Part shown: piece by piece, positions 1 to 64,000 of the stretch | How positions within the stretch are numbered: the stretch's first letter is position 1 | Layout of the letters: the number at the start of each line of letters is the position of its first letter | From: Phaeodactylum tricornutum CCAP 1055/1 | Lineage: Eukaryota > Bacillariophyta > Bacillariophyceae > Surirellales > Neidiaceae | Assembly (NCBI RefSeq): GCF_000150955.2 | Contig: NC_011685.1 | Coordinates: 124,001 to 188,000 of the forward strand | Reading direction: 5' to 3' | DNA: 64,000 nucleotides | Program-made: the position numbers and the translations under genes | Notes under the pieces: generated by a model | What the model saw: the letters and a program-made list of their open reading frames with translations, nothing else | What the model was told of the DNA's origin: nothing | The model's database searches: none

Positions 1-1
1 A

Positions 2-169
2 CAATTGCAGCAAACGCCGCAGCTCGGCAATTTTGCCTTCCTTAGCTCGCAGATTGGCGGTCCTAACGCAGCACTGCTGGCGGCGCAACTCCAGGCAGCA
101 ACCCAAGGGCCAAGCGGAGGCAACGGTGGAGAAGAGCGTGATACAGACAAGGAAAGCGAAGCAGTCTGA
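2..169 (+). CDS. C-terminal end of an unidentified gene (5' truncated by window)
   Basis: An open frame enters at the left edge in frame 2 and stops at 167-169, giving the last 55 residues of a protein. The piece is rich in Gln, Ala, Gly and Ser and ends in a charged tail (EERDTDKESEAV). Such low-complexity ends are common in nuclear regulatory or RNA-binding proteins, but there is no recognisable domain and no function is assigned. It converges with the cullin gene that ends at 323, leaving about 150 bp between the two stops. Confidence 0.55.
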   Translation, partial: QLQQTPQLGNFAFLSSQIGGPNAALLAAQLQAATQGPSGGNGGEERDTDKESEAV

Positions 170-322
170 ATGGATTTCGGATGATACGTAATCAGTGAAG
201 TATTGTTTACGTGAACAGTATTGTTTAATCAGAAGTTGATTGTGGTTATAATTGTTTAGTCAGAAATTAATCGTGGTTATAATAGTTGCCGCCACCAAAT
301 TGATGGTTGTACAAGACTGCTA

Positions 323-2650
323 CTAGGCAACGTAGTTGTAAACCCGGTGTTCTCTTTCGGAACGTTCCAAGTATTCCCGATCAATTAAACTCTCAATACG
401 CTTCTTGATGAACTGGGGGGTCGGCTGAAAACGGTTGGTAAGTTGACGGGTTACTTCCGCGATCAAGTCGTTGTGATTCAGCGCTTTGCGAGCCTTCATA
501 ATGCGCACGATTGCCGCTTCCACCAAATGTCGACGATCTTCTTCCACCGAGACTGGGACAGATCCAGGTGCAACGTGAGCATCTTTTCCGTCCGCGCCTA
601 TTAGTCCAGCTGCTGTTTCCGGGCGCACCATGGAAGCTTCCTTCACCAGGGGAATACGAACACGTTTGAGCTTGCTGGTAAAATCCATATTGTAGGTAAA
701 GGTGTCCTCGTCAGAAATGATGCCGCGTCCTTTACTACCCTTTTTAAGAATACGATTCTTGGGCGTACACAGCGAAATCAAGTGTCGGCGGAGTTCTTGG
801 TCGGGGATTTGCGTCTGCTGTCGGATTTGTGCCAAAGTCAGCGTCTCCTTGTCATTGAATAGGAGGAGGATGCACATTTGATAGGTGGATACGCAAAGCT
901 CGTGACGACGATACTTGTCCGGACCGGTACCAAAGGTCACTTTCAGCTCGGCGGCGCCAGTGTTTGTTTGCCACTTCAGTTTCCGCCCTGTGTGCTTGTC
1001 GAGGTAGAACTTGGAAAAGCGATCAATTGATTCCTGGATGGGAACCGGAAGGGTGCAAGGCGGTACATTCTGCGACGGCCAGTATCCTGTCAAAAGGGAA
1101 ACACCCATCCTTCTTTGTGAGAAAGGCCGGCCGTCGCAACATTTTACTATAGACATCAATGCAGGCTATGCGTACGTACCCGTCGTCAACACGTCCACTT
1201 CAATGTCGACCATATTTTTCTCGCCTTCCTGCCGTTTGAAGGACTTGTACTTGTCCCTCGTTTCTCTAGAGATGCGCATATCGTTGAACATGCCTTCAAG
1301 TTTGGTCGTAAATTGGTAGCCACATTCAGCCTTGAGCAAACTCACCATGGAGCGTTCCGCGTCGTCCGAGACGGACCGACCGCCCAACAAACGCTTCGCC
1401 AACTGCTGTTTGTAAAATGACTCGAATACGTCTTTGTCGGATAAGAAGCGGAAAATGACAATGGCTTGGTTGAGACTGTCCAGAATCTGGACCTCCGTCG
1501 CGCCCCGCAAGCCCACCCGCAAAAGTTCGTCGACGTAGGTTGCCAGGCACGAGGCCGCTCGAGCGTCTTGATTCAAAAAGTCTTCAAAGGATTCCTTCAT
1601 CCGCTTTTGTGCTTTCTTTTCGTCCCGAAATGCCTCGTTCACGATCCGATCGTATTTGGCCTTCATGACGAGGACACCCCGACAAAAGGCGGACGGATCG
1701 GATGCACCCTTTTCCTGATCCTGCACTAAAGCAGCCCCGTCCTGCTTAATCCGCGCCGCCAGTGCCTCGCGCAAATGATCCACCGAGGAGGGCACACGGA
1801 CGAACAAATCGTACATATCCCGCAAACTCTGCACTTTGGTGTCGTCCTGGAGCATGGCGGAAAAACCGGAGGGTTCCATGTCCACGAGTACGCGGGAGTG
1901 GCGTTGAATCCATTCCGTTTCGAGCGTGGTCATCAAGGGACCTTCCGTAGTCACCGGCAGTTGGAGAGTTTTGGCCCGGCGGGCTTCCGCTTCCAACCTG
2001 GATGCGGCTTTGGCGGCGTAGTCAATCGCTGTGTTATTGGAAAGAAATGAAAGCGATTCCTGCTGATAGAATTCGAGTGTGGTGCTCAAGAACGCGGTTT
2101 CGAATTCGTGGTACACGTTGGCTTGAAAGTCCGCGCGTCCGAGTTCGAGCAGCATGCGTACGACATTTTGGAGGCGAGCGTCTCGATCGTCCGGTATTTT
2201 GCCGATCCGTTGCAAATTTATCAAATCGAGAGTCAATTCCATCACCCTGGGACCCACAGCGGGATGTTCCCAGACAGTGATACGGAACAGGTGCAAGCCT
2301 AGCTCGTACACAACGCGACGACGTTGCTGGATGACGTAAGTGCGATCCATGTACATGAGGATGTCCCGTATCATGGTCATGGTGATCATGTGTTCGTTCC
2401 AAACCGTCGCCATGGTTTCCAGCAATGTTTCGTTCGGTTGCGCGGCCAAGGTTTCGACCGACTGTAACAGAATTGCGTTGAGTTTTTCCGTCACGCCCTC
2501 ATAAAGCAGTGCCCCGTGTTTGTGGAGGACGAGATTGTAGGCTGCCCGGTAGAGTTCTTCGAAACTGAGCTGCGAGGCGTTGCGATTGGCAATCTCATCC
2601 ATGGCGTGCTCCAAGATCTCCCAAGTCGCGTTGGCGTCGGCCCGATCCAT
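323..2650 (-). CDS. CUL3: Cullin-3-type E3 ubiquitin ligase scaffold
   Basis: Two exons, 2650..1180 and 1086..323, are separated by a 93-bp GT-AG intron (1087..1179). Splicing restores VLTTGYWPS and gives 744 residues, the usual cullin length. The N-terminal repeat begins with a stretch close to animal and plant CUL3 (SFEELYRAAYNLVLHKHG), which binds BTB adaptors in that family. The cullin homology core (QLAKRLLGGRSVSDDAE) and the C-terminal winged helix follow. The neddylation motif IVRIMKARK is present with its Lys, and the protein ends in the conserved YVA. It would bind RBX1 and act as the scaffold of BTB-CUL3 ligases in cytosol and nucleus. The first in-frame ATG is at 2650; the frame is open further upstream but without ATG. 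CUL3 is preferred over CUL1/CUL4 on the N-terminal block. Confidence 0.9.
1087..1179 (-). other. Spliceosomal intron of the cullin gene
   Basis: A 93-bp intron read on the minus strand, with donor GTACGT and acceptor TTGACAG. Removing it joins a split Gly codon and restores cullin homology across the junction. Confidence 0.8.
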
Positions 2651-3525
2651 CGGCTGGTGTGTACGGAACGGCTGTTCGGGTAGCAAAGAACAATACAGAC
2701 AAAAGTTTTGAGAGACCAAACACACTCAGATTCGTACGAATGGCAGGAGTTGAATTCCGACTGGCACTAAACGAAGTATCATATTTCGGTAGTCGCGCAA
2801 CAACACTAGAGACTCAATCACACGCAAGAGAACCGAAAGTTCTGCTTCTCGGAATGCCGAAGTTCAACACCGTAGTAGTTGGTCCTTACCCGAATGTTAA
2901 AGCGTTTCTTGGAATCCGCCATGGTTGTCTACTCTCACTACAGAAAATATATATACCAACCAATCGAACAAACAGAAAAGAGCAAGCGAAGAAGCTCAAA
3001 CAAGAATTACAGGTAGAGTGGGGAACCGAGATCCCACGAAAGTCTTTCGTTGACGCAAGCAATCCCTCTATTGACTGTGAGGGAGACAACACTGGCTATA
3101 TAGGTAGACACTCGACACCATATTCCAGTGAGTGGGCGACGCCTCACGAAACCGCAACCGAGGTCCAGAATTCCCTTGGCAACGAGTGGAATAGGGGTAG
3201 GGCTTGATGTTTGGTTTGTCCCGGGAAGGGGGACTGACATTTCAGACACCCGGACATAGAGTAGGGTAGGGGTGGGATCATTCTCACTGTCACGAAGTCC
3301 CAGTGAATTTGACTCGGACTTTTGTCCGTTTCCGACTTCCCAACGCGACTATTGGAACACTACCGGTAGCGTACTATCTTGGGTCAGGCATGATACAGAC
3401 ACCCCGGACACGTACCCTCTCCATCGGAAACGGTTGAAAGGAGTGTGGAAGAGTATTAGTTAGTATCCGGCCGAGATTGACTCGCTCGCGTGCAGGCATC
3501 GGACGTTGCGAGACATAGCCAGCAA
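2651..3525. other. Divergent promoter region between cullin and TMEM19-like genes
   Basis: About 875 bp separate the two divergent ATGs. A plus-strand open frame covers much of 2659-3207, but its protein has no recognisable domain and it probably reflects 5' UTR/promoter sequence. One minus-strand copy of a TCACAGTCA-type motif lies at about 3072-3081, and a related CTCACTGTCA lies at about 3283. No RNA gene was seen. Confidence 0.5.
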
Positions 3526-4419
3526 ATGGATCCATTCGGTGCCAAAGCCACAGGGACGGCCTGTATCATGGCCACGTTACTGGCAGTCCGGGCCGCGAAG
3601 AAGCGTACACTGACCACCACCGGAGCCGTCACGGGCTTCGTTGTTGGCTTTCTTTTAGTCGCCACTGGCCTACGAGGACTGACGCTCTTTTTCTTTTATC
3701 AGCTAGGCTCCTGGGCTACCAAGTACAAAACGATACGAAAGCAGCAGTTGGATGCGACCGCGTCGGATTCGGCCGTTCGCGGACCCACACAGGTGCTTGC
3801 GGTTAGCCTTGTGGCCGTACTACTCTCTCTGATGCATGCGTACATCTGCGGGGCGGAACGGGCTATCGTGTTCCACGTCAATAGTAGAAACGACAACGAC
3901 TTTATCACCAATTTAAGCAGTCATCTTACCTTGGCCGTTCTCGCTCACCACGCTACGTCGTTGGCAGATACCTTGGCGAGTGAGCTTGGGATCCTTTCCA
4001 AGGCACCCCCTTTTCTGGTCACTCAACCGTGGCGAAGCGTGCCGCCTGGCACAAACGGAGGGGTAACCTGGATGGGAACGATTTGGAGTGTGGTCGGTGG
4101 AGCCTTGTGCGGCTTATTTACCTCAGCAATGGATTTTCTATCGGGAATGTCGCCGTTGAATGCTCTCAGATTGACGCTGTTTGGTAGTCTATGTGGAATA
4201 CTAGGATCCTTCTTAGATTCCGTTTTGGGAGCGACTCTGCAAGCAACGTATTGGGATACCGAACGAAAAATGGTTTTCCATGCGGGAGCAACCGTACCCA
4301 AAACCGCAATCTTGTTGACTGGACACGACCTTTTGAGCAACGAACAAATCAACTTTGTCAGTATTGTTCTCACTACCTTGTTCGGTGGGTGGGTAATAGG
4401 ACCTTTAGTATTTGCTTAG
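3526..4419 (+). CDS. TMEM19/DUF92-family integral membrane protein (VTE6-like phytyl-phosphate kinase family)
   Basis: Single exon, 297 residues. Several hydrophobic segments span the length. Family motifs are visible: the acidic signature DTLASELG near the middle, GTNGGVTWMG, and GSFLDSVLGATLQ near the C-terminus. The DUF92/TMEM19 family includes plant VTE6, which phosphorylates phytyl phosphate for tocopherol and phylloquinone synthesis, and animal TMEM19 of less clear function. No obvious plastid targeting peptide is seen at this start, so the VTE6 role is only possible, not shown. The frame opens earlier at a GTG (3490), but the first ATG is at 3526. The stop lies 1 bp from the stop of the convergent nitronate monooxygenase gene, so the two 3' UTRs must overlap. 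Confidence 0.75.
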   Translation: MDPFGAKATGTACIMATLLAVRAAKKRTLTTTGAVTGFVVGFLLVATGLRGLTLFFFYQLGSWATKYKTIRKQQLDATASDSAVRGPTQVLAVSLVAVLLSLMHAYICGAERAIVFHVNSRNDNDFITNLSSHLTLAVLAHHATSLADTLASELGILSKAPPFLVTQPWRSVPPGTNGGVTWMGTIWSVVGGALCGLFTSAMDFLSGMSPLNALRLTLFGSLCGILGSFLDSVLGATLQATYWDTERKMVFHAGATVPKTAILLTGHDLLSNEQINFVSIVLTTLFGGWVIGPLVFA

Positions 4420-4420
4420 C

Positions 4421-5503
4421 TCAGGTGCGATTCTCTCCACAATTGTCCAAAAGCATTTTCGGCATTCTCCGTACGATACCAACTGATTCCTCGTTGATTT
4501 TCTTCACGATATCGTAAGCTGATTTGATGGAATCGATAGCCCCCACTCCTTCACCACATAAGACCGCCGCAATTTGCCCATTGCCTTCCTGCTGAGCTTC
4601 ACGATATATCGTACAAAGTGTGCTTTGGCTGCCAGTCGAGAGTTCCTCGGAAAGCTCATTCATACGTCCATCCCATTTTGCTGTCGTCTCATTTCGCAGT
4701 GCACCCAGCGAGTCGAATGGCTCGGGCCACGGAATGGAAGACGAAGTGTTCTGTATTTGATCAAACACAGTCGTCCGTTGCACGCTATCCGTTGATTCCG
4801 CGTCAACCAGAGCGCGTTTGAGAGATTCGTGACCGAGCGCTTCCTCGCTCGCCCAGAGTCGAGTTCCAAGGACAACACCATCACATCCCAATGCCAGTGC
4901 TGAAGCCACACCGTACCCGTCGACTATACCGCCAGCCAAAAGGACCGGGATATCTTGAGCCACTTTTCGAATGAGATCACGTGCGAGAGTAGACCCGGCA
5001 GATCCCATTTCACGCCGAAGTCCGTGTCCGCCAGCCTCACTACCCTGTGCTATAAGACCATTTACACTAGCGTTTGCAGCGGCGAGTCCGTCCTGCACAC
5101 TGCCAACTTGCGCAAGCACCAGTGCTGCATGATGGTGAGCCACATCCACATTTGATCGCCCCGTAGATTGTTGAGTATGGATCGCCGGTGCAAAGAACTG
5201 GACAACAGCGGGTTTGTGCTTTCGAAGAACACGCTCGTACCTTTCCCAGCCTTCGTCGGTACCGAAGGTTGAATAGCCGATGAATCCTATGCAGAGGGGC
5301 GAGGTGGGAGCTTCTTGGCGAAAAGCAGTTAATTCTTGTTCCAACGATTCCAGCTCCATTAAATGACCGGCCGCAATGAAGCCTAGCGCACCCGCCTGAC
5401 AGGTCGCAGCGGCGAGTTTACCCCCCGAAACCCCTGCCATGGGTGCTCCCATTATGGGTATTTGGCAGGGAAAACGCCTTACGAAGCGATTCGTCCAAGG
5501 CAT
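4421..5503 (-). CDS. Nitronate monooxygenase / 2-nitropropane dioxygenase-like flavoprotein
   Basis: Single exon, 360 residues. It has the FMN-dependent TIM-barrel pattern of the NMO family: N-terminal PIMGAPMAGVSGGKLAAA, the GALGFIAAG strand, the family motif LIAQGSEAGGHG with the His expected near the flavin, and the phosphate-binding half VLLAGGIVDGYG followed by GCDGVVLGTR. Members oxidise alkyl nitronates such as propionate-3-nitronate, using O2, to carbonyls plus nitrite or nitrate. The length matches class I NMOs. The start is the first ATG of the frame, and the barrel begins almost immediately, so there is little room for a targeting peptide and a cytosolic location is likely. It sits tail-to-tail with the TMEM19-like gene at 1 bp spacing. 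Confidence 0.85.
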   Translation of the reverse strand: MPWTNRFVRRFPCQIPIMGAPMAGVSGGKLAAATCQAGALGFIAAGHLMELESLEQELTAFRQEAPTSPLCIGFIGYSTFGTDEGWERYERVLRKHKPAVVQFFAPAIHTQQSTGRSNVDVAHHHAALVLAQVGSVQDGLAAANASVNGLIAQGSEAGGHGLRREMGSAGSTLARDLIRKVAQDIPVLLAGGIVDGYGVASALALGCDGVVLGTRLWASEEALGHESLKRALVDAESTDSVQRTTVFDQIQNTSSSIPWPEPFDSLGALRNETTAKWDGRMNELSEELSTGSQSTLCTIYREAQQEGNGQIAAVLCGEGVGAIDSIKSAYDIVKKINEESVGIVRRMPKMLLDNCGENRT

Positions 5504-6171
5504 TGCAGCAGCTACAAGTGCACAACAAAAGAAAAGGCGCTATGCACAAGTTTCTGGCCATGTGGTAGTGTTCGTGATTGTGAACATACCGTCGATCCCG
5601 AAACGAGGCAAGAATCTTTCTTCGCTTTTTGTAATTTTTTTAAATTTCTCCTAATTCTAAGTGTCGCACGGCTTTGCCAATTAAACGTAAATGTAAATCT
5701 GAAAATAGTACACTCCGGGGGAATCTCGAGTTTCCTGTTAGGTGGTCTCCTTGAGCCCTTCATATCAGTCATTTCGCTGCCACCTTGATGGGATCTATCC
5801 TATCAAGATTAGGCACATTCGTACACAAAATGAAACCGTGGCAGCTCAATACCGTCGCATTATGATGTATACTGTGTCAGTTCTGCAGAACACCGAAATT
5901 TCCAATGCTGGAGAGGATGTATTTCCTGTAGGAGTGACTTGGTTGAATTGAATCCGCACACACTGCGGGAAGTAAAATTGTCGCCTTTTTATCCCTTCGT
6001 CCTAGTTCTGACACTTACATCATGTACATGCATGGCGAAGGTGAAATTCAGAATTTGATAACCCTAGGTTTCGTGTAATGCACTATAGAGTGCTCCCAAT
6101 CTAGAAGCGTGATCTCATTTGATTTTCCAAGTCTCTGACTGATTGCACAGTGCCCCTCTTGCAGATCAAGT
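5504..6171. other. AT-rich intergenic region upstream of the NMO gene
   Basis: Only short overlapping open frames with biased composition are present. No domain, tRNA or clear repeat was recognised. The NMO promoter should lie in its first few hundred bases. Confidence 0.4.
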
Positions 6172-6540
6172 TTAGAAGACAAAATTACTCCGAAAGATTA
6201 AGTAGTAGAAAAGCATTAAAACTACAGATGCAATATATAGGATATGTTCTGTCGGATTGTTGACAGATGTTTCTTCCTTTGTTTGTTTCAGTGAAATAGC
6301 TATGGGTTTGTTGTACTTGGGCGTTTCTTTTCTCGCTTTGGTTGGGACAAAATTAAAGCTCCGTGTTTTCTTCCGCTCTTCAGAACAGCTTTTTTTCATG
6401 GATCCAAGCCAAATAAATTTGACGTGTTGGAGCTTGTACTGCAAAGGCAGTCCTAATGGCACTACTACTTCAAGCTCTTTGTTGATAACCGTGACATCAA
6501 TTTTCAATTCTACCTGAGTGTATTTCAAGTGACTTGTCAT
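6172..6540 (-). CDS. Possible small tail-anchored protein (weak call)
   Basis: From the ATG at 6540 the frame encodes 122 residues. The first half is mixed hydrophobic/charged, the middle is Lys/Glu/Thr-rich, and the last ~24 residues form one hydrophobic helix ending FVF, the layout of a C-tail-anchored protein. The sequence is AT-rich like the surrounding intergenic DNA and no family was recognised. The opposite strand is also partly open here. It could be a real small gene, a decayed fragment or chance. Confidence 0.22.
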   Translation of the reverse strand: MTSHLKYTQVELKIDVTVINKELEVVVPLGLPLQYKLQHVKFIWLGSMKKSCSEERKKTRSFNFVPTKARKETPKYNKPIAISLKQTKEETSVNNPTEHILYIASVVLMLFYYLIFRSNFVF

Positions 6541-6558
6541 CAGATTGAGAAGTGACAC

Positions 6559-7543
6559 ATTTTGCGGCCTTTGCTTTTAAAAAGGGGAAAGTGCTTCTCA
6601 GTAAGTACCTCCTCAACATTTAGGTTGTTGGGATCTCCCGTAAAGATCGACTTGAAAAAGTGCAGCTGATGTACCTCAAAACATGATATTTGCACACTTT
6701 GGAAAAAGAATTCAAATCTTTGTCAGAAAGGACGCGGTCGTAAATAATAAGCACAGGAGTTACACCGATGCGATCCAGAAGGTTCTTCTTTCGCAAGTTG
6801 TCAGTCGTTGTCCAATCTTCTGTGACGGCACAAATGGAGGGCTTTGCAGTAGCAAAGCCTTCAAGTACACAAATGTGATCCGAGCATGGATTTCAGATAT
6901 AAATTAAAGTATCAATGAACTGATGGTAAGACAAAGAATCTATTCCTTGAAATAATGGAAAAGTTGTGATTTATAGTTACCAGTACATTGAAATCGAATT
7001 TGGAATAGGCCTCACTAGCAAAGCATTCTCGTGTATGGTATTGTTTGTTTCAAAAGAGTTCATTTCCAATACTGACTATGAAATGAAATCTGAGAAATTT
7101 TCTATCAGTCCTTTCCAGATTTTCGAAAGCTTATTGCTACATGATATTAAAAGCCATGAAAAACCTTTTTATGACGTACAGAAAGTTCAATAAATAATTT
7201 TTCAATTTTAATAATTCCATCATATGCCTGCGAGAGATCGATAAAAATAAACCCTACCGGTACTTACATATTAAAGTCGATTTGGAGTTGGTAGTTCCCT
7301 TCGCTATTTATTGATGAGATAGACATAATGATTCGACACAATGCCAAATGACGCAAGCATCGAGGGGACTTGACTGGATAACAAATCACTGTCACCGCTG
7401 GCCATTACCTATTGTTCCAATACAGTTTGTTCAGCATTTCTGGTGAATGTCGCAAGTGAGCGCCTCAACACAATATCTGCATACGCTCTGATGACTCCGC
7501 AACTGAAACTCGGTTCTGGGTTCAAACGGAGGTGTCTACCACG
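6559..7543. other. AT-rich intergenic region
   Basis: Nearly 1 kb of AT-rich DNA with only short open frames. I see no RNA gene, repeat or recognisable protein fragment. Its right end must contain the promoter of the methyltransferase gene. Confidence 0.4.
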
Positions 7544-8296
7544 ATGAGCGTCTTTTTTGGCTCGCATCAAGGCTTCGGCTGGATTTTCATGTGGTTGACC
7601 GCCGCTTTCAAACGGTCCGCGGCCTGGAATCTGCCTATTTCAAGTCATGATGCCCGTGCAATGATCCGAACTTCCACGCTATCTCTAGAGGCTTGGTCCG
7701 GGGACAACAATTTTGACTATTCATCTACTGCGGGCTGGGAATCTTACTACACAAAAGACCAAATTAAAATACCTCTGACCGAATGGCATTCGTCTGTTAC
7801 GTTGGAATCCCTGGCTAATCATGTGCCAGCGTGGGCAAGCTCATGCTTGATGATTGGTTGTGGAACATCACATTTCCCTGAAGTCGTCCGGGCAGGGCAC
7901 ACAGCCAAAATAGTATTGCTGGATTCCTCTCCGACTTGCATAAGAGAGCTCAAGTCACGATACGGCTGCAGTATGTGCTGTATATGCGGCGATGCTACTA
8001 GACTGTCTGAACTCGTGGAACCGGATTCTATGGACTGTATCTTTGACAAGGGGTTGATGGATGCCTTTTTCTGTGGGGATGGCTGGACCACACCAACTGA
8101 AGCTCTGTTGAAAGGGGCGTCGTCGGTTTTACGTGAAGGTGGCATTTATTTGCTTGTCAGCTATCGACTTTCGGCGTCGAGCAAAGAATTTCTCGAAAGC
8201 GTAGGGAATCAGGTTGGCCTTGACTGGAAATTCGACTGTACCGGATCCAACGAACGCGTGGGAATTTCCATTGCGACAAAGCTAAATAGGTTGTAA
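7544..8296 (+). CDS. SAM-dependent methyltransferase, EEF1AKMT4/METTL13-like
   Basis: Single exon, 250 residues from the first ATG (the frame opens at a GTG four codons earlier). The class I Rossmann methyltransferase motifs appear in order: motif I LMIGCGTSHFPE, post-I strand IVLLDSSPTCI, CGDATRL, and the diagnostic FDKGLMDAFFC, which matches the FDKGTLDALL block of EEF1AKMT4, METTL12 and METTL13. Those enzymes methylate lysines or the N-terminus of eEF1A or mitochondrial citrate synthase. The WESYYTKD element before motif I is also typical. The N-terminal ~45 residues hold a hydrophobic patch and basic residues and could be a targeting peptide; a second Met at residue 40 is a possible start. 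The substrate is inferred from family only. Confidence 0.75.
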   Translation: MSVFFGSHQGFGWIFMWLTAAFKRSAAWNLPISSHDARAMIRTSTLSLEAWSGDNNFDYSSTAGWESYYTKDQIKIPLTEWHSSVTLESLANHVPAWASSCLMIGCGTSHFPEVVRAGHTAKIVLLDSSPTCIRELKSRYGCSMCCICGDATRLSELVEPDSMDCIFDKGLMDAFFCGDGWTTPTEALLKGASSVLREGGIYLLVSYRLSASSKEFLESVGNQVGLDWKFDCTGSNERVGISIATKLNRL

Positions 8297-9753
8297 ATAC
8301 CAAAGATAGCTCGGGATTATAAGACAGACGCAACAAGTTCACTAAGATGGTTAGATGAGTCGCAAATGAGTAAGCTTAGCTGAAAAGGTAATTGAGCCAA
8401 TACGCTCAGTTTCCATGATACAATGTTACAAAATATCAAGCTATGGCATTTTTGATACAAGCGCAAGCTCAACAAAATTGTCACAAGAAGATCAACAACA
8501 GTTCCAGCAGGAGCTCTGCATCTTATCCCAACTTTCACAGTCAGCTATTTCTTTGACCTCGGAGTGTTCGTAGTTTAGCACGGAGCCTGGTTTCAGAATG
8601 GAGCAGGGGTAGGTTTGACGTCATCTTCATTTGTTCGATCCGTTGAAACTAAATTTGTTTGACGGAGATAACGGAAAGGGAAGTGCTCTCTCTCACACAG
8701 CTAGAAATCAACTTTCCCACCACGGAATTTAATATCGAAGTTTTGATTGAGCCCATGGTTGTGGGGAGCGTCCGCTTCACGAGCTATTTGGGGCCCGGCG
8801 ATAGCGTGGAAAACTCGTTTCCGTACGCTCTCGGCTATAGAGTTTGCAACACCTCTTTGTAGGGTTTCGAGATGGAAAGGAATGAAGAAACTCCGGCGAG
8901 TGTTTTGCAACAGAACTGAAATTTGGGGAATGATCTGCATTCCATTTCAACTACTACAAACGTCCTTTTATCCCACTTCCAATGGTGTAATATTACATGA
9001 CCTACTTCATGTCTTGAGCAGGGTATTTTTGGTTCCACCATAAGTATTTGTGAACAGAAGTAATATATCAGGAGACTATGGTACCAACTCAAGCTTCATT
9101 AAAAGTTGAGCACAATTCGAAGATTGTGTCACGTATGGACAGAATTGCGAAACAAGAACTAGTTTGTAGCGCTAAATCTTCAATCATTGTTTTATAAGTC
9201 CTTCAATCCACATCTTGCATTGGTTCTTGTATCTGCTGTCCAGAGAGTGGTGCCAACAAGGAGATTTCACAGTCCCTTAGGCATAGTGCAGGTTTGTATA
9301 TCCCCTACACTTTTTACTAGACTGTTTCTAAGAGCATTCTGTCCTACATTGCAATCTAGAATTGCTCCATGACACATATAGGAACATTTCGAAATGTGTC
9401 CTCCTTCTGTATCAGGCATTCGAAGCGCTAAGTAATAGAGAAAATGGTCACAACCCCATCATCCATTGACTGCACGGTTATTGTAATGCTATGTGCTTGC
9501 GGCTACCAAACAGAATGAGTTCTCTCACACATAACATGCTATTGTTGTGGGGATGGCAAAACTAGAAAACAATCTAACACTCATGAATGAAACTCTTAAC
9601 ATGACTGCATCCACTTGACGTTCACGCCGTCAGGAACAATTTGTTTTGGCCCCGCACAAGTCACACTTGTCACATCAAAAGTTGCTGACTGTCAAGGTGA
9701 GGTGATAATACACATTTAAAGTCCGGCAGCACATTTGGTTGGCCCGTTATACA
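8297..9753. other. Long intergenic region
   Basis: About 1.46 kb without a supported gene. A slightly GC-richer patch at 8.70-8.94 kb is open on both strands but matches nothing I recognise. A TTCACAGTCAG motif lies at about 8534-8544. No tRNA, repeat array or transposon end was seen. Confidence 0.4.
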
Positions 9754-11490
9754 ATGGAGGTCCCTAGTAGCGACAACGGACTTGCTACTTTCTCACAATT
9801 CCCCGTCACGAAGAAGAACGGCAGGCATTCTAGAAACCCAGCTACAGGTACCCCGTTAAGAGTTGATCCGGATGACGTATCCAATGACGCGACCTCTGCT
9901 CACTTCACAGCTCACTGTCATATACAATCAAAGACATTGAAAAGAGCCCTCGTCTTCAGTCGTAGGCGTACTTTAGATATCTTTTTCATTGGTTGCCTCG
10001 CTAACGCCTTCTTTTGCATCATAATTGTATTCGGCATACTGAGGCAGTCTGGTTTAACTGCTACGACGACGACCCTCGAAGACGAAAGAATAGGGGCCTT
10101 ACGCATGCCGTTTTTAATCAAGAACCAGACTTTGCAGAAAGAGTTGTACAATGCTTCGATGGCTGTAGATTCTGGGCCCCTTGCTGTTGATACCGTCGTA
10201 GAATCGTTTGTAATCAGTAGCGGCCGTACATCTGACCGAGCCTTCAACCAGATTATGCAGGTCACCGAAAGGTTCTCGGCCTGCATCCTGTTTATGGACG
10301 ACAATCCCCGTCTTGTGGAGTGGCTAGCCTACCATTTCTTTGCCTTAAACTTGCGCGAAGTTGTCGTGGCCGTCGATCCCCGAAGCAAGTCGAGTCCGTG
10401 GCAGTCTCTAGAACGCTGGACGCCGTACATGAATATCACTGTCTGGAACGACACCGACTTCGGCTTTGTGGTTGACCAATATATTACGGTCAACGGAACT
10501 CGCAAGCAAAAAATTGATGTACATCGTGGGAGACAAAAATTCTTTTACGGAAAATGTATAAAGTATCTACAAGGACGAAATCGGACATGGACCGCATTCC
10601 ACGACATCGATGAGTATATCACTGTTGACGAGCGGGTCGTTTTCGATGCCAAAGAGCGTAGTTCCAAGCCTGGAAGCGTCTTGCAGATGCTTCAAGAGGT
10701 GAAGAGCATGAAACCTGTTCCTGACGGTTGGACCGAGAGCTGTGTCCCCGTCCCACGGTGTCGTTTCTCAGCTGTGGAAAGCCAACCAGAAGAGGTAAGC
10801 CTGGAGGTCCCTCCTCTTATTGATGCAAAACAGCTCGAAACTCTACGCTGGAGGTATCGCTCTTTAAAAGGTCGAGATGGTCAGCCAAAATCTATTGTTG
10901 ATATTTCCGAAGTCACGCTGCACAGAAATACTAAGTTCGGCCCTCATGCAGTTATCCTTGGAATTTGTCCCCCGCATCTTTTTGATCGCAGTTTTTTAGT
11001 GATAAATCACTACTTGGGCGACTGGGATATGTAGTAAGTGTCTGTGTTGGTACAATAATGATTCAAAGTTTGTTTGTGGAGCGTGTACTCTTTCTACTCC
11101 CGCAACCTTGTAAAATCTTGCGTTCTAACAGTACGTCTTGTTTACCATGAAAGTTCGTTTCGCGATGATTGTCGCATAGGCAGCATGAAAAACAGAGAGG
11201 CTTGGGAATTCCGATCCAGCGAGAGTGAAGGCGGTACAACCGACCAGATCCGACCTTGGATTGGTGGGTTTGTAGCAGCCATGGGCGAAGAACGCGCGTT
11301 GCAGTTGTTGAAAGATGTTGGACTGCCAAAGAATTACACGAACCCTTACAACAAAACGGAATGGAGGATTGAACAAAGCACGTTGGATGCCTTGTTGAAA
11401 AAGCGCCCGAGAAGGGCTACGAACTACGTCAAGTTTCTTGAGCAGCGGATTAGGCAATCCAATATAAATCATTCGACTGATTATAATTAG
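9754..11490 (+). CDS. Type II membrane glycosyltransferase, GT92 (DUF23)-like
   Basis: Two exons, 9754..11033 and 11154..11490, with a 120-bp GT-AG intron; splicing gives DWDMYSFRDD and 538 residues. A basic cytosolic stretch is followed by one signal anchor at about residues 74-97, so a Golgi/ER lumenal catalytic domain is expected. That domain opens with ACILFMDDNPRLVEWLAYHF, typical of GT92 entry strands. It carries FHDIDEYI near residue 283, a DxD-type metal/nucleotide-sugar motif. Family members transfer galactose or other sugars onto glycans; donor and acceptor here are unknown. The frame opens at a TTG before the first ATG. A decayed paralogue with the same intron position lies 15 kb downstream (25347-26857). 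Confidence 0.75.
11034..11153 (+). other. Intron of the GT92-like gene
   Basis: A 120-bp intron with donor GTAAGT and acceptor ending AAAG. It splits a Tyr codon. The degenerate paralogue at 26.4 kb has an intron at the same codon and phase, which supports the call. Confidence 0.75.
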
Positions 11491-12276
11491 TGCCTCAGTC
11501 AATTCATGCTTGCAGACGCCCCAGCCAAAAGCATGCGAACTTTTGGTAGTTGGCATGAAGCGTAGGTATATGTTGTGCTTGCCCCGTAATTGTCCAATGA
11601 ATGGAATTAAAGGCGAACTGAGTTTTCGTGAACGGGACAGACAGTTGGCAAATTTTCTCCATCTTAGCAGGTATGTTCGAAATCAAAGCTTTACTCACTT
11701 TACATGACTGTAAAGCAGACAAAAAGTACATGCATTTTCAACCTTCTCGTCCCAACACGTGAAGATATTATTATTTCTTCACCGTAAAAAAATCATTCTG
11801 CTTGCATTTACATTAATGAAAATATGGAAAGCCAGTTAGCTGCCAATCAGCCTTACCTATTCTACTAACGTAAGGCGCGGAGCCGAGGTTTCAAGGTTGG
11901 GGAATAACACAGACAGCTACCTTAACCAATCCGTAGTTGTCACAAATTTCTCCGCATCATTGTGCGCGCTCCTTTGGGTAGATACTTCGTCAAACAATGG
12001 GGACAGAAGCAACCAACAAACAAAGGACAAAGGCTACACCACACGTGTGAAACAAAGTGGACGCTTTGCGATGCATGCGACGCGACATGAACGAGTGCAA
12101 GGGTCGGAAGAGGAGGAAGCGCATCCTCATCGCAACTGGACGGAAACCATTTATTCGTGTTGACTGGAATCGGTCACATAAACTTGATTATGGAGGATGG
12201 CAGTTGCCTCTCGGTAAGTGTTCCCTATTTCAATGTGTGAAGGGTTGAGCCTACAGCTAGCTAGCTTGGCTTTCTA
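11491..12276. other. Convergent intergenic region between GT92-like and esterase genes
   Basis: The 786 bp contain short open frames only (for example 12057-12248, basic, no domain). It should hold both 3' UTRs. An ACCGTAAA motif, which recurs in several intergenic regions of the window, lies near 11780. Confidence 0.35.
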
Positions 12277-13482
12277 TTACTTTCCGTACAAATGCAAGAG
12301 AGGCTTGTGAATGCGCTGGGACCAGGCCCTCTCGTTGTGCCGTCCACCGGGTACCTCATGGTAACTGTGCGGAATCTGTGCCACGTCGAGCACCGTCTTG
12401 AGTGCCCGTACGTTGGGCTGTAGTTGCGTATCCAACCACCAATAGCCCGGATTCCAGGCGTGGTGGGGGGTCAAGTGATCCCAAAAATCTAACCATGGAA
12501 CCTTTTCCTGGTCCATGTCTCCGCCAATGTCCATGTACAGCTTTTTGGATTGCAAGAGTTTACTTGAAGTAGCCACGGTAGCAAGTGTGTTGGGACCAAA
12601 CGCTGGAGACAGGCAGGCGGCTGCGCCAAACGTATCGGGGTACTGTAACATGAGCTGTAGAGATGCTTGTCCTCCCAAACTAGTTCCGATCGCTGCCGTA
12701 TCTTGTGCTGTCGTATAGGTACGAAACATGGCATCCACTACGGGTTTGACAGTGTTGGTGACGAATGCTCCGTGCGCTTGTGCCCAGGGAGTATTGCCGT
12801 CTCCGTATTCCAAATGTCGTCGACGGACAACGCCCGGGATCAAATCGCCGTCGGCGGAGGGCAAGAGCACGACAATGGGCATGGTCGACAACTTTCCATG
12901 CTCCTGCAGTCTGGTCAGGGCACCCGCCAACCTCCAGGACCGTCCCGTCCAACTATCTTGATCCAACACAGCGTTTTGTCCGTCGTGGCAGTATAGGACG
13001 GGGTATCGTTGTGTCGCACTCTGGCGTTCACTGTCGCCGTCGTATCCAGGAGGTAACCAAACGGAAATGTCTCGCGGCGGCAATAAGAATTCGTTACCGG
13101 AAGTCCCGACATCGATTCCGTACGTCTCGGAAGGTGGGATAGTGACGACAGTGCCTCCACAAAGACCATCCGGAAAGGGAGGTCCTACTTGTCGGACGGG
13201 TTCGCTCCAGCCGCGACTTGTTGTGGGTTGTTGGAGACGTCTCGGGGTTGTTACGAGTGTTGGCGGAAAAGAGGATCCTAGAATGCCGTTTGGGCTGCGA
13301 GCTCCCGGTGTCACCGGTGTTTCGTGCCGTGAAGATGATACGGAGGAGAATGCAGCTGCTGTCGTAAACAAGAATAGAAGAGCTAGCACAGTCGGCGAGC
13401 AAAAGCCGGACCATACCAAACGGCGAGGACGCAATCGGAGCCCTGTCGGCTGTACTGTCGTTCTCGGCGTTTGCGACTTCAT
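12277..13482 (-). CDS. Putative esterase (esterase D / enterochelin-esterase fold), plastid- or ER-targeted
   Basis: Single exon, 401 residues from the first ATG. A basic leader is followed by one hydrophobic segment ending TTAAAFSS, resembling the signal-peptide cleavage site with Phe at +1 that marks diatom plastid precursors, although the leader before it is longer than usual. The mature part is an alpha/beta hydrolase of the putative-esterase family (PF00756-like): VWLPPGYD, the strand RYPVLYCHDGQN, nucleophile elbow AIGTSLGGQAS with its Ser, and a C-terminal GGRHNERAW carrying the likely catalytic His. Relatives cleave esters of S-formylglutathione, ferric siderophores or phenolics; the substrate here cannot be told. 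Confidence 0.75.
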   Translation of the reverse strand: MKSQTPRTTVQPTGLRLRPRRLVWSGFCSPTVLALLFLFTTAAAFSSVSSSRHETPVTPGARSPNGILGSSFPPTLVTTPRRLQQPTTSRGWSEPVRQVGPPFPDGLCGGTVVTIPPSETYGIDVGTSGNEFLLPPRDISVWLPPGYDGDSERQSATQRYPVLYCHDGQNAVLDQDSWTGRSWRLAGALTRLQEHGKLSTMPIVVLLPSADGDLIPGVVRRRHLEYGDGNTPWAQAHGAFVTNTVKPVVDAMFRTYTTAQDTAAIGTSLGGQASLQLMLQYPDTFGAAACLSPAFGPNTLATVATSSKLLQSKKLYMDIGGDMDQEKVPWLDFWDHLTPHHAWNPGYWWLDTQLQPNVRALKTVLDVAQIPHSYHEVPGGRHNERAWSQRIHKPLLHLYGK

Positions 13483-14271
13483 CCAGCGGCTCGACAAACG
13501 TATTCACAACAACTATCGGTGTCAATAAATTATAGACCTGTATAGGATGTCGGCTTTTCTCAACCTGTTATTGTAAAGAGTGCGACAGAGTTCGGCCGTG
13601 ACTTTGGTTTCTACCTGCTAGTGCAGGGCAGAAATCAAATTGGAATCAGTAACTGTCAGCTCGAACAAGATAAAACACCAACAAAAAAGATTCCGATCGA
13701 GCGTCGGATAATGACCACGTCGGATTTCGTGAAGGTACATTTCTGTTAGTTGACACCAACAGAACCCGTACTTACTGATGTCACTCCTAGCAACGCAAAC
13801 GCTGTAGGCTAGGTCCTGTTGTGATCTATGTTTGTTTGTCTCTTGCATGGACAATCTTGCAATTAGTACTTTAAGAAGTTGAAGTCATTCTAGAATTTGA
13901 CGAATTTACCTTATAGAAATAGTCTTAAAAAAGAGCCGACGCCAGGATCCTATTGCCTTGATTCGACAGGCCGTACACGCACATACCATATGTTGACTAT
14001 GACCTTGGTCACGGCAGCCCAACCAAAACCGAAGTGCTTCGTGGACCTCACGAATATTATGATACAACAAGGATTGCAGATGGGAGACGTTCGAGTATCA
14101 CACCCCGCTAGCCTAATGTTGGCCCATCAGACAACCATCAAATCATGAATCGAACGATTAAGCTTAGCTTTGTTACCAAAGCAAATTTGGAACCACCGCC
14201 GCTTATTTTGTATTCTTCAGCTCGCGTTTATGTTACTTTTAGGTGTCGTATGGTCTTACGATCTAGCATCT
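13483..14271. other. Intergenic region upstream of the esterase gene
   Basis: 789 bp between the esterase start and the 3' end of the PDZ gene on the same strand. Only short unsupported open frames occur. No RNA gene or repeat was seen. Confidence 0.35.
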
Positions 14272-14919
14272 TTACTGCCGCTGCTTCCAGGGATTGTCGA
14301 ACGGCGGCTCAAAAAATTCGTCCATAAACGTTTGTACGACCCCGGAGTCGGCTTCACCAGGCCGCTCCACGCAGATGACAACGTTGTCACAGCCGTATCT
14401 CGAGTCGTTGGATCCAATCGCGCCGACCATGGTGTCGAAATCAAACCTGCGTGCCGGAATGAGTCGGCGTTCGTATTTGGCACCGACAATTTTGATCGCG
14501 GTAATACCCACCAACACGTCACCCGGTTGGATAGAACCTTCCTTCGCAGCGTTACCGCCCTCTACCAGTTCCTGTACGTAAATACCTTTGCCGGCGTCAA
14601 TCTCTTCAAAAACGATCCCTAGTGGCTTTTGTAATTTTACTTCGTAAACGCCCTTGGGCATGTTGAAGACCTCTGGATACGCTTTTCGGTCTTCCTCAGG
14701 AAACGGTTCCATCCATTTGTCAAAGCCGTCGTAGAAGCGAAATTGTCCCTTACCGAAATTGAATCCACTGTTCCACATAAACGAGGTGTCCACCTGGGCT
14801 TGCAGCTTAGTCGAACACCACCGACGAGAGACAGGGCGCTCTACAAACTGCATGAACGCCAAAGTTTCTGCTGCTAGAAGAGACGAAGCAACGTAAAGGA
14901 ATGGAAAAGACGTCCACAT
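14272..14919 (-). CDS. Plastid-targeted PDZ-domain protein
   Basis: Single exon, 215 residues. The N-terminus is a signal peptide ending ETLAFMQF, with Phe directly after the predicted cleavage site, followed by a basic Ser/Arg stretch: the two-part targeting peptide of diatom stromal or thylakoid proteins. Residues about 90-150 form a PDZ domain, with the carboxylate-binding loop region QKPLGIVFEE and the GGNAAKEGSIQPGDVLVGI strand typical of plant and bacterial PDZ modules. The rest (FRFYDGFDKWMEPFPEEDR) is unknown to me. PDZ domains in plastids bind exposed C-termini, often beside proteases or assembly factors, but no protease domain is present here. The start is the first ATG. Confidence 0.75.
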   Translation of the reverse strand: MWTSFPFLYVASSLLAAETLAFMQFVERPVSRRWCSTKLQAQVDTSFMWNSGFNFGKGQFRFYDGFDKWMEPFPEEDRKAYPEVFNMPKGVYEVKLQKPLGIVFEEIDAGKGIYVQELVEGGNAAKEGSIQPGDVLVGITAIKIVGAKYERRLIPARRFDFDTMVGAIGSNDSRYGCDNVVICVERPGEADSGVVQTFMDEFFEPPFDNPWKQRQ

Positions 14920-15554
14920 CGTATTATCCGTTACTCAATGATCTAAGAGGTATTTGCTCTTGTCAAATATTTCGGAGCATGATGTTCCCTCAGTCAAATT
15001 GGACCTGGATACCGATCAAGGGAACATGGCGTTCGCGTCGTCCGACGAGAGTATAACGGAATCTGCGATCGATTTGGTTCGTGGTGACCCAGAAAAGTGA
15101 CGTTGTTAGGGAGTCAGAGAACTGATCCATTGTCTTCGCACAGACATTCGGAGAATCTCTTCAAAGACTGACGAGGTCAGACCATAGATGGGTCCGGGAC
15201 CACGTCAAGACCATGGCGAGACCATTTCTATCGAACAACAGGAAATGTCATTGGTCATTCAATTAATGTGCGACGGTCTCAACCAATGAAATACCTTAAA
15301 TGGGGAAACCGGATGTACATGAGATGGCTTCTGGCCAATCATTTTCTGAAGTTCTGATTCATCAGTGAAGACCCGAAGTTAAGTAACGGTGTATGCAATG
15401 GAGCGACCATGAAGCGTCGAAAGAGGTCGTCAAGACATTGAAGTTGGTCAAACTGAACAAGTTCGAAAGCGAACCAAACCAAGGCATCACTTTTTCTCTT
15501 GATCGCGCATCCCTTCTCATAAAAACAATCCACACGCAAAGTACTTTTAAAATC
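14920..15554. other. Divergent region between PDZ and LURP-one-like genes
   Basis: About 635 bp. The last ~160 bp (from 15393) are an in-frame extension of the LURP-one-like gene that may be coding or 5' UTR. About 15405-15540 is similar to 17940-18060, so the duplication that made the second copy began upstream of the coding core. Confidence 0.45.
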
Positions 15555-16511
15555 ATGCCATCCACCACATCTAATAACGCATCAGAATTTGGCGTCTATG
15601 CCAACCTTTCTTCCTACAAGTACGAAGGAGATATGAAGACAAAGAGTGCGAACCGAGGCGGAGACGTCAACGACATGACGGTTTACAAGCACTACTCCAA
15701 AATGTCGATCCGCAACTCTGGCAGCGATGCTGATAGCACCGACGACGACGATGACGATGAATGCAGTGTTCCGTGCAACGGGCGCGTCTACGCCAAGAAC
15801 ATTGAACCTGTTTACGGGTTTCCAACGGAGGAGAAACTAGGAGAAATGGTCGTCTCATTGCCCGAACCTATTGATGGACAATTACTGTCAGACCGCAAGG
15901 CTTTCGCTCCTTGCCAGGAGCCTGAAAAGCTCACCAAGGTTCTCATGGAATCCAAGCACGGCTTTCTCGGTCGACGGAGCTCCATTCGCGTCGCGGATTC
16001 CAACGGACAGCCATTTTCCGGTGGAGTCCATCTAAAGGCATTCCAGCACAATGTCTTTCGCAATAGCTTCTTATTGCGTACCGCCCGTAAGACTCCAGTC
16101 GCTCTTTGTATCCAACAACGCCCAGCTGGACCACAAATCTATCACATCTACGGAACTCGCCCGGTACACAGCAATGACGTGTCGAGACCTGTCAAGGAAA
16201 GAGGTGTAAACTACTATCTCTGGTTCCGATTTGAAGAAGGAGGCCACCGCTTAGACGACCGTAGCATTTCCGCTTGGACCGGCAAAGGGTTTGTCCCAAT
16301 CTGGAAGTTGGTTGCTGCGTGTTATCATGTTGACATGGATGATTCACAGCCGATCAAGTTGAATGAGATCATGATTCAGGGTATAGAAGAAGATCGTGCT
16401 CTTGCAACCCTTGTCAAGAATGAGTGCTGGGAAGTAACAATGGCTCCTGGTGTCGATCCAGCCCTCGTATTCTGTGTTGGAGCCATCCTCGAAGACAGCA
16501 TTGTCTTGTAG
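15555..16511 (+). CDS. LURP-one/tubby C-terminal-like domain protein
   Basis: Single exon. From the ATG at 15555 it gives 318 residues; an upstream ATG at 15393 adds 54. A low-complexity acidic run (Asp repeats near 15738-15765) separates an N-terminal region from a C-terminal beta-rich domain. The best family clue is the last ~25 residues: APGVDPALVFCVGAILED matches the closing hydrophobic helix of LURP-one-related/tubby-like/scramblase-fold proteins (typically APGVD followed by a hydrophobic helix). The strand pattern before it, such as SISAWTGKGFVPIWKLV, fits too. Plant LOR proteins act in defence and membrane binding; the role here is unknown. A collapsed second copy lies at 17930-18530. 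Confidence 0.55.
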   Translation: MPSTTSNNASEFGVYANLSSYKYEGDMKTKSANRGGDVNDMTVYKHYSKMSIRNSGSDADSTDDDDDDECSVPCNGRVYAKNIEPVYGFPTEEKLGEMVVSLPEPIDGQLLSDRKAFAPCQEPEKLTKVLMESKHGFLGRRSSIRVADSNGQPFSGGVHLKAFQHNVFRNSFLLRTARKTPVALCIQQRPAGPQIYHIYGTRPVHSNDVSRPVKERGVNYYLWFRFEEGGHRLDDRSISAWTGKGFVPIWKLVAACYHVDMDDSQPIKLNEIMIQGIEEDRALATLVKNECWEVTMAPGVDPALVFCVGAILEDSIVL

Positions 16512-17374
16512 AGGCATTAACACTAAGTCTTTTCACAAATTCCAACCGTAAACTACGCGAGAATCTACAATTCTTTTCAAACTTGCTTTACAAACAATTC
16601 TATGAACTAATTGTTGTTTCTATTGGGATCATCTTGAAATACATGGACAGGCTAGTGACGATGACATTTTTCCGCAGCGAGATGTAGGTACGGCTATGAC
16701 TTTGTTCTAGCATCTCAACAGGGTACCATTCGGCATTTCATTCATGTCTTCAAACTTGTCAGTGTTGTTGGACATAAATCGTTGGGTGTCCATGCGGGGT
16801 TCCCCTATGACTCACTGTCAAACGGGCGTTCTGGATGCAAAGTCTGGATGTAGCGATGGGAAAATGCGACTGCAAAAAGGGGGCCTTAAGAAAACCTCGC
16901 AGTCAATAACAGTGTGCTGCCTCCCATGAATGGGTTCCAAAACTAGGAAAGAAAATATATCGATGCTTTTCTAACAACATAAGACATCAACTCAAATCAT
17001 TCGATACCATGGTTCTTGCTCACTGTCAATGCAAACATGCGGGAGCTAATCAATTATATCAGAGGAGACTTACACCTACAGTTAGCTGTAAAAGTGCTCG
17101 AATTAATTTTTGCTAGGATTCTACGTGCGACCCACGCTTATTAATTTCCCCCTCTTTTATCTTAGATACTGCATCTTCAGAGGGTCTACGAGTCGTGACC
17201 ATAACACGCGCAAGCAGAAAGCCTACCACTTTGAAATGTGCTCACAGTAAGCGCTGATAGGCGACGCTGCGTCGTTTTCTACGCGACAAAGTGTCAACGA
17301 CGAAAGATCAAGGGTGGGGTATTGATACGAGAGGACAAACATACCTTCACAGTCAGTCATTTGAGTACTCAAGT
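16512..17374. other. Intergenic region, including copied 3' flank of the LURP-one-like gene
   Basis: 16512-16680 is the 3' flank of the LURP-one-like gene and has a diverged copy at about 18370-18530. The remainder holds several CTCACTGTCA/TCACAGTCA-type motifs (about 16812, 17015, 17238, 17346) just before the next gene. No RNA gene was found. Confidence 0.45.
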
Positions 17375-17839
17375 ATGCGTGAGCTACGGACTGGATTGGC
17401 GGTGGCGGCCATGATTGAGTATGTTGTTGTTGCGTCGGCAGAACCCGCGGCACTTGCTGCGTATGGACACCACGATTCAAAGTGCGTTGAAAATTTTGAT
17501 GTGGACCAGGCTTTACGCAAGACTGGGTACAGGGATCAGATAACACTCTGGCGAACGAACGACTGGACGGACAAGTTCATAACTGCTTATGGGACGAGAG
17601 ACATGGTTTTCTGTGATGGGTGGGACGCTACTTATTCCCCAGGATTCCATGATCGCGAATCCAACGTAGGTTACGCATGGCTTCACAGCGTGCAGGACAA
17701 GACAGAGTCAGGATGCCGTGTCTATGACTACCCGAACAACGAGTATATCTACTGCGACGGAGAGGCAGGAGGGATGCTGGCCTGTGACGGGCCCTTGCTA
17801 AATGCGACGTTCTTCAGCGACATGGGCGCGAGGGGTTAG
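17375..17839 (+). CDS. Small putative secreted protein of unknown function
   Basis: From the first ATG (17375) the frame gives 154 residues. The first ~27 are hydrophobic and end in an Ala-rich stretch (EPAALAA), a plausible signal peptide. The rest is polar with several Cys (for example KCVENF, MVFCDGWD, YIYCDGEAGG, MLACDG) and aromatic residues, as in extracellular proteins. No family recognised. The stop is TAG at 17837-17839, but the same frame stays open to 17971 with a protein-like composition (DCDSWWWLTEYL, then DDIARACVTR), and that extension runs into the duplicated LURP-one sequence. The gene may therefore be shortened, or broken by the neighbouring duplication. Confidence 0.4.
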   Translation: MRELRTGLAVAAMIEYVVVASAEPAALAAYGHHDSKCVENFDVDQALRKTGYRDQITLWRTNDWTDKFITAYGTRDMVFCDGWDATYSPGFHDRESNVGYAWLHSVQDKTESGCRVYDYPNNEYIYCDGEAGGMLACDGPLLNATFFSDMGARG

Positions 17840-17929
17840 GATTGTGACAGTTGGTGGTGGCTGACTGAATACCTGTCCGAAACCGCTACGCTCGACGACA
17901 TTGCTCGGGCGTGTGTGACGAGAGCAATG

Positions 17930-18530
17930 GAGCAACCAACTATGAAAGTTCGAAAGAGGTCGTCGATTCATTGAAGTAGGCCAAGCCGGGCAAAAGTTCG
18001 AAAACAAACCAAACAGAAAGACATCACGCTTGTCGTACTTGCATCACATCCTCTCTCACTAGAATATTCGATTCTAGCGTACAATGTATATGCTTCTATT
18101 TGCCACCCAACGCAACTTACAACACATATGGGCTCGACGTATACACCAACATTTTTTTTCTTTCAAATATGATGGAGATACCAAGACACAGAGCGTGAAC
18201 CGTGGTAGAGACGCCAATGACGTGACAGTCTGTCAGGGTGTCGAAGAAGATCGTGCTCTTGCGACTACTATCAAACAATGGGCGCTGATAAGTAACGATG
18301 GCTCCTGGCATCAATCCTAATCTCATCTTTTTTTGTTGGAGCCATCCTCGAACAAAGCATTGTCTTACAGAAGCAAACATGATTTCAATCCCTTGACGTT
18401 TCCTAAACGTAAACTACGCGAGAATCTACAATCGCTTGCAAAATTGCTTTACAGACAATTACACGAACTAACTCTTCTTTCCATTGGATCATCTTGAAAT
18501 AAACGGACAGGCTAGTGACAAGACAATGTT
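17930..18530 (+). pseudogene. Truncated second copy of the LURP-one-like gene
   Basis: The segment aligns in order with 15405-16680: a 5' block (CGAAAGAGGTCGTC and what follows), an N-terminal coding block, the end of the coding region (GAAGAAGATCGTGCTCTTGC) and the 3' flank down to about GGACAGGCTAGTGAC. Around 18233 the copy jumps from the equivalent of about 15686 straight to about 16377, so roughly 690 bp of coding sequence is missing. Reading frame is lost in several places. It is a host-gene duplicate decayed by one large internal deletion plus point changes; both flanks were copied, so the origin was DNA duplication and not retroposition. Confidence 0.8.
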
Positions 18531-18565
18531 CCACGACACCGCAATTGGTGATAAACCCATATCCT

Positions 18566-20093
18566 TTACTGATTTTTTGCCTGACGCTTTCGTTCCTCCC
18601 ATTCGGCCTTCCATTTTTTGTGCATGTGACCGTTCATCCAGCTGTGTAAATCCTTGTCCCGGTCCCATTGATGTACGACGGGTGATAATGTAGCTCCGTC
18701 CCATTGGTATACTTCGTGCGTTTTCGGGTTGTAGTTCCCCCAAGCCTTCAACTCTTTCGTGCGTAGTGCCCCGAGATTATTGATAATACCACGGCCTTGT
18801 TCCCAGACAATGATTTTTCGGATGCTGTCGGCTTGCGACAGTTTGTTGCTATAATATAGATACTGTGTCACCCAGCACAAAAGTAGGAAGAAATGAATAC
18901 CGGCATATGTGAGGAACTCAATGACGGACTAATGTAACTCTTTCCTCTGGACACTGTTCCGAAACGTACGTTATGAAAGCCTTGATCACTGCCCGTCATT
19001 CGGACGCTGGCTTCGTCATGTTCATTGACCATGGCTCTCAAGTATGTTTCGATGGCTATTTGTTCACCCATGGTGGATCCGGAACAAATCGTCGGCTTGT
19101 CCTCGAGTGCCTTGAGCGTTGCCTCTCCATAACCGTTACGGATCCATTTCAAATTCTTGGTCGAAGATCCGAGACGTGTAGCTTCGGTATTCTCGCCGAA
19201 TAAGTATAATAAACCATCCTCTCGGTCCGGGTGGGTTTCCCGTGGCAAGGAAATGAAGGGATTGGATTGAAAGTAGGAATCGCGCGCGTCCAACAACATG
19301 AGCCAGGAGTGCGTATTGTACCGCAAACTCCAAATCCAGTACCATTCGTAACGGATGGTAGCTACCACCCGGCCCTCCCGTGGATCATGAGCAGTCCTTG
19401 TAACGTGCCTGAGTTCATCTTTCCAACCGTACACGTGCGGCAAGCGGCACATTTGGAATCCTTTGTTTACCGACCCAAAAAAAACGAGAAGATTGCAAAA
19501 TAATGAGGACAGCTGCGTGAATATGTACAGAAGCTTCTAGACACATGTCAGGAATGGTACGCACCGTCCGTATCTCCTAATCGCGTAACTCTCCGTTGAT
19601 TGTTGGGTTCCCCATCGCAATCCAGGGGCATTTGGTAGACGACGACGGCGGGCTTCTCGGGATCGCCTTGGGTGTACGTGTTCAAATAGTCCACAACGTC
19701 TTCCCGCACGATCCGTTGTTCCGCAATAGCCAGGACAACATCACCACGAAAACCCGAAGCCGTGAGTGTTTCGAGAAACATCATGTAGTAGCTCAACTTG
19801 TACCCCTCGGCGTAGGCAAAAATGGCGTCCTCTTCCGGTCGGTGGGTACCAAAGGTCGGTTCAACGATGACGGTAGCGGTGTCGTCGATGACACGCGTCG
19901 GTTTGGGAAAGGCACTGGCGGAATTGACCGCTGCAATGGTGGACGGCTCGAATAAGTGAGCATCGTGTGTCTCCTTGACAAAGGGCTTCCAGTCGCCGTT
20001 CTCCTGATCCGCGAATGTACCGTACAACGTTAGATAAAGAACGGAGACCAGTATCACGACGATTGGATTGTGGAGATGCCTTGCACGTTTCAT
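18566..20093 (-). CDS. Type II membrane glycosyltransferase-like protein (three exons)
   Basis: Exons 20093..19565, 19460..18970 and 18862..18566 join with GT-AG introns of 104 and 107 bp, giving 438 residues. Splicing yields GDTDGFQMCRLPHVYGW and GSDQGFHNYLYYSNKL, both continuous with the fold. A signal anchor follows the start (residues about 10-28), so the catalytic part would face the Golgi/ER lumen. The core has the pattern of nucleotide-diphospho-sugar transferases: RGDVVLAIAEQRIV, a DxRD-type metal motif in LLDARDSYFQSNPF, then CSGSTMGEQIAIETYL and GSDQGFHN, common in GT families acting on plant and algal glycans. The frame opens at a TTG, and the first ATG is at 20093. Donor and acceptor unknown. 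Confidence 0.72.
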
Positions 20094-20356
20094 GGTGGAT
20101 GGGTGGGATGCGTGTGCGCACTGGCGAATTCGGCGGATGTCCAAGGGGGTAGAGGGTCTTCTTCTTTTACGGTGTCAGACTGTCTATAACGTGGAGCCTT
20201 TCTCCATGATCAACAACTTCTCCAAGTGGCAGTGCTGATGTGACAGTGAAGTAATTACCGGAAATGGCTTTAAAGGCTGGGTTTTGGTTTGTTGGCAACA
20301 GTCATTCTGGTGTGTCCCGTGCCGACACGACACAACAGAATTTCTCAGTCCGTAAA

Positions 20357-20557
20357 AGGGGGATGGCTAGATCACCTAGTCTCGCGGGTATGAAAACCAT
20401 CCACACGACTGATACACGTCATCTTCAGAAACATTTGCTTTTGGCCGTTTGCGATTCAAACCGATGCTCTGTCGAGCCTGCAAGCCGATCGAAAGAGGTT
20501 ACCCTTGACCATTTGCATACCGAATTCTCATTTCGTTCGACTCTTCACAATGAAACT
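20357..20557 (+). repeat. Left arm of a perfect 201-bp inverted repeat
   Basis: The reverse complement of 22409-22609 matches this segment base for base over 201 positions; similarity then fades within a few bases on the inner side and stops at once on the outer side. The arm starts AGGGGGATGG and ends CAATGAAACT. One frame is open through the whole arm. No target-site duplication is obvious outside the arms, so a transposon origin is not established. The spacer between arms is 1,851 bp. Confidence 0.92.
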
Positions 20558-21641
20558 TCCTTAATCATCTAAAATGACCCTATACAAACAACACAACAGC
20601 ATTGCTTGTTTTGTGATGATTGATCTGTCTCTTAATATGCACAATTGTCTGCTGAGATCTCTGCCCAACTTGTTTGTTGTTTTGTACTCTGTAAAGGTTT
20701 GTTTCCGCTCTTTTTGTTTGGACTCTTAAAACAATTGCAAGTTTCCAGTCTCAACAATGCCTATGAATTTTCTCTTGTAGTCAGCTAGATGTCACGACTC
20801 CGCAAGTATACCATCTTCATAATAAGTGCGAAACACCGGTTGTCTTCATTCTGCTCTACCAAGATTTGTAGCCTGGTATACATTGCTGTACATTGTCGCT
20901 CTCCTTGGTAACTTGACTCACTCTCGTGTTGAGGGAGCGGCAAAAACTACTTTCCACATGGGTTAATACAAGTTCACCTGTTCTGGAGCCCTGACAATGA
21001 AAGTAAAACGTCAACATTTGTGCAATGTATTGTCTTACACAATGGACAAACTTTGGGTACCCACACAATTCAGGAACAACAGTAGTGATGTCACTGGAAA
21101 AAGATACTTATATATGCATCATGAACTAGGTTTAAACAAATATGTGGTAAAACCTTCTTCCATTATATTGCAAAAATAGTACTGAAACTACTATGAGAAA
21201 GGCATTTATATATTGTTATGTTTCAAAACACCAATATGCAAATAGTTGTCGAAATTCAGTTAATGTAAGAAACTAGTATGAACATGAATTCTTTAAGTGC
21301 AAAAACCAACATGAAATTTGAGATTCAAGATGCTCGGAGTAGGAAATCCCTACGACAAGCATAGGGTTCAATATCCCTAATTTGTGGAGACAAGTCTAAA
21401 ACCAAACTATAGTCCTTCAAAAGGAAATCGAATGCAAAAACAAAAGAAGAAAAGAAAGGATTCCCCTCTAGGAAGTGGATAAAGACATTAATACATACCT
21501 TATAGAGGAAAGAAAATGGAATAATACTTTGGAGTTCTTATTGTGTTGTGCATCTAGTGGTACAGGTTTACAAAAATTAGAATTGGAACACAATGTGCTT
21601 ACCAAGGTATTGTTCTCAGCCTCAGGAAGCAACAGACGGAA

Positions 21642-21769
21642 GCGGCTACCTCCTTTGGTTTTCCTTGTGCAACACTGATTGCGAAACATCAAGCGACGGA
21701 CGGGAGCGGCTACCTCCTTTGGTTTTCCTTTTGCAGCACTGATTGCAAAAAATCAAGCAACGGACGGTT
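21642..21769 (+). repeat. Two-copy tandem repeat, 64-bp unit
   Basis: Unit 1 (21642-21705) and unit 2 (21706-21769) both begin GCGGCTACCTCCTTTGGTTT and differ at roughly seven positions. The bases just before unit 1 (CAACAGACGG) resemble the end of the unit, hinting at a partial third copy. It lies inside the inverted-repeat spacer. Confidence 0.85.
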
Positions 21770-21840
21770 GCACCGTGAATAGAAAAAGGCTACTGGCAAT
21801 ATAGGCCACAAAGATGTTGGTACTGGCTTTGGGAATACAG

Positions 21841-22146
21841 TCAACTCCCTTTGGCTTGTACAATGCGGGTTCCGTTTTCGTCGTTGCCCCATACGAGATT
21901 CTGAAAAGTCCCACAGCCGCCCATTTGCACGGCGGAGTCGTCGGGGAATTGTTCCATGGCGGCCACGAGGACTTGAATACCTCCGGCGCTAGCGATGCCG
22001 CCCTTGTTGTTCTGATCCAGTGCCAGATTCTGGAGTGCTCTCCCGCCGGCAGCTTGTACGAGTGCGTCGTCGGAGAAGCGGTGCATCGCCTTGACAATGG
22101 CGAGGAGTCCACCGGTGAGACTAATGGTGACACGGTTGGGAACATA
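21841..22146 (-). pseudogene. Fragment of an armadillo-repeat protein gene
   Basis: The minus strand is open for about 100 residues with two ARM-like repeats of ~42 residues. Each has the acidic turn (FSDDALVQAAGG and FPDDSAVQMGG), the helix ALQNLALDQNNKGGI or TFQNLVWGNDENGTRI, and a GGIQVLVAAMEQF-type helix. Long ARM proteins of this kind are common in stramenopiles. Here there is no good start, the frame stops after the second repeat, and no further repeats were found on either side, so it looks like a relocated fragment. A short real gene with undetected introns is possible but less likely. Confidence 0.6.
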
Positions 22147-22408
22147 TAGAATCTTTACATACCGGTATTTTCCTGTTTAACATTGCATGTACATAACGCC
22201 TTGTTGTTCTATTGTCGCAAATACAGCAAACTCCCAATTGCCGCTGCCGCAACACTGGGAACTCCCTGCAAAATTGTCAACATATTCTTCGAACGCGTCG
22301 GGGCAGCGCTGCTGCCAAAGCCCGTAGCTGTTGGTTTCGGCTATCATCCTTGTTTCCATTAGGTATGCCATATGGTACCGGAAGACAATAAAAGACTAAT
22401 AATAAGGT

Positions 22409-22609
22409 AGTTTCATTGTGAAGAGTCGAACGAAATGAGAATTCGGTATGCAAATGGTCAAGGGTAACCTCTTTCGATCGGCTTGCAGGCTCGACAGAGC
22501 ATCGGTTTGAATCGCAAACGGCCAAAAGCAAATGTTTCTGAAGATGACGTGTATCAGTCGTGTGGATGGTTTTCATACCCGCGAGACTAGGTGATCTAGC
22601 CATCCCCCT
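22409..22609 (-). repeat. Right arm of the perfect 201-bp inverted repeat
   Basis: Reverse-complement partner of 20357-20557, identical over 201 bp by direct reading. On the outer side it abuts CACAGTCACCGTGAG, itself a short imperfect palindrome with a TCACAGTCA-type motif. Confidence 0.92.
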
Positions 22610-23121
22610 CACAGTCACCGTGAGCTGTGATACGCCGATACAATGTCTGTCGTTCGGATACATTTTCAAATCTGCTAAAAGCATGGAATGTGGAATGCAA
22701 CGAAACACTGTCGGTCCAAAAACAAAACTCGTTCACTGCACCCTCGAATGATGTCGATAGGCTGTTGGCCACGTCGGCGTCTGAGGTTCGGTCCCGACTT
22801 TTCGACACCAATCAAAGACCCACAGAGAACAGAGTTTTCGTTATAGCCCAAACCCCGCAGGGTCCAATCAGAACACTTTCGATACGCAACGTTTGGAGGC
22901 CCATATTTCGTGTCGTCACACAAACGATCAACACCAAGCGGAAACCCGAACGACTCGGCATACCATACAATTGCACCCCACTTCCGTGTCAACCAAGCCT
23001 CGGGGATCTTGCACAGGCTCCTCGCGTTTGACGCTCATAGGACCACAGCAGCACTCCACAGAAGACCATCTTGTTTCCAACGAAACGTGAGGCCTCCACT
23101 TGCCATTGCATCTTACGAAGA

Positions 23122-24804
23122 ATGAATTTCCCGACACGAGTAATAACGAATTCAGGTAGTCGATCATCTTCCTGGCGGAGGATCCAAAGGCCTTCTACAT
23201 CAACAACACCTTCCAATAGAACTTCCACACCCTGTCGCTGCCGATGGATATCCACGGCTGCTACGACTTCGGTGTCCCCGAATCTTTCTTTTAATTGCAC
23301 GGACATGCTTTTCGAGAAGAAACTTCCGTTGTCCGATTCGCGACTCTGGCGAATCCAAAACGCACGAAGGTTGAGCAGTTGGGCTTACACAACGACCTCG
23401 CTGGCCTCCGACACATCGATACCTCTGTCCTCTTCTACTACCGTAACTGATAAGACTACCAACAAATCCAATTCCTCCGAACTGTTGGACGTGTTTGTCG
23501 ATACTCAGTATGATATGCAGCAGCTCGAAAGTCTCGCTTCGCAGCGTCCGACACCGCTGCGTCTCGCTGACATGTACGAGTATGGGCGCGGTATAGATCC
23601 GGCGCAACGTCTCCGCAATTCGCAGTTCCTTCATCGTGAATTGCCCATTCGCGTCGCCCAACGCGCCTACGACTTACTCACTTTGCCACACGGCTTGTCC
23701 AACGCCACACCCATTCGACAAGTCGCCGCAACCTATATACAATATCTCCAGCAGTTTAAATCACGACCCTGCCCGCAGAACAAGCCACAGGAAGAAGAGT
23801 TTACGGATTTTGTGCAATCGCTGGTGCTGGATCGCGCGGCCGTTCCGATTTCGATTTTTCGGGGTATTTTGGCTTGGATGGGATCAGCCCCGCATAGCGA
23901 CGATGACCGCCAGGATCAAACTTCCTCATTGTCGTCCTTGGAAGAGCAACCCGATCGGTTGCAGGAAATGGAAGATGCCTTGTACAGGTTTTTCACCGCC
24001 CGAGTGGGGTTGCGGTTTTTAACCGTTCATCACGTATTGTCGTCCCGCCGTCCGTCGGCTAAGGCATTGAAAGATGTCACGTTTTTGTTCCCACCGGACC
24101 AAAGCGATGATTTCTTGGGATGTATTCAAACTAACTGCGATCTTGTTAAGGAAGTTAACAAGGTTGCAAAGTTAATTCATGAGCAAACAATGGAATATTA
24201 CGGTATCTGTCCAGAAATTGAAGTAGTGGACTGCATCGAGGATACGGATCAGGCAAAAGACGGCAAGAGCAAAAACAAAACGCGAGACTTTACCTACGTT
24301 CCTCATCATTTGCACTACATGATTTGCGAACTCTTGAAAAACTCATGCCGGGCTACGGTCCAACAATTTCGTGCGCAAGAAATGCACACCCAGGGTCCAT
24401 ACGGACACGATAGCGCCAAAATTCCCTCGATCAAGGTCGTCATGGTCAAGGGTGAAGAAGATGTGACAATTAAAGTTGCCGACAAGGGTGGTGGCATTCC
24501 CCGCTCCAAAATGGAGCGCATTTGGAAATTTGCACATTCGACGGCGGACCAGAACGAAGCGGAATCCGATTTTGGAACGGACGCGACTAGTGGTGCACGG
24601 ATTCGCGGATTTGGCTTGCCACTCGCACGTATTTACGCGCGCTACTTTGGAGGCGAATTGACTCTGAAGTCGACGGAAGGGTACGGGTTGGATGCGTACT
24701 TGCATTTACCGCGACTTGGAGATGCCTGCGAGAAGCTACCCCATTTGGTCAAGTCGAGTCCGGGTGAATTGGATTCCATGCCGAATCGCTACGTAAAAAA
24801 CTAA
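23122..24804 (+). CDS. Mitochondrial BCKDH/pyruvate dehydrogenase kinase-type protein kinase
   Basis: Single exon. The first ATG (23122) gives 560 residues; an ATG at 23305 gives a shorter form whose N-terminus (LWRIQNARRLSSWAY) also looks like a mitochondrial presequence, so the start is uncertain. The N-terminal helical bundle of the BCKDK/PDK family is recognisable (TPLRLADMYEYGR, QFLHRELPIRVAQRA). The GHKL ATP-binding domain follows: N-box ELLKNSCRAT near residue 403, G1 box DKGGGIP near 454, and G2 box GFGLPLARIYARYFGG near 497. Such kinases phosphorylate Ser on the E1-alpha subunit of pyruvate or branched-chain 2-oxoacid dehydrogenase in the matrix and switch it off. Which complex is targeted cannot be read from motifs alone. 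An insert of ~30 residues near DQAKDGKSKNKT lengthens the protein. Confidence 0.85.
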   Translation: MNFPTRVITNSGSRSSSWRRIQRPSTSTTPSNRTSTPCRCRWISTAATTSVSPNLSFNCTDMLFEKKLPLSDSRLWRIQNARRLSSWAYTTTSLASDTSIPLSSSTTVTDKTTNKSNSSELLDVFVDTQYDMQQLESLASQRPTPLRLADMYEYGRGIDPAQRLRNSQFLHRELPIRVAQRAYDLLTLPHGLSNATPIRQVAATYIQYLQQFKSRPCPQNKPQEEEFTDFVQSLVLDRAAVPISIFRGILAWMGSAPHSDDDRQDQTSSLSSLEEQPDRLQEMEDALYRFFTARVGLRFLTVHHVLSSRRPSAKALKDVTFLFPPDQSDDFLGCIQTNCDLVKEVNKVAKLIHEQTMEYYGICPEIEVVDCIEDTDQAKDGKSKNKTRDFTYVPHHLHYMICELLKNSCRATVQQFRAQEMHTQGPYGHDSAKIPSIKVVMVKGEEDVTIKVADKGGGIPRSKMERIWKFAHSTADQNEAESDFGTDATSGARIRGFGLPLARIYARYFGGELTLKSTEGYGLDAYLHLPRLGDACEKLPHLVKSSPGELDSMPNRYVKN

Positions 24805-25346
24805 ACAGCCAGCATCAGTAACGGATAGCTAAATCTATTGCAAGGACCTAATCCTCATTGTGTTGGCTCCAGAGATATTCCATTCTATTGATAGTGATAT
24901 ACATAGCAGAATTGGCAGTCTAGTTGTTGCCTAGCGGATAGAGAGACTGTCTGGATACAACTCTATTCCAAACGAGCTTAACCTCGAATTTTTGACCAAA
25001 AATTTGTCCAGTGAGCATTCTTGTTGTGACGCTTACTTTTGGGAATCGTCGCGCCATGGTTTCCGAACCCGGTTAACTGTTAAAGTTGTTCAAAGTCAGT
25101 AAGGTGAAAGAGTTTCACTGTTGTACTAGAAGTATTTATGATTGATGTTTGTCGGCCAGTTATTTTGTTTTAAATGAAAGCAGATAACCACCTAAATATC
25201 ACATATTTTGACAATGAGTGCTCTACTAGAAAGCTTTTTACAGTCAGTGCAGCATTTAGATTTGTAAATTTGCCACCCACCGTAAAAAATCGGTGTATCT
25301 ACTCACGGTCAAGCGCTGGTCACTTCACGCAACGCATCTATGGAAA
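24805..25346. other. Intergenic region
   Basis: 542 bp, AT-rich, between the mitochondrial kinase and the GT92 pseudogene. It contains a TTACAGTCAGTGC motif near 25240 and ACCGTAAA near 25279, both recurrent in the window. No gene or RNA recognised. Confidence 0.4.
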
Positions 25347-26857
25347 ATGAAAAAAGCTCCGGGTCCATGCTGTCGGCGTCAATCGAATACGACTATTATT
25401 GCACTCCTTGCAGTCATCCCTTTGTGCAGCATCAACGTATTCAGCAATTTGTGGCAGTCCATTTTCGCCGCTACGGAAAATTCCAGCAAAGGGGATGGAG
25501 AAGCCTTTCACATGCTTCACTGGACACAAAATCGGACCAATCGGGAGGAGTTGCATAGAGTTTCGTTGGCTACGCTGCCTACGACCGCGACTGCCGATGC
25601 TATCGGGAGTATCTCCCGCCTTGGCAGCACCAGCGAGTCTGTCGAAAACTCCGACGGAACTTTCAACCAAATTGTGGAGCTCCCTATCGACGAAACGTTC
25701 TCGGCCTGCATCCTGTTTATGGACGACAATCCCCGTCTAGTGGAGTGGTTGGTCTATCATTTCTTTGCCTTGAACTTGCGCGAAGTTGTCGTGGCCGTCG
25801 ATTGACGAAGCAAATCGAGTCCTTGGCCATCTCTGAAGCGCTGGACGCCGTACATGAATATCACCGTCTGAAACGACAACGACTACCATTTTGCATCCGA
25901 CGAACAGATTGCTCTCAATGGCACGTTAGTCCAAAAAAGAAATGTGCACCTTTCTAGGCAGAAGCTCTTTCATGGAGAATTTATAAAGTACCTGCAAGGA
26001 CGAAAGAGGACATGGACCGCATTCCATGACATCGACGAGTATATTTCTGTTGACGAACGAGTCGTTTCCAATGCCAAAGAGCGTAGCTCCACGCCAGGAA
26101 GCGTAATGCGTACGAATCCCATTCCCGACGGCTGGAACGAAAGCTGTGCTCCAGTACCAAGGTGTCGATTTTCAGCTGTGGAAAGCCACCCAGAAGAGGT
26201 GAGCGTGGGGGTCCCTTCTATAATCGGTGCAAACCAGCTCGAAACGCTTCGCTGGATGTATCGTTCACAGAAAGGTCGTGACGGTCTACCCAAGTCGATA
26301 ATTGATATTTCCCAGGTCCCCTTGCACAAAGGTACTAATTTGGCATTCATAGAGTTGTCAAAGGAATTTGTCCCAGGCAGAACTTTGAGCGCAGCTTTTT
26401 GGTGATAAATCACTACCTGGGTGACTGGAACGTGTAGTACGTGTTGTTGTTGTTGTTGTTTTCGATGAGAGTCCTTGACATAAGGGTTACTGCTTTTTCG
26501 AAATTTGTGCCCACGCTGTTCCTTTCTGACCACTTCTTAGTCGTATTGCTTTTCCATTGCAGTTCCTTTCGAGATGATAGCCGAAAGGGAGGCGAGAAAA
26601 GTAGGCAAGTGTGGGAATTCCGAACCAACGAGACCGAGGGTGGCTCGGCTGATCAGATCCGACCATGGATTGGCGGCTTTGTTGCTGCCATGGGCGAAGA
26701 ACGTGCTTTCCTTTTGTTGAAGGACGCCGGGTTGCCACAGAACTTCAAAGTTTTCAACAAAAATGAATGGAGAGTCAAAAAGTCTGCTGTTCACTCTTAT
26801 TTGAAAAATGGGCTTGATCCACAGCTCATAGATTTTCTAGATCAGCACGCTGGTTAG
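25347..26857 (+). pseudogene. Decayed paralogue of the GT92-like glycosyltransferase
   Basis: A copy of the gene at 9754-11490, recognisable from the signal anchor to the C-terminus. It keeps ACILFMDDNPRLVEWLVYHF, FHDIDEYI and, after an intron at the same place (donor GTACGT after GACTGGAACGTGTA, acceptor TTGCAG before 26564), an intact second exon. Exon 1 has two in-frame TGA codons, at 25803-25805 (Pro in the other copy) and 25869-25871 (Trp in the other copy), and a frame shift near 26340-26400. It also lacks the LQMLQEVKSMK segment. The N-terminus differs but still encodes a signal anchor, so the copies diverged before decay. Use of TGA as selenocysteine is unlikely given the replaced residues. 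Confidence 0.82.
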
Positions 26858-27676
26858 TTTATTGCCTAGTGGGATGTTGCCTGGTTCTAGCATGCTACAC
26901 CGTAAATATTGGGTGAGGAGTTCCCCAGGGAAGGGATAAGTCAAGTGTTGGAGGGGGTTCTTGGCTGTAATTGTCCAAAAGCGTGATCATTGTTTGCACA
27001 AGACATCCTCTAGCACTAATTAGAGCTAATAACAAGGTGGCTCCAATTGACTCTCGCGGTTACTGTGCACCGAAGCTTGCGAAATGTCGTCGCTGCCAGA
27101 TCGACAGATATGTGAACCTCCCTCTCTAGACTCCACACCGGATGTACAGCCAGACTTTCACTGGAGCGCCTTGGTAACCCTTTTTCCATAATCACATAGG
27201 GCTGGGATGACATCCCGTGGGAATCTCTTGCGGCACTCGTTTGCACGCACTACACTCTATTATATGGCTCAACGTATAAATGTAAGCAACCCACGCGCCG
27301 TCCTAGCCCAAAAATGCTCCCTATTGTTTTCCGATGACCGCCTGGCTGTGGGGACGGGAACGGTGTGTGTCGAGTAAATAGGGGAAGAGTCCCTTAGGAT
27401 CGAAAGCGTGAGACGTCGCGTGTGGCGGGCAGGATTCATGTGTAGAAATCGCCCGAGACACCAAAAATATAGGTATTTTCTCGTCGGGTCGCAACGCGAG
27501 ACGATCCAGCCCCACAGAATATACCGTACAACCGGAGACAACGGGTGGGGAGGAACGTAGGACTGCGGCCAGTGCTCTTTGGAGAGGAAACGACTAGAGC
27601 ATCCACAGTGAACAAGGGTTTCACTATCGATAACCGCACGCATTGCGACGGTAAGAGTCTGCCGTTTAGTGGCACC
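26858..27676. other. Intergenic region upstream of the TPR gene
   Basis: About 820 bp. From 27545 the frame of the TPR gene is open but has no ATG until 27677, so this part is taken as 5' UTR. An ACCGTAAATA motif lies near 26889. No RNA gene or repeat was seen. Confidence 0.4.
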
Positions 27677-29713
27677 ATGAATTCGCTGTTTCATCGATTG
27701 AATGATCGCCGCAAATCCCGCAGAAAGTCCAAGGAAGACGAGCCGCAGTCATCGTCTACTGCGGCACTGTCCTCGAAAGACTTGCAGAGTACGGAATTGG
27801 AACCCACAGCGAGACAAACCCGTCGGGAAACAGCGCGACGGCGGTCTACCAAAGTGTCGGAATCGTCGAGACGCAGTATGAACGGCAATGCGGGCTCTCC
27901 GGTTGGTACATCAACCGTAAGTGTCAATGATCGCAGTCCCCGAACGAGGAATACAGACCCCCCAAGCCCCCGTCGATCCAAACGGACTCTGCAAGGGGTA
28001 CAAGAGGAGCAGCAAAAATCCATCAATGCGTTGCTGGGAAACGGAACTAGAAGACACCGTACCTCGTTACCTTCAACGCCCGAAACACAACGCTCGACTC
28101 CTGGTTCCGTAGCCGACCGAACACGATTGACTCCAGCGGAAGCCACCGTGAAACGACTACGAGCGCGACAAAGCAGACCACATACCGGCAGTGCCAGTAC
28201 TAGTGCCGTTCCCGAAAAGAAATCTGTCAAAGACAAGGAGCCGCCGCACGATCAGCGTTCGGAAAACCTGGAAACCGAATCCGTCGTTGCGGATCAGTGC
28301 AATGAAGTGTCTCGACAAGCGGCAGCTTTGGACCAGGAAGGAAACTCTTTTTTTGAAAAGGGCGAATATGATCAAGCATTTTTGCGGTACGAAAAGGCAC
28401 TGACTTTGAAGCGTTCGATCATGGAAGATTTCAAACCCCGCCTTGCCGCCACAAAGGCTGCAACTTCCGCACAACACGAAGCCTCCCTCGTCGCCTCTGT
28501 CGCTACGTCTATCAACAACATGACATACTTGAAACAACGCGCCGGTCAAGCGTCCGCGGAGGAATCGCTGGCATCTTATCTAAGAGCGCTTCAGATGAAG
28601 CGCGAAATTCTTGGACCCGATCATCTGTCGGTGGGGAAGACGCTCAATAATATTGGTTCCGTCTTTTATCTGAAACGCGAATTTGAGCCTGCGCTCAAAG
28701 CTTACCAGGATGCCCATGTTATTTTAGCGAAGCAACTCGGAGCCTCTCATTTGGATGTGGGGACAATCATTTCTAATATTGGCGACGTGTATGCGGCTAT
28801 GGGGGAGCGTTCGCTTGCACTGGAAAACTACCATAAGGCTCTGGACATCCGATGGACGACTCTGGGGAAACAAGACCCCAAAGTCGTTCGCCTAATGCAA
28901 CAAGTAGCCTCTCTGGAAACAGGCTCACAACCGCAGAAACCGGTGGGGGATTTATCGGATAGTGAAGACGAAGAGTTTGCCAGAGAAGATAGAGCCCGAC
29001 ACGAGGTCATTCAGAAAGAGGTCAAAACGTTGAAGAAAGAACTAGCAGAGGATATGAAATTTTTTGATTTGATGGAGCGACAAATGGCAATTGATATGGT
29101 GAAGGATAAAACGAGGATCTTTCGAGAAATGCATGATCTTGACAAGCAAGGAAAGGAAGTTGGTAAGAATAGTGAAACAAAATCCTCTACGGACTTGGAA
29201 GACAGCTTCTCGAGCGTTCCAGGCGCTGCATCGCCTAATCCAATGCCAACCATACCACACTCTCCGGTCATTGCTGCAGTGAATGCGCAAATGGAACGTA
29301 GGACGCCGATGAAGTCGTCACCGCGGCTAGAAACTCCGAAATCCACGAAATCGTTGAGTGCGCAAGAACGGAATGAGGCGCTTAGCAGCGTACGCACGAG
29401 ACTAGCCAAGCTACGAAACGATCGTGCCGCAGCCGGGAAAGACCAAAAAGAATACGAACGAAAGTCGTACCTGGCCTCTCTGCAACAAAAGAAGAATGAG
29501 GCGACGCCACGACGGCATTACATGGACGCTACCGCATCTTCTGCTGCAAAGTCCTCGTACAGTTTGTCTCCGATACCCATCGCAGCCTCGCCAATTGCGC
29601 ATTCAGTGCCGGGTCAAACAAAGATCGATTGGAAAGAGAGCATAAGCGCTCGACGAAAACTCTCTTTGACGCCAGAAGTGGCTCCTATCGATGTGGAGGT
29701 CAATCGAGCCTGA
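27677..29713 (+). CDS. TPR protein with kinesin-light-chain-like repeats and a coiled coil
   Basis: Single exon, 678 residues from the first ATG. Residues 1-210 are basic, Ser/Thr/Arg-rich and probably disordered. Residues about 214-401 contain tetratricopeptide repeats: an AALDQEGNSFFEKGEYDQAF unit and then ~42-residue units of the kinesin-light-chain type (GKTLNNIGSVFYLKREFEPAL; GTIISNIGDVYAAMGERSLAL). A charged helical segment (about 440-500, KEVKTLKKELAEDMKFF) is a likely coiled coil, followed by a Ser/Pro-rich tail. TPR arrays of this kind hold protein partners; no enzymatic domain is seen. It converges with PARN, 235 bp apart. Confidence 0.75.
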   Translation: MNSLFHRLNDRRKSRRKSKEDEPQSSSTAALSSKDLQSTELEPTARQTRRETARRRSTKVSESSRRSMNGNAGSPVGTSTVSVNDRSPRTRNTDPPSPRRSKRTLQGVQEEQQKSINALLGNGTRRHRTSLPSTPETQRSTPGSVADRTRLTPAEATVKRLRARQSRPHTGSASTSAVPEKKSVKDKEPPHDQRSENLETESVVADQCNEVSRQAAALDQEGNSFFEKGEYDQAFLRYEKALTLKRSIMEDFKPRLAATKAATSAQHEASLVASVATSINNMTYLKQRAGQASAEESLASYLRALQMKREILGPDHLSVGKTLNNIGSVFYLKREFEPALKAYQDAHVILAKQLGASHLDVGTIISNIGDVYAAMGERSLALENYHKALDIRWTTLGKQDPKVVRLMQQVASLETGSQPQKPVGDLSDSEDEEFAREDRARHEVIQKEVKTLKKELAEDMKFFDLMERQMAIDMVKDKTRIFREMHDLDKQGKEVGKNSETKSSTDLEDSFSSVPGAASPNPMPTIPHSPVIAAVNAQMERRTPMKSSPRLETPKSTKSLSAQERNEALSSVRTRLAKLRNDRAAAGKDQKEYERKSYLASLQQKKNEATPRRHYMDATASSAAKSSYSLSPIPIAASPIAHSVPGQTKIDWKESISARRKLSLTPEVAPIDVEVNRA

Positions 29714-29948
29714 GAGAGCCTTCTGCAACACCAGCAGCGACGACTTCCTATTGACGCATCAAAATGAACTTTTTTATCGTTGGAGACACACTAGAACTTT
29801 CACTTGGGGAATACGCAACAATTTTGTGTTTGGGTGGGAAGGGAACGTGTTCCATTGCATTGAATGCTACTGAATCGTGCTTAGCTTTAAATTATAACCG
29901 CGCATGGTCAGTACTCCGATAGTGGCATAAAAGTCTCTCCTCGACTCG

Positions 29949-32171
29949 TTAGACGCGCCGGCGTTTAGCTACAGGCTGACCGTCAAATTGATCATGACCG
30001 CCTTTTCGTTTCGATGACGCAAATCCGAGCAGTCTCCAAAAGTGTGACAACCAGCCATCTCTTTTCGCTTCGTCTATTGTCTCGAGGGAGTCCACCTTCA
30101 GCACTTGTTCGAGGCTCATAATTCGTTCTTTCGCAAATCGAAGACGTAGTGCTCCCAAGATGAGCTTGCCATGGTCCAGGATAGTGGCAGCAGGGTCCAA
30201 TGCCGTGTCACTGACTTCTGGACGGAAGACGGCGGCAACCAGAAAGGACGTATCGTTTAGCCAAATTATCTCAAAATTCACCCGTCGATCCTGTGTATCG
30301 ATCAAACCCGACAGACAACGAATGATGTCACGAGTAGATACTGAGGGGTCTATATCAGACACGCGGAATGTCGATTCCACAAGCATTCCTCGACTCAGAG
30401 GGTCAGAAACTGGATCTTCCAAGTCCATGGTATACATACTCATTTGAAAGAGCTTGTTTCTACCATAAAGCAGTCGTGTATTCTCTGTGCCTTCGTTATC
30501 GATTGTCAAATGCGTCATATTCCCGACGCCATCTAGTGCTACTGTTTCGTCTTGCAATGTGCTTTTTATCTGCTCACAAAGCCCAATGTAGATTGCACCC
30601 GTCATGTACGCATCATAGGCGGCTTCATGTTCCTGATCATCGGTAGCGTCCCCTCTACCAGCGTCCGCGACAACTTCAATCCTGTCCTCTAATCCGTTGT
30701 TCTGTCGCACCACTTTCTCAAACAGAGCAGCCAGTGCCGAATTCTCATTGCTCCATGTACTGCATTCAGTAGTGACAGCCTTGGTGTCGTAAATAATTGG
30801 AAAGTAACGACTTATCAATCCCTTGCACTCCTTCAACGTATCAGGAAGGGTTTCGTGATGAAAATGGGTCAACAAGAAGCAAATATCCATGAATCCATTG
30901 TGTACCACTAATGGAATGTTCCGGCGACGACTGGATTTCGAACCCAAAGACAATGTGTCTTCCGCAAAGGGCACCAATGGTGAGGTAAAATCAACGGCGT
31001 CGACCGACGGTGCCAAGACCGCTGACGTCAAATCAAGATGTTCTCCACGGCACACGCGCGAAATAGCCTCGAAGACACGCCACATGCCAATTTTGTTCAC
31101 TACCACCTTTTCCCAATCTTCCCGCCGGAGTCGTTGCTTCCTCGTTTGGGATTCCTCCTCAGTTAAGCGTAACACGCGAATTTGGTTGTTGCCGGCACTT
31201 TCCAACACCAAATCGGGATATTCCGCTTCAATGCTTTCGTAGAGAGCACGACGCAAGAATGAGTTGCACGATGGCAGCAGGAATGCGGCTCCTTCCGGTG
31301 CTAGTTCTATGGGTGGACCTTCAACTTCGTTCAAAGCGGCATCTAGCCATTCACGCAAACTTGCCATGGCACGAGCTGAATAGTAATCGCAGAAAAGGAG
31401 AAGGATTCGTAGGTCAGATTGTCAATGTAGCAGAAACCAAGTAGGGAAATGACATTCATAAAGAGCATTACCAGCCACATGCTCATAGGTCGTACCGTGA
31501 AAATCAATGTCTTCCGATCGACGCAACTCGACACGTCTTCGAGTGCTATCCTGCAGATTCGCATGTCGTTCCTTATCTTCGGCTGCTCGTTCCCGAATCA
31601 GTTCCTTCTCGACGTAGGCATGTACCGTTTCGTAGGCCTTATCGTTGGTTTGGTACGTCACGCCCTGTTGAGTCCACAGATCCAGACTCATGTTGTGTTG
31701 CTGCAAAAAGGCGACGGCCCCGGGGTTGAGCACAACTTCCCGTGTCTCACCGGACCATCCGTCCTGCGCGGGGAAGACGTAAAAGTTGTACCTCCGGGCC
31801 TGCCATTCGTGTACCTCCCCCGGTTCACTCGTGGCGTGGAAGAGCACGACCCCGAGTTGAATGATGCTGTACCGTTCCGGCACGTACTTGAGCGTCGACG
31901 CGTACAGGGCCGACGGCGGTTGCTCCTTGGCCGGACGGGGCGTGCCCGGCACCGTGATACCCGTCATTTCTTCGTCAATGGCGATAAAGGCTGCCGTCGG
32001 CAAATGCTGCAACAAATCATTCGTTTGCTTGCGAATAGAAGAGAGAAATGGGGCGTCAGTGGATTGTGGAAAACGGGGTGGGGTAGAAAGATTAATGAAC
32101 AAGCTCACAGTCAGTGCCGCCGATCCATTTGTCCTCACCTCGATGAAATTTTCTTTCGTGACGTTCACCAT
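29949..32171 (-). CDS. PARN: Poly(A)-specific ribonuclease PARN (CAF1/DEDDh family)
   Basis: Three exons, 32171..32139 (11 codons), 32027..31472 and 31375..29949, join with GT-AG introns of 111 and 96 bp to give 671 residues. After splicing the start reads MVNVTKENFIEQTNDLLQHL, in register with animal PARN, and the catalytic pair falls at Asp29 and Glu31 (FIAIDEEMTG), nearly the same numbering as human PARN. The third acidic residue is in HNGFMDICFLLTHF, and the last His/Asp pair in HEAAYDAYMTGAIY. These DEDDh residues bind two metals and remove mRNA poly(A) tails 3' to 5'; PARN also trims snoRNA and other ncRNA 3' ends in the nucleus. The basic C-terminus (KRKGG, AKRRRV) looks like a nuclear localisation signal. 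Confidence 0.88.
31376..31471 (-). other. Second intron of PARN
   Basis: A 96-bp intron with donor GTAATG and acceptor ATTCAG, interrupting a split Ala codon (EHVAARAMASL). Confidence 0.65.
32028..32138 (-). other. First intron of PARN
   Basis: A 111-bp phase-0 intron with donor GTGAGG and acceptor CGCAAG. The sequence is open if read through, so an unspliced reading would insert 37 residues, but splicing aligns the N-terminus with the family. It contains one exact copy of the recurrent 12-mer at 32103-32114. Confidence 0.7.
32103..32114 (+). repeat. Recurrent 12-mer GCTCACAGTCAG, copy 1 (PARN intron 1)
   Basis: Exact match to 35937-35948 and 37805-37816. Here it is inside the first PARN intron. 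Confidence 0.8.
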
Positions 32172-32820
32172 GATTGCCGAAATCAGCTATTACAGGCTCT
32201 ACAACGGTCGTGTCAATATATATATATGTATGTTTGTGTATACAATAGGTTCGAAAGAACGGGACCACCGACTCGAAGATTGGCAGCCGAGAATGAGTGA
32301 GACGTTGGGGCGTACAGAAAATGTGGGTTGGCTCATAGATTAGAGCGGCGGGCGGGGGGCAGCATGCGGTCGAACACAGTACCTCTGCGGATCGGATCGC
32401 CGGACGAACAGTACATATGTCATTACTAACTGTGAGATACTGTATTTCTCGAACACACACACAAAGATACAGGAAGCATTTGTAGCCAATAGAAACGAAA
32501 TCTCTTGACTGTGTGAGACACCATTTCGATTCCACTGCGACGTGAGAGGTTCGGCCGCATGCTCTCCACTACAAGTATACTAACATCACTGCAACCCTAA
32601 TGCAATTGATCTTTTCCACGATCGTTACGATTTTCGTAGTGGGTTCTTTCTCACCACGACAGATTTACCGACTTCCTACATCGGTCCACCATGGTACGGT
32701 TGCAACCTTTGCATTAAAGTGCCAGCCAGCTAACGCTTGACACACAGTCCTCGCTCTCCCACACCTACGCTACCTAGCGATACCTATTTTATTCACAGCA
32801 AACCCCGGTCCGCGAGTCGA
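32172..32820. other. Divergent promoter region between PARN and a one-TM protein gene
   Basis: About 650 bp. A short TA-dinucleotide run lies at about 32215-32227, some 45 bp upstream of the PARN ATG. No RNA gene seen. Confidence 0.4.
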
Positions 32821-33324
32821 ATGACATCTCCGTCGGACCCGGGTTGGTTCGGACGGAGCCTGCGGACCTTCCACGAGCGCCACGAACGTCTCCAACGCTT
32901 CGTACACGAAGGCATGCGGGTACCTTTACCTCGCTGGGGTCGCTTCCTTATGGGATGTGTCTATTTCACTATCCCCGTAGTAGGTGGGATGTCCGTCATG
33001 AACTGGTCAATTGGCAAGGCCCACGCTTCAATCGGCGAATCCGGCGAACGATTGCCGCAAAAATACGCGCATCGGCAAGGGCTAGTAGGAGATGCCATTG
33101 TCACGTCAGACGGGGAAACGAAAAAGGTTGGAGCCGGAGGTTGGGGTGGGGGTGTACACTTGGCTGTGAGTGATGAAGAAACGCAACGGCGGAATCGGCA
33201 AGCCCTCAATCATTTCTTTGCCTCACAGAAGAAGCAACAACGACGCCAAAAACAACATCCCGAGGACGAAGGCGACGCCTCGTCGGAAGTGGAGGCGTCG
33301 TCCACTCCCTCCACTGCCCTGTAA
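32821..33324 (+). CDS. Small protein with one transmembrane segment, unknown function
   Basis: From the first ATG (32821) 167 residues. Residues 1-40 are basic/aromatic (WFGRSLRTFHERHERLQRFV), residues about 41-63 form a hydrophobic segment (FLMGCVYFTIPVVGGMSVMNW), and the rest is polar with a Gly-rich patch (GAGGWGGGVHL) and a Gln/Lys/Glu-rich tail. The layout resembles small accessory proteins of mitochondrial inner membrane complexes, but no family was recognised. The frame is open upstream only from a TTG. Confidence 0.55.
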   Translation: MTSPSDPGWFGRSLRTFHERHERLQRFVHEGMRVPLPRWGRFLMGCVYFTIPVVGGMSVMNWSIGKAHASIGESGERLPQKYAHRQGLVGDAIVTSDGETKKVGAGGWGGGVHLAVSDEETQRRNRQALNHFFASQKKQQRRQKQHPEDEGDASSEVEASSTPSTAL

Positions 33325-33610
33325 CGGAAACGTATGCAGTAGAAGTAGAAGGTTAATTAGCTGCACAAGTACTCTTTAGAAAACACGTCTATCGGTTGTA
33401 CTTTCGCACGTGCATCCTGCTCTACGGGCCGTAACTGATAGTGAGCGCTAGCCGCAGTCAATACACTCTATAAAAGTTACATCACCGACATGGGTTACGT
33501 ACGAGTAGAGCTACACTTAATACTTGTTTGTGCGTGTAAAAGTGCGAGTGCGATTGGTTCTCTTCTAACTTGCATCCGTTAGTATGGGCCGAAACCGGTT
33601 TGCTGTATAT

Positions 33611-34843
33611 TTAGATGCCATCGGGGAAGTAATACCCACTCTTGGCAACATATTCCGGAATGACAAAGGCAGCCGACAGCTGATCAATGACGTTGACACC
33701 AGAGGCGTTGGCTTGGAAAAGGAGTCCAAGTAGGCCAACCATGGCAAGACGGGCGTGCTTCACTTCCTGCAGCTGCTTCTCTTCGTATTCTTCTGGGGAG
33801 TAGTTGAGTCCGAGAGGGTTCCAGCGGCCGTCTCCTTGTCCCCAACGCTGAGAGTCACCGGGCTGGTAGTTGTTGCCTTGCTGGAAGATAATGTTGATGC
33901 GGCGGAATTCCAAGGCCGCCATAAAGGCAAAGATCTGGAAAATCGAGGCGCTGGGGGCGGCTCCGAGGGCTTCCAAGGGGTTGGTGTTGGAAAAGGCGTC
34001 GGCGCCGGTCCAGGCGTTGCCTTCAAAGGTTCCGAAACCGGGGGCGATGAATCCCACGACGGCGATCATGCAGATACGTCCATGCATGAGTTCGGCCTCG
34101 CGGTACCAGGTGAGACCGTCGATGCTCACTTCATTGTTGAAGATTCCGTTGAAGTACGGAGCAGCCACGGTGTCGGCCTTGGTAGAAAGGAAGCAGGGAT
34201 CAAAGCCCACGTCACCCACCAGGGATCCGTCCAAAAGTGCCGGGGCTCCTTCATACGGAATGGCAATGGAAGGAATGGTACCACCACCCTGAAACGCATG
34301 TCAGAAAAAGAATCACAAGCGCAAAAACATGATCGTGAGTGTCTAGTTGCAAAGGGTAGGGGCCACGGATTGCCAGACTGGATTGTCTCAACGTACCGAA
34401 GCGGTGACTCGCTTGGCGGGAGCGGTAGCCTTCTTTGCGGGGGCTTTCGCAGCAGGGGCCTTCTTCACCACGGCTTTGACGGCCTTCTTGACGGGAGCGG
34501 GGGCCTTCTTGACAGCCTTGACTGCGGCTTTCTTCACCGGTGCCGCCTTCTTGACCACAGCCTTCTTGACGGGAGCGGCCTTTTTCTCCACAACCTTTTT
34601 GGCTTCCGCCGCGGGGTCCTTCTTCATGAAAGGATTGACAAAGGCTTTCTTGGGTGCCGCTACCTTTTTAGTTGCGGCAGCAGCCTTGGAAACCGCGGCC
34701 TTGGCGGGCTTGACGGCCTTGGTAGCCGCCGGCTTGGCTGCCGCTTTTTTGGGAGCGGGCTTCTTACCGACGGCGAACGTCATACTGGGAGCCGTAAAGG
34801 CACTGGCGGTAGCCGCAAGGGTAGTCAAGACAGCAATCTTCAT
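33611..34843 (-). CDS. Fucoxanthin-chlorophyll a/c light-harvesting protein with Lys/Ala-rich spacer
   Basis: Two exons, 34843..34397 and 34288..33611, joined over a 108-bp GT-AG intron at TASGGGTIPS; 374 residues. The first 16 residues are a signal peptide ending ATASAFTAPS, the classic diatom ASAF-type plastid import motif. Residues about 26-149 are almost only Lys, Ala, Pro and Val (KKAAPVKKAV-type units), broken once by AFVNPFMKKDP. The chlorophyll-binding domain follows: helix 1 WYREAELMHGRICMIAVVG and helix 3 LQEVKHARLAMVGLLGLLF, with the Glu/His/Arg that ligate chlorophyll and pair the helices. FCPs harvest light for the photosystems in the thylakoid. A normal FCP is ~200 residues, so the spacer is exceptional. 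The subfamily (Lhcr-like suggested by helix 3) is uncertain. Confidence 0.88.
34289..34396 (-). other. Intron of the light-harvesting gene
   Basis: A 108-bp phase-0 intron, donor GTACGT and acceptor TTTCAG, placed exactly at the border between the Lys/Ala-rich spacer exon and the LHC-domain exon. Confidence 0.8.
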
Positions 34844-35308
34844 GGTATAGTATGAGAGATAGATTAATTGTCAATACAACAGCAACAACAGTGAAAAAGA
34901 CTACGACAACCAAGAGCCACAGCAACAACACAGGAAATATGGTGCGTTACAGATGTTGCTTTGCGTACTCGTCCGCCTACTAGCAGGTCTACTGAGCGGT
35001 CCGTACGCACACACCCGCGCGGTTTCGGCGGGTTGTTGGGCTGAGATTTCCTCCCGCGTACCCGTACGAGCGCAGGTATCCATTCCATTCTCAGAAAACA
35101 TCCACCGGAAGATCGTTCAAGTTGAATTTGGTGGATCGCGGTATAGGGACCGTATCTTTCCCTGCTTGTTTGTGTGTCTGACACTTCACAGCCAACGAGC
35201 TCGATGGAAATGCGATACGGTTCTCTTTCCATCTGGAGAACCAAAATCGTTGATTGGATGACATATTCCGTGTTACTATCGTACCAGGAACAATATCATT
35301 TTGCTGTA

Positions 35309-35331
35309 TGTCTGTCTGTCTGTCTGTCTGT
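35309..35331 (+). repeat. (TGTC)n microsatellite
   Basis: About 5.5 uninterrupted TGTC units in the region upstream of the light-harvesting gene. Confidence 0.85.
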
Positions 35332-35936
35332 GTTGGCTTGTCAGAACACGTGGCTGTGCAAACATTATTTCATTCGTGGAATGGGGTGCGCGGAGGTTTG
35401 GCAGACTGCAGACTGTGACAAAATGAACGTCGGGATTGCAAATGCGTCAATGACAAAGCCTCTTCTCGAGCCCGGCATGAAGGAGAAAAAGGAAACCCGA
35501 TAGTCCTGCCCGCTCAAACCAGGCAATGGCGAAGCTGGACTTATCCGAACGCAATGATATGTCGTCGCAACAGCGACCTACAAGACTGAGTGAGCGTTTT
35601 CCCAATTGTTCATAATGGAAAATTTGTCTAGCTAGGATTGGAAAACATCCCATTGAATATTCGACAATTCCGACGACCCTGGACAGCAATCCTTATAAGA
35701 GATTTCAAAGACTAGTATTGGACGGCTTGCCAAACGAGTGCTGGCCTACTGTACCCGAATTGCTGGGTGTTTCCGCTGTTTCTGATTTTGCTTCGGTCGA
35801 TCAGTATGTTGCGTTACAAGCGTCGCAATTAGTCAGCTATACGAGCATCTTACTGTTAGAGCCTGTGGACAACATCCGTCCTTCCTCAGGCGTACTCTAT
35901 TTGCCTGTTAGGGATTAAAATCCAAGCATTAGGGAT

Positions 35937-35948
35937 GCTCACAGTCAG
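35937..35948 (+). repeat. Recurrent 12-mer GCTCACAGTCAG, copy 2 (intergenic)
   Basis: Exact copy about 1.1 kb upstream of the light-harvesting gene start and 0.7 kb upstream of the gene at 36650. Confidence 0.8.
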
Positions 35949-36649
35949 AGCACTTTCGGCCGGCCTGGTCCGTCGATCTACCTCTCTAGTAGATAGAGAC
36001 GAGAACAGACTGTCGTGTTTCCGGTCAAGACCCGTTCTTATCGAAAATTGGCCTTCTCGGTTGATCGTGGTGTCGATTCGCCGCTACACCCCATTCCGAG
36101 TCAGGCTCCGCCAATAAGACCGCAAGGCATCTTTACAAACAGCTTCATTTGAACATACGCCGGCACACGAGAACCGCAGTCTCAATGATAGAAATGTCAA
36201 GACTTATTATTAGTAGGGCTTTTCACGAACGACGTGAGAGCAGTGTCAAGATTGACTACCGGACTTGTCAGACTTATTGAAAAATAAAACGAGTCTTGCT
36301 ATGCCTTCATCGGGGCTTTTCAACAATTCCAAGACCCCCTACCTCCAGGGGCCGGAAAACGTAGGAGGGTCGCACATAATTCCGAACTTGTGCCTAATCT
36401 ACATTACTTTGGTACGGTGTGACCCACTACAAATAAGAGGTGCATTTCTTTTTGTTGCCGAACAAAAAAACACTGGACGGTTGACAGTCTAATCGTAGCA
36501 AAGATTGTCTATTTGCGCTAACTGTAAATTCCCCCTGTTCTGCCTATCCTGAATTCAAAGGTTTAAGGAAGCGGACGTCCAGTAACATTTTACAAGGTTG
36601 TAGTTCCATTATCAGACACGCTGGGCTGGACCCATCGCTATTGGTTCAT

Positions 36650-37702
36650 ATGGCCAATATACCTGCGGAAAAAGAATTTCTTGTGGGCTTTCAGCCCGTC
36701 TCGCCGCAAAGGAAAAAGGGAGTTCGATTTCTCGAAAAGCGACTGATGCAACGATTCGGTATAGGTCCTGACCGGGCTCGAGACGTCATGCGGGAAGCGC
36801 GAGGCAAACTGCGCACAGACCACAGCAAGGCCTATTCTAAACGGTTGGAGGAAGAGTGCGTGATAGTGATTCTGCGGCCCAATGAATCAACCAGATTGTT
36901 GGACGATTCGTTCGCCAACTTATCGATCACAGAAGCCTGCTTGAAAATGGAAAGTTCTTTGACCACTGAGCAGTCCAAAAAAACGCCTCCAAAACCTTTC
37001 GAAGCAACTTTGTCAGATTTTTTTGTCACCCAGTATGGCCCACTCAAGACCAAAGCGGATGCCGACGACGCCACGCAGCAGTCAAGGCAGTCCGTCCGCA
37101 GTCCCAAGACGACTCAAGCTTCGGCTCCAGAGCTGCGAGGTAAATCTCGGGAGGGGTCTGTTCGTGCCGGTAAACAGAGACTTCACGATTTCGGAAAAAC
37201 CTGGTCGCCGAGCTCACGGGTTGAAGCGCGTCCCAGCGTAGAAGCAAGAAGAACGAAAGTGACAGGAGCGCAAGCGTACAAATCAACAGCAGCGCCAGTT
37301 TTTTCAGACCAACGTGATACAGTCGATCAGTTCCCTTCATGTCGATCTCCGAAGCACGAACCAGCTTTGTCAGTGGCCGCCAATCCTTCAAAATCGTATG
37401 TCAACTCGTCTCGTTTGCAGAAGGCCAAATCGTATCGAACTTTTCTCAAACCAATGGAAAGAGGGCAAGACTCATCCAATTCAACATTGTCAACTACTAG
37501 TGCCGGTGGTGATTCTTCTCCGATAAAGAAAAAATCCTTCAACAGGGCTCGCCCGTGCCGTCGAGGTGAAGGCGCTCTGGTTGCGTTGAGAAAAACCTTG
37601 TCCGTGACCGACTTGTTTCGATCCTTTCGCAAGCCGAAGGGAAGCATGCAGTCTACTGTAATGGATGCTAGTGATGACGATGACTCTCTATATATCGACT
37701 AA
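36650..37702 (+). CDS. Basic, mostly disordered protein of unknown function
   Basis: Single exon, 350 residues from the first ATG. Residues about 1-75 look folded and charged (RFLEKRLMQRFGIGPDRARDVMREARGKLR), like a small helical domain. The rest is Ser/Lys/Arg/Pro-rich with many possible phosphorylation sites, and ends in an acidic run (DASDDDDSLYID). No family recognised. It ends 82 bp from the convergent NTF2-repeat gene. Confidence 0.6.
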   Translation: MANIPAEKEFLVGFQPVSPQRKKGVRFLEKRLMQRFGIGPDRARDVMREARGKLRTDHSKAYSKRLEEECVIVILRPNESTRLLDDSFANLSITEACLKMESSLTTEQSKKTPPKPFEATLSDFFVTQYGPLKTKADADDATQQSRQSVRSPKTTQASAPELRGKSREGSVRAGKQRLHDFGKTWSPSSRVEARPSVEARRTKVTGAQAYKSTAAPVFSDQRDTVDQFPSCRSPKHEPALSVAANPSKSYVNSSRLQKAKSYRTFLKPMERGQDSSNSTLSTTSAGGDSSPIKKKSFNRARPCRRGEGALVALRKTLSVTDLFRSFRKPKGSMQSTVMDASDDDDSLYID

Positions 37703-37784
37703 AAGGTAATGACATTAAGGCACCACCTCAATTTATAGCACCAATTTTGGAATAAAGCTTAGCGACCTACGTTGGCCTTTCTCT

Positions 37785-39689
37785 CTAAACTCTGTCCAAG
37801 CTTTGCTCACAGTCAGTATCGTACTCTTCGTAAGTTGTTTCGGTCAGTTCTTCGGTTGGTTCAATTCCTTCCACTTCATCTTCCTCTTTGCCGTACCGGT
37901 ACAGGTTCTCGTAAAACAACCCGTTCTCCAGTACGTCAATACGGACGATCTGACCACGGTAGACGACGGCACGAGCTTTCACCGTCTCTTCATACTCGTC
38001 CGTTTCGTATGTAACGGTGTACTCAAAACCACCCTTTTTCTGTCGCTCCAACGATCTGAGATGAACCTGACCGCGTCGTTCAAGAAAATGTGGTACAGAA
38101 GCACATATACGATTATAATCAATCGTATCTTCGCCCGTTTCAATAGTAATCTCGTTCTTGCTGAACAACGCATCAAGTCGTTCTTGCCAGTCGTCCTGAA
38201 CAAGCCTGTCATCCGCGAACAAGGCAACGTAGTCACGAAAGGACTTCAGGAGCGGAAAGATGGAGTAGTGCGTTCCTTGCCTCGTCAGCCGGACTATCTT
38301 GCCATCCTTCGCTTGCGCCAGGGATCGAAAGGTGAAATCAACTATAGCGTTAAAGGCTTGAATAGTGTACGAAATGAGCCCGGGTGCTACGCGTGCCATT
38401 TCAATGATCTTCATGGTCAAACCAGATCTGAAGTGAGCTGCGAACTCCTCACGGAGTTCACGATAGTCCAAAGTTTCGTCAGTAGAATCGTTGTCGGACT
38501 CGTTGGTGCTGCTTTGGCTACCCGGTACTCGAGCCGCGAGCAAGGGATCAAACGTCATTTCGAGCAAGCCTTGAAATTCCGTCGGAATCTTGCGTTTACC
38601 TTGATACAGGCCAAAGAACTTCTTCAAATTTTCCATGGCATGCATGGTACTGGTAAACTCTTCCGGAACGGGTTTCTTGGCTACTTTGCTATACATCGTA
38701 TCCTTCTTTTTCAAGGGCTCGACCCGGACTATCCGTCCTTGCTCCACGATTGCCAAAGACTGGGAAGTAAAGGCGTGACCTTGGCCCCGGCATTTGACGG
38801 TATAGGAAAGTCCCTTCTCGTGGGCGCGGTATCCGGTCAATTCCAACTGCGCTCCTCGCTCTAGCAACATGATACACGACTCGTGCATGAGATCGCGAGA
38901 GACCAAGCCCTGCTTGCTGAGCGATACTGCCGATGTGTCGTAGATCGCATCAAAGCGGCGTGTGAAGTCCTTGGGAACTGTATTTGTTCGATCGCCGGCG
39001 CTGAAAAGTTGAAAATAGGCTTCAAGGTTCTCAATCAACGGCTGTATTTCGTAATTTGTCCTTTGCCGCTCGATCCGACAAATCATACCGTCTTGCACGT
39101 AGGCTGTATTGAGAAACGTAACATCGGTATCGGCGTTTACCGCACGGACTAGAAAGGTAATGGTCCGCGGTGAATTCAAAACTTCCACGTTGAGCAATTC
39201 CCAACGAAAGCCTTGTTGAAATTGACATTCTAATTCCGTAGCAAACTCCTCATACCGCCATTCTTGAACACCTTGCGGTGATGGATGTCGCAACGAAGAC
39301 GTCCTAGCGGTAAAGGTTTCCGTGTCGAAGATTTTCCCTAGTGTTTCGCGGAAACTGAAAGGGGCGCGGTTCTTGTGCGAACCATCGTAGAGTTTGGAGA
39401 GGACTTGGATGTTCTGTATGGCTTGGTGTAGCCCCCTTAGTTGACGGCGAATCTCGGTCTTGTATAGTTTGCTGTATTTGGTGACGTGATCTCCGCTGAG
39501 GATGACACACGATCCGCCGGGCACTACCGAAGTGGGAGAAGGTCCGTTCGGCAAGGACCAGGAACCGTGCGTGCTCGGTGAAGACTCTGTTTTGGGAAGA
39601 GGAGTGGACGTCGACGACGGCGGCGGTGATTTCCACCACGGAGGAGAGATGGGCGTATTTTTTGGCCGGGGCGTGGACAACAACGACAT
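37785..39689 (-). CDS. Protein of four tandem NTF2/SnoaL-like repeats
   Basis: Single exon, 634 residues. After a Pro/Ser-rich N-terminus (~75 residues), four modules of about 115-135 residues follow: roughly 85-215, 216-338, 345-488 and 489-605. Each has the same order: a helix with an LY/LF-x-G/D-x-R element (LYDGSHKNR, LFSAGDRTN, LYQGKRK, LFADDR), a strand with FD or LF, a second helix with YEE, YRE or YNR, then paired strands ending in a d/G-x-I-x-R-I/V/L motif (QDGMICRIE, EQGRIVRVE, KDGKIVRLT, YRGQIVRID). This matches the cone-shaped NTF2/SnoaL fold, inferred by pattern only. No catalytic residues stand out. The C-terminus is acidic. Confidence 0.6.
   Translation of the reverse strand: MSLLSTPRPKNTPISPPWWKSPPPSSTSTPLPKTESSPSTHGSWSLPNGPSPTSVVPGGSCVILSGDHVTKYSKLYKTEIRRQLRGLHQAIQNIQVLSKLYDGSHKNRAPFSFRETLGKIFDTETFTARTSSLRHPSPQGVQEWRYEEFATELECQFQQGFRWELLNVEVLNSPRTITFLVRAVNADTDVTFLNTAYVQDGMICRIERQRTNYEIQPLIENLEAYFQLFSAGDRTNTVPKDFTRRFDAIYDTSAVSLSKQGLVSRDLMHESCIMLLERGAQLELTGYRAHEKGLSYTVKCRGQGHAFTSQSLAIVEQGRIVRVEPLKKKDTMYSKVAKKPVPEEFTSTMHAMENLKKFFGLYQGKRKIPTEFQGLLEMTFDPLLAARVPGSQSSTNESDNDSTDETLDYRELREEFAAHFRSGLTMKIIEMARVAPGLISYTIQAFNAIVDFTFRSLAQAKDGKIVRLTRQGTHYSIFPLLKSFRDYVALFADDRLVQDDWQERLDALFSKNEITIETGEDTIDYNRICASVPHFLERRGQVHLRSLERQKKGGFEYTVTYETDEYEETVKARAVVYRGQIVRIDVLENGLFYENLYRYGKEEDEVEGIEPTEELTETTYEEYDTDCEQSLDRV
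37805..37816 (+). repeat. Recurrent 12-mer GCTCACAGTCAG, copy 3 (3' end of NTF2-repeat gene)
   Basis: Exact copy in the last coding residues of the NTF2-repeat gene, near its stop codon, about 100 bp after the stop of the convergent gene. Confidence 0.8.
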
Positions 39690-40586
39690 GTTGGTGCAGG
39701 AAGCGATAGGTATGGTGGGGGCTGTTTGCAGGTCAAGAGGTACTTTTACCCTTCTTGTAGTACAACAGACGTGAACAGAGAGTCGACAGACCAGACGTTC
39801 CCAACAAGAGCTTAGCTAGAATGGTAGAAGGAAAGTTTTGTTTCTCGACTCGAAGCACTCTTTTGTTCTTTCAACGTTATTGAATAGGGATGGTAACGTA
39901 GAATCTGTGCGAAAGAATATTCTGTATCAGGCAGCAGCAGACACCCGACGAAGTGAAAAGGGGCTTGTACACACTAGAAAATAATGAGAGGACTGGCCGG
40001 CGGTAGACAACTACTATAAATGTCGTCAAGTCTCCGTATTTTTTTGGCAAACAAAAGTCCTTTCTAGCAATCGAGGTTCACTATTTTCCGTTGGTCGGGT
40101 TTCAAAACTGTATGTGACTCCCGCATATTTCATAGCAATATAAATAGAATTGACGTCACTAGACATAAAATCCTTAAGAACTGCGCCAAAAACGTTCTCA
40201 ACTTCCTTAAATACGTGTACCCGGGAAGCGAAAAAAACGACCTGTTCCAGGTATTGCAGTTAAATGACTATGAAAATTTAAAATGTTGATGCATTGATGT
40301 AATGTAACAGGTTTAACCGTAAATTGTCAGAATTGGTGGGATACATATTCTTGGCACCCGGAAATACAATGATGCTGTTAGTAACAGAAAACTATATCGG
40401 GCAGTAAAAATCATCGTGATCTTTCGTTCCTCTACGCTGAAGTCAATCTAGCTGCCTACTATTTACTTTTGTACAGCCCACGTCGCAAAAAGTACCAGAC
40501 TTTGTGACCGGGAGCATTATTCGTTCGACTGGCCGAAAATCCCACTAGTAGCATTGCTGCCAAACGGAAGCATTTCATAGTCTGAA
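39690..40586. other. AT-rich intergenic region between two minus-strand genes
   Basis: About 900 bp, including the NTF2-repeat gene promoter and the GH125 3' flank. An ACCGTAAATTGTCAG motif lies near 40316. No gene, RNA or repeat was recognised. Confidence 0.4.
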
Positions 40587-42372
40587 CTATATTTCTGCAG
40601 CGAATGGGCCGCCGTCAATTGTCTCAGGATCGCGCCATTCGTGAACACGATACTTGTGCGACGAATCCGGGCAAGCGTCGGTCAGAGAAAGCACCAGTTC
40701 CGCGAACAGCGAGTCGCTCCAACAAAACCACGCGCGGGTGAATCTGTTGGGATTGTGCACATCGATGCTTTCGTGCATCCAGTGGGTACCGGCCGATGCT
40801 TGAACAAGAGTCTCCACCAACCGGACTTTTTCGTCTACGTCATCCGTCGTTAAGCCTTGCATCGCGAGACTCATCGGCCAGATATTTTCACGAATTCGAG
40901 CTTCCATGTGAACGCTTCCAAAACCTTCGATCTCGCCCGTGAGAGGATTGTTGCCTTTTTTATACGTTGGATTTGATGGCGAGAAAATGAAACGTCGTGT
41001 ATTGGCGTACACATCGGGATCGTACCATTCATAACCCAAATACGGAATGCTGAGTAGGTTGGGCACTAAAGCAGAATAACATTTGCAAAAGAAATTTAGC
41101 GTCAGTATTCACCTTCATTCGAGAGAATGTATGGTCCCAAATATCCGTACCGTTAGCATCATCCATGAGGTTGCTGTTCCTCAGGCCATCCACTTCGTAC
41201 GCGTAAATCTTTCCAAACTTCGGATGTTCTACGATTCCGTGTGTCTCAATGCCAAGTTGTATCTCCCCTGCTAGCTCCCCGCACGATTCTGCTAGTAACT
41301 GGTTACCCCACAAATCCTTCGCCATTTCCTCCATGTACCGGAGCGCGACCACAGCAAACATGTTGGCCGGTATCAGATAGCCATATTGGCATTCATCGTC
41401 GCTCGGTCGAAAGCCGGTCCATGTCAAACCAGCGCTTGCGTTGGTCAAACTACCCTTGCCATCACGGGGCAAACCGGGATATCGGTACGGTTTGTTGCAG
41501 TTTTGGCAATCCAAAAGGTTGCCAACGGGAAATTCATCAAGCTCATGCTTTTGTTCCGCCTTCCACAACGTGACCATGATTTGAACCGCTTCTTGAACTT
41601 GTGGTTGTAGCAGCACCTCAGTCGACGGCGCTTGCTTCCAGTAAAAATACAGGAGTCGCATAAAGTAACATGCCGAGTCTAGTTCGTAATTCCAGGTTGA
41701 AATAAGGTCGTGGCGTCCGAGACGCTTTTGCTCTTCCGAAAAGACGTAAGAATCGTCAATCCTGAACGCGTTGGCGTAAGGGTCGTGTCGAATGTACATC
41801 GCGGATCTTTTGATCAATCCCGAGACAATCCGATCTAATCTTGGATCCTGTTGGATGAGGGCTGTTCCGTTGAAGGGAACCAACAGAGGATGAATTTGTG
41901 CCGCCGAATCGCGCAACCACAAATCGTCAATATCACCCGTATGGACAAAGGTTTCATGGTCTGGCAGTACGACCGTGGTGGTTTCAACCGTATGCCAAAG
42001 CGCCTGTGTACACATGTCGAGGGCGTCTCGTGAGAGAGTCACTTGGACGTCGCGATGCATTGTTGGAAAGGCGGGAGGGAAATAGTTTTTGGCGGAGCTA
42101 CGGATTCCCTCAGTCCGAAGCATTTTTGCAAGCTCTTTTGAAGCAGAGGAAGGTTGATGTCGGGGCATGAAGACAGCCAGTAGCGCATAGACGAAAAAAA
42201 TCAGTAGGAGGAGGAGCAGTGATGAAGACAGGGTGAGACCCTTGGGGCGAGATTGGGCCTTCCTCCGCCGTGTACTAGCTCCGCTCGACCGGGTGGTAGC
42301 CGTTGTCCCCTCCGTCTGTACTGTAGAGTCACTTCGGCTGGTGGCAGTGCGCCGTAGAGTCACATTCGCCAT
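40587..42372 (-). CDS. GH125 family exo-alpha-1,6-mannosidase, type II membrane protein
   Basis: Two exons, 42372..41151 and 41065..40587, over an 85-bp GT-AG intron; splicing gives MDDANVPNLLSIPYLGYEW, 566 residues. A basic Ser/Thr/Arg-rich cytosolic tail precedes a signal anchor at about residues 49-68. The (alpha/alpha)6 barrel domain carries family landmarks: HTGDIDDLWLRDSAAQIHPL, with the acidic pair typical of GH125, then STWNYELDSACYFMRLLYFYW, TWTGFRPSDDECQYGYLIPANMF, and near the end HESIDVHNPNRFTRAWFCWSDSLF. Family enzymes are metal-independent mannosidases that trim alpha-1,6-linked mannose. A role in Golgi/ER glycan trimming is inferred. It neighbours other glycan genes. Confidence 0.87.
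41066..41150 (-). other. Intron of the GH125 gene
   Basis: An 85-bp intron, donor GTACGG and acceptor CTTTAG, splitting a Val codon inside the conserved DDANVP block. Confidence 0.75.
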
Positions 42373-42808
42373 CGTCACGTTGCCCAGTGTATCGGGTTAT
42401 CGTTCGCCAAGCACTCGTGAGGGACGAAAGGAAAAAGTCGGAAAACACTAGAGTAGCGGATGCGAACAAGAGTTTTCGATATTTTGATATCTGCTAAATT
42501 TAAAGGGTAACTCTAATTATTACTGTGACGTGACACTCTCGAGACGGAGAGTTCCTCTCTACACTTAGAGAAAGATCATATCGTCATTTTTTCTCTAGAG
42601 AGAGAAGGGACAGGATTTCTCCTTCTCTTTTCGCTTGCATGAAATGCAGAAACAAAGGAGTAATGCAATGACGGATCGTACTCCAGCTACTGGTAGGAAC
42701 AGAATCCGCGACAGACTCTAGGGTAGCGGGATTTTTACGAAGCACGAAGTAAATCTGTTCGTTGGGCTTGTCGAGCCCACGGACACTCTTGCACCGCTCT
42801 AGTAGTAG
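42373..42808. other. Intergenic region with short hairpins
   Basis: 436 bp between two minus-strand genes. Short self-complementary CT/GA blocks occur at 42535-42625 (for example TCTCTAGAGA). They may fold in the GH125 5' UTR or promoter. No gene was seen. Confidence 0.4.
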
Positions 42809-43930
42809 CTATTGAGTTTTGCTGGATAAAAAATCTGCCATTGGGTAGTCCGCTCCCGACCATTTCTTGTCCACAAAATCGTGATAATCACGTTCGTTCA
42901 GCATACCGCCGCCACGCACGCGTAGTAACGGAGCCCACTTCAATTTTCGTGACTCCAAATGGACCGATACGGTAAAAGGCCGGTCGCTCCCGCTGTTGCT
43001 GCGACTCGTATTATTGTTGTACTCTTCGATGTAAATGCGCAGCAAGCGCTCGGAACACCGCCAAAAGTCGTCGCGGTCGCTCCGTATGTATTCGGCAAAA
43101 GCGATTGCTTTGCTTTCGGCGTACACCGAGGCAGCAGCTTGGCCACCGGCGTAGGCGAAGCGATCAACGTATTCGTCCTTAAAGACTTGCCAGCTGGGCA
43201 AGTACAAGTCGTTGGCTTGGACGTTTCGGGTTCGGAGTACGGTGGGACGAATGAGCAAGGTATCGGACCGTGCGAAAAGGTAACCATCCGCGTCGGGAAA
43301 GGAACGCACAGCTTCTTGGTAGGCCAAGAGCATGGAGTTTCCCTGTCGAAACATATTCTTCATTGTGTCCACCGTCCACGGCGGTGCCTTCATGCGACCA
43401 ACCACGTGCTCGGGCCGAATCCAGGTCAGACTCTGGTCGTACTCGAGTTGACTCGACTGTACCACCGTAGCGTTCGTGTTCGACAGAATAGCCCGTATGT
43501 CATCGGCGGATGCAATAGCAACACTCGTTTCATTATTTTTGAGATTTGTCAACACTTGAATATCTGAATACAAGTGAATTGCGACGGAGAAGTGTATCTC
43601 CGGATTGGCGTCCATGAGATACTTCCGATAGAACCTCCAGACCGTCGGAAACTCTTTGGGAACACCAAAGAGAACCATCACGATAGACTTGACTACAGTT
43701 GCCTGTTTTCTATCACGTGGAGTTTGCGATGCCCGCAGGGCGGAGAGAGATTGGTCGAACCGCGGTGGACGAAGATCTTGGTGGTAGTAGAGGAACAAGG
43801 CCACCATGACGCAGAGACCAACATAACGTTTGCTCGTCAGTAAACAAGGCAGGCGCCCCACTCTTTGGCGACGTCTCCGCAAGTAACTCCATCTTGGCAC
43901 TTTTGGAACGGGCCGTCCGGACAGTCGCAT
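42809..43930 (-). CDS. Type II membrane protein, glycosyltransferase-like, unknown family
   Basis: Single exon, 373 residues from an ATG. A very basic N-terminus (YLRRRRQRVGR) precedes a short signal anchor (about residues 35-50). The lumenal part has a GT-A-like rhythm: IVMVLFGVPKEFPTVWRFY, IHFSVAIHLYSD, then a long middle and ADGYLFARSDTLLIRP, where the SDT could stand in for a DxD motif. YLPSWQVFKDEYVDRFAYAGGQAA follows, as in transferases that bind a second substrate. No named family fits with confidence. It is divergent from a PF03407-type transferase and downstream of nothing but glycan genes, which supports a glycan role by context only. Confidence 0.6.
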   Translation of the reverse strand: MRLSGRPVPKVPRWSYLRRRRQRVGRLPCLLTSKRYVGLCVMVALFLYYHQDLRPPRFDQSLSALRASQTPRDRKQATVVKSIVMVLFGVPKEFPTVWRFYRKYLMDANPEIHFSVAIHLYSDIQVLTNLKNNETSVAIASADDIRAILSNTNATVVQSSQLEYDQSLTWIRPEHVVGRMKAPPWTVDTMKNMFRQGNSMLLAYQEAVRSFPDADGYLFARSDTLLIRPTVLRTRNVQANDLYLPSWQVFKDEYVDRFAYAGGQAAASVYAESKAIAFAEYIRSDRDDFWRCSERLLRIYIEEYNNNTSRSNSGSDRPFTVSVHLESRKLKWAPLLRVRGGGMLNERDYHDFVDKKWSGADYPMADFLSSKTQ

Positions 43931-44402
43931 TGAACGGAGCGAGCTGATTTCCTTACTAGGGAAGTGACAGTGACTGCATTGGTGGATTTTGGGTGCTGGG
44001 ACGTCAAGAAGGGAACGCGTTTTGGAGCTCTCAGTGAAAAGATCCCTCTCATCCTCTCGGAACGGAGGAACAGGATTGCTAGAAACGGAGTGGTATTACA
44101 CTTATAAACCGGATTGTCGGATCGAAATCTTTACGACAAATGAGAAACCCATACTAGCATGTATTTCCAATATGGTATAGGACACGCATACGACAAAAAG
44201 ATGATCATACGTCCAACGAAATGAGGATCAAAAAATGAGCTCCCACATCGGGGATGGGTACAGATACTACTAGAGTAGGGACAGCCTGGCATACGAGTAG
44301 TCGCACGGCTGCCCGGAATCGCCCTTGTATCCGCAGTGAACTGCCGACTGTGACCACTGGGCTACACAACCTACGATTAAAGAAAGAGTACTTCCGCAGA
44401 AA
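43931..44402. other. Divergent promoter region between two glycan-related genes
   Basis: 472 bp. On the minus strand 44275-44360 contains a sequence with a tRNA A-box-like TAGCCCAGTGG, but it does not fold into a tRNA (see rejected items). Nothing else recognised. Confidence 0.4.
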
Positions 44403-46080
44403 ATGCGAAACAGAAAACGCCCCTTGCCGTGGTCTGAGGCTACCCAAACTGCCTTGAGTCCATGGTGCCGCTCGAACATAGTCGGCAGCGCGACGACTTC
44501 GGCTTTTTCCGTTGGACTAGCGGTGGGCGTCGCGCTCGGATTGGCGCTGGGTCAAGTATTATTACAAGGAAATCTTTCCATTTCTCAATGCTCTTCCTAT
44601 CCCGTAGAAAGCTCAGCCAGCTCTTCGTTTGCTACGAACATTCCACCGTCGATGGAACGGATCGTCGCCGGAATGTCGAGAATGAGTAGAGACAGTTTCT
44701 TGGGAACGTTCGATGTCGGTATGGGTAATTACGGTTCGACAGACGGAAACAGCCAGGTCTTGCTCTTGCATACCTCCCAAGCATCCCTCCCCCGTCAAAC
44801 GCTAAACGGAAAAGTCGCCCCTCTGCTTTCTGTTAAAGACGCCACGGCAAAGTGCAGTATCGTCAAAGTAATCATGACAAACGCTAGTCCGGGAAAGGAA
44901 TCTCTCGGAGATTGCGTCGCTATTGTTGGAAGTTGGGAGTCCAATCATGTACACAAGTTTGCCCCCCATAAAGGTACGAATCACAACACGGATGGGAGCA
45001 CCCAACCGCGTACTTGGCAGTACACCAGCGGCCGCCGGTTCCCACCGCCTTCCGTAAACACCACTCGCACCAGTCTGTGGGAACTGCAAACATACCTGGA
45101 TGCCTATCCGGCTGCCGTCGAACGGTTAAGGCCGTTGGCACAGGCAGCGGCACTCGGGCGGGACGGACGTGTCGCACCCTTGCTCGTTATGGTAACCAAT
45201 TTCGGACAAGCACAGCTGCTGGTTAACTTTGTGTGTTCCGCCAGGGCACGCGGGTTGGATATTTCACGGCTGCTACTCTTTGCGACCGACCGAGAAACCT
45301 CAAAACTAGCCGAGAGTCTAGGTATTCCGGTCTTTCTGGACGAAGCAGTACGTGGATTGAGCGGATCAGCTAGTTTGGCTGCTTGACAAAAGCACGTGTT
45401 TCTCATTTCTTTTTACATCATTCTTTATCTCAACGTAGATTTTCGGAGCGATTCCTTCCGGCGCAGCCAAAGGCTACGAAGATGCCAACTATGGCAGAAT
45501 CATGATGTGCAAAGTGTATGTTGCGCACCTAATCAGCGTACTTGGCTACGATTTCCTCTTTCAAGATGTTGATATTGTTTGGTACCGGAATCCCCCTCTA
45601 GACAAATTTCGGAACAGCAATTACGATATGATTTTTCAGCACGACGGACATTATTTGCAGGAGCGCTTCCAGCCGATGATGGCCAACTCTGGCTTTTATT
45701 TTGTGCGTGCGAATGCCCGCACCAAATACTTCTTTGCGCTCTTCATTCGCATGGGAGATTTAGTGCTCCAACAGCAATCACACCAGGCCGCGTTGAGCAC
45801 GTTGCTGAACGAACAGATGAGCTTACGAGGCCTACGTGTCAAGGTATTGTTGGAGGATGAACTGCTGTATTTGTCGGGCTATCACATGGAAAAAGAACCG
45901 GAGAAGTGGTCCCGGGCATTGCAAGCGTCTCCCAAACCGTATTTGCTTCACGCCAATTGGTTGGATGGCAATCAGAAGCGGCCAATGTTGAATGAAACAC
46001 GGAACTGGTTCCTTACTACCATATGCTCCGATCGATTGTCTCAAGGTGCCACGGACGCTTCCGAGTGTTGCACACCATGA
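44403..46080 (+). CDS. Nucleotide-diphospho-sugar transferase family protein (PF03407-like)
   Basis: Two exons, 44403..45347 and 45439..46080, over a 91-bp GT-AG intron (FLDEAIFGAIPSG after splicing); 528 residues. The N-terminus has a hydrophobic anchor (about residues 35-55), so the protein is type II membrane-bound. Residues ~75-250 are variable. The catalytic domain begins with VAPLLVMVTNFGQAQLLVNF and carries the metal-binding motif FLFQDVDIVWYRNPP, then MIFQHDG, MANSGFYFVRANARTKYFF, and the closing HANWLDG. This is the pattern of GT77-type enzymes (plant RRA/XEG113 and extensin arabinosyltransferases, Dictyostelium AgtA). The sugar is not predictable. Confidence 0.8.
45348..45438 (+). 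other. Intron of the PF03407-like gene
   Basis: A 91-bp phase-0 intron, donor GTACGT, acceptor AACGTAG. It lies just before the DVD-containing catalytic block. Confidence 0.75.
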
Positions 46081-46205
46081 GGCCTTGATTGGTTGGTAGA
46101 TGGACATGCGACGGAAGCTTTCTTCTCCCACGCACCTACTCAATCGCTCTAACAAGCCAAATAAAGTATCACTATACTTGGAATCGACCAAACTGGTGTC
46201 TTACA

Positions 46206-48544
46206 CTAGTCTACCGTAACCGCCTTGGCCAAGTTCCGCGGTGTATCCGGATTGATACCGCGAAGCATGGCGAGTTCATAGGCAATCAATTGCAGGGGCA
46301 GGACAGCACCGAGAGCCGTTAACGGACCATTGTTGGAAATAACAATAGGATTGGGATCCAAATCGGCCGCCAATCTCGGCTTGTCCGTGATGATGATGAG
46401 TTCTGCACCCCGAGCCTTGACTTCTTCCGCAGCTGTCCGCATGTGGTGAGCGTGCTCATCGTCGAAAATCAGCATAATAATCGGTGTCGCCCCGAATTTA
46501 CCGCTGTCGTCCTCGATCAGGGCAAATGGACCGTGCTTCAGAGCGCCACCGCTATAGCCTTCGGCGTGCAAATAGCACATTTCCTTGATTTTTAGAGCAC
46601 CTTCCATGGCAACGGGTTCACCATAGCCTTTGCCCAAGACAAAGCAGTGCTCCTTGTTCTTGAGTCGCTCTGCAATCAATTTGCACTGGTCCCTCGTTTT
46701 GAGTGCCATTCCAAAGGTAATGGGTAGACGCATGAGCGCGTCCCGCAATCGTTGACTTTCCAACGAATCGATCTTGCCCGAGATCCGATCACGCGATTGC
46801 TTGAACCAGAGTGCCACCAACGCCAGAACCGTCACCTGCGTGGTAAAAGCTTTGGTGCTGGCCACGGCATTTTCCCGGCCAGCATTACAGTACACGCCCA
46901 TTTTAGTGGTTCGGGCAATCAAGGATCCGACGGCGTTGACCACCGACATGACGGTTACACCCTTGTCCATGGCGTGTGCCACGACCCGCACCACGTCCTT
47001 GGTTTCTCCCGACTGAGAAACCACAATGCAGCCGGTTTCTTTGATATTTTTTTGACAGGGAAAGTCCTTGGCGTCGGTTTCGGCCGCATCCAATGCCACA
47101 ACCGAGTCGAAGGAACCCAAGTGTTTCATGAGTCGTTCACCGTACCGTGCCGCGTTCAGGGAAGTCCCACAGGCCGACAGCATCATGTGCTTAATATCGG
47201 ATATCCGCTCGTGGTTACCGTCGAGTCCACCCAGAAAGACCTGATCCGCTCCGAGGCGTCCACCAAAGCCGAGAGCCCGAGCAATGGCTTCGGGTTGTTC
47301 CGTCAATTCCTTGAGTGTCCAATGGGGGTAGGGGTCCGGTCGGAGTTTAACTTCTTGATCCGGTGCGAGTTGTTTGCGACTGAGATCGAGCGCGCGTCCA
47401 TCCGAATGCAGCACGCCAATTTCCCCGTCTTTCATAGAAATAAAGTTTTTGGTGTAGCGATTAAAGGCGGACGTTTCCGAGGCGATAAAGGTCCGATCAT
47501 CAGCAATTCCAATAACGAGGGGCGATCCGTTGCAGGCGACGACGAGTTCATCCGGCGTATCGGTGCACATAATACAGAGTCCCCACGAACCGTCACAAAT
47601 GGCGAGCGCCTTTTCCGTTGCCGTCTTAATGTCACACTTATCTTGTGCATAGTAGTGTCCGATCAGTTTGACAATGACTTCGGTATCGGTCTGGGAAGTA
47701 AATTTGTGTCCCATTTTTTGTAGATCCCGTCGTAGATCGTTCGCGTTGTTGAGAGTGCCATTGTGGACGAGGGCGATTTTTCCGGACGAGTCAACGTGAG
47801 GATGGGCGTTCTCGTCGGTTTTTCCTCCGTGTGTGGCCCATCGGGTGTGCGCAATGCCGATGACGTGTCCCGCCGACAACTGGGAATGTGCGCGCACCAA
47901 CTCAATCGAATCGGCCTTGTCCCCGTCACTGGCAAACTTGGTCACCACGAGACTGCCGTCGCTGTCCGTAGTGGCGAGACCCGCCGAATCGTAACCGCGA
48001 TTCTTCAAAATGGTGAGGCCGTCGAGGAGAAAGTCACTGCATCATCGGTAGGAAAAGGGAGAGAGAGAGAGAGAATGAACGACAATTAGAGCAAGTTGAT
48101 GAGACACGTTCTTGTTGCCAATGCCGCTGGTGGATAGCAACGGCAAGCTTGTGTATTCCGAACTACTCGCGGAGGAGGTTCACCGGATCGCCACGGAATG
48201 ACTCTTTCTTACCGTGCGTCGTGATTCGCTGTGCCCACCACTCCGGCAATGCCACAGCACCGTGCTCGACGCTCCTGTTCCAGGACCGACACGGTCGCCG
48301 CCGCTACCGCCAGAGTCCCGTAGACCCATCGTCGTGCGTGAGTGTCCCACTCGTACTGCTGTTGCGAGGCGACGACGACGCGTTCCACCGCCACGGACGT
48401 CGTCGTCGATGCTCGCCACCCGAGAGACCGACCGAAACTCCGAGGCCACGTCGAGGAGACGTCGAGAGATGTTGCTCGCCAGCAAGCGACGCGCTGCGAT
48501 ACGCGTCGTCCGAACATCCGAACCGATTGATGGCTCATGGTCAT
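46206..48544 (-). CDS. GFAT: Glutamine-fructose-6-phosphate transaminase (GFAT) with N-terminal extension
   Basis: Two exons, 48544..48213 and 48036..46206, over a 176-bp GT-AG intron; 720 residues. The glutaminase domain starts [21 protein letters not shown] and continues [19 protein letters not shown] and HNGTLNN. The two SIS sugar isomerase domains follow ([50 protein letters not shown]), and the end is [11 protein letters not shown]. It makes glucosamine-6-phosphate from fructose-6-phosphate and glutamine, the first step to UDP-GlcNAc. In the family the catalytic Cys follows the initiator Met; here it is residue ~97, after an Arg/Ser-rich presequence ([17 protein letters not shown]) and a hydrophobic stretch. 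Met1 could also be the ATG two codons later. Confidence 0.88.
48037..48212 (-). other. Intron of GFAT
   Basis: A 176-bp intron, donor GTAAGA and acceptor GATGCAG, the longest found here. It contains a CT-dinucleotide run (GA on the plus strand near 48059-48074) close to the acceptor, serving as its polypyrimidine tract. It splits an Arg codon between the Cys motif and the rest of the glutaminase domain. Confidence 0.8.
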
Positions 48545-49127
48545 TGCTTGTGGGAACGAACGTATGCCGAACAACCCCACAATACCGACTGGCTGGCACA
48601 AAATGCCCAACGCCCACGCAACGTGGGGGGAAGAGATAATTGGACTGGGACGAAAAAGCCGTTACCTCGTAGACGTAAGAATGTCTGCGCGCTCACCAGT
48701 GCACACGCCTAATAGTGCCACGAACAGTGTCTACAGTCGTGCATAGCTCACCACCGTCACTATGTACACCGAACAAAGGTTACTTAGATCGGTCGGCAGT
48801 TCAAAGACCGTGACCGGCGATACTAGCCGTTAAATGTACTTCAGATAATTCCGAAGATTTCATTCGGCTCGCCGTTTTCCGGAATTTCCAGTCGTTGTCG
48901 GAGAGCGCCCTGTAAATATATAAATAAATATTCATATACACCACCTACCTACCTCGTAGGATTGATAGGTGACTCTCTACTCCTAGAGAGGCACGCCTCG
49001 CCGATTGTCCGACAACGATCGATTCGAAAACAAACAAAGCTTCCCTCCGACTTCGCAAAGGCGTACCACCCATCGTCCAAAATGCAGAAGGAACGACTCT
49101 GCTGCTGCTGCCCCGGAAGAACAAGCC
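48545..49127. other. Divergent promoter region between GFAT and an unknown gene
   Basis: 583 bp. An AT-rich block (ATATATAAATAAATATTC) lies at about 48914-48932 and could be a TATA-type element of the plus-strand gene. No RNA gene was seen. Confidence 0.4.
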
Positions 49128-50006
49128 ATGACTACCATGACGAGTACCATGCCCTCGACACGGAATGCACTCCGTGTGGACACGCGAGGGCCGACGTCAC
49201 GGAAACCACTCCCAAAGGTACAACCGACGGCGCCAATCCGAAACTCGAGCGGCGGTAGGAAGAGCATCGACCGTACCAGTCAACACGCAAACAAAGTTAC
49301 CAGCCAGACACAGATGTCGTCGTCGGCACAGACAAAGCAGGAAGAGATGGACTCTACATTGGCGCAACTCAAAGCAACCTTGTCTCGCTTCACCCGCTCC
49401 AACAACCGCAAACTCGTTCTGCAAACACTCCACAATTATCGGTACCTCAAATGCATCCCTCTCGAGAGCTTGCCGGTCGCCCCTTCGTCGCAAGCTGCCT
49501 GGCAAGAACTGGAAACACAGGTGTGCGCTCGGCCATTGATTCTCAATCAGCTACAACTCGCACCGACCAACGAACTTACCACCACCCTCTACAGCCTCTG
49601 TGAGAAACTCTGTACGGATCTCCCCATTACAGCCGCTTCCGTCTGTTCTTCGATTATTGTCAAAATCAACCAGGACAGTGCTGCCACGGATGTCTACTTC
49701 CAGCTCAACGCGATTCTCGGATCACAAGAGTTGATTCTCCAGCAACCGCCTTCGTTGGCACACACGAACAATACGAAAGTAACCGGCAACGCTCCCAAAC
49801 AAACACCCACACAACTGGACTTGTACAAGGCCGACGGAGTCCTGCATGGACGCCTCACCCACCGACTAGCCGTGGGAGTCTTTCGCAAGTCGGATCTCTC
49901 GAACAGTAAGCCCTGGTTTTGGCTCACGGCAACCGTGATGGAACGCTTCAACGTGTCCACCGGAACCTCTTGCCGGCAAGTGTTCGTACACGTACCCGCC
50001 TTTTAA
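49128..50006 (+). CDS. Unknown protein with helical core
   Basis: Single exon, 292 residues from the first ATG; the frame is open upstream only from TTG. Residues 1-75 are Ser/Thr/Arg-rich and probably disordered. From about residue 75 on the sequence is helical and ordered (LAQLKATLSRFTRSNNRKLVLQTLHNY, LTTTLYSLCEKLCTDLPITAASVCSSIIVKI). No motif or targeting signal was recognised. Codon use resembles that of neighbouring genes, so it is likely real. Confidence 0.55.
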   Translation: MTTMTSTMPSTRNALRVDTRGPTSRKPLPKVQPTAPIRNSSGGRKSIDRTSQHANKVTSQTQMSSSAQTKQEEMDSTLAQLKATLSRFTRSNNRKLVLQTLHNYRYLKCIPLESLPVAPSSQAAWQELETQVCARPLILNQLQLAPTNELTTTLYSLCEKLCTDLPITAASVCSSIIVKINQDSAATDVYFQLNAILGSQELILQQPPSLAHTNNTKVTGNAPKQTPTQLDLYKADGVLHGRLTHRLAVGVFRKSDLSNSKPWFWLTATVMERFNVSTGTSCRQVFVHVPAF

Positions 50007-50382
50007 AAAGCAACTCAAAAACAAGGCTTCTATACCGTACTTGCACTTTCGAGGCGCCGGTCCGGTCCTACCAAATCGTTCTGTATTCGGGCATTCCCTC
50101 TAGTAGTAGTATTGACTGTAAACCGTAATCACATTTTCCCGTGTCGAGCCCTGAAGCTGCCCCATCAGTCCAATTTTGTGGCTCGCAATGCACCGGTCCT
50201 ATACGATATTAGCGTTAAAACCCCCCATTGATCATCGCGTTACGTCCAGATTCCATCATTTAGGCAACTGTTTCGAGCTTGTCCCTTCCACCAACGGGCT
50301 TCACGAAGCACTTTTGACACAAAAATAGAAAAGTACTTTTCTATCATTAAGTGGATATTTTCAAAATGTATGGGTAAGGATC
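50007..50382. other. Convergent 3' region with a perfect palindrome
   Basis: 376 bp shared by the 3' ends of two convergent genes; contains the palindrome at 50325-50344. Confidence 0.4.
50325..50344. repeat. 20-bp perfect palindrome
   Basis: ATAGAAAAGTACTTTTCTAT is identical to its own reverse complement. It lies 38 bp beyond the stop of the cyclase-PDE gene. In RNA it could only form a tight hairpin; as DNA it could be a dimeric protein site. Function unknown. Confidence 0.85.
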
Positions 50383-53300
50383 CTACGCTGCCACGCCTGA
50401 AGATATAGTTGTGCGTTGAGGATTCAGAATGGGGGTTGGAGCGGTAGCCGGAAGGCCGTTGGCCTTGGCGGTCAAGCCTTCCACCATTTCGGCTACGATC
50501 GCTTCGCCTCGCATTTCCCACTCCTTGCGATTCACGGTCGCGTACTGTAAATATTCGTCGCTAGAAACTCCAAAGACTCCGCAGTCTTTGAGTTTCTTGG
50601 CAAGCGGAATGATGTAAAAGTCAAAAAATCCCAGCTCCCCCTTATACCAAGATGAGGATGGATCCGTTTCCGAGCGTCCCGTTTGGTAGGCCAAGTACAT
50701 TTCACAAAACAAGCGTTCGTTCCACTTTCGATAGATGTGCCAGTGCTGCATCGTATGCGCTACATCCGAAGCCTGAATCAAGTGTTCAATTACGATTGTT
50801 GCCTTTCGGTTGACCGCGTCCCGTGGATTCTCGTCCCGGAACACGACGTCGAATGCTCTTTCCCAACGCGCGTTACGAAGTCCCTTGAGATCCTTGTCCA
50901 TAATATCCGTAGCCATGACCGAGTTGACGACTAGCTGACGAAATCGTAGTTGTTCTTCCTGAGTGGCATATATTGTATTGCGAAGTTCCGCGTAGCTGTC
51001 GTCAATTAGCAAATCCCAAGCTAAATCGATAGAGTTTTGTTCCGCCACGCTCTTGTTATGATAGATGGCAGCAATTTTAGCATTTTCCTTGACAAGAGTA
51101 GTGTTTGGGACACCAGAGTGATCCACATCGTGAATTAATGCCGAGAAGACGCAAGCGAACTGAGTCAATGGATCCGATGTAATACCGTACGTGTGATCAT
51201 GCAGATTGGAGGCCAACCGATTTCGACCACGACCGCTTCCGCCATTGTTGGAGAGTCCATCGAGTACATCACTAGGTGCAACAATGCGACTCAACAACTT
51301 TGTCACGCTCATTGTTACGTGCGATGCATGCTCAAAGTTATGGAAAGGGTTCTCGTTGTACCTGGAAGAAGGACAAAAAAGAATGAGAATTCGTATTCGA
51401 AATTCTGATTGCGGAGCCCCTCCATTAAAACTCACATAATTGCTACGTTGGTTACGTATTCATGCAATTGCTCCACAACTCGTTCGTCGATGGTGATGCC
51501 TTCTGGGTCACTCTGCTTTCGAGCCGCCTTGGCGTCGAAATCTGGCAAAGTCACAATCTCGACCACTTCGTCAATAACTGTTTTTCCAACTTGGCTATTT
51601 AAAGGTTTCAACAATTTTGAGACTGAGTCTTTGGGGACAGCACTGGCCTGACGTCTGGCTACTATTGTTTTCAACAAACGAAGCAGCACATCCACATTCC
51701 AGTCAATCAATCGTGAAGTCTTGTCGCCCATCAATCGTTTGACTTTGGGGTCTTCCATCGCGTCCCGAACAACATTAATGTGGATATCGTGGTCATCATC
51801 TGTGTCTCTACTAGACCCATTGCTACTGAGATGCTCATTCGCCGACGAGCGATCACTGTGGTTTCGTAGGTACAACCAATAGGTCTGAAGTTCGCCTTTG
51901 CCCTTTGCTACGATCTTCTCTTCTCGAGGTCTCACCCAGTGGGATTTTCCGGCTGCGATCAGCAGATCGGCTGTTTCTTGCGAGAGTTGAATCTTGTTGC
52001 GTATTCCAGTACTCTCCATTCTCGCGGCCTGAAGTAAAACGTCGTGTAAGAGAGAAAGAGCATGCGCGCACCAATCCGTAATTGTCAAACGTACCGTATT
52101 CATAGTATCTCCAAAAAGCTGGAACCGCGACTTCTCCCCTCGAAGCACACCAGCTGTGACTGGGCCTGAATGCAATCCCACGCGACTGTAAAAGCGATAC
52201 AGAAAAGCGTTGGTAGCTGATAGGCAAAAATCTGTCGACAGCCGTCAAAATAAGTACTTACACTGTCAGATCGGCTGTATCAGGCCCAAGCGTTGTTTCC
52301 AGTTTCTTGGTCACCTCGCCAAGCTTCTTCAAGCAGTCGGAGGCAAACTTGGCCATAGCTAGAGCATGATCTTTCCTTGGTTCCGGTAGTCCTGACACAG
52401 CGACGTAACAGTCACCGACGGTTTCTACTTTGAAAATGCGACGCCGCTTGGCGATTTGGTCAAATGCGCGGTACACGGTCTCTAGTAACGTAAAAACTTG
52501 AGAAGGTTCTCTAACGCTACTCCACGCCGTAAAGCCGACGAGATCGGCAAACATAATCTGTAGGTAGTGGTGGAAGATATAGCTTGTAAGAAATGGATGA
52601 TCTGCTGATTAAACAAACGCAAATATGACTTACCGTAGTCTCAGGAAATAGGTCAGCAATTGGTTTGGTGTCCAAGACGAATGGTTCCTCCCCATCATTG
52701 TCGATTTTTTCTCCTTCTAAGAAATTTTTAAGTCCAGATTTTGGATGCAGCCAATGTTTCCCCTTTTGCTTTCCGCTCTCTCCGTGACTCTCAGCAAAAA
52801 GCTGTTTCCGAACATTGGATGGAAATAGAGAGGAAACAATTGCGTTAGATCTAGCAGCTGCCGATACAACCTTGTCATTCCGACGCTGAACGAATTTGTC
52901 ATAGGCGAAGAACGTGAAGGCTGTACAAAAGAAGATGAAACCAATGACGGAGGTATAGAGCAGTGGTTTGTTTGTCGTAAACGAGTGACGTAGTTCGTAG
53001 GTAGGGTAAACATCCAGAGTCCAAAGGCAGACTCCGACTGCGTTCGCTTCGGTCTGGTTTGCATTGGTTTGAAAAGTCGTGGACATTAGGTATTTCGCAT
53101 ATTGTTCGTCGTGCAAGTCTCCAACACCCTCAAAGAGAACATCCTTCCCATTTACGCTCCAAGTGAACTCCTGTCCACAGGTGTTTTTCATGACGCAAAC
53201 AATCCCCTGCTGGTCATCGCGGAGAACATTCTCAAACAAGAACCCCCATTGAATGACAGCCGTTAAGTATGCAACTAGAGTTTGGTTCTTGAAAGAATCA

Positions 53301-54337
53301 TACACGGGCTGTAACAGAAAACTCTGAGGGCCTTCGAGTTCGAATCTCTCTTCACTGCGTCCATACGCTCGAGAGAAAAGTTCCAATGATACAGCTGCAG
53401 AGAGCGCCGGGAAACCAAAATTATTGACGCTTTCAAAAGTATTTTGAAAGTCTTCATCTGAAAGAATATCGTAGTTGACTGGAGTTTTGACGATATCGAT
53501 AAATCGGTTGGAGAAGGATAAAGTTGCCAAACGGGAGAGAAAGGACCATCGCCGGTGATAGATGAGACGGTTCGGTTTTCAATTGTGAATACCTCTCTCC
53601 ATATTTCACTGCCAGACAGCTCAACGCTGTATGCCTCCCATGTACCGAGAGTCGAGCCCACTACAATGGGTGATGACCACATGGCTGCAATCCCAGTAAT
53701 TTCCCTGACATGCTCCACATGAATATCCTAGGATTGAAGGAAAAACGAGAGGTAAGCTGCCGTTTCACGCATAAAGAGACGAAACAACAGGTGGTCACAT
53801 ACAAAATCGGGCAAGGTCACCAATGGCCAAGATTCGTTTGTAGCCATTGCAAAGGAAGTCATCACGTCACTAAGACCACTGACGGACTCCAACAAAATCT
53901 CTATCTTATTGTTGGCTGACTCGATAATGCTCCCCGACAAATCCGTAACCTTCAATAAAAAAATTCAAACAAGATGGAATTAGTTTCACTAGCCATTTGA
54001 CATAAGGCGTGGATTCGATACTTGCAGCAGTCATGTTAGCAAGCAACAATACTCTTACCCCGTCGGAAAAATCGTTCACCTCAAACCGAGAGAATACTAC
54101 AAACGTAGCAATAGTTACCAACGCTCCAGTAATGACCATCATCCCCGTTACAATCTCCCGCCACAAAGCAACATCTTTGGATTCTTTTCGAATCAGTTGC
54201 TGAACCTCTCGTTCCTCGTGACCAGAGGAGTTTGAGCTCTCGAGCAAAGCCGATGACTCCTCGAATGACGAGTCCTGCCCTTCATCGTCAGAGACAACGT
54301 GGGAAGAGGAAGCGATAGAATCACCGTCGGATATCAT
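50383..54337 (-). CDS. Membrane nucleotide cyclase fused to cyclic-nucleotide phosphodiesterase
   Basis: Seven exons: 54337..54059, 53949..53803, 53727..52634, 52557..52262, 52185..52095, 52028..51436 and 51361..50383, with GT-AG introns of 66-109 bp; about 1,158 residues. Order: acidic cytosolic tail; TM1 (residues ~61-83); extracellular CHASE-like sensor region (NESWPLVTLPDF, VGDLHD); TM2; class III cyclase with FADLVGFTAW, VETVGDCYV and FGDTMNTAARMES; linker; class I phosphodiesterase with HNFEHASH and the metal site ALIHDVDHSGVPN. It would both make and destroy cAMP or cGMP at a membrane. The third exon shows one frame break between about 53470 and 53510: homology moves from one frame (SPVWQLYPSP) to another (VNYDILSDEDF) with no usable intron. 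Sequence error or a real lesion are both possible; other motifs are intact. Confidence 0.85.
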
Positions 54338-55175
54338 GGCGACCACTCAAAAGTATAAAAGTCTTTTTGAAATGGGCCTTGGTAGGCTCGCAATACTCAA
54401 TATCAGCAAAAAACTGTGGGCCTGGAAGGAACTTTTGTGATGTAGCCTTTTTCGCGATGAAGATAATTTCCAGGGCTTCTTCGGATGCCGCACCTTGCAT
54501 TGAAATCCGATGTAAGGGTTTCAATCTTGGGGAATGGAAAATCGAATAGTCAATGAGTAACAGGCAATAAGTTGACGGGTGATATATATGACTCAACAAA
54601 TCTGGCATTTTAGAGGTATTTATTGAAATATTTGGAAATGTACGATGACTTGATTTTTTATTGTCCATTGGGGACATAGTTCCGATGGGGTGAAGTTCAC
54701 TATGACTTTCGGCACTTGAGAGAACTCTGTAAAATCATCACCGTTCTCGCCAGCAACAGAGAGAATTGACTTAAAACATGCTTACTATAGTAATCGAGAC
54801 TTTGCTATCTCACTTGTTGAAAGGTACGCAAATAATGACGTCAGTCATGTTCTCGTCCGGCTTTTTTTTGGAGTACGGCTCAAATCTACCTGTTAGAATT
54901 TGTTAGTGTGCTTCACCGGAAAGACGAAGTCAAAACATTGAGAGTGACTATTCGAGATCTTCCGGCCTCGCGAGTCCTATAATCCCTTGCCTGACTTCAC
55001 CCACTAGGACGGTGTCCAAACATCCTCGCGCAAACGTTATCAAATTAAGCCAGTGGTCTCAATGCAAAAGTCGCCACCAATCAACCACTGGGGATAGGCA
55101 TGGGGCAAGTCTAAAGTTGGGATGCAGAGAGCTCAAGGGCAAATTAGCTTGTAAAAGGAATAGGGAACTTGTTAC
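54338..55175. other. Intergenic region upstream of the cyclase-PDE gene
   Basis: 838 bp. A minus-strand frame at 54321-54677 is open and overlaps the cyclase start but has no recognisable domain; it is probably 5' UTR/promoter. No RNA gene or repeat. Confidence 0.4.
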
Positions 55176-55988
55176 TCAAGGAACTCGGAGAGTCATCTCA
55201 TAGACCACTACGTCGTCGGAATCTTCGTAAACGGCCGAAATACGTAGCCATCTATTTGACGCGCTGGGAATAGCAAAGCTGACAAGGTCGGTTTCCTTTC
55301 TATCACGTATTACCGTCATGTCCGCCTTGGCACCGGCCGCAATTAGTCGCGCACCCATAATTCGGCTATTGTCGCTCTCCAATGCTTCCACATAAACCAA
55401 GACGAGGTCTCGTACGACAAACTCAGCCGAAAGCCGCGAGTCCGCTGACGTTCGCCAAACCGGGCGTAAATGCGATGGAAAATCCAAACGCTTGACATCT
55501 GCTAGATCGTTATCAATGAGTTCCTGCCAGGCTTCGCAGCTGGAAGTGTATACATCCGTGGCGGTGGCGGCACTTTCGTCCGGACCGCTGGAATGGAACT
55601 GGTCCGGACCCGTCGCGCGATCGTAAAATGTTTCGTTCGATGCGACGCACGCGTGAAAAGCCGCAAAAGATTCGCTACACACGGCAACGTGGTCCTGTGA
55701 TGCGGCATTGGCCCGTTCGGTACAGGCGTACCAGGAATTAAACGGGGCGGCGCAAGGACCTTGGCGGAACTGTCGACAAAGGGGACAAGAATCATCGAGT
55801 GTAAAATCCTCCGGAGCGACCGTGGTTGCACACGACCGCGTCGGCAACAGCCATCGCTGCGGCGGGTGTCTATCACAAGCAATTACGATGCGATTTCTAC
55901 TCGTCCACGCACCGCCGAGCAACGCGGCGCCGAAGCTCGTTATCGGTCTTTTTCGAAGAACGCTCCCGTCCACCGCATGCCGAATCAT
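55176..55988 (-). CDS. GCK-domain protein, probably mitochondrial
   Basis: Single exon, 270 residues from an ATG. The first ~55 residues are basic and Ser/Thr/Arg-rich with few acids, like a mitochondrial presequence. Residues about 68-125 match the GCK (glycine-cysteine-lysine) domain: CPLCRQFRQGPCAAPFNSWYAC and CSESFAAFHACV, with Cys spacing that recalls twin-CX9C proteins of the intermembrane space. The C-terminal ~110 residues form a beta-rich unknown region (LVYVEALESD, DLVSFAIPSASNRWLRI). GCK proteins have no settled function; a twin-Cys mitochondrial role is inference. Confidence 0.6.
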   Translation of the reverse strand: MIRHAVDGSVLRKRPITSFGAALLGGAWTSRNRIVIACDRHPPQRWLLPTRSCATTVAPEDFTLDDSCPLCRQFRQGPCAAPFNSWYACTERANAASQDHVAVCSESFAAFHACVASNETFYDRATGPDQFHSSGPDESAATATDVYTSSCEAWQELIDNDLADVKRLDFPSHLRPVWRTSADSRLSAEFVVRDLVLVYVEALESDNSRIMGARLIAAGAKADMTVIRDRKETDLVSFAIPSASNRWLRISAVYEDSDDVVVYEMTLRVP

Positions 55989-57068
55989 CAGAGGGCAAAT
56001 ACTGTGACTGTCCGCAAGTCGCGTTCACCCCTTGTCGCTTCGCAACGCGGAGTAGAATGAATGGAATTACTTTATTCATCCAGGAAGGTTAGGGAATGCG
56101 TCGATGATGCTTGTACACACCTGAGATGGATGGATCATGGGCTGTTGTCGAGTACGCAATCTATTTGGCGCATGCGGTGTTTGATTTTGTCGTGAAACAT
56201 GAATTCACCGGTTCCATCGGTGGGCGGATGAACTTTCGATTAGCGTCAGGCTTCGTTTGGAACAATGTCTCCGCTTTGGAGACGTGCGAACGAACACGTT
56301 CAACTTCAAGTCCCCCATGGTTTAGTAGTTCACGACTATGTCGTCAGCGAGAGACCAAACACACTGACGTCTCGTACAGAGGGTGATTTCGAGTTCGGCC
56401 TGTCATCGTTGACTCCCGTATCGCTTCTACGGAAAAAATCGACTAGTTCGGTTCGAACAAATTGTGCGAGTCTTACAGTTAGTGCGAGATGCACCGTGGC
56501 CGAGAATCTGACCGACCTGATCCTTCTGCAGATTCTCTTCTGATCAACAGCATACAGGCGGTGGACATTGCTTCCAACGAACTTTCGTCAGGGAGACGGA
56601 TTGAGACTCGCTCGATTGCTTGCCGTAACCGACAAAGATTACAAGCCTTGCAGATAATTGCACGTAGACGCTAGTAGCTTTTGGCCCTTTGCGTGCGAGA
56701 AAGATAGACTGCGCTTCTGTCGGTTTCCCGATCAACTAGTGTCCTTCGGAATCTCACACTCTGCGTGAGATCAAGGTACTCTATACCGGACATTGCTGTG
56801 TTTGGAAAATCCCAAGCGGTCCTTCGTTGTAAGGTTCGGTTCAATCCAAACCTTCCACACACTGCTGCGAAGACATCTCGCTACCCGTCACCAACACTTG
56901 CTCTGTAGCTACTTCGGGATCCAACGGCTACTCCTTGGGTTCTGATTCAATTTGATTGACCGTGTTTTTTGTTACTTTTATCCTCCCCTCTTTTTGTTTC
57001 TACTGTAAAATCCAAAGACGGCGGCTTCTATTTTCGTGTCTATTCCTCCACCGACATTGATCTCCGCA
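55989..57068. other. Divergent intergenic region
   Basis: 1.08 kb between the GCK and F-box genes. Only short open frames occur. A TTACAGTTAGTGCG motif near 56475 resembles other intergenic motifs in the window. The frame of the F-box gene is open from a GTG at 57036 but lacks ATG until 57069. Confidence 0.4.
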
Positions 57069-58798
57069 ATGTCACCGAACGGCAATGGTTTGCTGACGCT
57101 ACCCCTCGAACTCCAGGTCCGCCTGTTGACCTACCTTCGTGCGTACGACTTGGCGGCGGTCCAACAAGTCTGTCGGTGCTTTCGTCAGCCCGAGCTCGTC
57201 CACGGAATCGTCGCGCACGCGGCCGAACACGTCTACCCACCGTCCCTCACGCGAGGATTCGATCAACAGCCGACACAAAGCGACCCCTATCGTCCCCTGC
57301 CGGCCACCAAAGACCCTCCGGTGGCGAAGAGCAACGCCGAGACCGACCAACGAAACAAACCCTGCTACACCTTTGAACACTTGCGCAATATGGAATTGCT
57401 CGTGGTCGCTCGGGTTCTGAACAGCCCGGAACCTTCGACAGGCTACATTGTCAGCAAGAGTTGGTGTAAAAGTGCCCTGAAGTGGCTCGAGGCACAACAG
57501 GAAGAACAACAAGCGGCTAAAACGAACAAGAAAATTTCGAAAAAAAAGCAACGTTTGCGACAACGCCGTCTATCTGATATTAGTCCACCCTGGCCCAACG
57601 TGAATTCGGATCTATTGTGTGAACACTGTACGTAGCTCAAGTCGCATTTTGGTCAGTCCGTCTTTGTTTGTTCTGATTCGATTCCTTGCTCTCTCATGTC
57701 GTAGCCTGTTTAAGTCGCTGTTCCAACGGAAAATCGGCTCGGGCCCGGCGTCGCTACGTTAACAAACAGGCCTGGAAAATCCTCAAAAAGTTATATCCAG
57801 ACAGTACTTCTCTCGATGCTACTACTGGGGAATGCTTACAGTGCTTTGCGGAATCCGAAATGAACAAAAAAAACCAGAGAGACGAGGAAGAATGTCGCAA
57901 ATTAGAACGTAAGCGACCTTTGTCGAATCCATCGCTTCGCCGGCTGTACACTAGGCGGACCGGAGTACCACTGCACGCGATTCGTCGCGCCGAGGTGACA
58001 GTATTCTCGAGTACGGACAGCGCAGTTGCGACGCCGTGTGAGAAAATTGCTCTAGCAACGCCTTGCCCGCTCCGAGACGGCAAGTACTTTGTGTTGCCCC
58101 GAGCTTGGTGCCACCAATGGCGTCGGTATATGAAAACCGGTGAAGGTGGTCCTTGCCCGGCACCAGATGCGGCGGGTCTTCTCTGCGACGCGCACCGCCT
58201 TCCCTTGTTGCCACCGCATCTCGAGGCGTACCTCGAGGGACAGGCTACCGAGCTGTTCGCCTCGAACGAGACGGAAATAATGCCCGCGATGGTCCTTGCC
58301 ACACCTCCCGCAGCAGCTGTGAATGGACCAATGATCCTTCCCGGGCAAGGACCGGATCAAGCAACGCTCCAGGCTATGCGGGAGGCAGGTCTCGGTGAAC
58401 ACCAAATTGGACAGCAGCTTTCGGCGTTGCGATTGTTGGAGACTCAACAACGACAATACATTCAACAACAGCCACACGTCATGCTCGACAACATTGACGC
58501 TCCCGTCGCCCGCAACCCTCCCAACAAAAACGAGTTGCTGGATCGCGAAAACCATTCGGTCGTCGAACTCTTGGCGGAAGAAGAATATCAGGCTCTAGAA
58601 AGCTGCTACAAGGGTGTCTCGTCGTTTGCGCTGCGATTGGACGTGGTGCACGGGGTCGCAAACTTGTCAACGCCCCCCTGTCGGGCATGTGACGCCTCGG
58701 GCCGGGCGAGTCGGGCTCTGGTGGTCAAAAACAGGGCCCGATCGTGGGTCAAGAAGTCGGGTGATCAACCCCGGGCTCCCGCGAGTTTGGAATACTGA
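57069..58798 (+). CDS. F-box protein with two DUSP-like modules
   Basis: Two exons, 57069..57627 and 57705..58798, over a 77-bp GT-AG intron; splicing restores LLCEHSCLSRC. 550 residues. The N-terminus is an F-box (LLTLPLELQVRLLTYLRAYDLAAVQQVCRCFR, residues ~8-40), which binds SKP1 in SCF ligases. A DUSP-like module follows: YIVSKSWCKSALKWLE, then after a Lys-rich insert NSDLLCEH and RRRYVNKQAWKILKKLYPD with CLQC. A second copy is YFVLPRAWCHQWRRYM with AAGLLCDAHRLPLLPP. DUSP domains otherwise occur in ubiquitin-specific proteases such as USP48, but no protease Cys/His boxes are visible here. It is therefore probably a substrate-receptor protein. The DUSP call rests on motif pattern. Confidence 0.65.
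57628..57704 (+). other. Intron of the F-box/DUSP-like gene
   Basis: A 77-bp intron, donor GTACGT and acceptor GTCGTAG, splitting a Ser codon within the CEH...C motif. Confidence 0.75.
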
Positions 58799-59451
58799 GA
58801 CGCATACCATGATTGACTAGAGTGCTGTGCTGTTTACCGGGAAAAGCAAGTCTTGTCGGTGCCGCTAATGTTAGTACCAAGTATATTGTAAAAAGGGCTC
58901 CTTTGGGCATATAGTGTTCATGTAGGTTTGAATGTAGTCGCGTGTCCGGGACGGAATACAATTGTTTTCCTAGAGTTCCAAGCCCACTTCGGGCGCGTCG
59001 TCGGGGGCTGGAACGCGTTCGATGTTCCCCGGGAGAAAGTTCCTTGTATCGACCGGGAATTTGACCATTTTCTTCCTTCGTCCGTTGCTGATTGTGAACT
59101 TGACTCTAGAGTGTTTCTACAGATTCACGTTCAGTATCCGGTACCTCGAGACTCGGAAGCAATATGCCGAACGATTATAGCCTTGGGAACCCTACTTGTA
59201 GGCAAATTGTTGCTCCGCAGCACCCGTCCACACGGCACTGGACCCCGACCGAGCGAGGCTTCTCTAGCTTTAGGTGCTAGCCTATCCATTAACCTACCTA
59301 GCTACCTAAAAGTATATAGATGGGTAAAGGAGTGCCAAATCAAGATGGTAGGTTATATCCGAAAGTGTTGGTTGTGGACGGCGGGTGCCGCACCGCATCG
59401 CACTACCTCTAAACTACCTCCCGATCGCTAGTGTGTATGTGTTCCATACAG
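58799..59451. other. Convergent intergenic region
   Basis: 653 bp between the F-box and two-TM genes. A plus-strand frame (58928-59431) is open but starts from TTG without ATG and has no domain; rejected as a gene. Near 59270-59310 there is a short CTAGCTA/CCTACCTAG-rich patch. Confidence 0.4.
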
Positions 59452-60390
59452 CTAGCGCGATCGGGTCGCATACGTACTCATCGCCGGACTGGGATGGCCG
59501 CGCCAGCAATTCCGATAGTACCGCTGGTGTTGTACCACGTGTTCCCGCAACGCCCACAGGAGCACCCCACCGAGTGCACAAATATTGACGTAGTAGGTCC
59601 AATGGAGTGTGGTGAATGCGGTTCGCAAGGCGTCTTGGCGATAAAAGGCTTCCAGTTCGGGTCGATACCGGAGTTTGGCTACCACTGCGTGTGAATTCCG
59701 TGGAGCTGCCCGGGCGTGTGCGAGACGCGCAGACCCCGCCGCCGGTGTTCCGGCGTTGGAGGTTTCCCATCGGGTTGCCGACGGGTTCGTAAAGAGAGGC
59801 AAGACCGCCGTCGTGAAAGTAGGGGACGCGGTATCGGTCCGAGTCCACGGCGACGACGCCAGGGGGTCGGTGACGCCGAACGTGGTGACGGCACAAACGG
59901 CAAACCAGAGGAGAAGCCATCGCGTGGCGTGACGTTGGAATCCGCGGGCCGCTTCCGTGAGGTCGTCTTCCGGTGACGTCCCGGTGCCGAACTCGAGCGC
60001 CACACTAGTGTTGTGGTGCTGCTGTGGCGGTGTGGTGTGATCGACCGGAATGTCCACCGCACTGCGGGTACGCCGACGGGTGCGTGCGTCGGTTGGACTA
60101 AAGGTGGTAAAGACGTGCGCGAGTTCGTCCGGATCGACGAGATCCAAAAGTGCGGGGGAGACGTCGCGACTGTGCCGCGAGTGTGCGGATTCTTCGTCGG
60201 ACGAGTACGTGAGCCATTGCGAAGGATTCTGCGCCCAGACGTTGTCGAGCTCGTCGACTTGTGGTGAAGGAGGCGTCGTCGTCGTTGTCATCGTGGGACG
60301 CAACGTGTCCGCAGTAGTGGAAGTCGCACTCCGGGACCGGCGACGTCCGGTAGAGTACGACGACGCGGTCATCCGTACGGAATCATTCAT
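59452..60390 (-). CDS. Two-transmembrane protein of unknown function
   Basis: Single exon, 312 residues from an ATG. Residues 1-155 are Ser/Thr/Asp-rich and probably disordered and cytosolic, with an acidic segment (DLVDPDELAHVF). Two hydrophobic segments follow, about 158-176 (RWLLLWFAVCAVTTFGV) and 270-290 (YYVNICALGGVLLWAL), enclosing a ~95-residue loop. The tail is short and basic. No family recognised. Confidence 0.6.
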   Translation of the reverse strand: MNDSVRMTASSYSTGRRRSRSATSTTADTLRPTMTTTTTPPSPQVDELDNVWAQNPSQWLTYSSDEESAHSRHSRDVSPALLDLVDPDELAHVFTTFSPTDARTRRRTRSAVDIPVDHTTPPQQHHNTSVALEFGTGTSPEDDLTEAARGFQRHATRWLLLWFAVCAVTTFGVTDPLASSPWTRTDTASPTFTTAVLPLFTNPSATRWETSNAGTPAAGSARLAHARAAPRNSHAVVAKLRYRPELEAFYRQDALRTAFTTLHWTYYVNICALGGVLLWALREHVVQHQRYYRNCWRGHPSPAMSTYATRSR

Positions 60391-61661
60391 TGTCCGTTTG
60401 GATGGTGTACTAATAAGAAACTAATAAGAATTACAGACGTTCACACAAGCACACCAGCACGCACACAGTTCCATTGACAAGAGACACGACGGAAAGTGAA
60501 TGCGAATAACAAGTGAGTGGTGTGCCGTACGAGAGACGAGCAAGAAAATCCTACTGGAGCGAAAGTCGTATATTGCCACTCGGGCGTTTTCCGTGTTTCC
60601 TTTGGCGCTGTCTCCTCCGCGGAGATTCCGAACGGAACCGTCGACGGCGAATCAACACACAACTGTACAGGCGGCACGCTTCCATTTCCACACTCGAAGA
60701 CTTCCCGAGTGTTCTCTACACTGGTTTCCTGCGCACCGGCCGGACGACATCAGAACTCGTGTCACCGTCACTCCTGAGTGGTACCAAATACAGAAATATT
60801 GTCATCGATTCACTACAGTAAATCTAGGCGATTCAAAAAAGGATAGGGTGGGGCCATGCTGACACGAATGAAATCGTCAACGGTAGTTATATTTCTCCGT
60901 AATTACATAATTGTAAGAACCAACAGAACTATGATAAATACCGTGATGGAGCCGTGACTTCGAAAAAATTGACACGGACCGTTCCCGACAGACGGTGGGT
61001 GATTCGCTTGACACCTCCTCCGGTTCCGTTGCCACAGTTCTTTTCGATAGAGAATACGGCACCGCCCCATTCGTATGCGAACCGTACCAAAACTCGGCGA
61101 CCGTACTGCGCGTTGGGGATGCCCGACATTCGACGACCAACACAGACATTTGCGGTCCGGTATTCGTCGTGAGAAGTCGACAAGGGGCCCAGCCAGTTAC
61201 GGTGGGAACGAACGGGTTTCCCCGACGCGATTTGGTCACAACTTAACCCCTTATATCGCAGTAGGGTTGTGTGGCTGTGTGTCGCCGTACCCTACGGACA
61301 CGTCCCCTTCTCTTCCTTAACTATTTGTGTTCCCTATAATGGGGGGTTGGTATAGTATGCCGTTACCAGTTCATTACCGTTCTGGTAGTCCTCTCCCCCT
61401 GCTTAGCGGACTATATTCCACACCTGGCTCGAACAGTCCAACCCGAAACCAAATGGCAACCCTCGACAGTCAAACAAGCCAGTGTTGACATCTGATTGCC
61501 AAACTTAATCCCCGAAGAAATTCGAGCCCCGTCTTGCCTTTCCGGATTGTGTGCCGGAGTGTGCGTCGGTAGCCGCATCTGAACGCGTCACACCGGGGTA
61601 TTTTGGGTCTCGTTCGTCTCGTGCTTGCTGAGTAGTCGAAGCCGTCATCGTAGGTAGTACG
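60391..61661. other. Divergent intergenic region
   Basis: 1.27 kb between the two-TM gene and the TMEM131-like gene. Overlapping plus-strand frames at 60.5-60.86 and 60.99-61.25 kb have no recognisable domain. No RNA gene or repeat was seen. Confidence 0.4.
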
Positions 61662-64000
61662 ATGATGCGTACCGGAAGGCGTGGTCAACGAACCTGGTGG
61701 CGGTGCGTTGTGTGGGTGTGGATTGCTTGGATGATCCTGACAGTCTGGGAGACCACCAGCGCCACCACGACGAGCCGAACAACATCAACCCCAACAATAT
61801 CAACCCCAACAACGATAACACCTACAGCAAAGACATCAATAAGCAAGACAGTATCGAGCTTGTCCAACTCGTACCTGCGGGTCAGCATGACACCCATGTT
61901 AAACGCACCCTCCGCTCACGCCAGTTTAGGGCAAGTGCAATTATTTAACGTGGTACGTTTCAAAAATGCCGGGCCTGCATCTGCATCTGCGAAACAGTTC
62001 TTTGCGTTCATCGGTCGCCGGATGCGCTCACGATCGTTATGTTTCTTTTGTTGCCTTCACACACAGCACGATACCGAGGACGTTTGGATTCATTCCATCC
62101 GCATGGAAACGGAAGAAACGCGCATGATGGAAGTCGACGATGGTGAGGACGCAACCCTCATTTCAGTGCCAACCCAGTTTCACTTGACACCCTTGCCGGA
62201 GTCTCTGTCCCTCGGTCCCGGCCAGTTTGCCTTTTTCCCGGTAACCCTACTGCCACGATTTCCCTCCGTAAAGGCTCCCTTCCAGGGCATCTTGGAAGAT
62301 AATAATAAGTACGAAATACGATCTACTTTCGAGGTTGAAACCGATTGGGGACGTGTGACCATTCCGGTGCGTGCCACCACCCAGCGAACGAATTTTTATG
62401 ATGTACCCGATATGATTGTGCTACAGGACCCGAGCGACTGGACGGACAACCACGCACAGCATACATTATCGGAAGAGGAGGAAGAGGAAAACGGCGGTGG
62501 CGGGGTTTGGAAATGGAACGACGTCGCAGGAACGGCGGTTGCGCCGTCCGTCGGCTCGTGTTACGACTTACACATCAGCGCGGATCTGGTAGAACGACCC
62601 TTACAGGTTACAAAACTCGTTTTGATCAAGTCACAACGTCTATCTCTCTCCGTGCGCAATGCCAGCGCGGATAGTCAGTCCCGTACTCTATTGCGCTCCG
62701 GCACGCTTCCGTTGCAAGTGCCAGCGTACGGCAACGCACACTACGTCGTCACTGTCTGCGTACACGAGGAACCTATTCCGGTAGATACCGATCACGATAT
62801 CGGTTTGGACGAAACTTGGATGTGGTACGATGACGACGAAGTACTGGGTGTTTTGCAAATGGAAACGACCGAAGAAATTTTTTATATAACGGTGCGCAAG
62901 GCATTATCACCGGCCGAGCACTCAATGACTGTTGAGTATGTGGAGTCTAAAGAGAATATACAGAAGGACGACGAGCTGGTAACACTAGGGCCCCAGTCTG
63001 TGTTAACGCCGATACCATCGCGCATGGATTTTTCGTTCATCTCTCCGGAAACTTTGGTCATCGAGCAGACCTTGAGAGTTTATACGACAGTCGGTAGTCC
63101 AGTGATGCGACTCATGCGGGCGGCCGTTGCCTTGGATGCAAATGATAAAGGACGAGAGACCCAGTATGGTGTACGGGTGGAAATTCGCCCCCACAGCTCG
63201 GCGGATCGGGAAGCGATCAATTTGCCGGACGAATTGGAAGGCATGATGCTGCAAGAAACGTTGACACTGCAAGTTTTCTTGGATTGGTCGCAATTGCGCA
63301 AGAAATTGGCGGAAGACGGGTCTGATTCGGTCAGCTTTACCGGACAAGCTGTGATTATGGGGACGACATCGGATCACGATTATACTACGTGGAACAAAAT
63401 GGTAAAAGAAAATCCGCAAATCGACTCCGATTTGAAGTTGGAAGTTCCTCTCACCACGCAGGTCAGGTTAGGGAAGATGGGTTTTCACATTGAAACTTCG
63501 ACCCATCCGTTATCGCCTTTGATTTCAACCAAAGTGTGGGACGAAGAAGACGCCACCGAAACCTTGTCTATGGCATTCTTTCCAAAGTCGCCCGTTGATT
63601 TTAGGCCGTTGCAGAACGATGGGCTGCTCGATATGGAACAGCTCGTGCTTTTAGATCATTTGGATCATCGCTTGCGAGTCTTTTCGAATGTTCCTCTGGT
63701 GCAAATATCACGGATTGATATAGTGATGTCGGAATCTGCACCTCTTCAGAACATGTCGGAATCACTATGTCATCGATTTGAAGTTTCCATCCCTCGAAAA
63801 ATGAAGCACGTTCCTCCATTATCCGTCAACAATGTAACGGATTTAGGTCCGGTGCTTTTGCGATATCGCTTTCCATCTGAAACAGACCGGAGCAAATCTG
63901 TTCCCCTTTCATTCAACGAAATGCTGCCAACCTATTGTCAACTCAGCGTCATTACCGAACCCGACACCGGTCTCCACTTACTGCCCTTGATCATCTATCC
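61662..64000 (+). CDS. TMEM131-like protein, N-terminal part (3' truncated by window)
   Basis: Exon 1 61662..61952 and exon 2 62067..64000, over a 114-bp GT-AG intron; the frame stays open to the window edge, giving ~741 residues so far. The start (MMRTGRRGQRTWWRCVVWVWIAW) is a signal peptide, followed by a Thr/Ser-rich stretch. Splicing joins LFNV to HDTEDVWIHSIRM, reproducing the PapD-like strand pattern of TMEM131 (L-x-N-x-x-D/E-x-x-V-x-I-x-S-I). FFPVTLLPRFPS and TIPVRATTQRTNFY fit the next strands of that domain. Animal TMEM131 is an ER-membrane protein that helps secrete collagen through TRAPPIII; the role in an alga is unknown. A Glu-rich loop (SEEEEEEN) lies near 62470. No stop or TM helix is reached. 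Confidence 0.65.
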   Translation, partial: MMRTGRRGQRTWWRCVVWVWIAWMILTVWETTSATTTSRTTSTPTISTPTTITPTAKTSISKTVSSLSNSYLRVSMTPMLNAPSAHASLGQVQLFNVVRFKNAGPASASAKQFFAFIGRRMRSRSLCFFCCLHTQHDTEDVWIHSIRMETEETRMMEVDDGEDATLISVPTQFHLTPLPESLSLGPGQFAFFPVTLLPRFPSVKAPFQGILEDNNKYEIRSTFEVETDWGRVTIPVRATTQRTNFYDVPDMIVLQDPSDWTDNHAQHTLSEEEEEENGGGGVWKWNDVAGTAVAPSVGSCYDLHISADLVERPLQVTKLVLIKSQRLSLSVRNASADSQSRTLLRSGTLPLQVPAYGNAHYVVTVCVHEEPIPVDTDHDIGLDETWMWYDDDEVLGVLQMETTEEIFYITVRKALSPAEHSMTVEYVESKENIQKDDELVTLGPQSVLTPIPSRMDFSFISPETLVIEQTLRVYTTVGSPVMRLMRAAVALDANDKGRETQYGVRVEIRPHSSADREAINLPDELEGMMLQETLTLQVFLDWSQLRKKLAEDGSDSVSFTGQAVIMGTTSDHDYTTWNKMVKENPQIDSDLKLEVPLTTQVRLGKMGFHIETSTHPLSPLISTKVWDEEDATETLSMAFFPKSPVDFRPLQNDGLLDMEQLVLLDHLDHRLRVFSNVPLVQISRIDIVMSESAPLQNMSESLCHRFEVSIPRKMKHVPPLSVNNVTDLGPVLLRYRFPSETDRSKSVPLSFNEMLPTYCQLSVITEPDTGLHLLPLIIY
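61953..62066 (+). other. Intron of the TMEM131-like gene
   Basis: A 114-bp phase-0 intron, donor GTACGT and acceptor CACACAG. Confidence 0.7.

Follow-up and report, generated by a model that had tools for sequence, protein, structure and literature searches.

The closest described relatives of the gene discussed here are the subunits that bridge photosystem II and its outer antennas in diatoms: FCP-D of C. gracilis, also named Fcpb5 or Lhcr17, and Lhca2 of T. pseudonana (PMC8976053, PMC10599620). This linker subunit sits on the CP43 side of photosystem II and is described as analogous to CP29 (PMC10599620, PMC10710467, PMC8331139). According to the report on Lhca2, the long C-terminal part of the linker docks to photosystem II, the long N terminus of Lhca2 touches Lhcf11 at the stromal surface, and linkers of different species vary in their N-terminal loops, which may be suited to different antennas (PMC10599620). 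Diatom photosystem II is reported to lie mainly in appressed membranes (PMC8331139), and contacts of plant LHCII are held to contribute to stacking (PMC11449116). A search of the open-access literature found, among the papers listed, none on the N-terminal extension described here. To our knowledge, neither the attachment of antennas to photosystem II nor membrane cohesion in diatoms is settled.

The gene that we describe encodes a predicted linker antenna with a long, strongly positive spacer between its plastid-import motif and its chlorophyll-binding (LHC) domain, which is unusual for this protein. It lies on the minus strand of the window, by which we mean the whole 64,000-nucleotide stretch that was analysed (G000:C17:124001-188000); the genome searched comprises 27.45 Mb on 88 contigs. 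A splice proposed from the sequence joins two exons (34843-33611) into one frame of 374 residues. The features are collected in Table 1.

Table 1. Positions of the gene's features in the window, with the basis of each assignment
Feature	Position	Strand	Basis or remark
Exon 1 (residues 1-149), encoding the signal peptide, the ASAF import motif and the K/A/P/V spacer	34397..34843	-	447 nt, 149 codons
Predicted intron, 108 nt, GTACGT...TTTCAG	34289..34396	-	sequence only
Exon 2 (residues 150-374), encoding the whole LHC domain and its long C-terminal part, TAA stop	33611..34288	-	
Putative plastid-import motif ASAF, residues 13-16	34796..34807	-	sequence; meaning of the motif as described in PMC3774753
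Block common to C. gracilis Fcpb5, TAPSMTFAVGKKPAPKKA, residues 17-34	34742..34795	-	sequence alignment
K/A/P/V spacer, residues 26-149, net charge +35	34397..34768	-	sequence composition
Non-basic island FVNPFMKKDPAAEAKKVVE, residues 68-86, with the spacer's only three acidic residues	34586..34642	-	
Region of APVKKA / xVKKA units, residues 90-129	34457..34576	-	

The sequence-only reading had proposed a single gene whose intron falls exactly at the border between spacer and domain. Its coordinates, splice and intron position all proved exact, and the signal and plastid-import motif, the long polycationic spacer and the LHC domain are all present in one predicted product. It had also given the spacer an exon of its own, which is right in that the spacer ends where exon 1 ends and wrong in that the same exon encodes the signal peptide and the import motif as well. 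An alternative in-frame donor at 34408 (GTCACC) would yield a product of 370 aa. We reject the idea that two unrelated genes were joined in error, since both ends occur together in the single chain of Fcpb5 and exon 2 lacks its own start. The case that the reading itself had named as refuting, a start codon just 5' of the LHC domain, is ruled out: in frame, just four sense codons, none of them ATG, lie between a TGA and exon 2, and the first listed ATG of the exon 2 frame, at 34087, lies deep within the domain. We infer both the splice and the import of the product into the plastid from the sequence. An Rfam search of the 64-kb window gave no match.

Some other frames of the window were observed along the way. 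Two neighbours on the minus strand, 29949-31367 and 31422-32171, match the second and the first half, respectively, of the CAF1 ribonuclease profile and are probably one gene with an intron. On the plus strand, the open frames 9754-11034 and 25347-25805 are related and lie about 14-15 kb apart; 33 of their last 34 aligned residues are identical, with one change (SACILFMDDNPRLVEWL.YHFFALNLREVVVAVD), and the frame 9754-11034 has no Pfam match.

The LHC domain matches the PF00504 profile over residues 165-342 with 125.1 bits (Pfam cut-off 22.3). For the whole protein, the best match in the PDB is C. gracilis Fcpb5/FCP-D (E 9e-86), followed by C. meneghiniana FCPII-I and a T. pseudonana chain labelled ‘lhca clade’ at 213-214 bits; past the first five chains the score drops from 213 to 117 bits, and the match found there is a 1048-residue multi-domain chain. 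The relation is reciprocal: when Fcpb5 is used to search the genome, the window gene scores 279.6 bits and the second locus 51.6. When the domain of the window gene is used instead, the nearest other locus reaches 52.7 bits. A global alignment with Fcpb5 gives 132 identities in the 218 positions of the domain (61%), and it continues without gaps to the very end of the long C-terminal part (extended helix D and C-terminal loop, as far as sequence can assign them). Fcpb5 is reported to bind chlorophyll through 7 side-chain ligands (PMC8976053), and all 7 are identical in the window gene. Residues S156 and Q157 of Fcpb5 are not kept, and correspond to G258 and A259; where the structure paper takes up these two residues, it uses them to set Fcpb5 apart from Fcpb1 for density assignment and does not give them as a mark of the subfamily (PMC8976053). 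By these comparisons, the window gene appears to be the genome's single close match to FCP-D/Fcpb5/Lhcr17 of C. gracilis and Lhca2 of T. pseudonana.

Fold prediction was applied to each exon. The model of exon 2, built with 12 paralogs, has a mean pLDDT of 56; at residues 206-225 it falls below 50, too low for the model to strengthen the sequence-based assignment of the C-terminal part. Its first five matches in Foldseek are FCP-D/Lhca2 chains, and because the rmsd values are 11-23 A, these matches only echo the sequence result. The model of exon 1 alone, with helices at residues 44-58, 77-113 and 116-128, has a mean pLDDT of 59 and is too weak for use.

The 124 residues of the spacer include 41 A, 37 K, 17 V and 14 P, with 15 others, and K, A, P and V together make up 88%. 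Its acidic residues, D76, E80 and E86, all follow just after the FVNPFM island. When the 113 stop-free stretches of at least 120 aa in the six frames of the window are compared, K+A+P comes to 76% in the best 120 residues of the spacer and to 37.5% in the runner-up. The repeated units are more regular than the composition predicts. In 5000 shuffles that preserve composition, APVKKA averages 0.02 occurrences and never reaches the three of the spacer; VKKA occurs six times versus 0.5 expected from shuffles. Tandem Repeats Finder reports three short imperfect arrays, with 2.1-3.1 copies and 59-78% matches. Codons are identical in 40 of 90 comparisons among the repeated pentapeptides, with a shuffle mean of 40.2, a test with few copies and low power. 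Because this sharing is at the level of chance, recent DNA slippage is unlikely, and an expansion of the spacer by that route is unsupported.

The low complexity of the spacer could also mean that it is kept but functionless, a product of drift that is tolerated as general flexibility. The choice of alanine codons agrees with this, since the bias is weaker in the spacer than in the domain (GCC in 15 of 41 versus 21 of 26, p = 0.0005), as under weaker selection. The regularity of the units points the other way: together with their chance-like codons, it fits the upkeep of a pattern in the protein better than recent slippage, although the copies are few and the argument is weak. We judge functionless drift to be distinctly unlikely.

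The comparison with histone H1, which the sequence-only reading had drawn, holds for composition. Like the C-terminal tail of a histone H1 in the same genome (L044), the spacer is rich in Lys, Ala and Pro and strongly basic: K 30%, A 33%, P 11% and a charge of +35 over 124 residues, versus K 38%, A 30%, P 13% and +40 over 110 residues in the tail. The likeness goes no further. Histone H1 has a winged helix, and the linker histone domain PF00538 finds no match in the product at E up to 1. The tail has TAPKK units and four [S/T](A/P)PKK motifs, whereas the spacer has PVKKA units and none of these motifs; Thr is 3% in the spacer versus 14% in the tail, and Val 14% versus 2%. Exon shuffling from histone H1 was rejected on the grounds of the missing domain match and the different tail motifs. 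The same differences bear on the possibility that the spacer is a histone-like segment that binds nucleic acid, serving as an anchor between plastid DNA and the thylakoid or, if the intron is kept, as a free basic plastid protein. Such a protein could be made, in that the unspliced frame stops two codons inside the intron and encodes 151 aa, and the composition would suit it; without the linker-histone domain and motifs, and with Thr and Val so different, we regard this reading as very improbable.

To place the spacer among other antenna genes, 31 LHC loci out of the 50 PF00504 matches in the genome were surveyed. Eighteen of the 31 have an import motif that shares the reading frame of the domain, and there the length from cleavage site to domain is 17-23 residues (13 loci) or 39-67 residues (5 loci). 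The other 13 are the window gene, one locus (L001) with an 11-residue K/A/P stretch in an upstream exon, and 11 loci with short candidate starts upstream. No second gene with a long K/A/P/V spacer was found among the 31 loci, the upstream exon having been guessed from motifs in those 11. The spacer used as a query against the genome retrieved its own locus alone, among the matches listed. Two LHC genes on different contigs (L021, G000:C15:812080, and L022, G000:C24:407308) are identical at 797 of 801 bases over the compared stretch; the pair reflects either a recent duplication or a copy made in assembly.

The genome was also scanned for coding patterns, each with a reversed control; these scans served for gene finding and not as statistics. 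KKAAxKK (8 versus 2) is the sole scan of the four above the control (NPFMKK occurs once versus 0), and neither KKAxxKKA (4 versus 5) nor APxKKAxxK (5 versus 5) shows an excess. Scans for orthologs gave 7 pattern matches in viral contigs and 53 in bacterial/archaeal contigs, with no relative among them. An open frame of 640 aa elsewhere in the genome (L062, G000:C1:213534, plus) has recurring SFF / SLFG motifs between P/A/K-rich stretches.

From the position of the intron, the sequence-only reading had suggested that the spacer arose by exon addition, which the relatives do not bear out. The precursor of C. gracilis Fcpb5 starts with MKLALAALLATSAAAFQAPTMTFSLGKKAAAKKAVKAPAPSG, with 20 of its first 34 residues identical to the window gene, and this common start is followed by a short K/A/P stretch, GKKAAAKKAVKAPAP. 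The pattern scans led to a comparable arrangement within the genome, in an LHC gene on contig C5 (L056/L001, G000:C5, about 76,676-77,388, plus) where a GTACGT intron separates MKCIAAIALLATTASAFNAFGAAKKAAPKKP from the LHC domain. Its first exon, of the form signal-ASAF-GAAKKAAPKKP, ends in a K/A/P stretch of 11 residues directly before the intron and repeats the layout of the window gene on a small scale; the solved relatives of this gene include Lhcx/LI818-type chains, not as the best ones. Another LHC gene (L019) has FAAKKGAKKRAAVV at the position of the spacer. Because Fcpb5 and the C5 gene already have a short K/A/P stretch at this place, the spacer looks expanded where it stands, and it is probably best read as an in-place expansion of a pre-existing basic patch in the linker antenna. 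The Fcpb5 precursor also has targeting sequence, basic patch and LHC domain in this order, so the arrangement probably predates the long spacer.

Whether such a spacer stays on the protein after import can be considered against a reference set from T. pseudonana. The 63 transit peptides derived there from measured N termini are 12-42 residues long, contain 18% Ser and 14% Thr and almost no acidic residues, and strongly favour Leu at -2 (PMC3774753). By comparison, the segment from F16 to S149 has 134 residues, 6.7% S+T, three acidic residues and no Leu, and does not pass for a transit peptide by this set. An ordinary transit peptide would be shorter, richer in Ser/Thr and less acidic in its middle part, and the spacer therefore probably stays in part on the protein, as an arm on the stromal side. 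If 42 residues counted from F16 were removed as a transit peptide, the cut would fall after residue 57 and the remaining 92 spacer residues would have a charge of +26. Cleavage near M73 would leave 76 spacer residues with a charge of +22, in a protein of 31.9 kDa.

Alternatively, the whole spacer may be an oversized transit peptide, which aids import and is then cleaved away in the stroma, giving an ordinary FCP-D of about 24 kDa. The spacer comes directly after the import motif and, like transit peptides, is basic. In the structure models from C. gracilis the chain begins around precursor residue 42-45, past the short K/A/P stretch, which is therefore either cleaved or disordered there. Furthermore, the domain alone has a mass of 24.2 kDa, next to the 24.8 kDa given for Tp-Lhca2 (PMC10599620). 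What makes removal of the whole spacer somewhat unlikely, in our estimate, is the set of departures just listed: 134 residues against 12-42, S+T of 6.7% against 32%, the three acidic residues and the lack of a Leu before the domain.

A further protein found with the KKAxxKKA scan is relevant to partial retention. This gene, L052 (G000:C11:801434, minus), encodes an ASAF motif and a K/A-rich tail at the C terminus, FGKKAAAKKTVVAKKAAPKKAAVAAKKTVAAKKPKYFY; it has no Pfam match, and the single PDB match, to a nucleolar protein, is weak (E 0.061). A tail at the C terminus cannot be a transit peptide; if L052 is indeed imported, mature plastid proteins can therefore bear K/A tails.

The reading that we prefer, with a probability of roughly one half, is that the gene encodes a photosystem II linker antenna of the CP43 side in which the basic patch expanded in place, and that the resulting arm is partly kept and acts as an electrostatic tether. 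In C. gracilis the patch has about 15 residues, and in the window gene it would have grown from such a length to 124. Import would be followed by removal of a short transit peptide, and much of the spacer would stay as a flexible arm on the stromal side, adding a charge of about +22 to +35 to an otherwise acidic protein. The arm would then most likely attach electrostatically to acidic partners: adjacent antennas, the head groups of lipids or, in appressed thylakoids, the membrane opposite. The LHC part has a pI of 4.4 and a charge of -12. Because the arm at +35 is set against this acidic part, and because photosystem II lies mainly in appressed membranes, electrostatic tethering would be the most economical function for an arm that is kept; that the arm does tether or stack membranes is speculative. 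In a bolder version, which we put forward tentatively and consider rather unlikely, a retained polycationic arm of about 75-124 residues would glue membranes or complexes together in appressed thylakoids, and the K/A tail, used again as the C terminus of a second plastid protein, would be a general charged-tail device of diatom plastids. A natural linker with a large charged arm would make the role of the N-terminal loop directly testable, as the arm could be removed and the antenna kept.

Among known systems, plant CP29 (Lhcb4) is similar in role, as a bridge between outer antenna and photosystem II core by the analogy that the structural papers draw (PMC10599620), but it is distant in sequence (66 bits for 3jcu_R) and belongs to another subfamily. 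T. pseudonana Lhca2 (8iwh chain 3) and C. meneghiniana FCPII-I (8j5k) are the next best solved relatives and hold the linker position in photosystem II (PMC10599620, PMC10710467); they were compared over the modelled part alone, which does not include the N terminus of the precursor. The nearest is monomer m1 of the C. gracilis photosystem II-FCPII complex (6jlu, 7vd5, 7vd6), that is, FCP-D = Fcpb5 = Lhcr17. It shares with the window gene 61% identity over the domain, the 7 side-chain chlorophyll ligands, the C-terminal end and the N-terminal block followed by K/A/P residues, and it differs in having S156/Q157 in place of G/A and about 15 such K/A/P residues where the window gene has 124.
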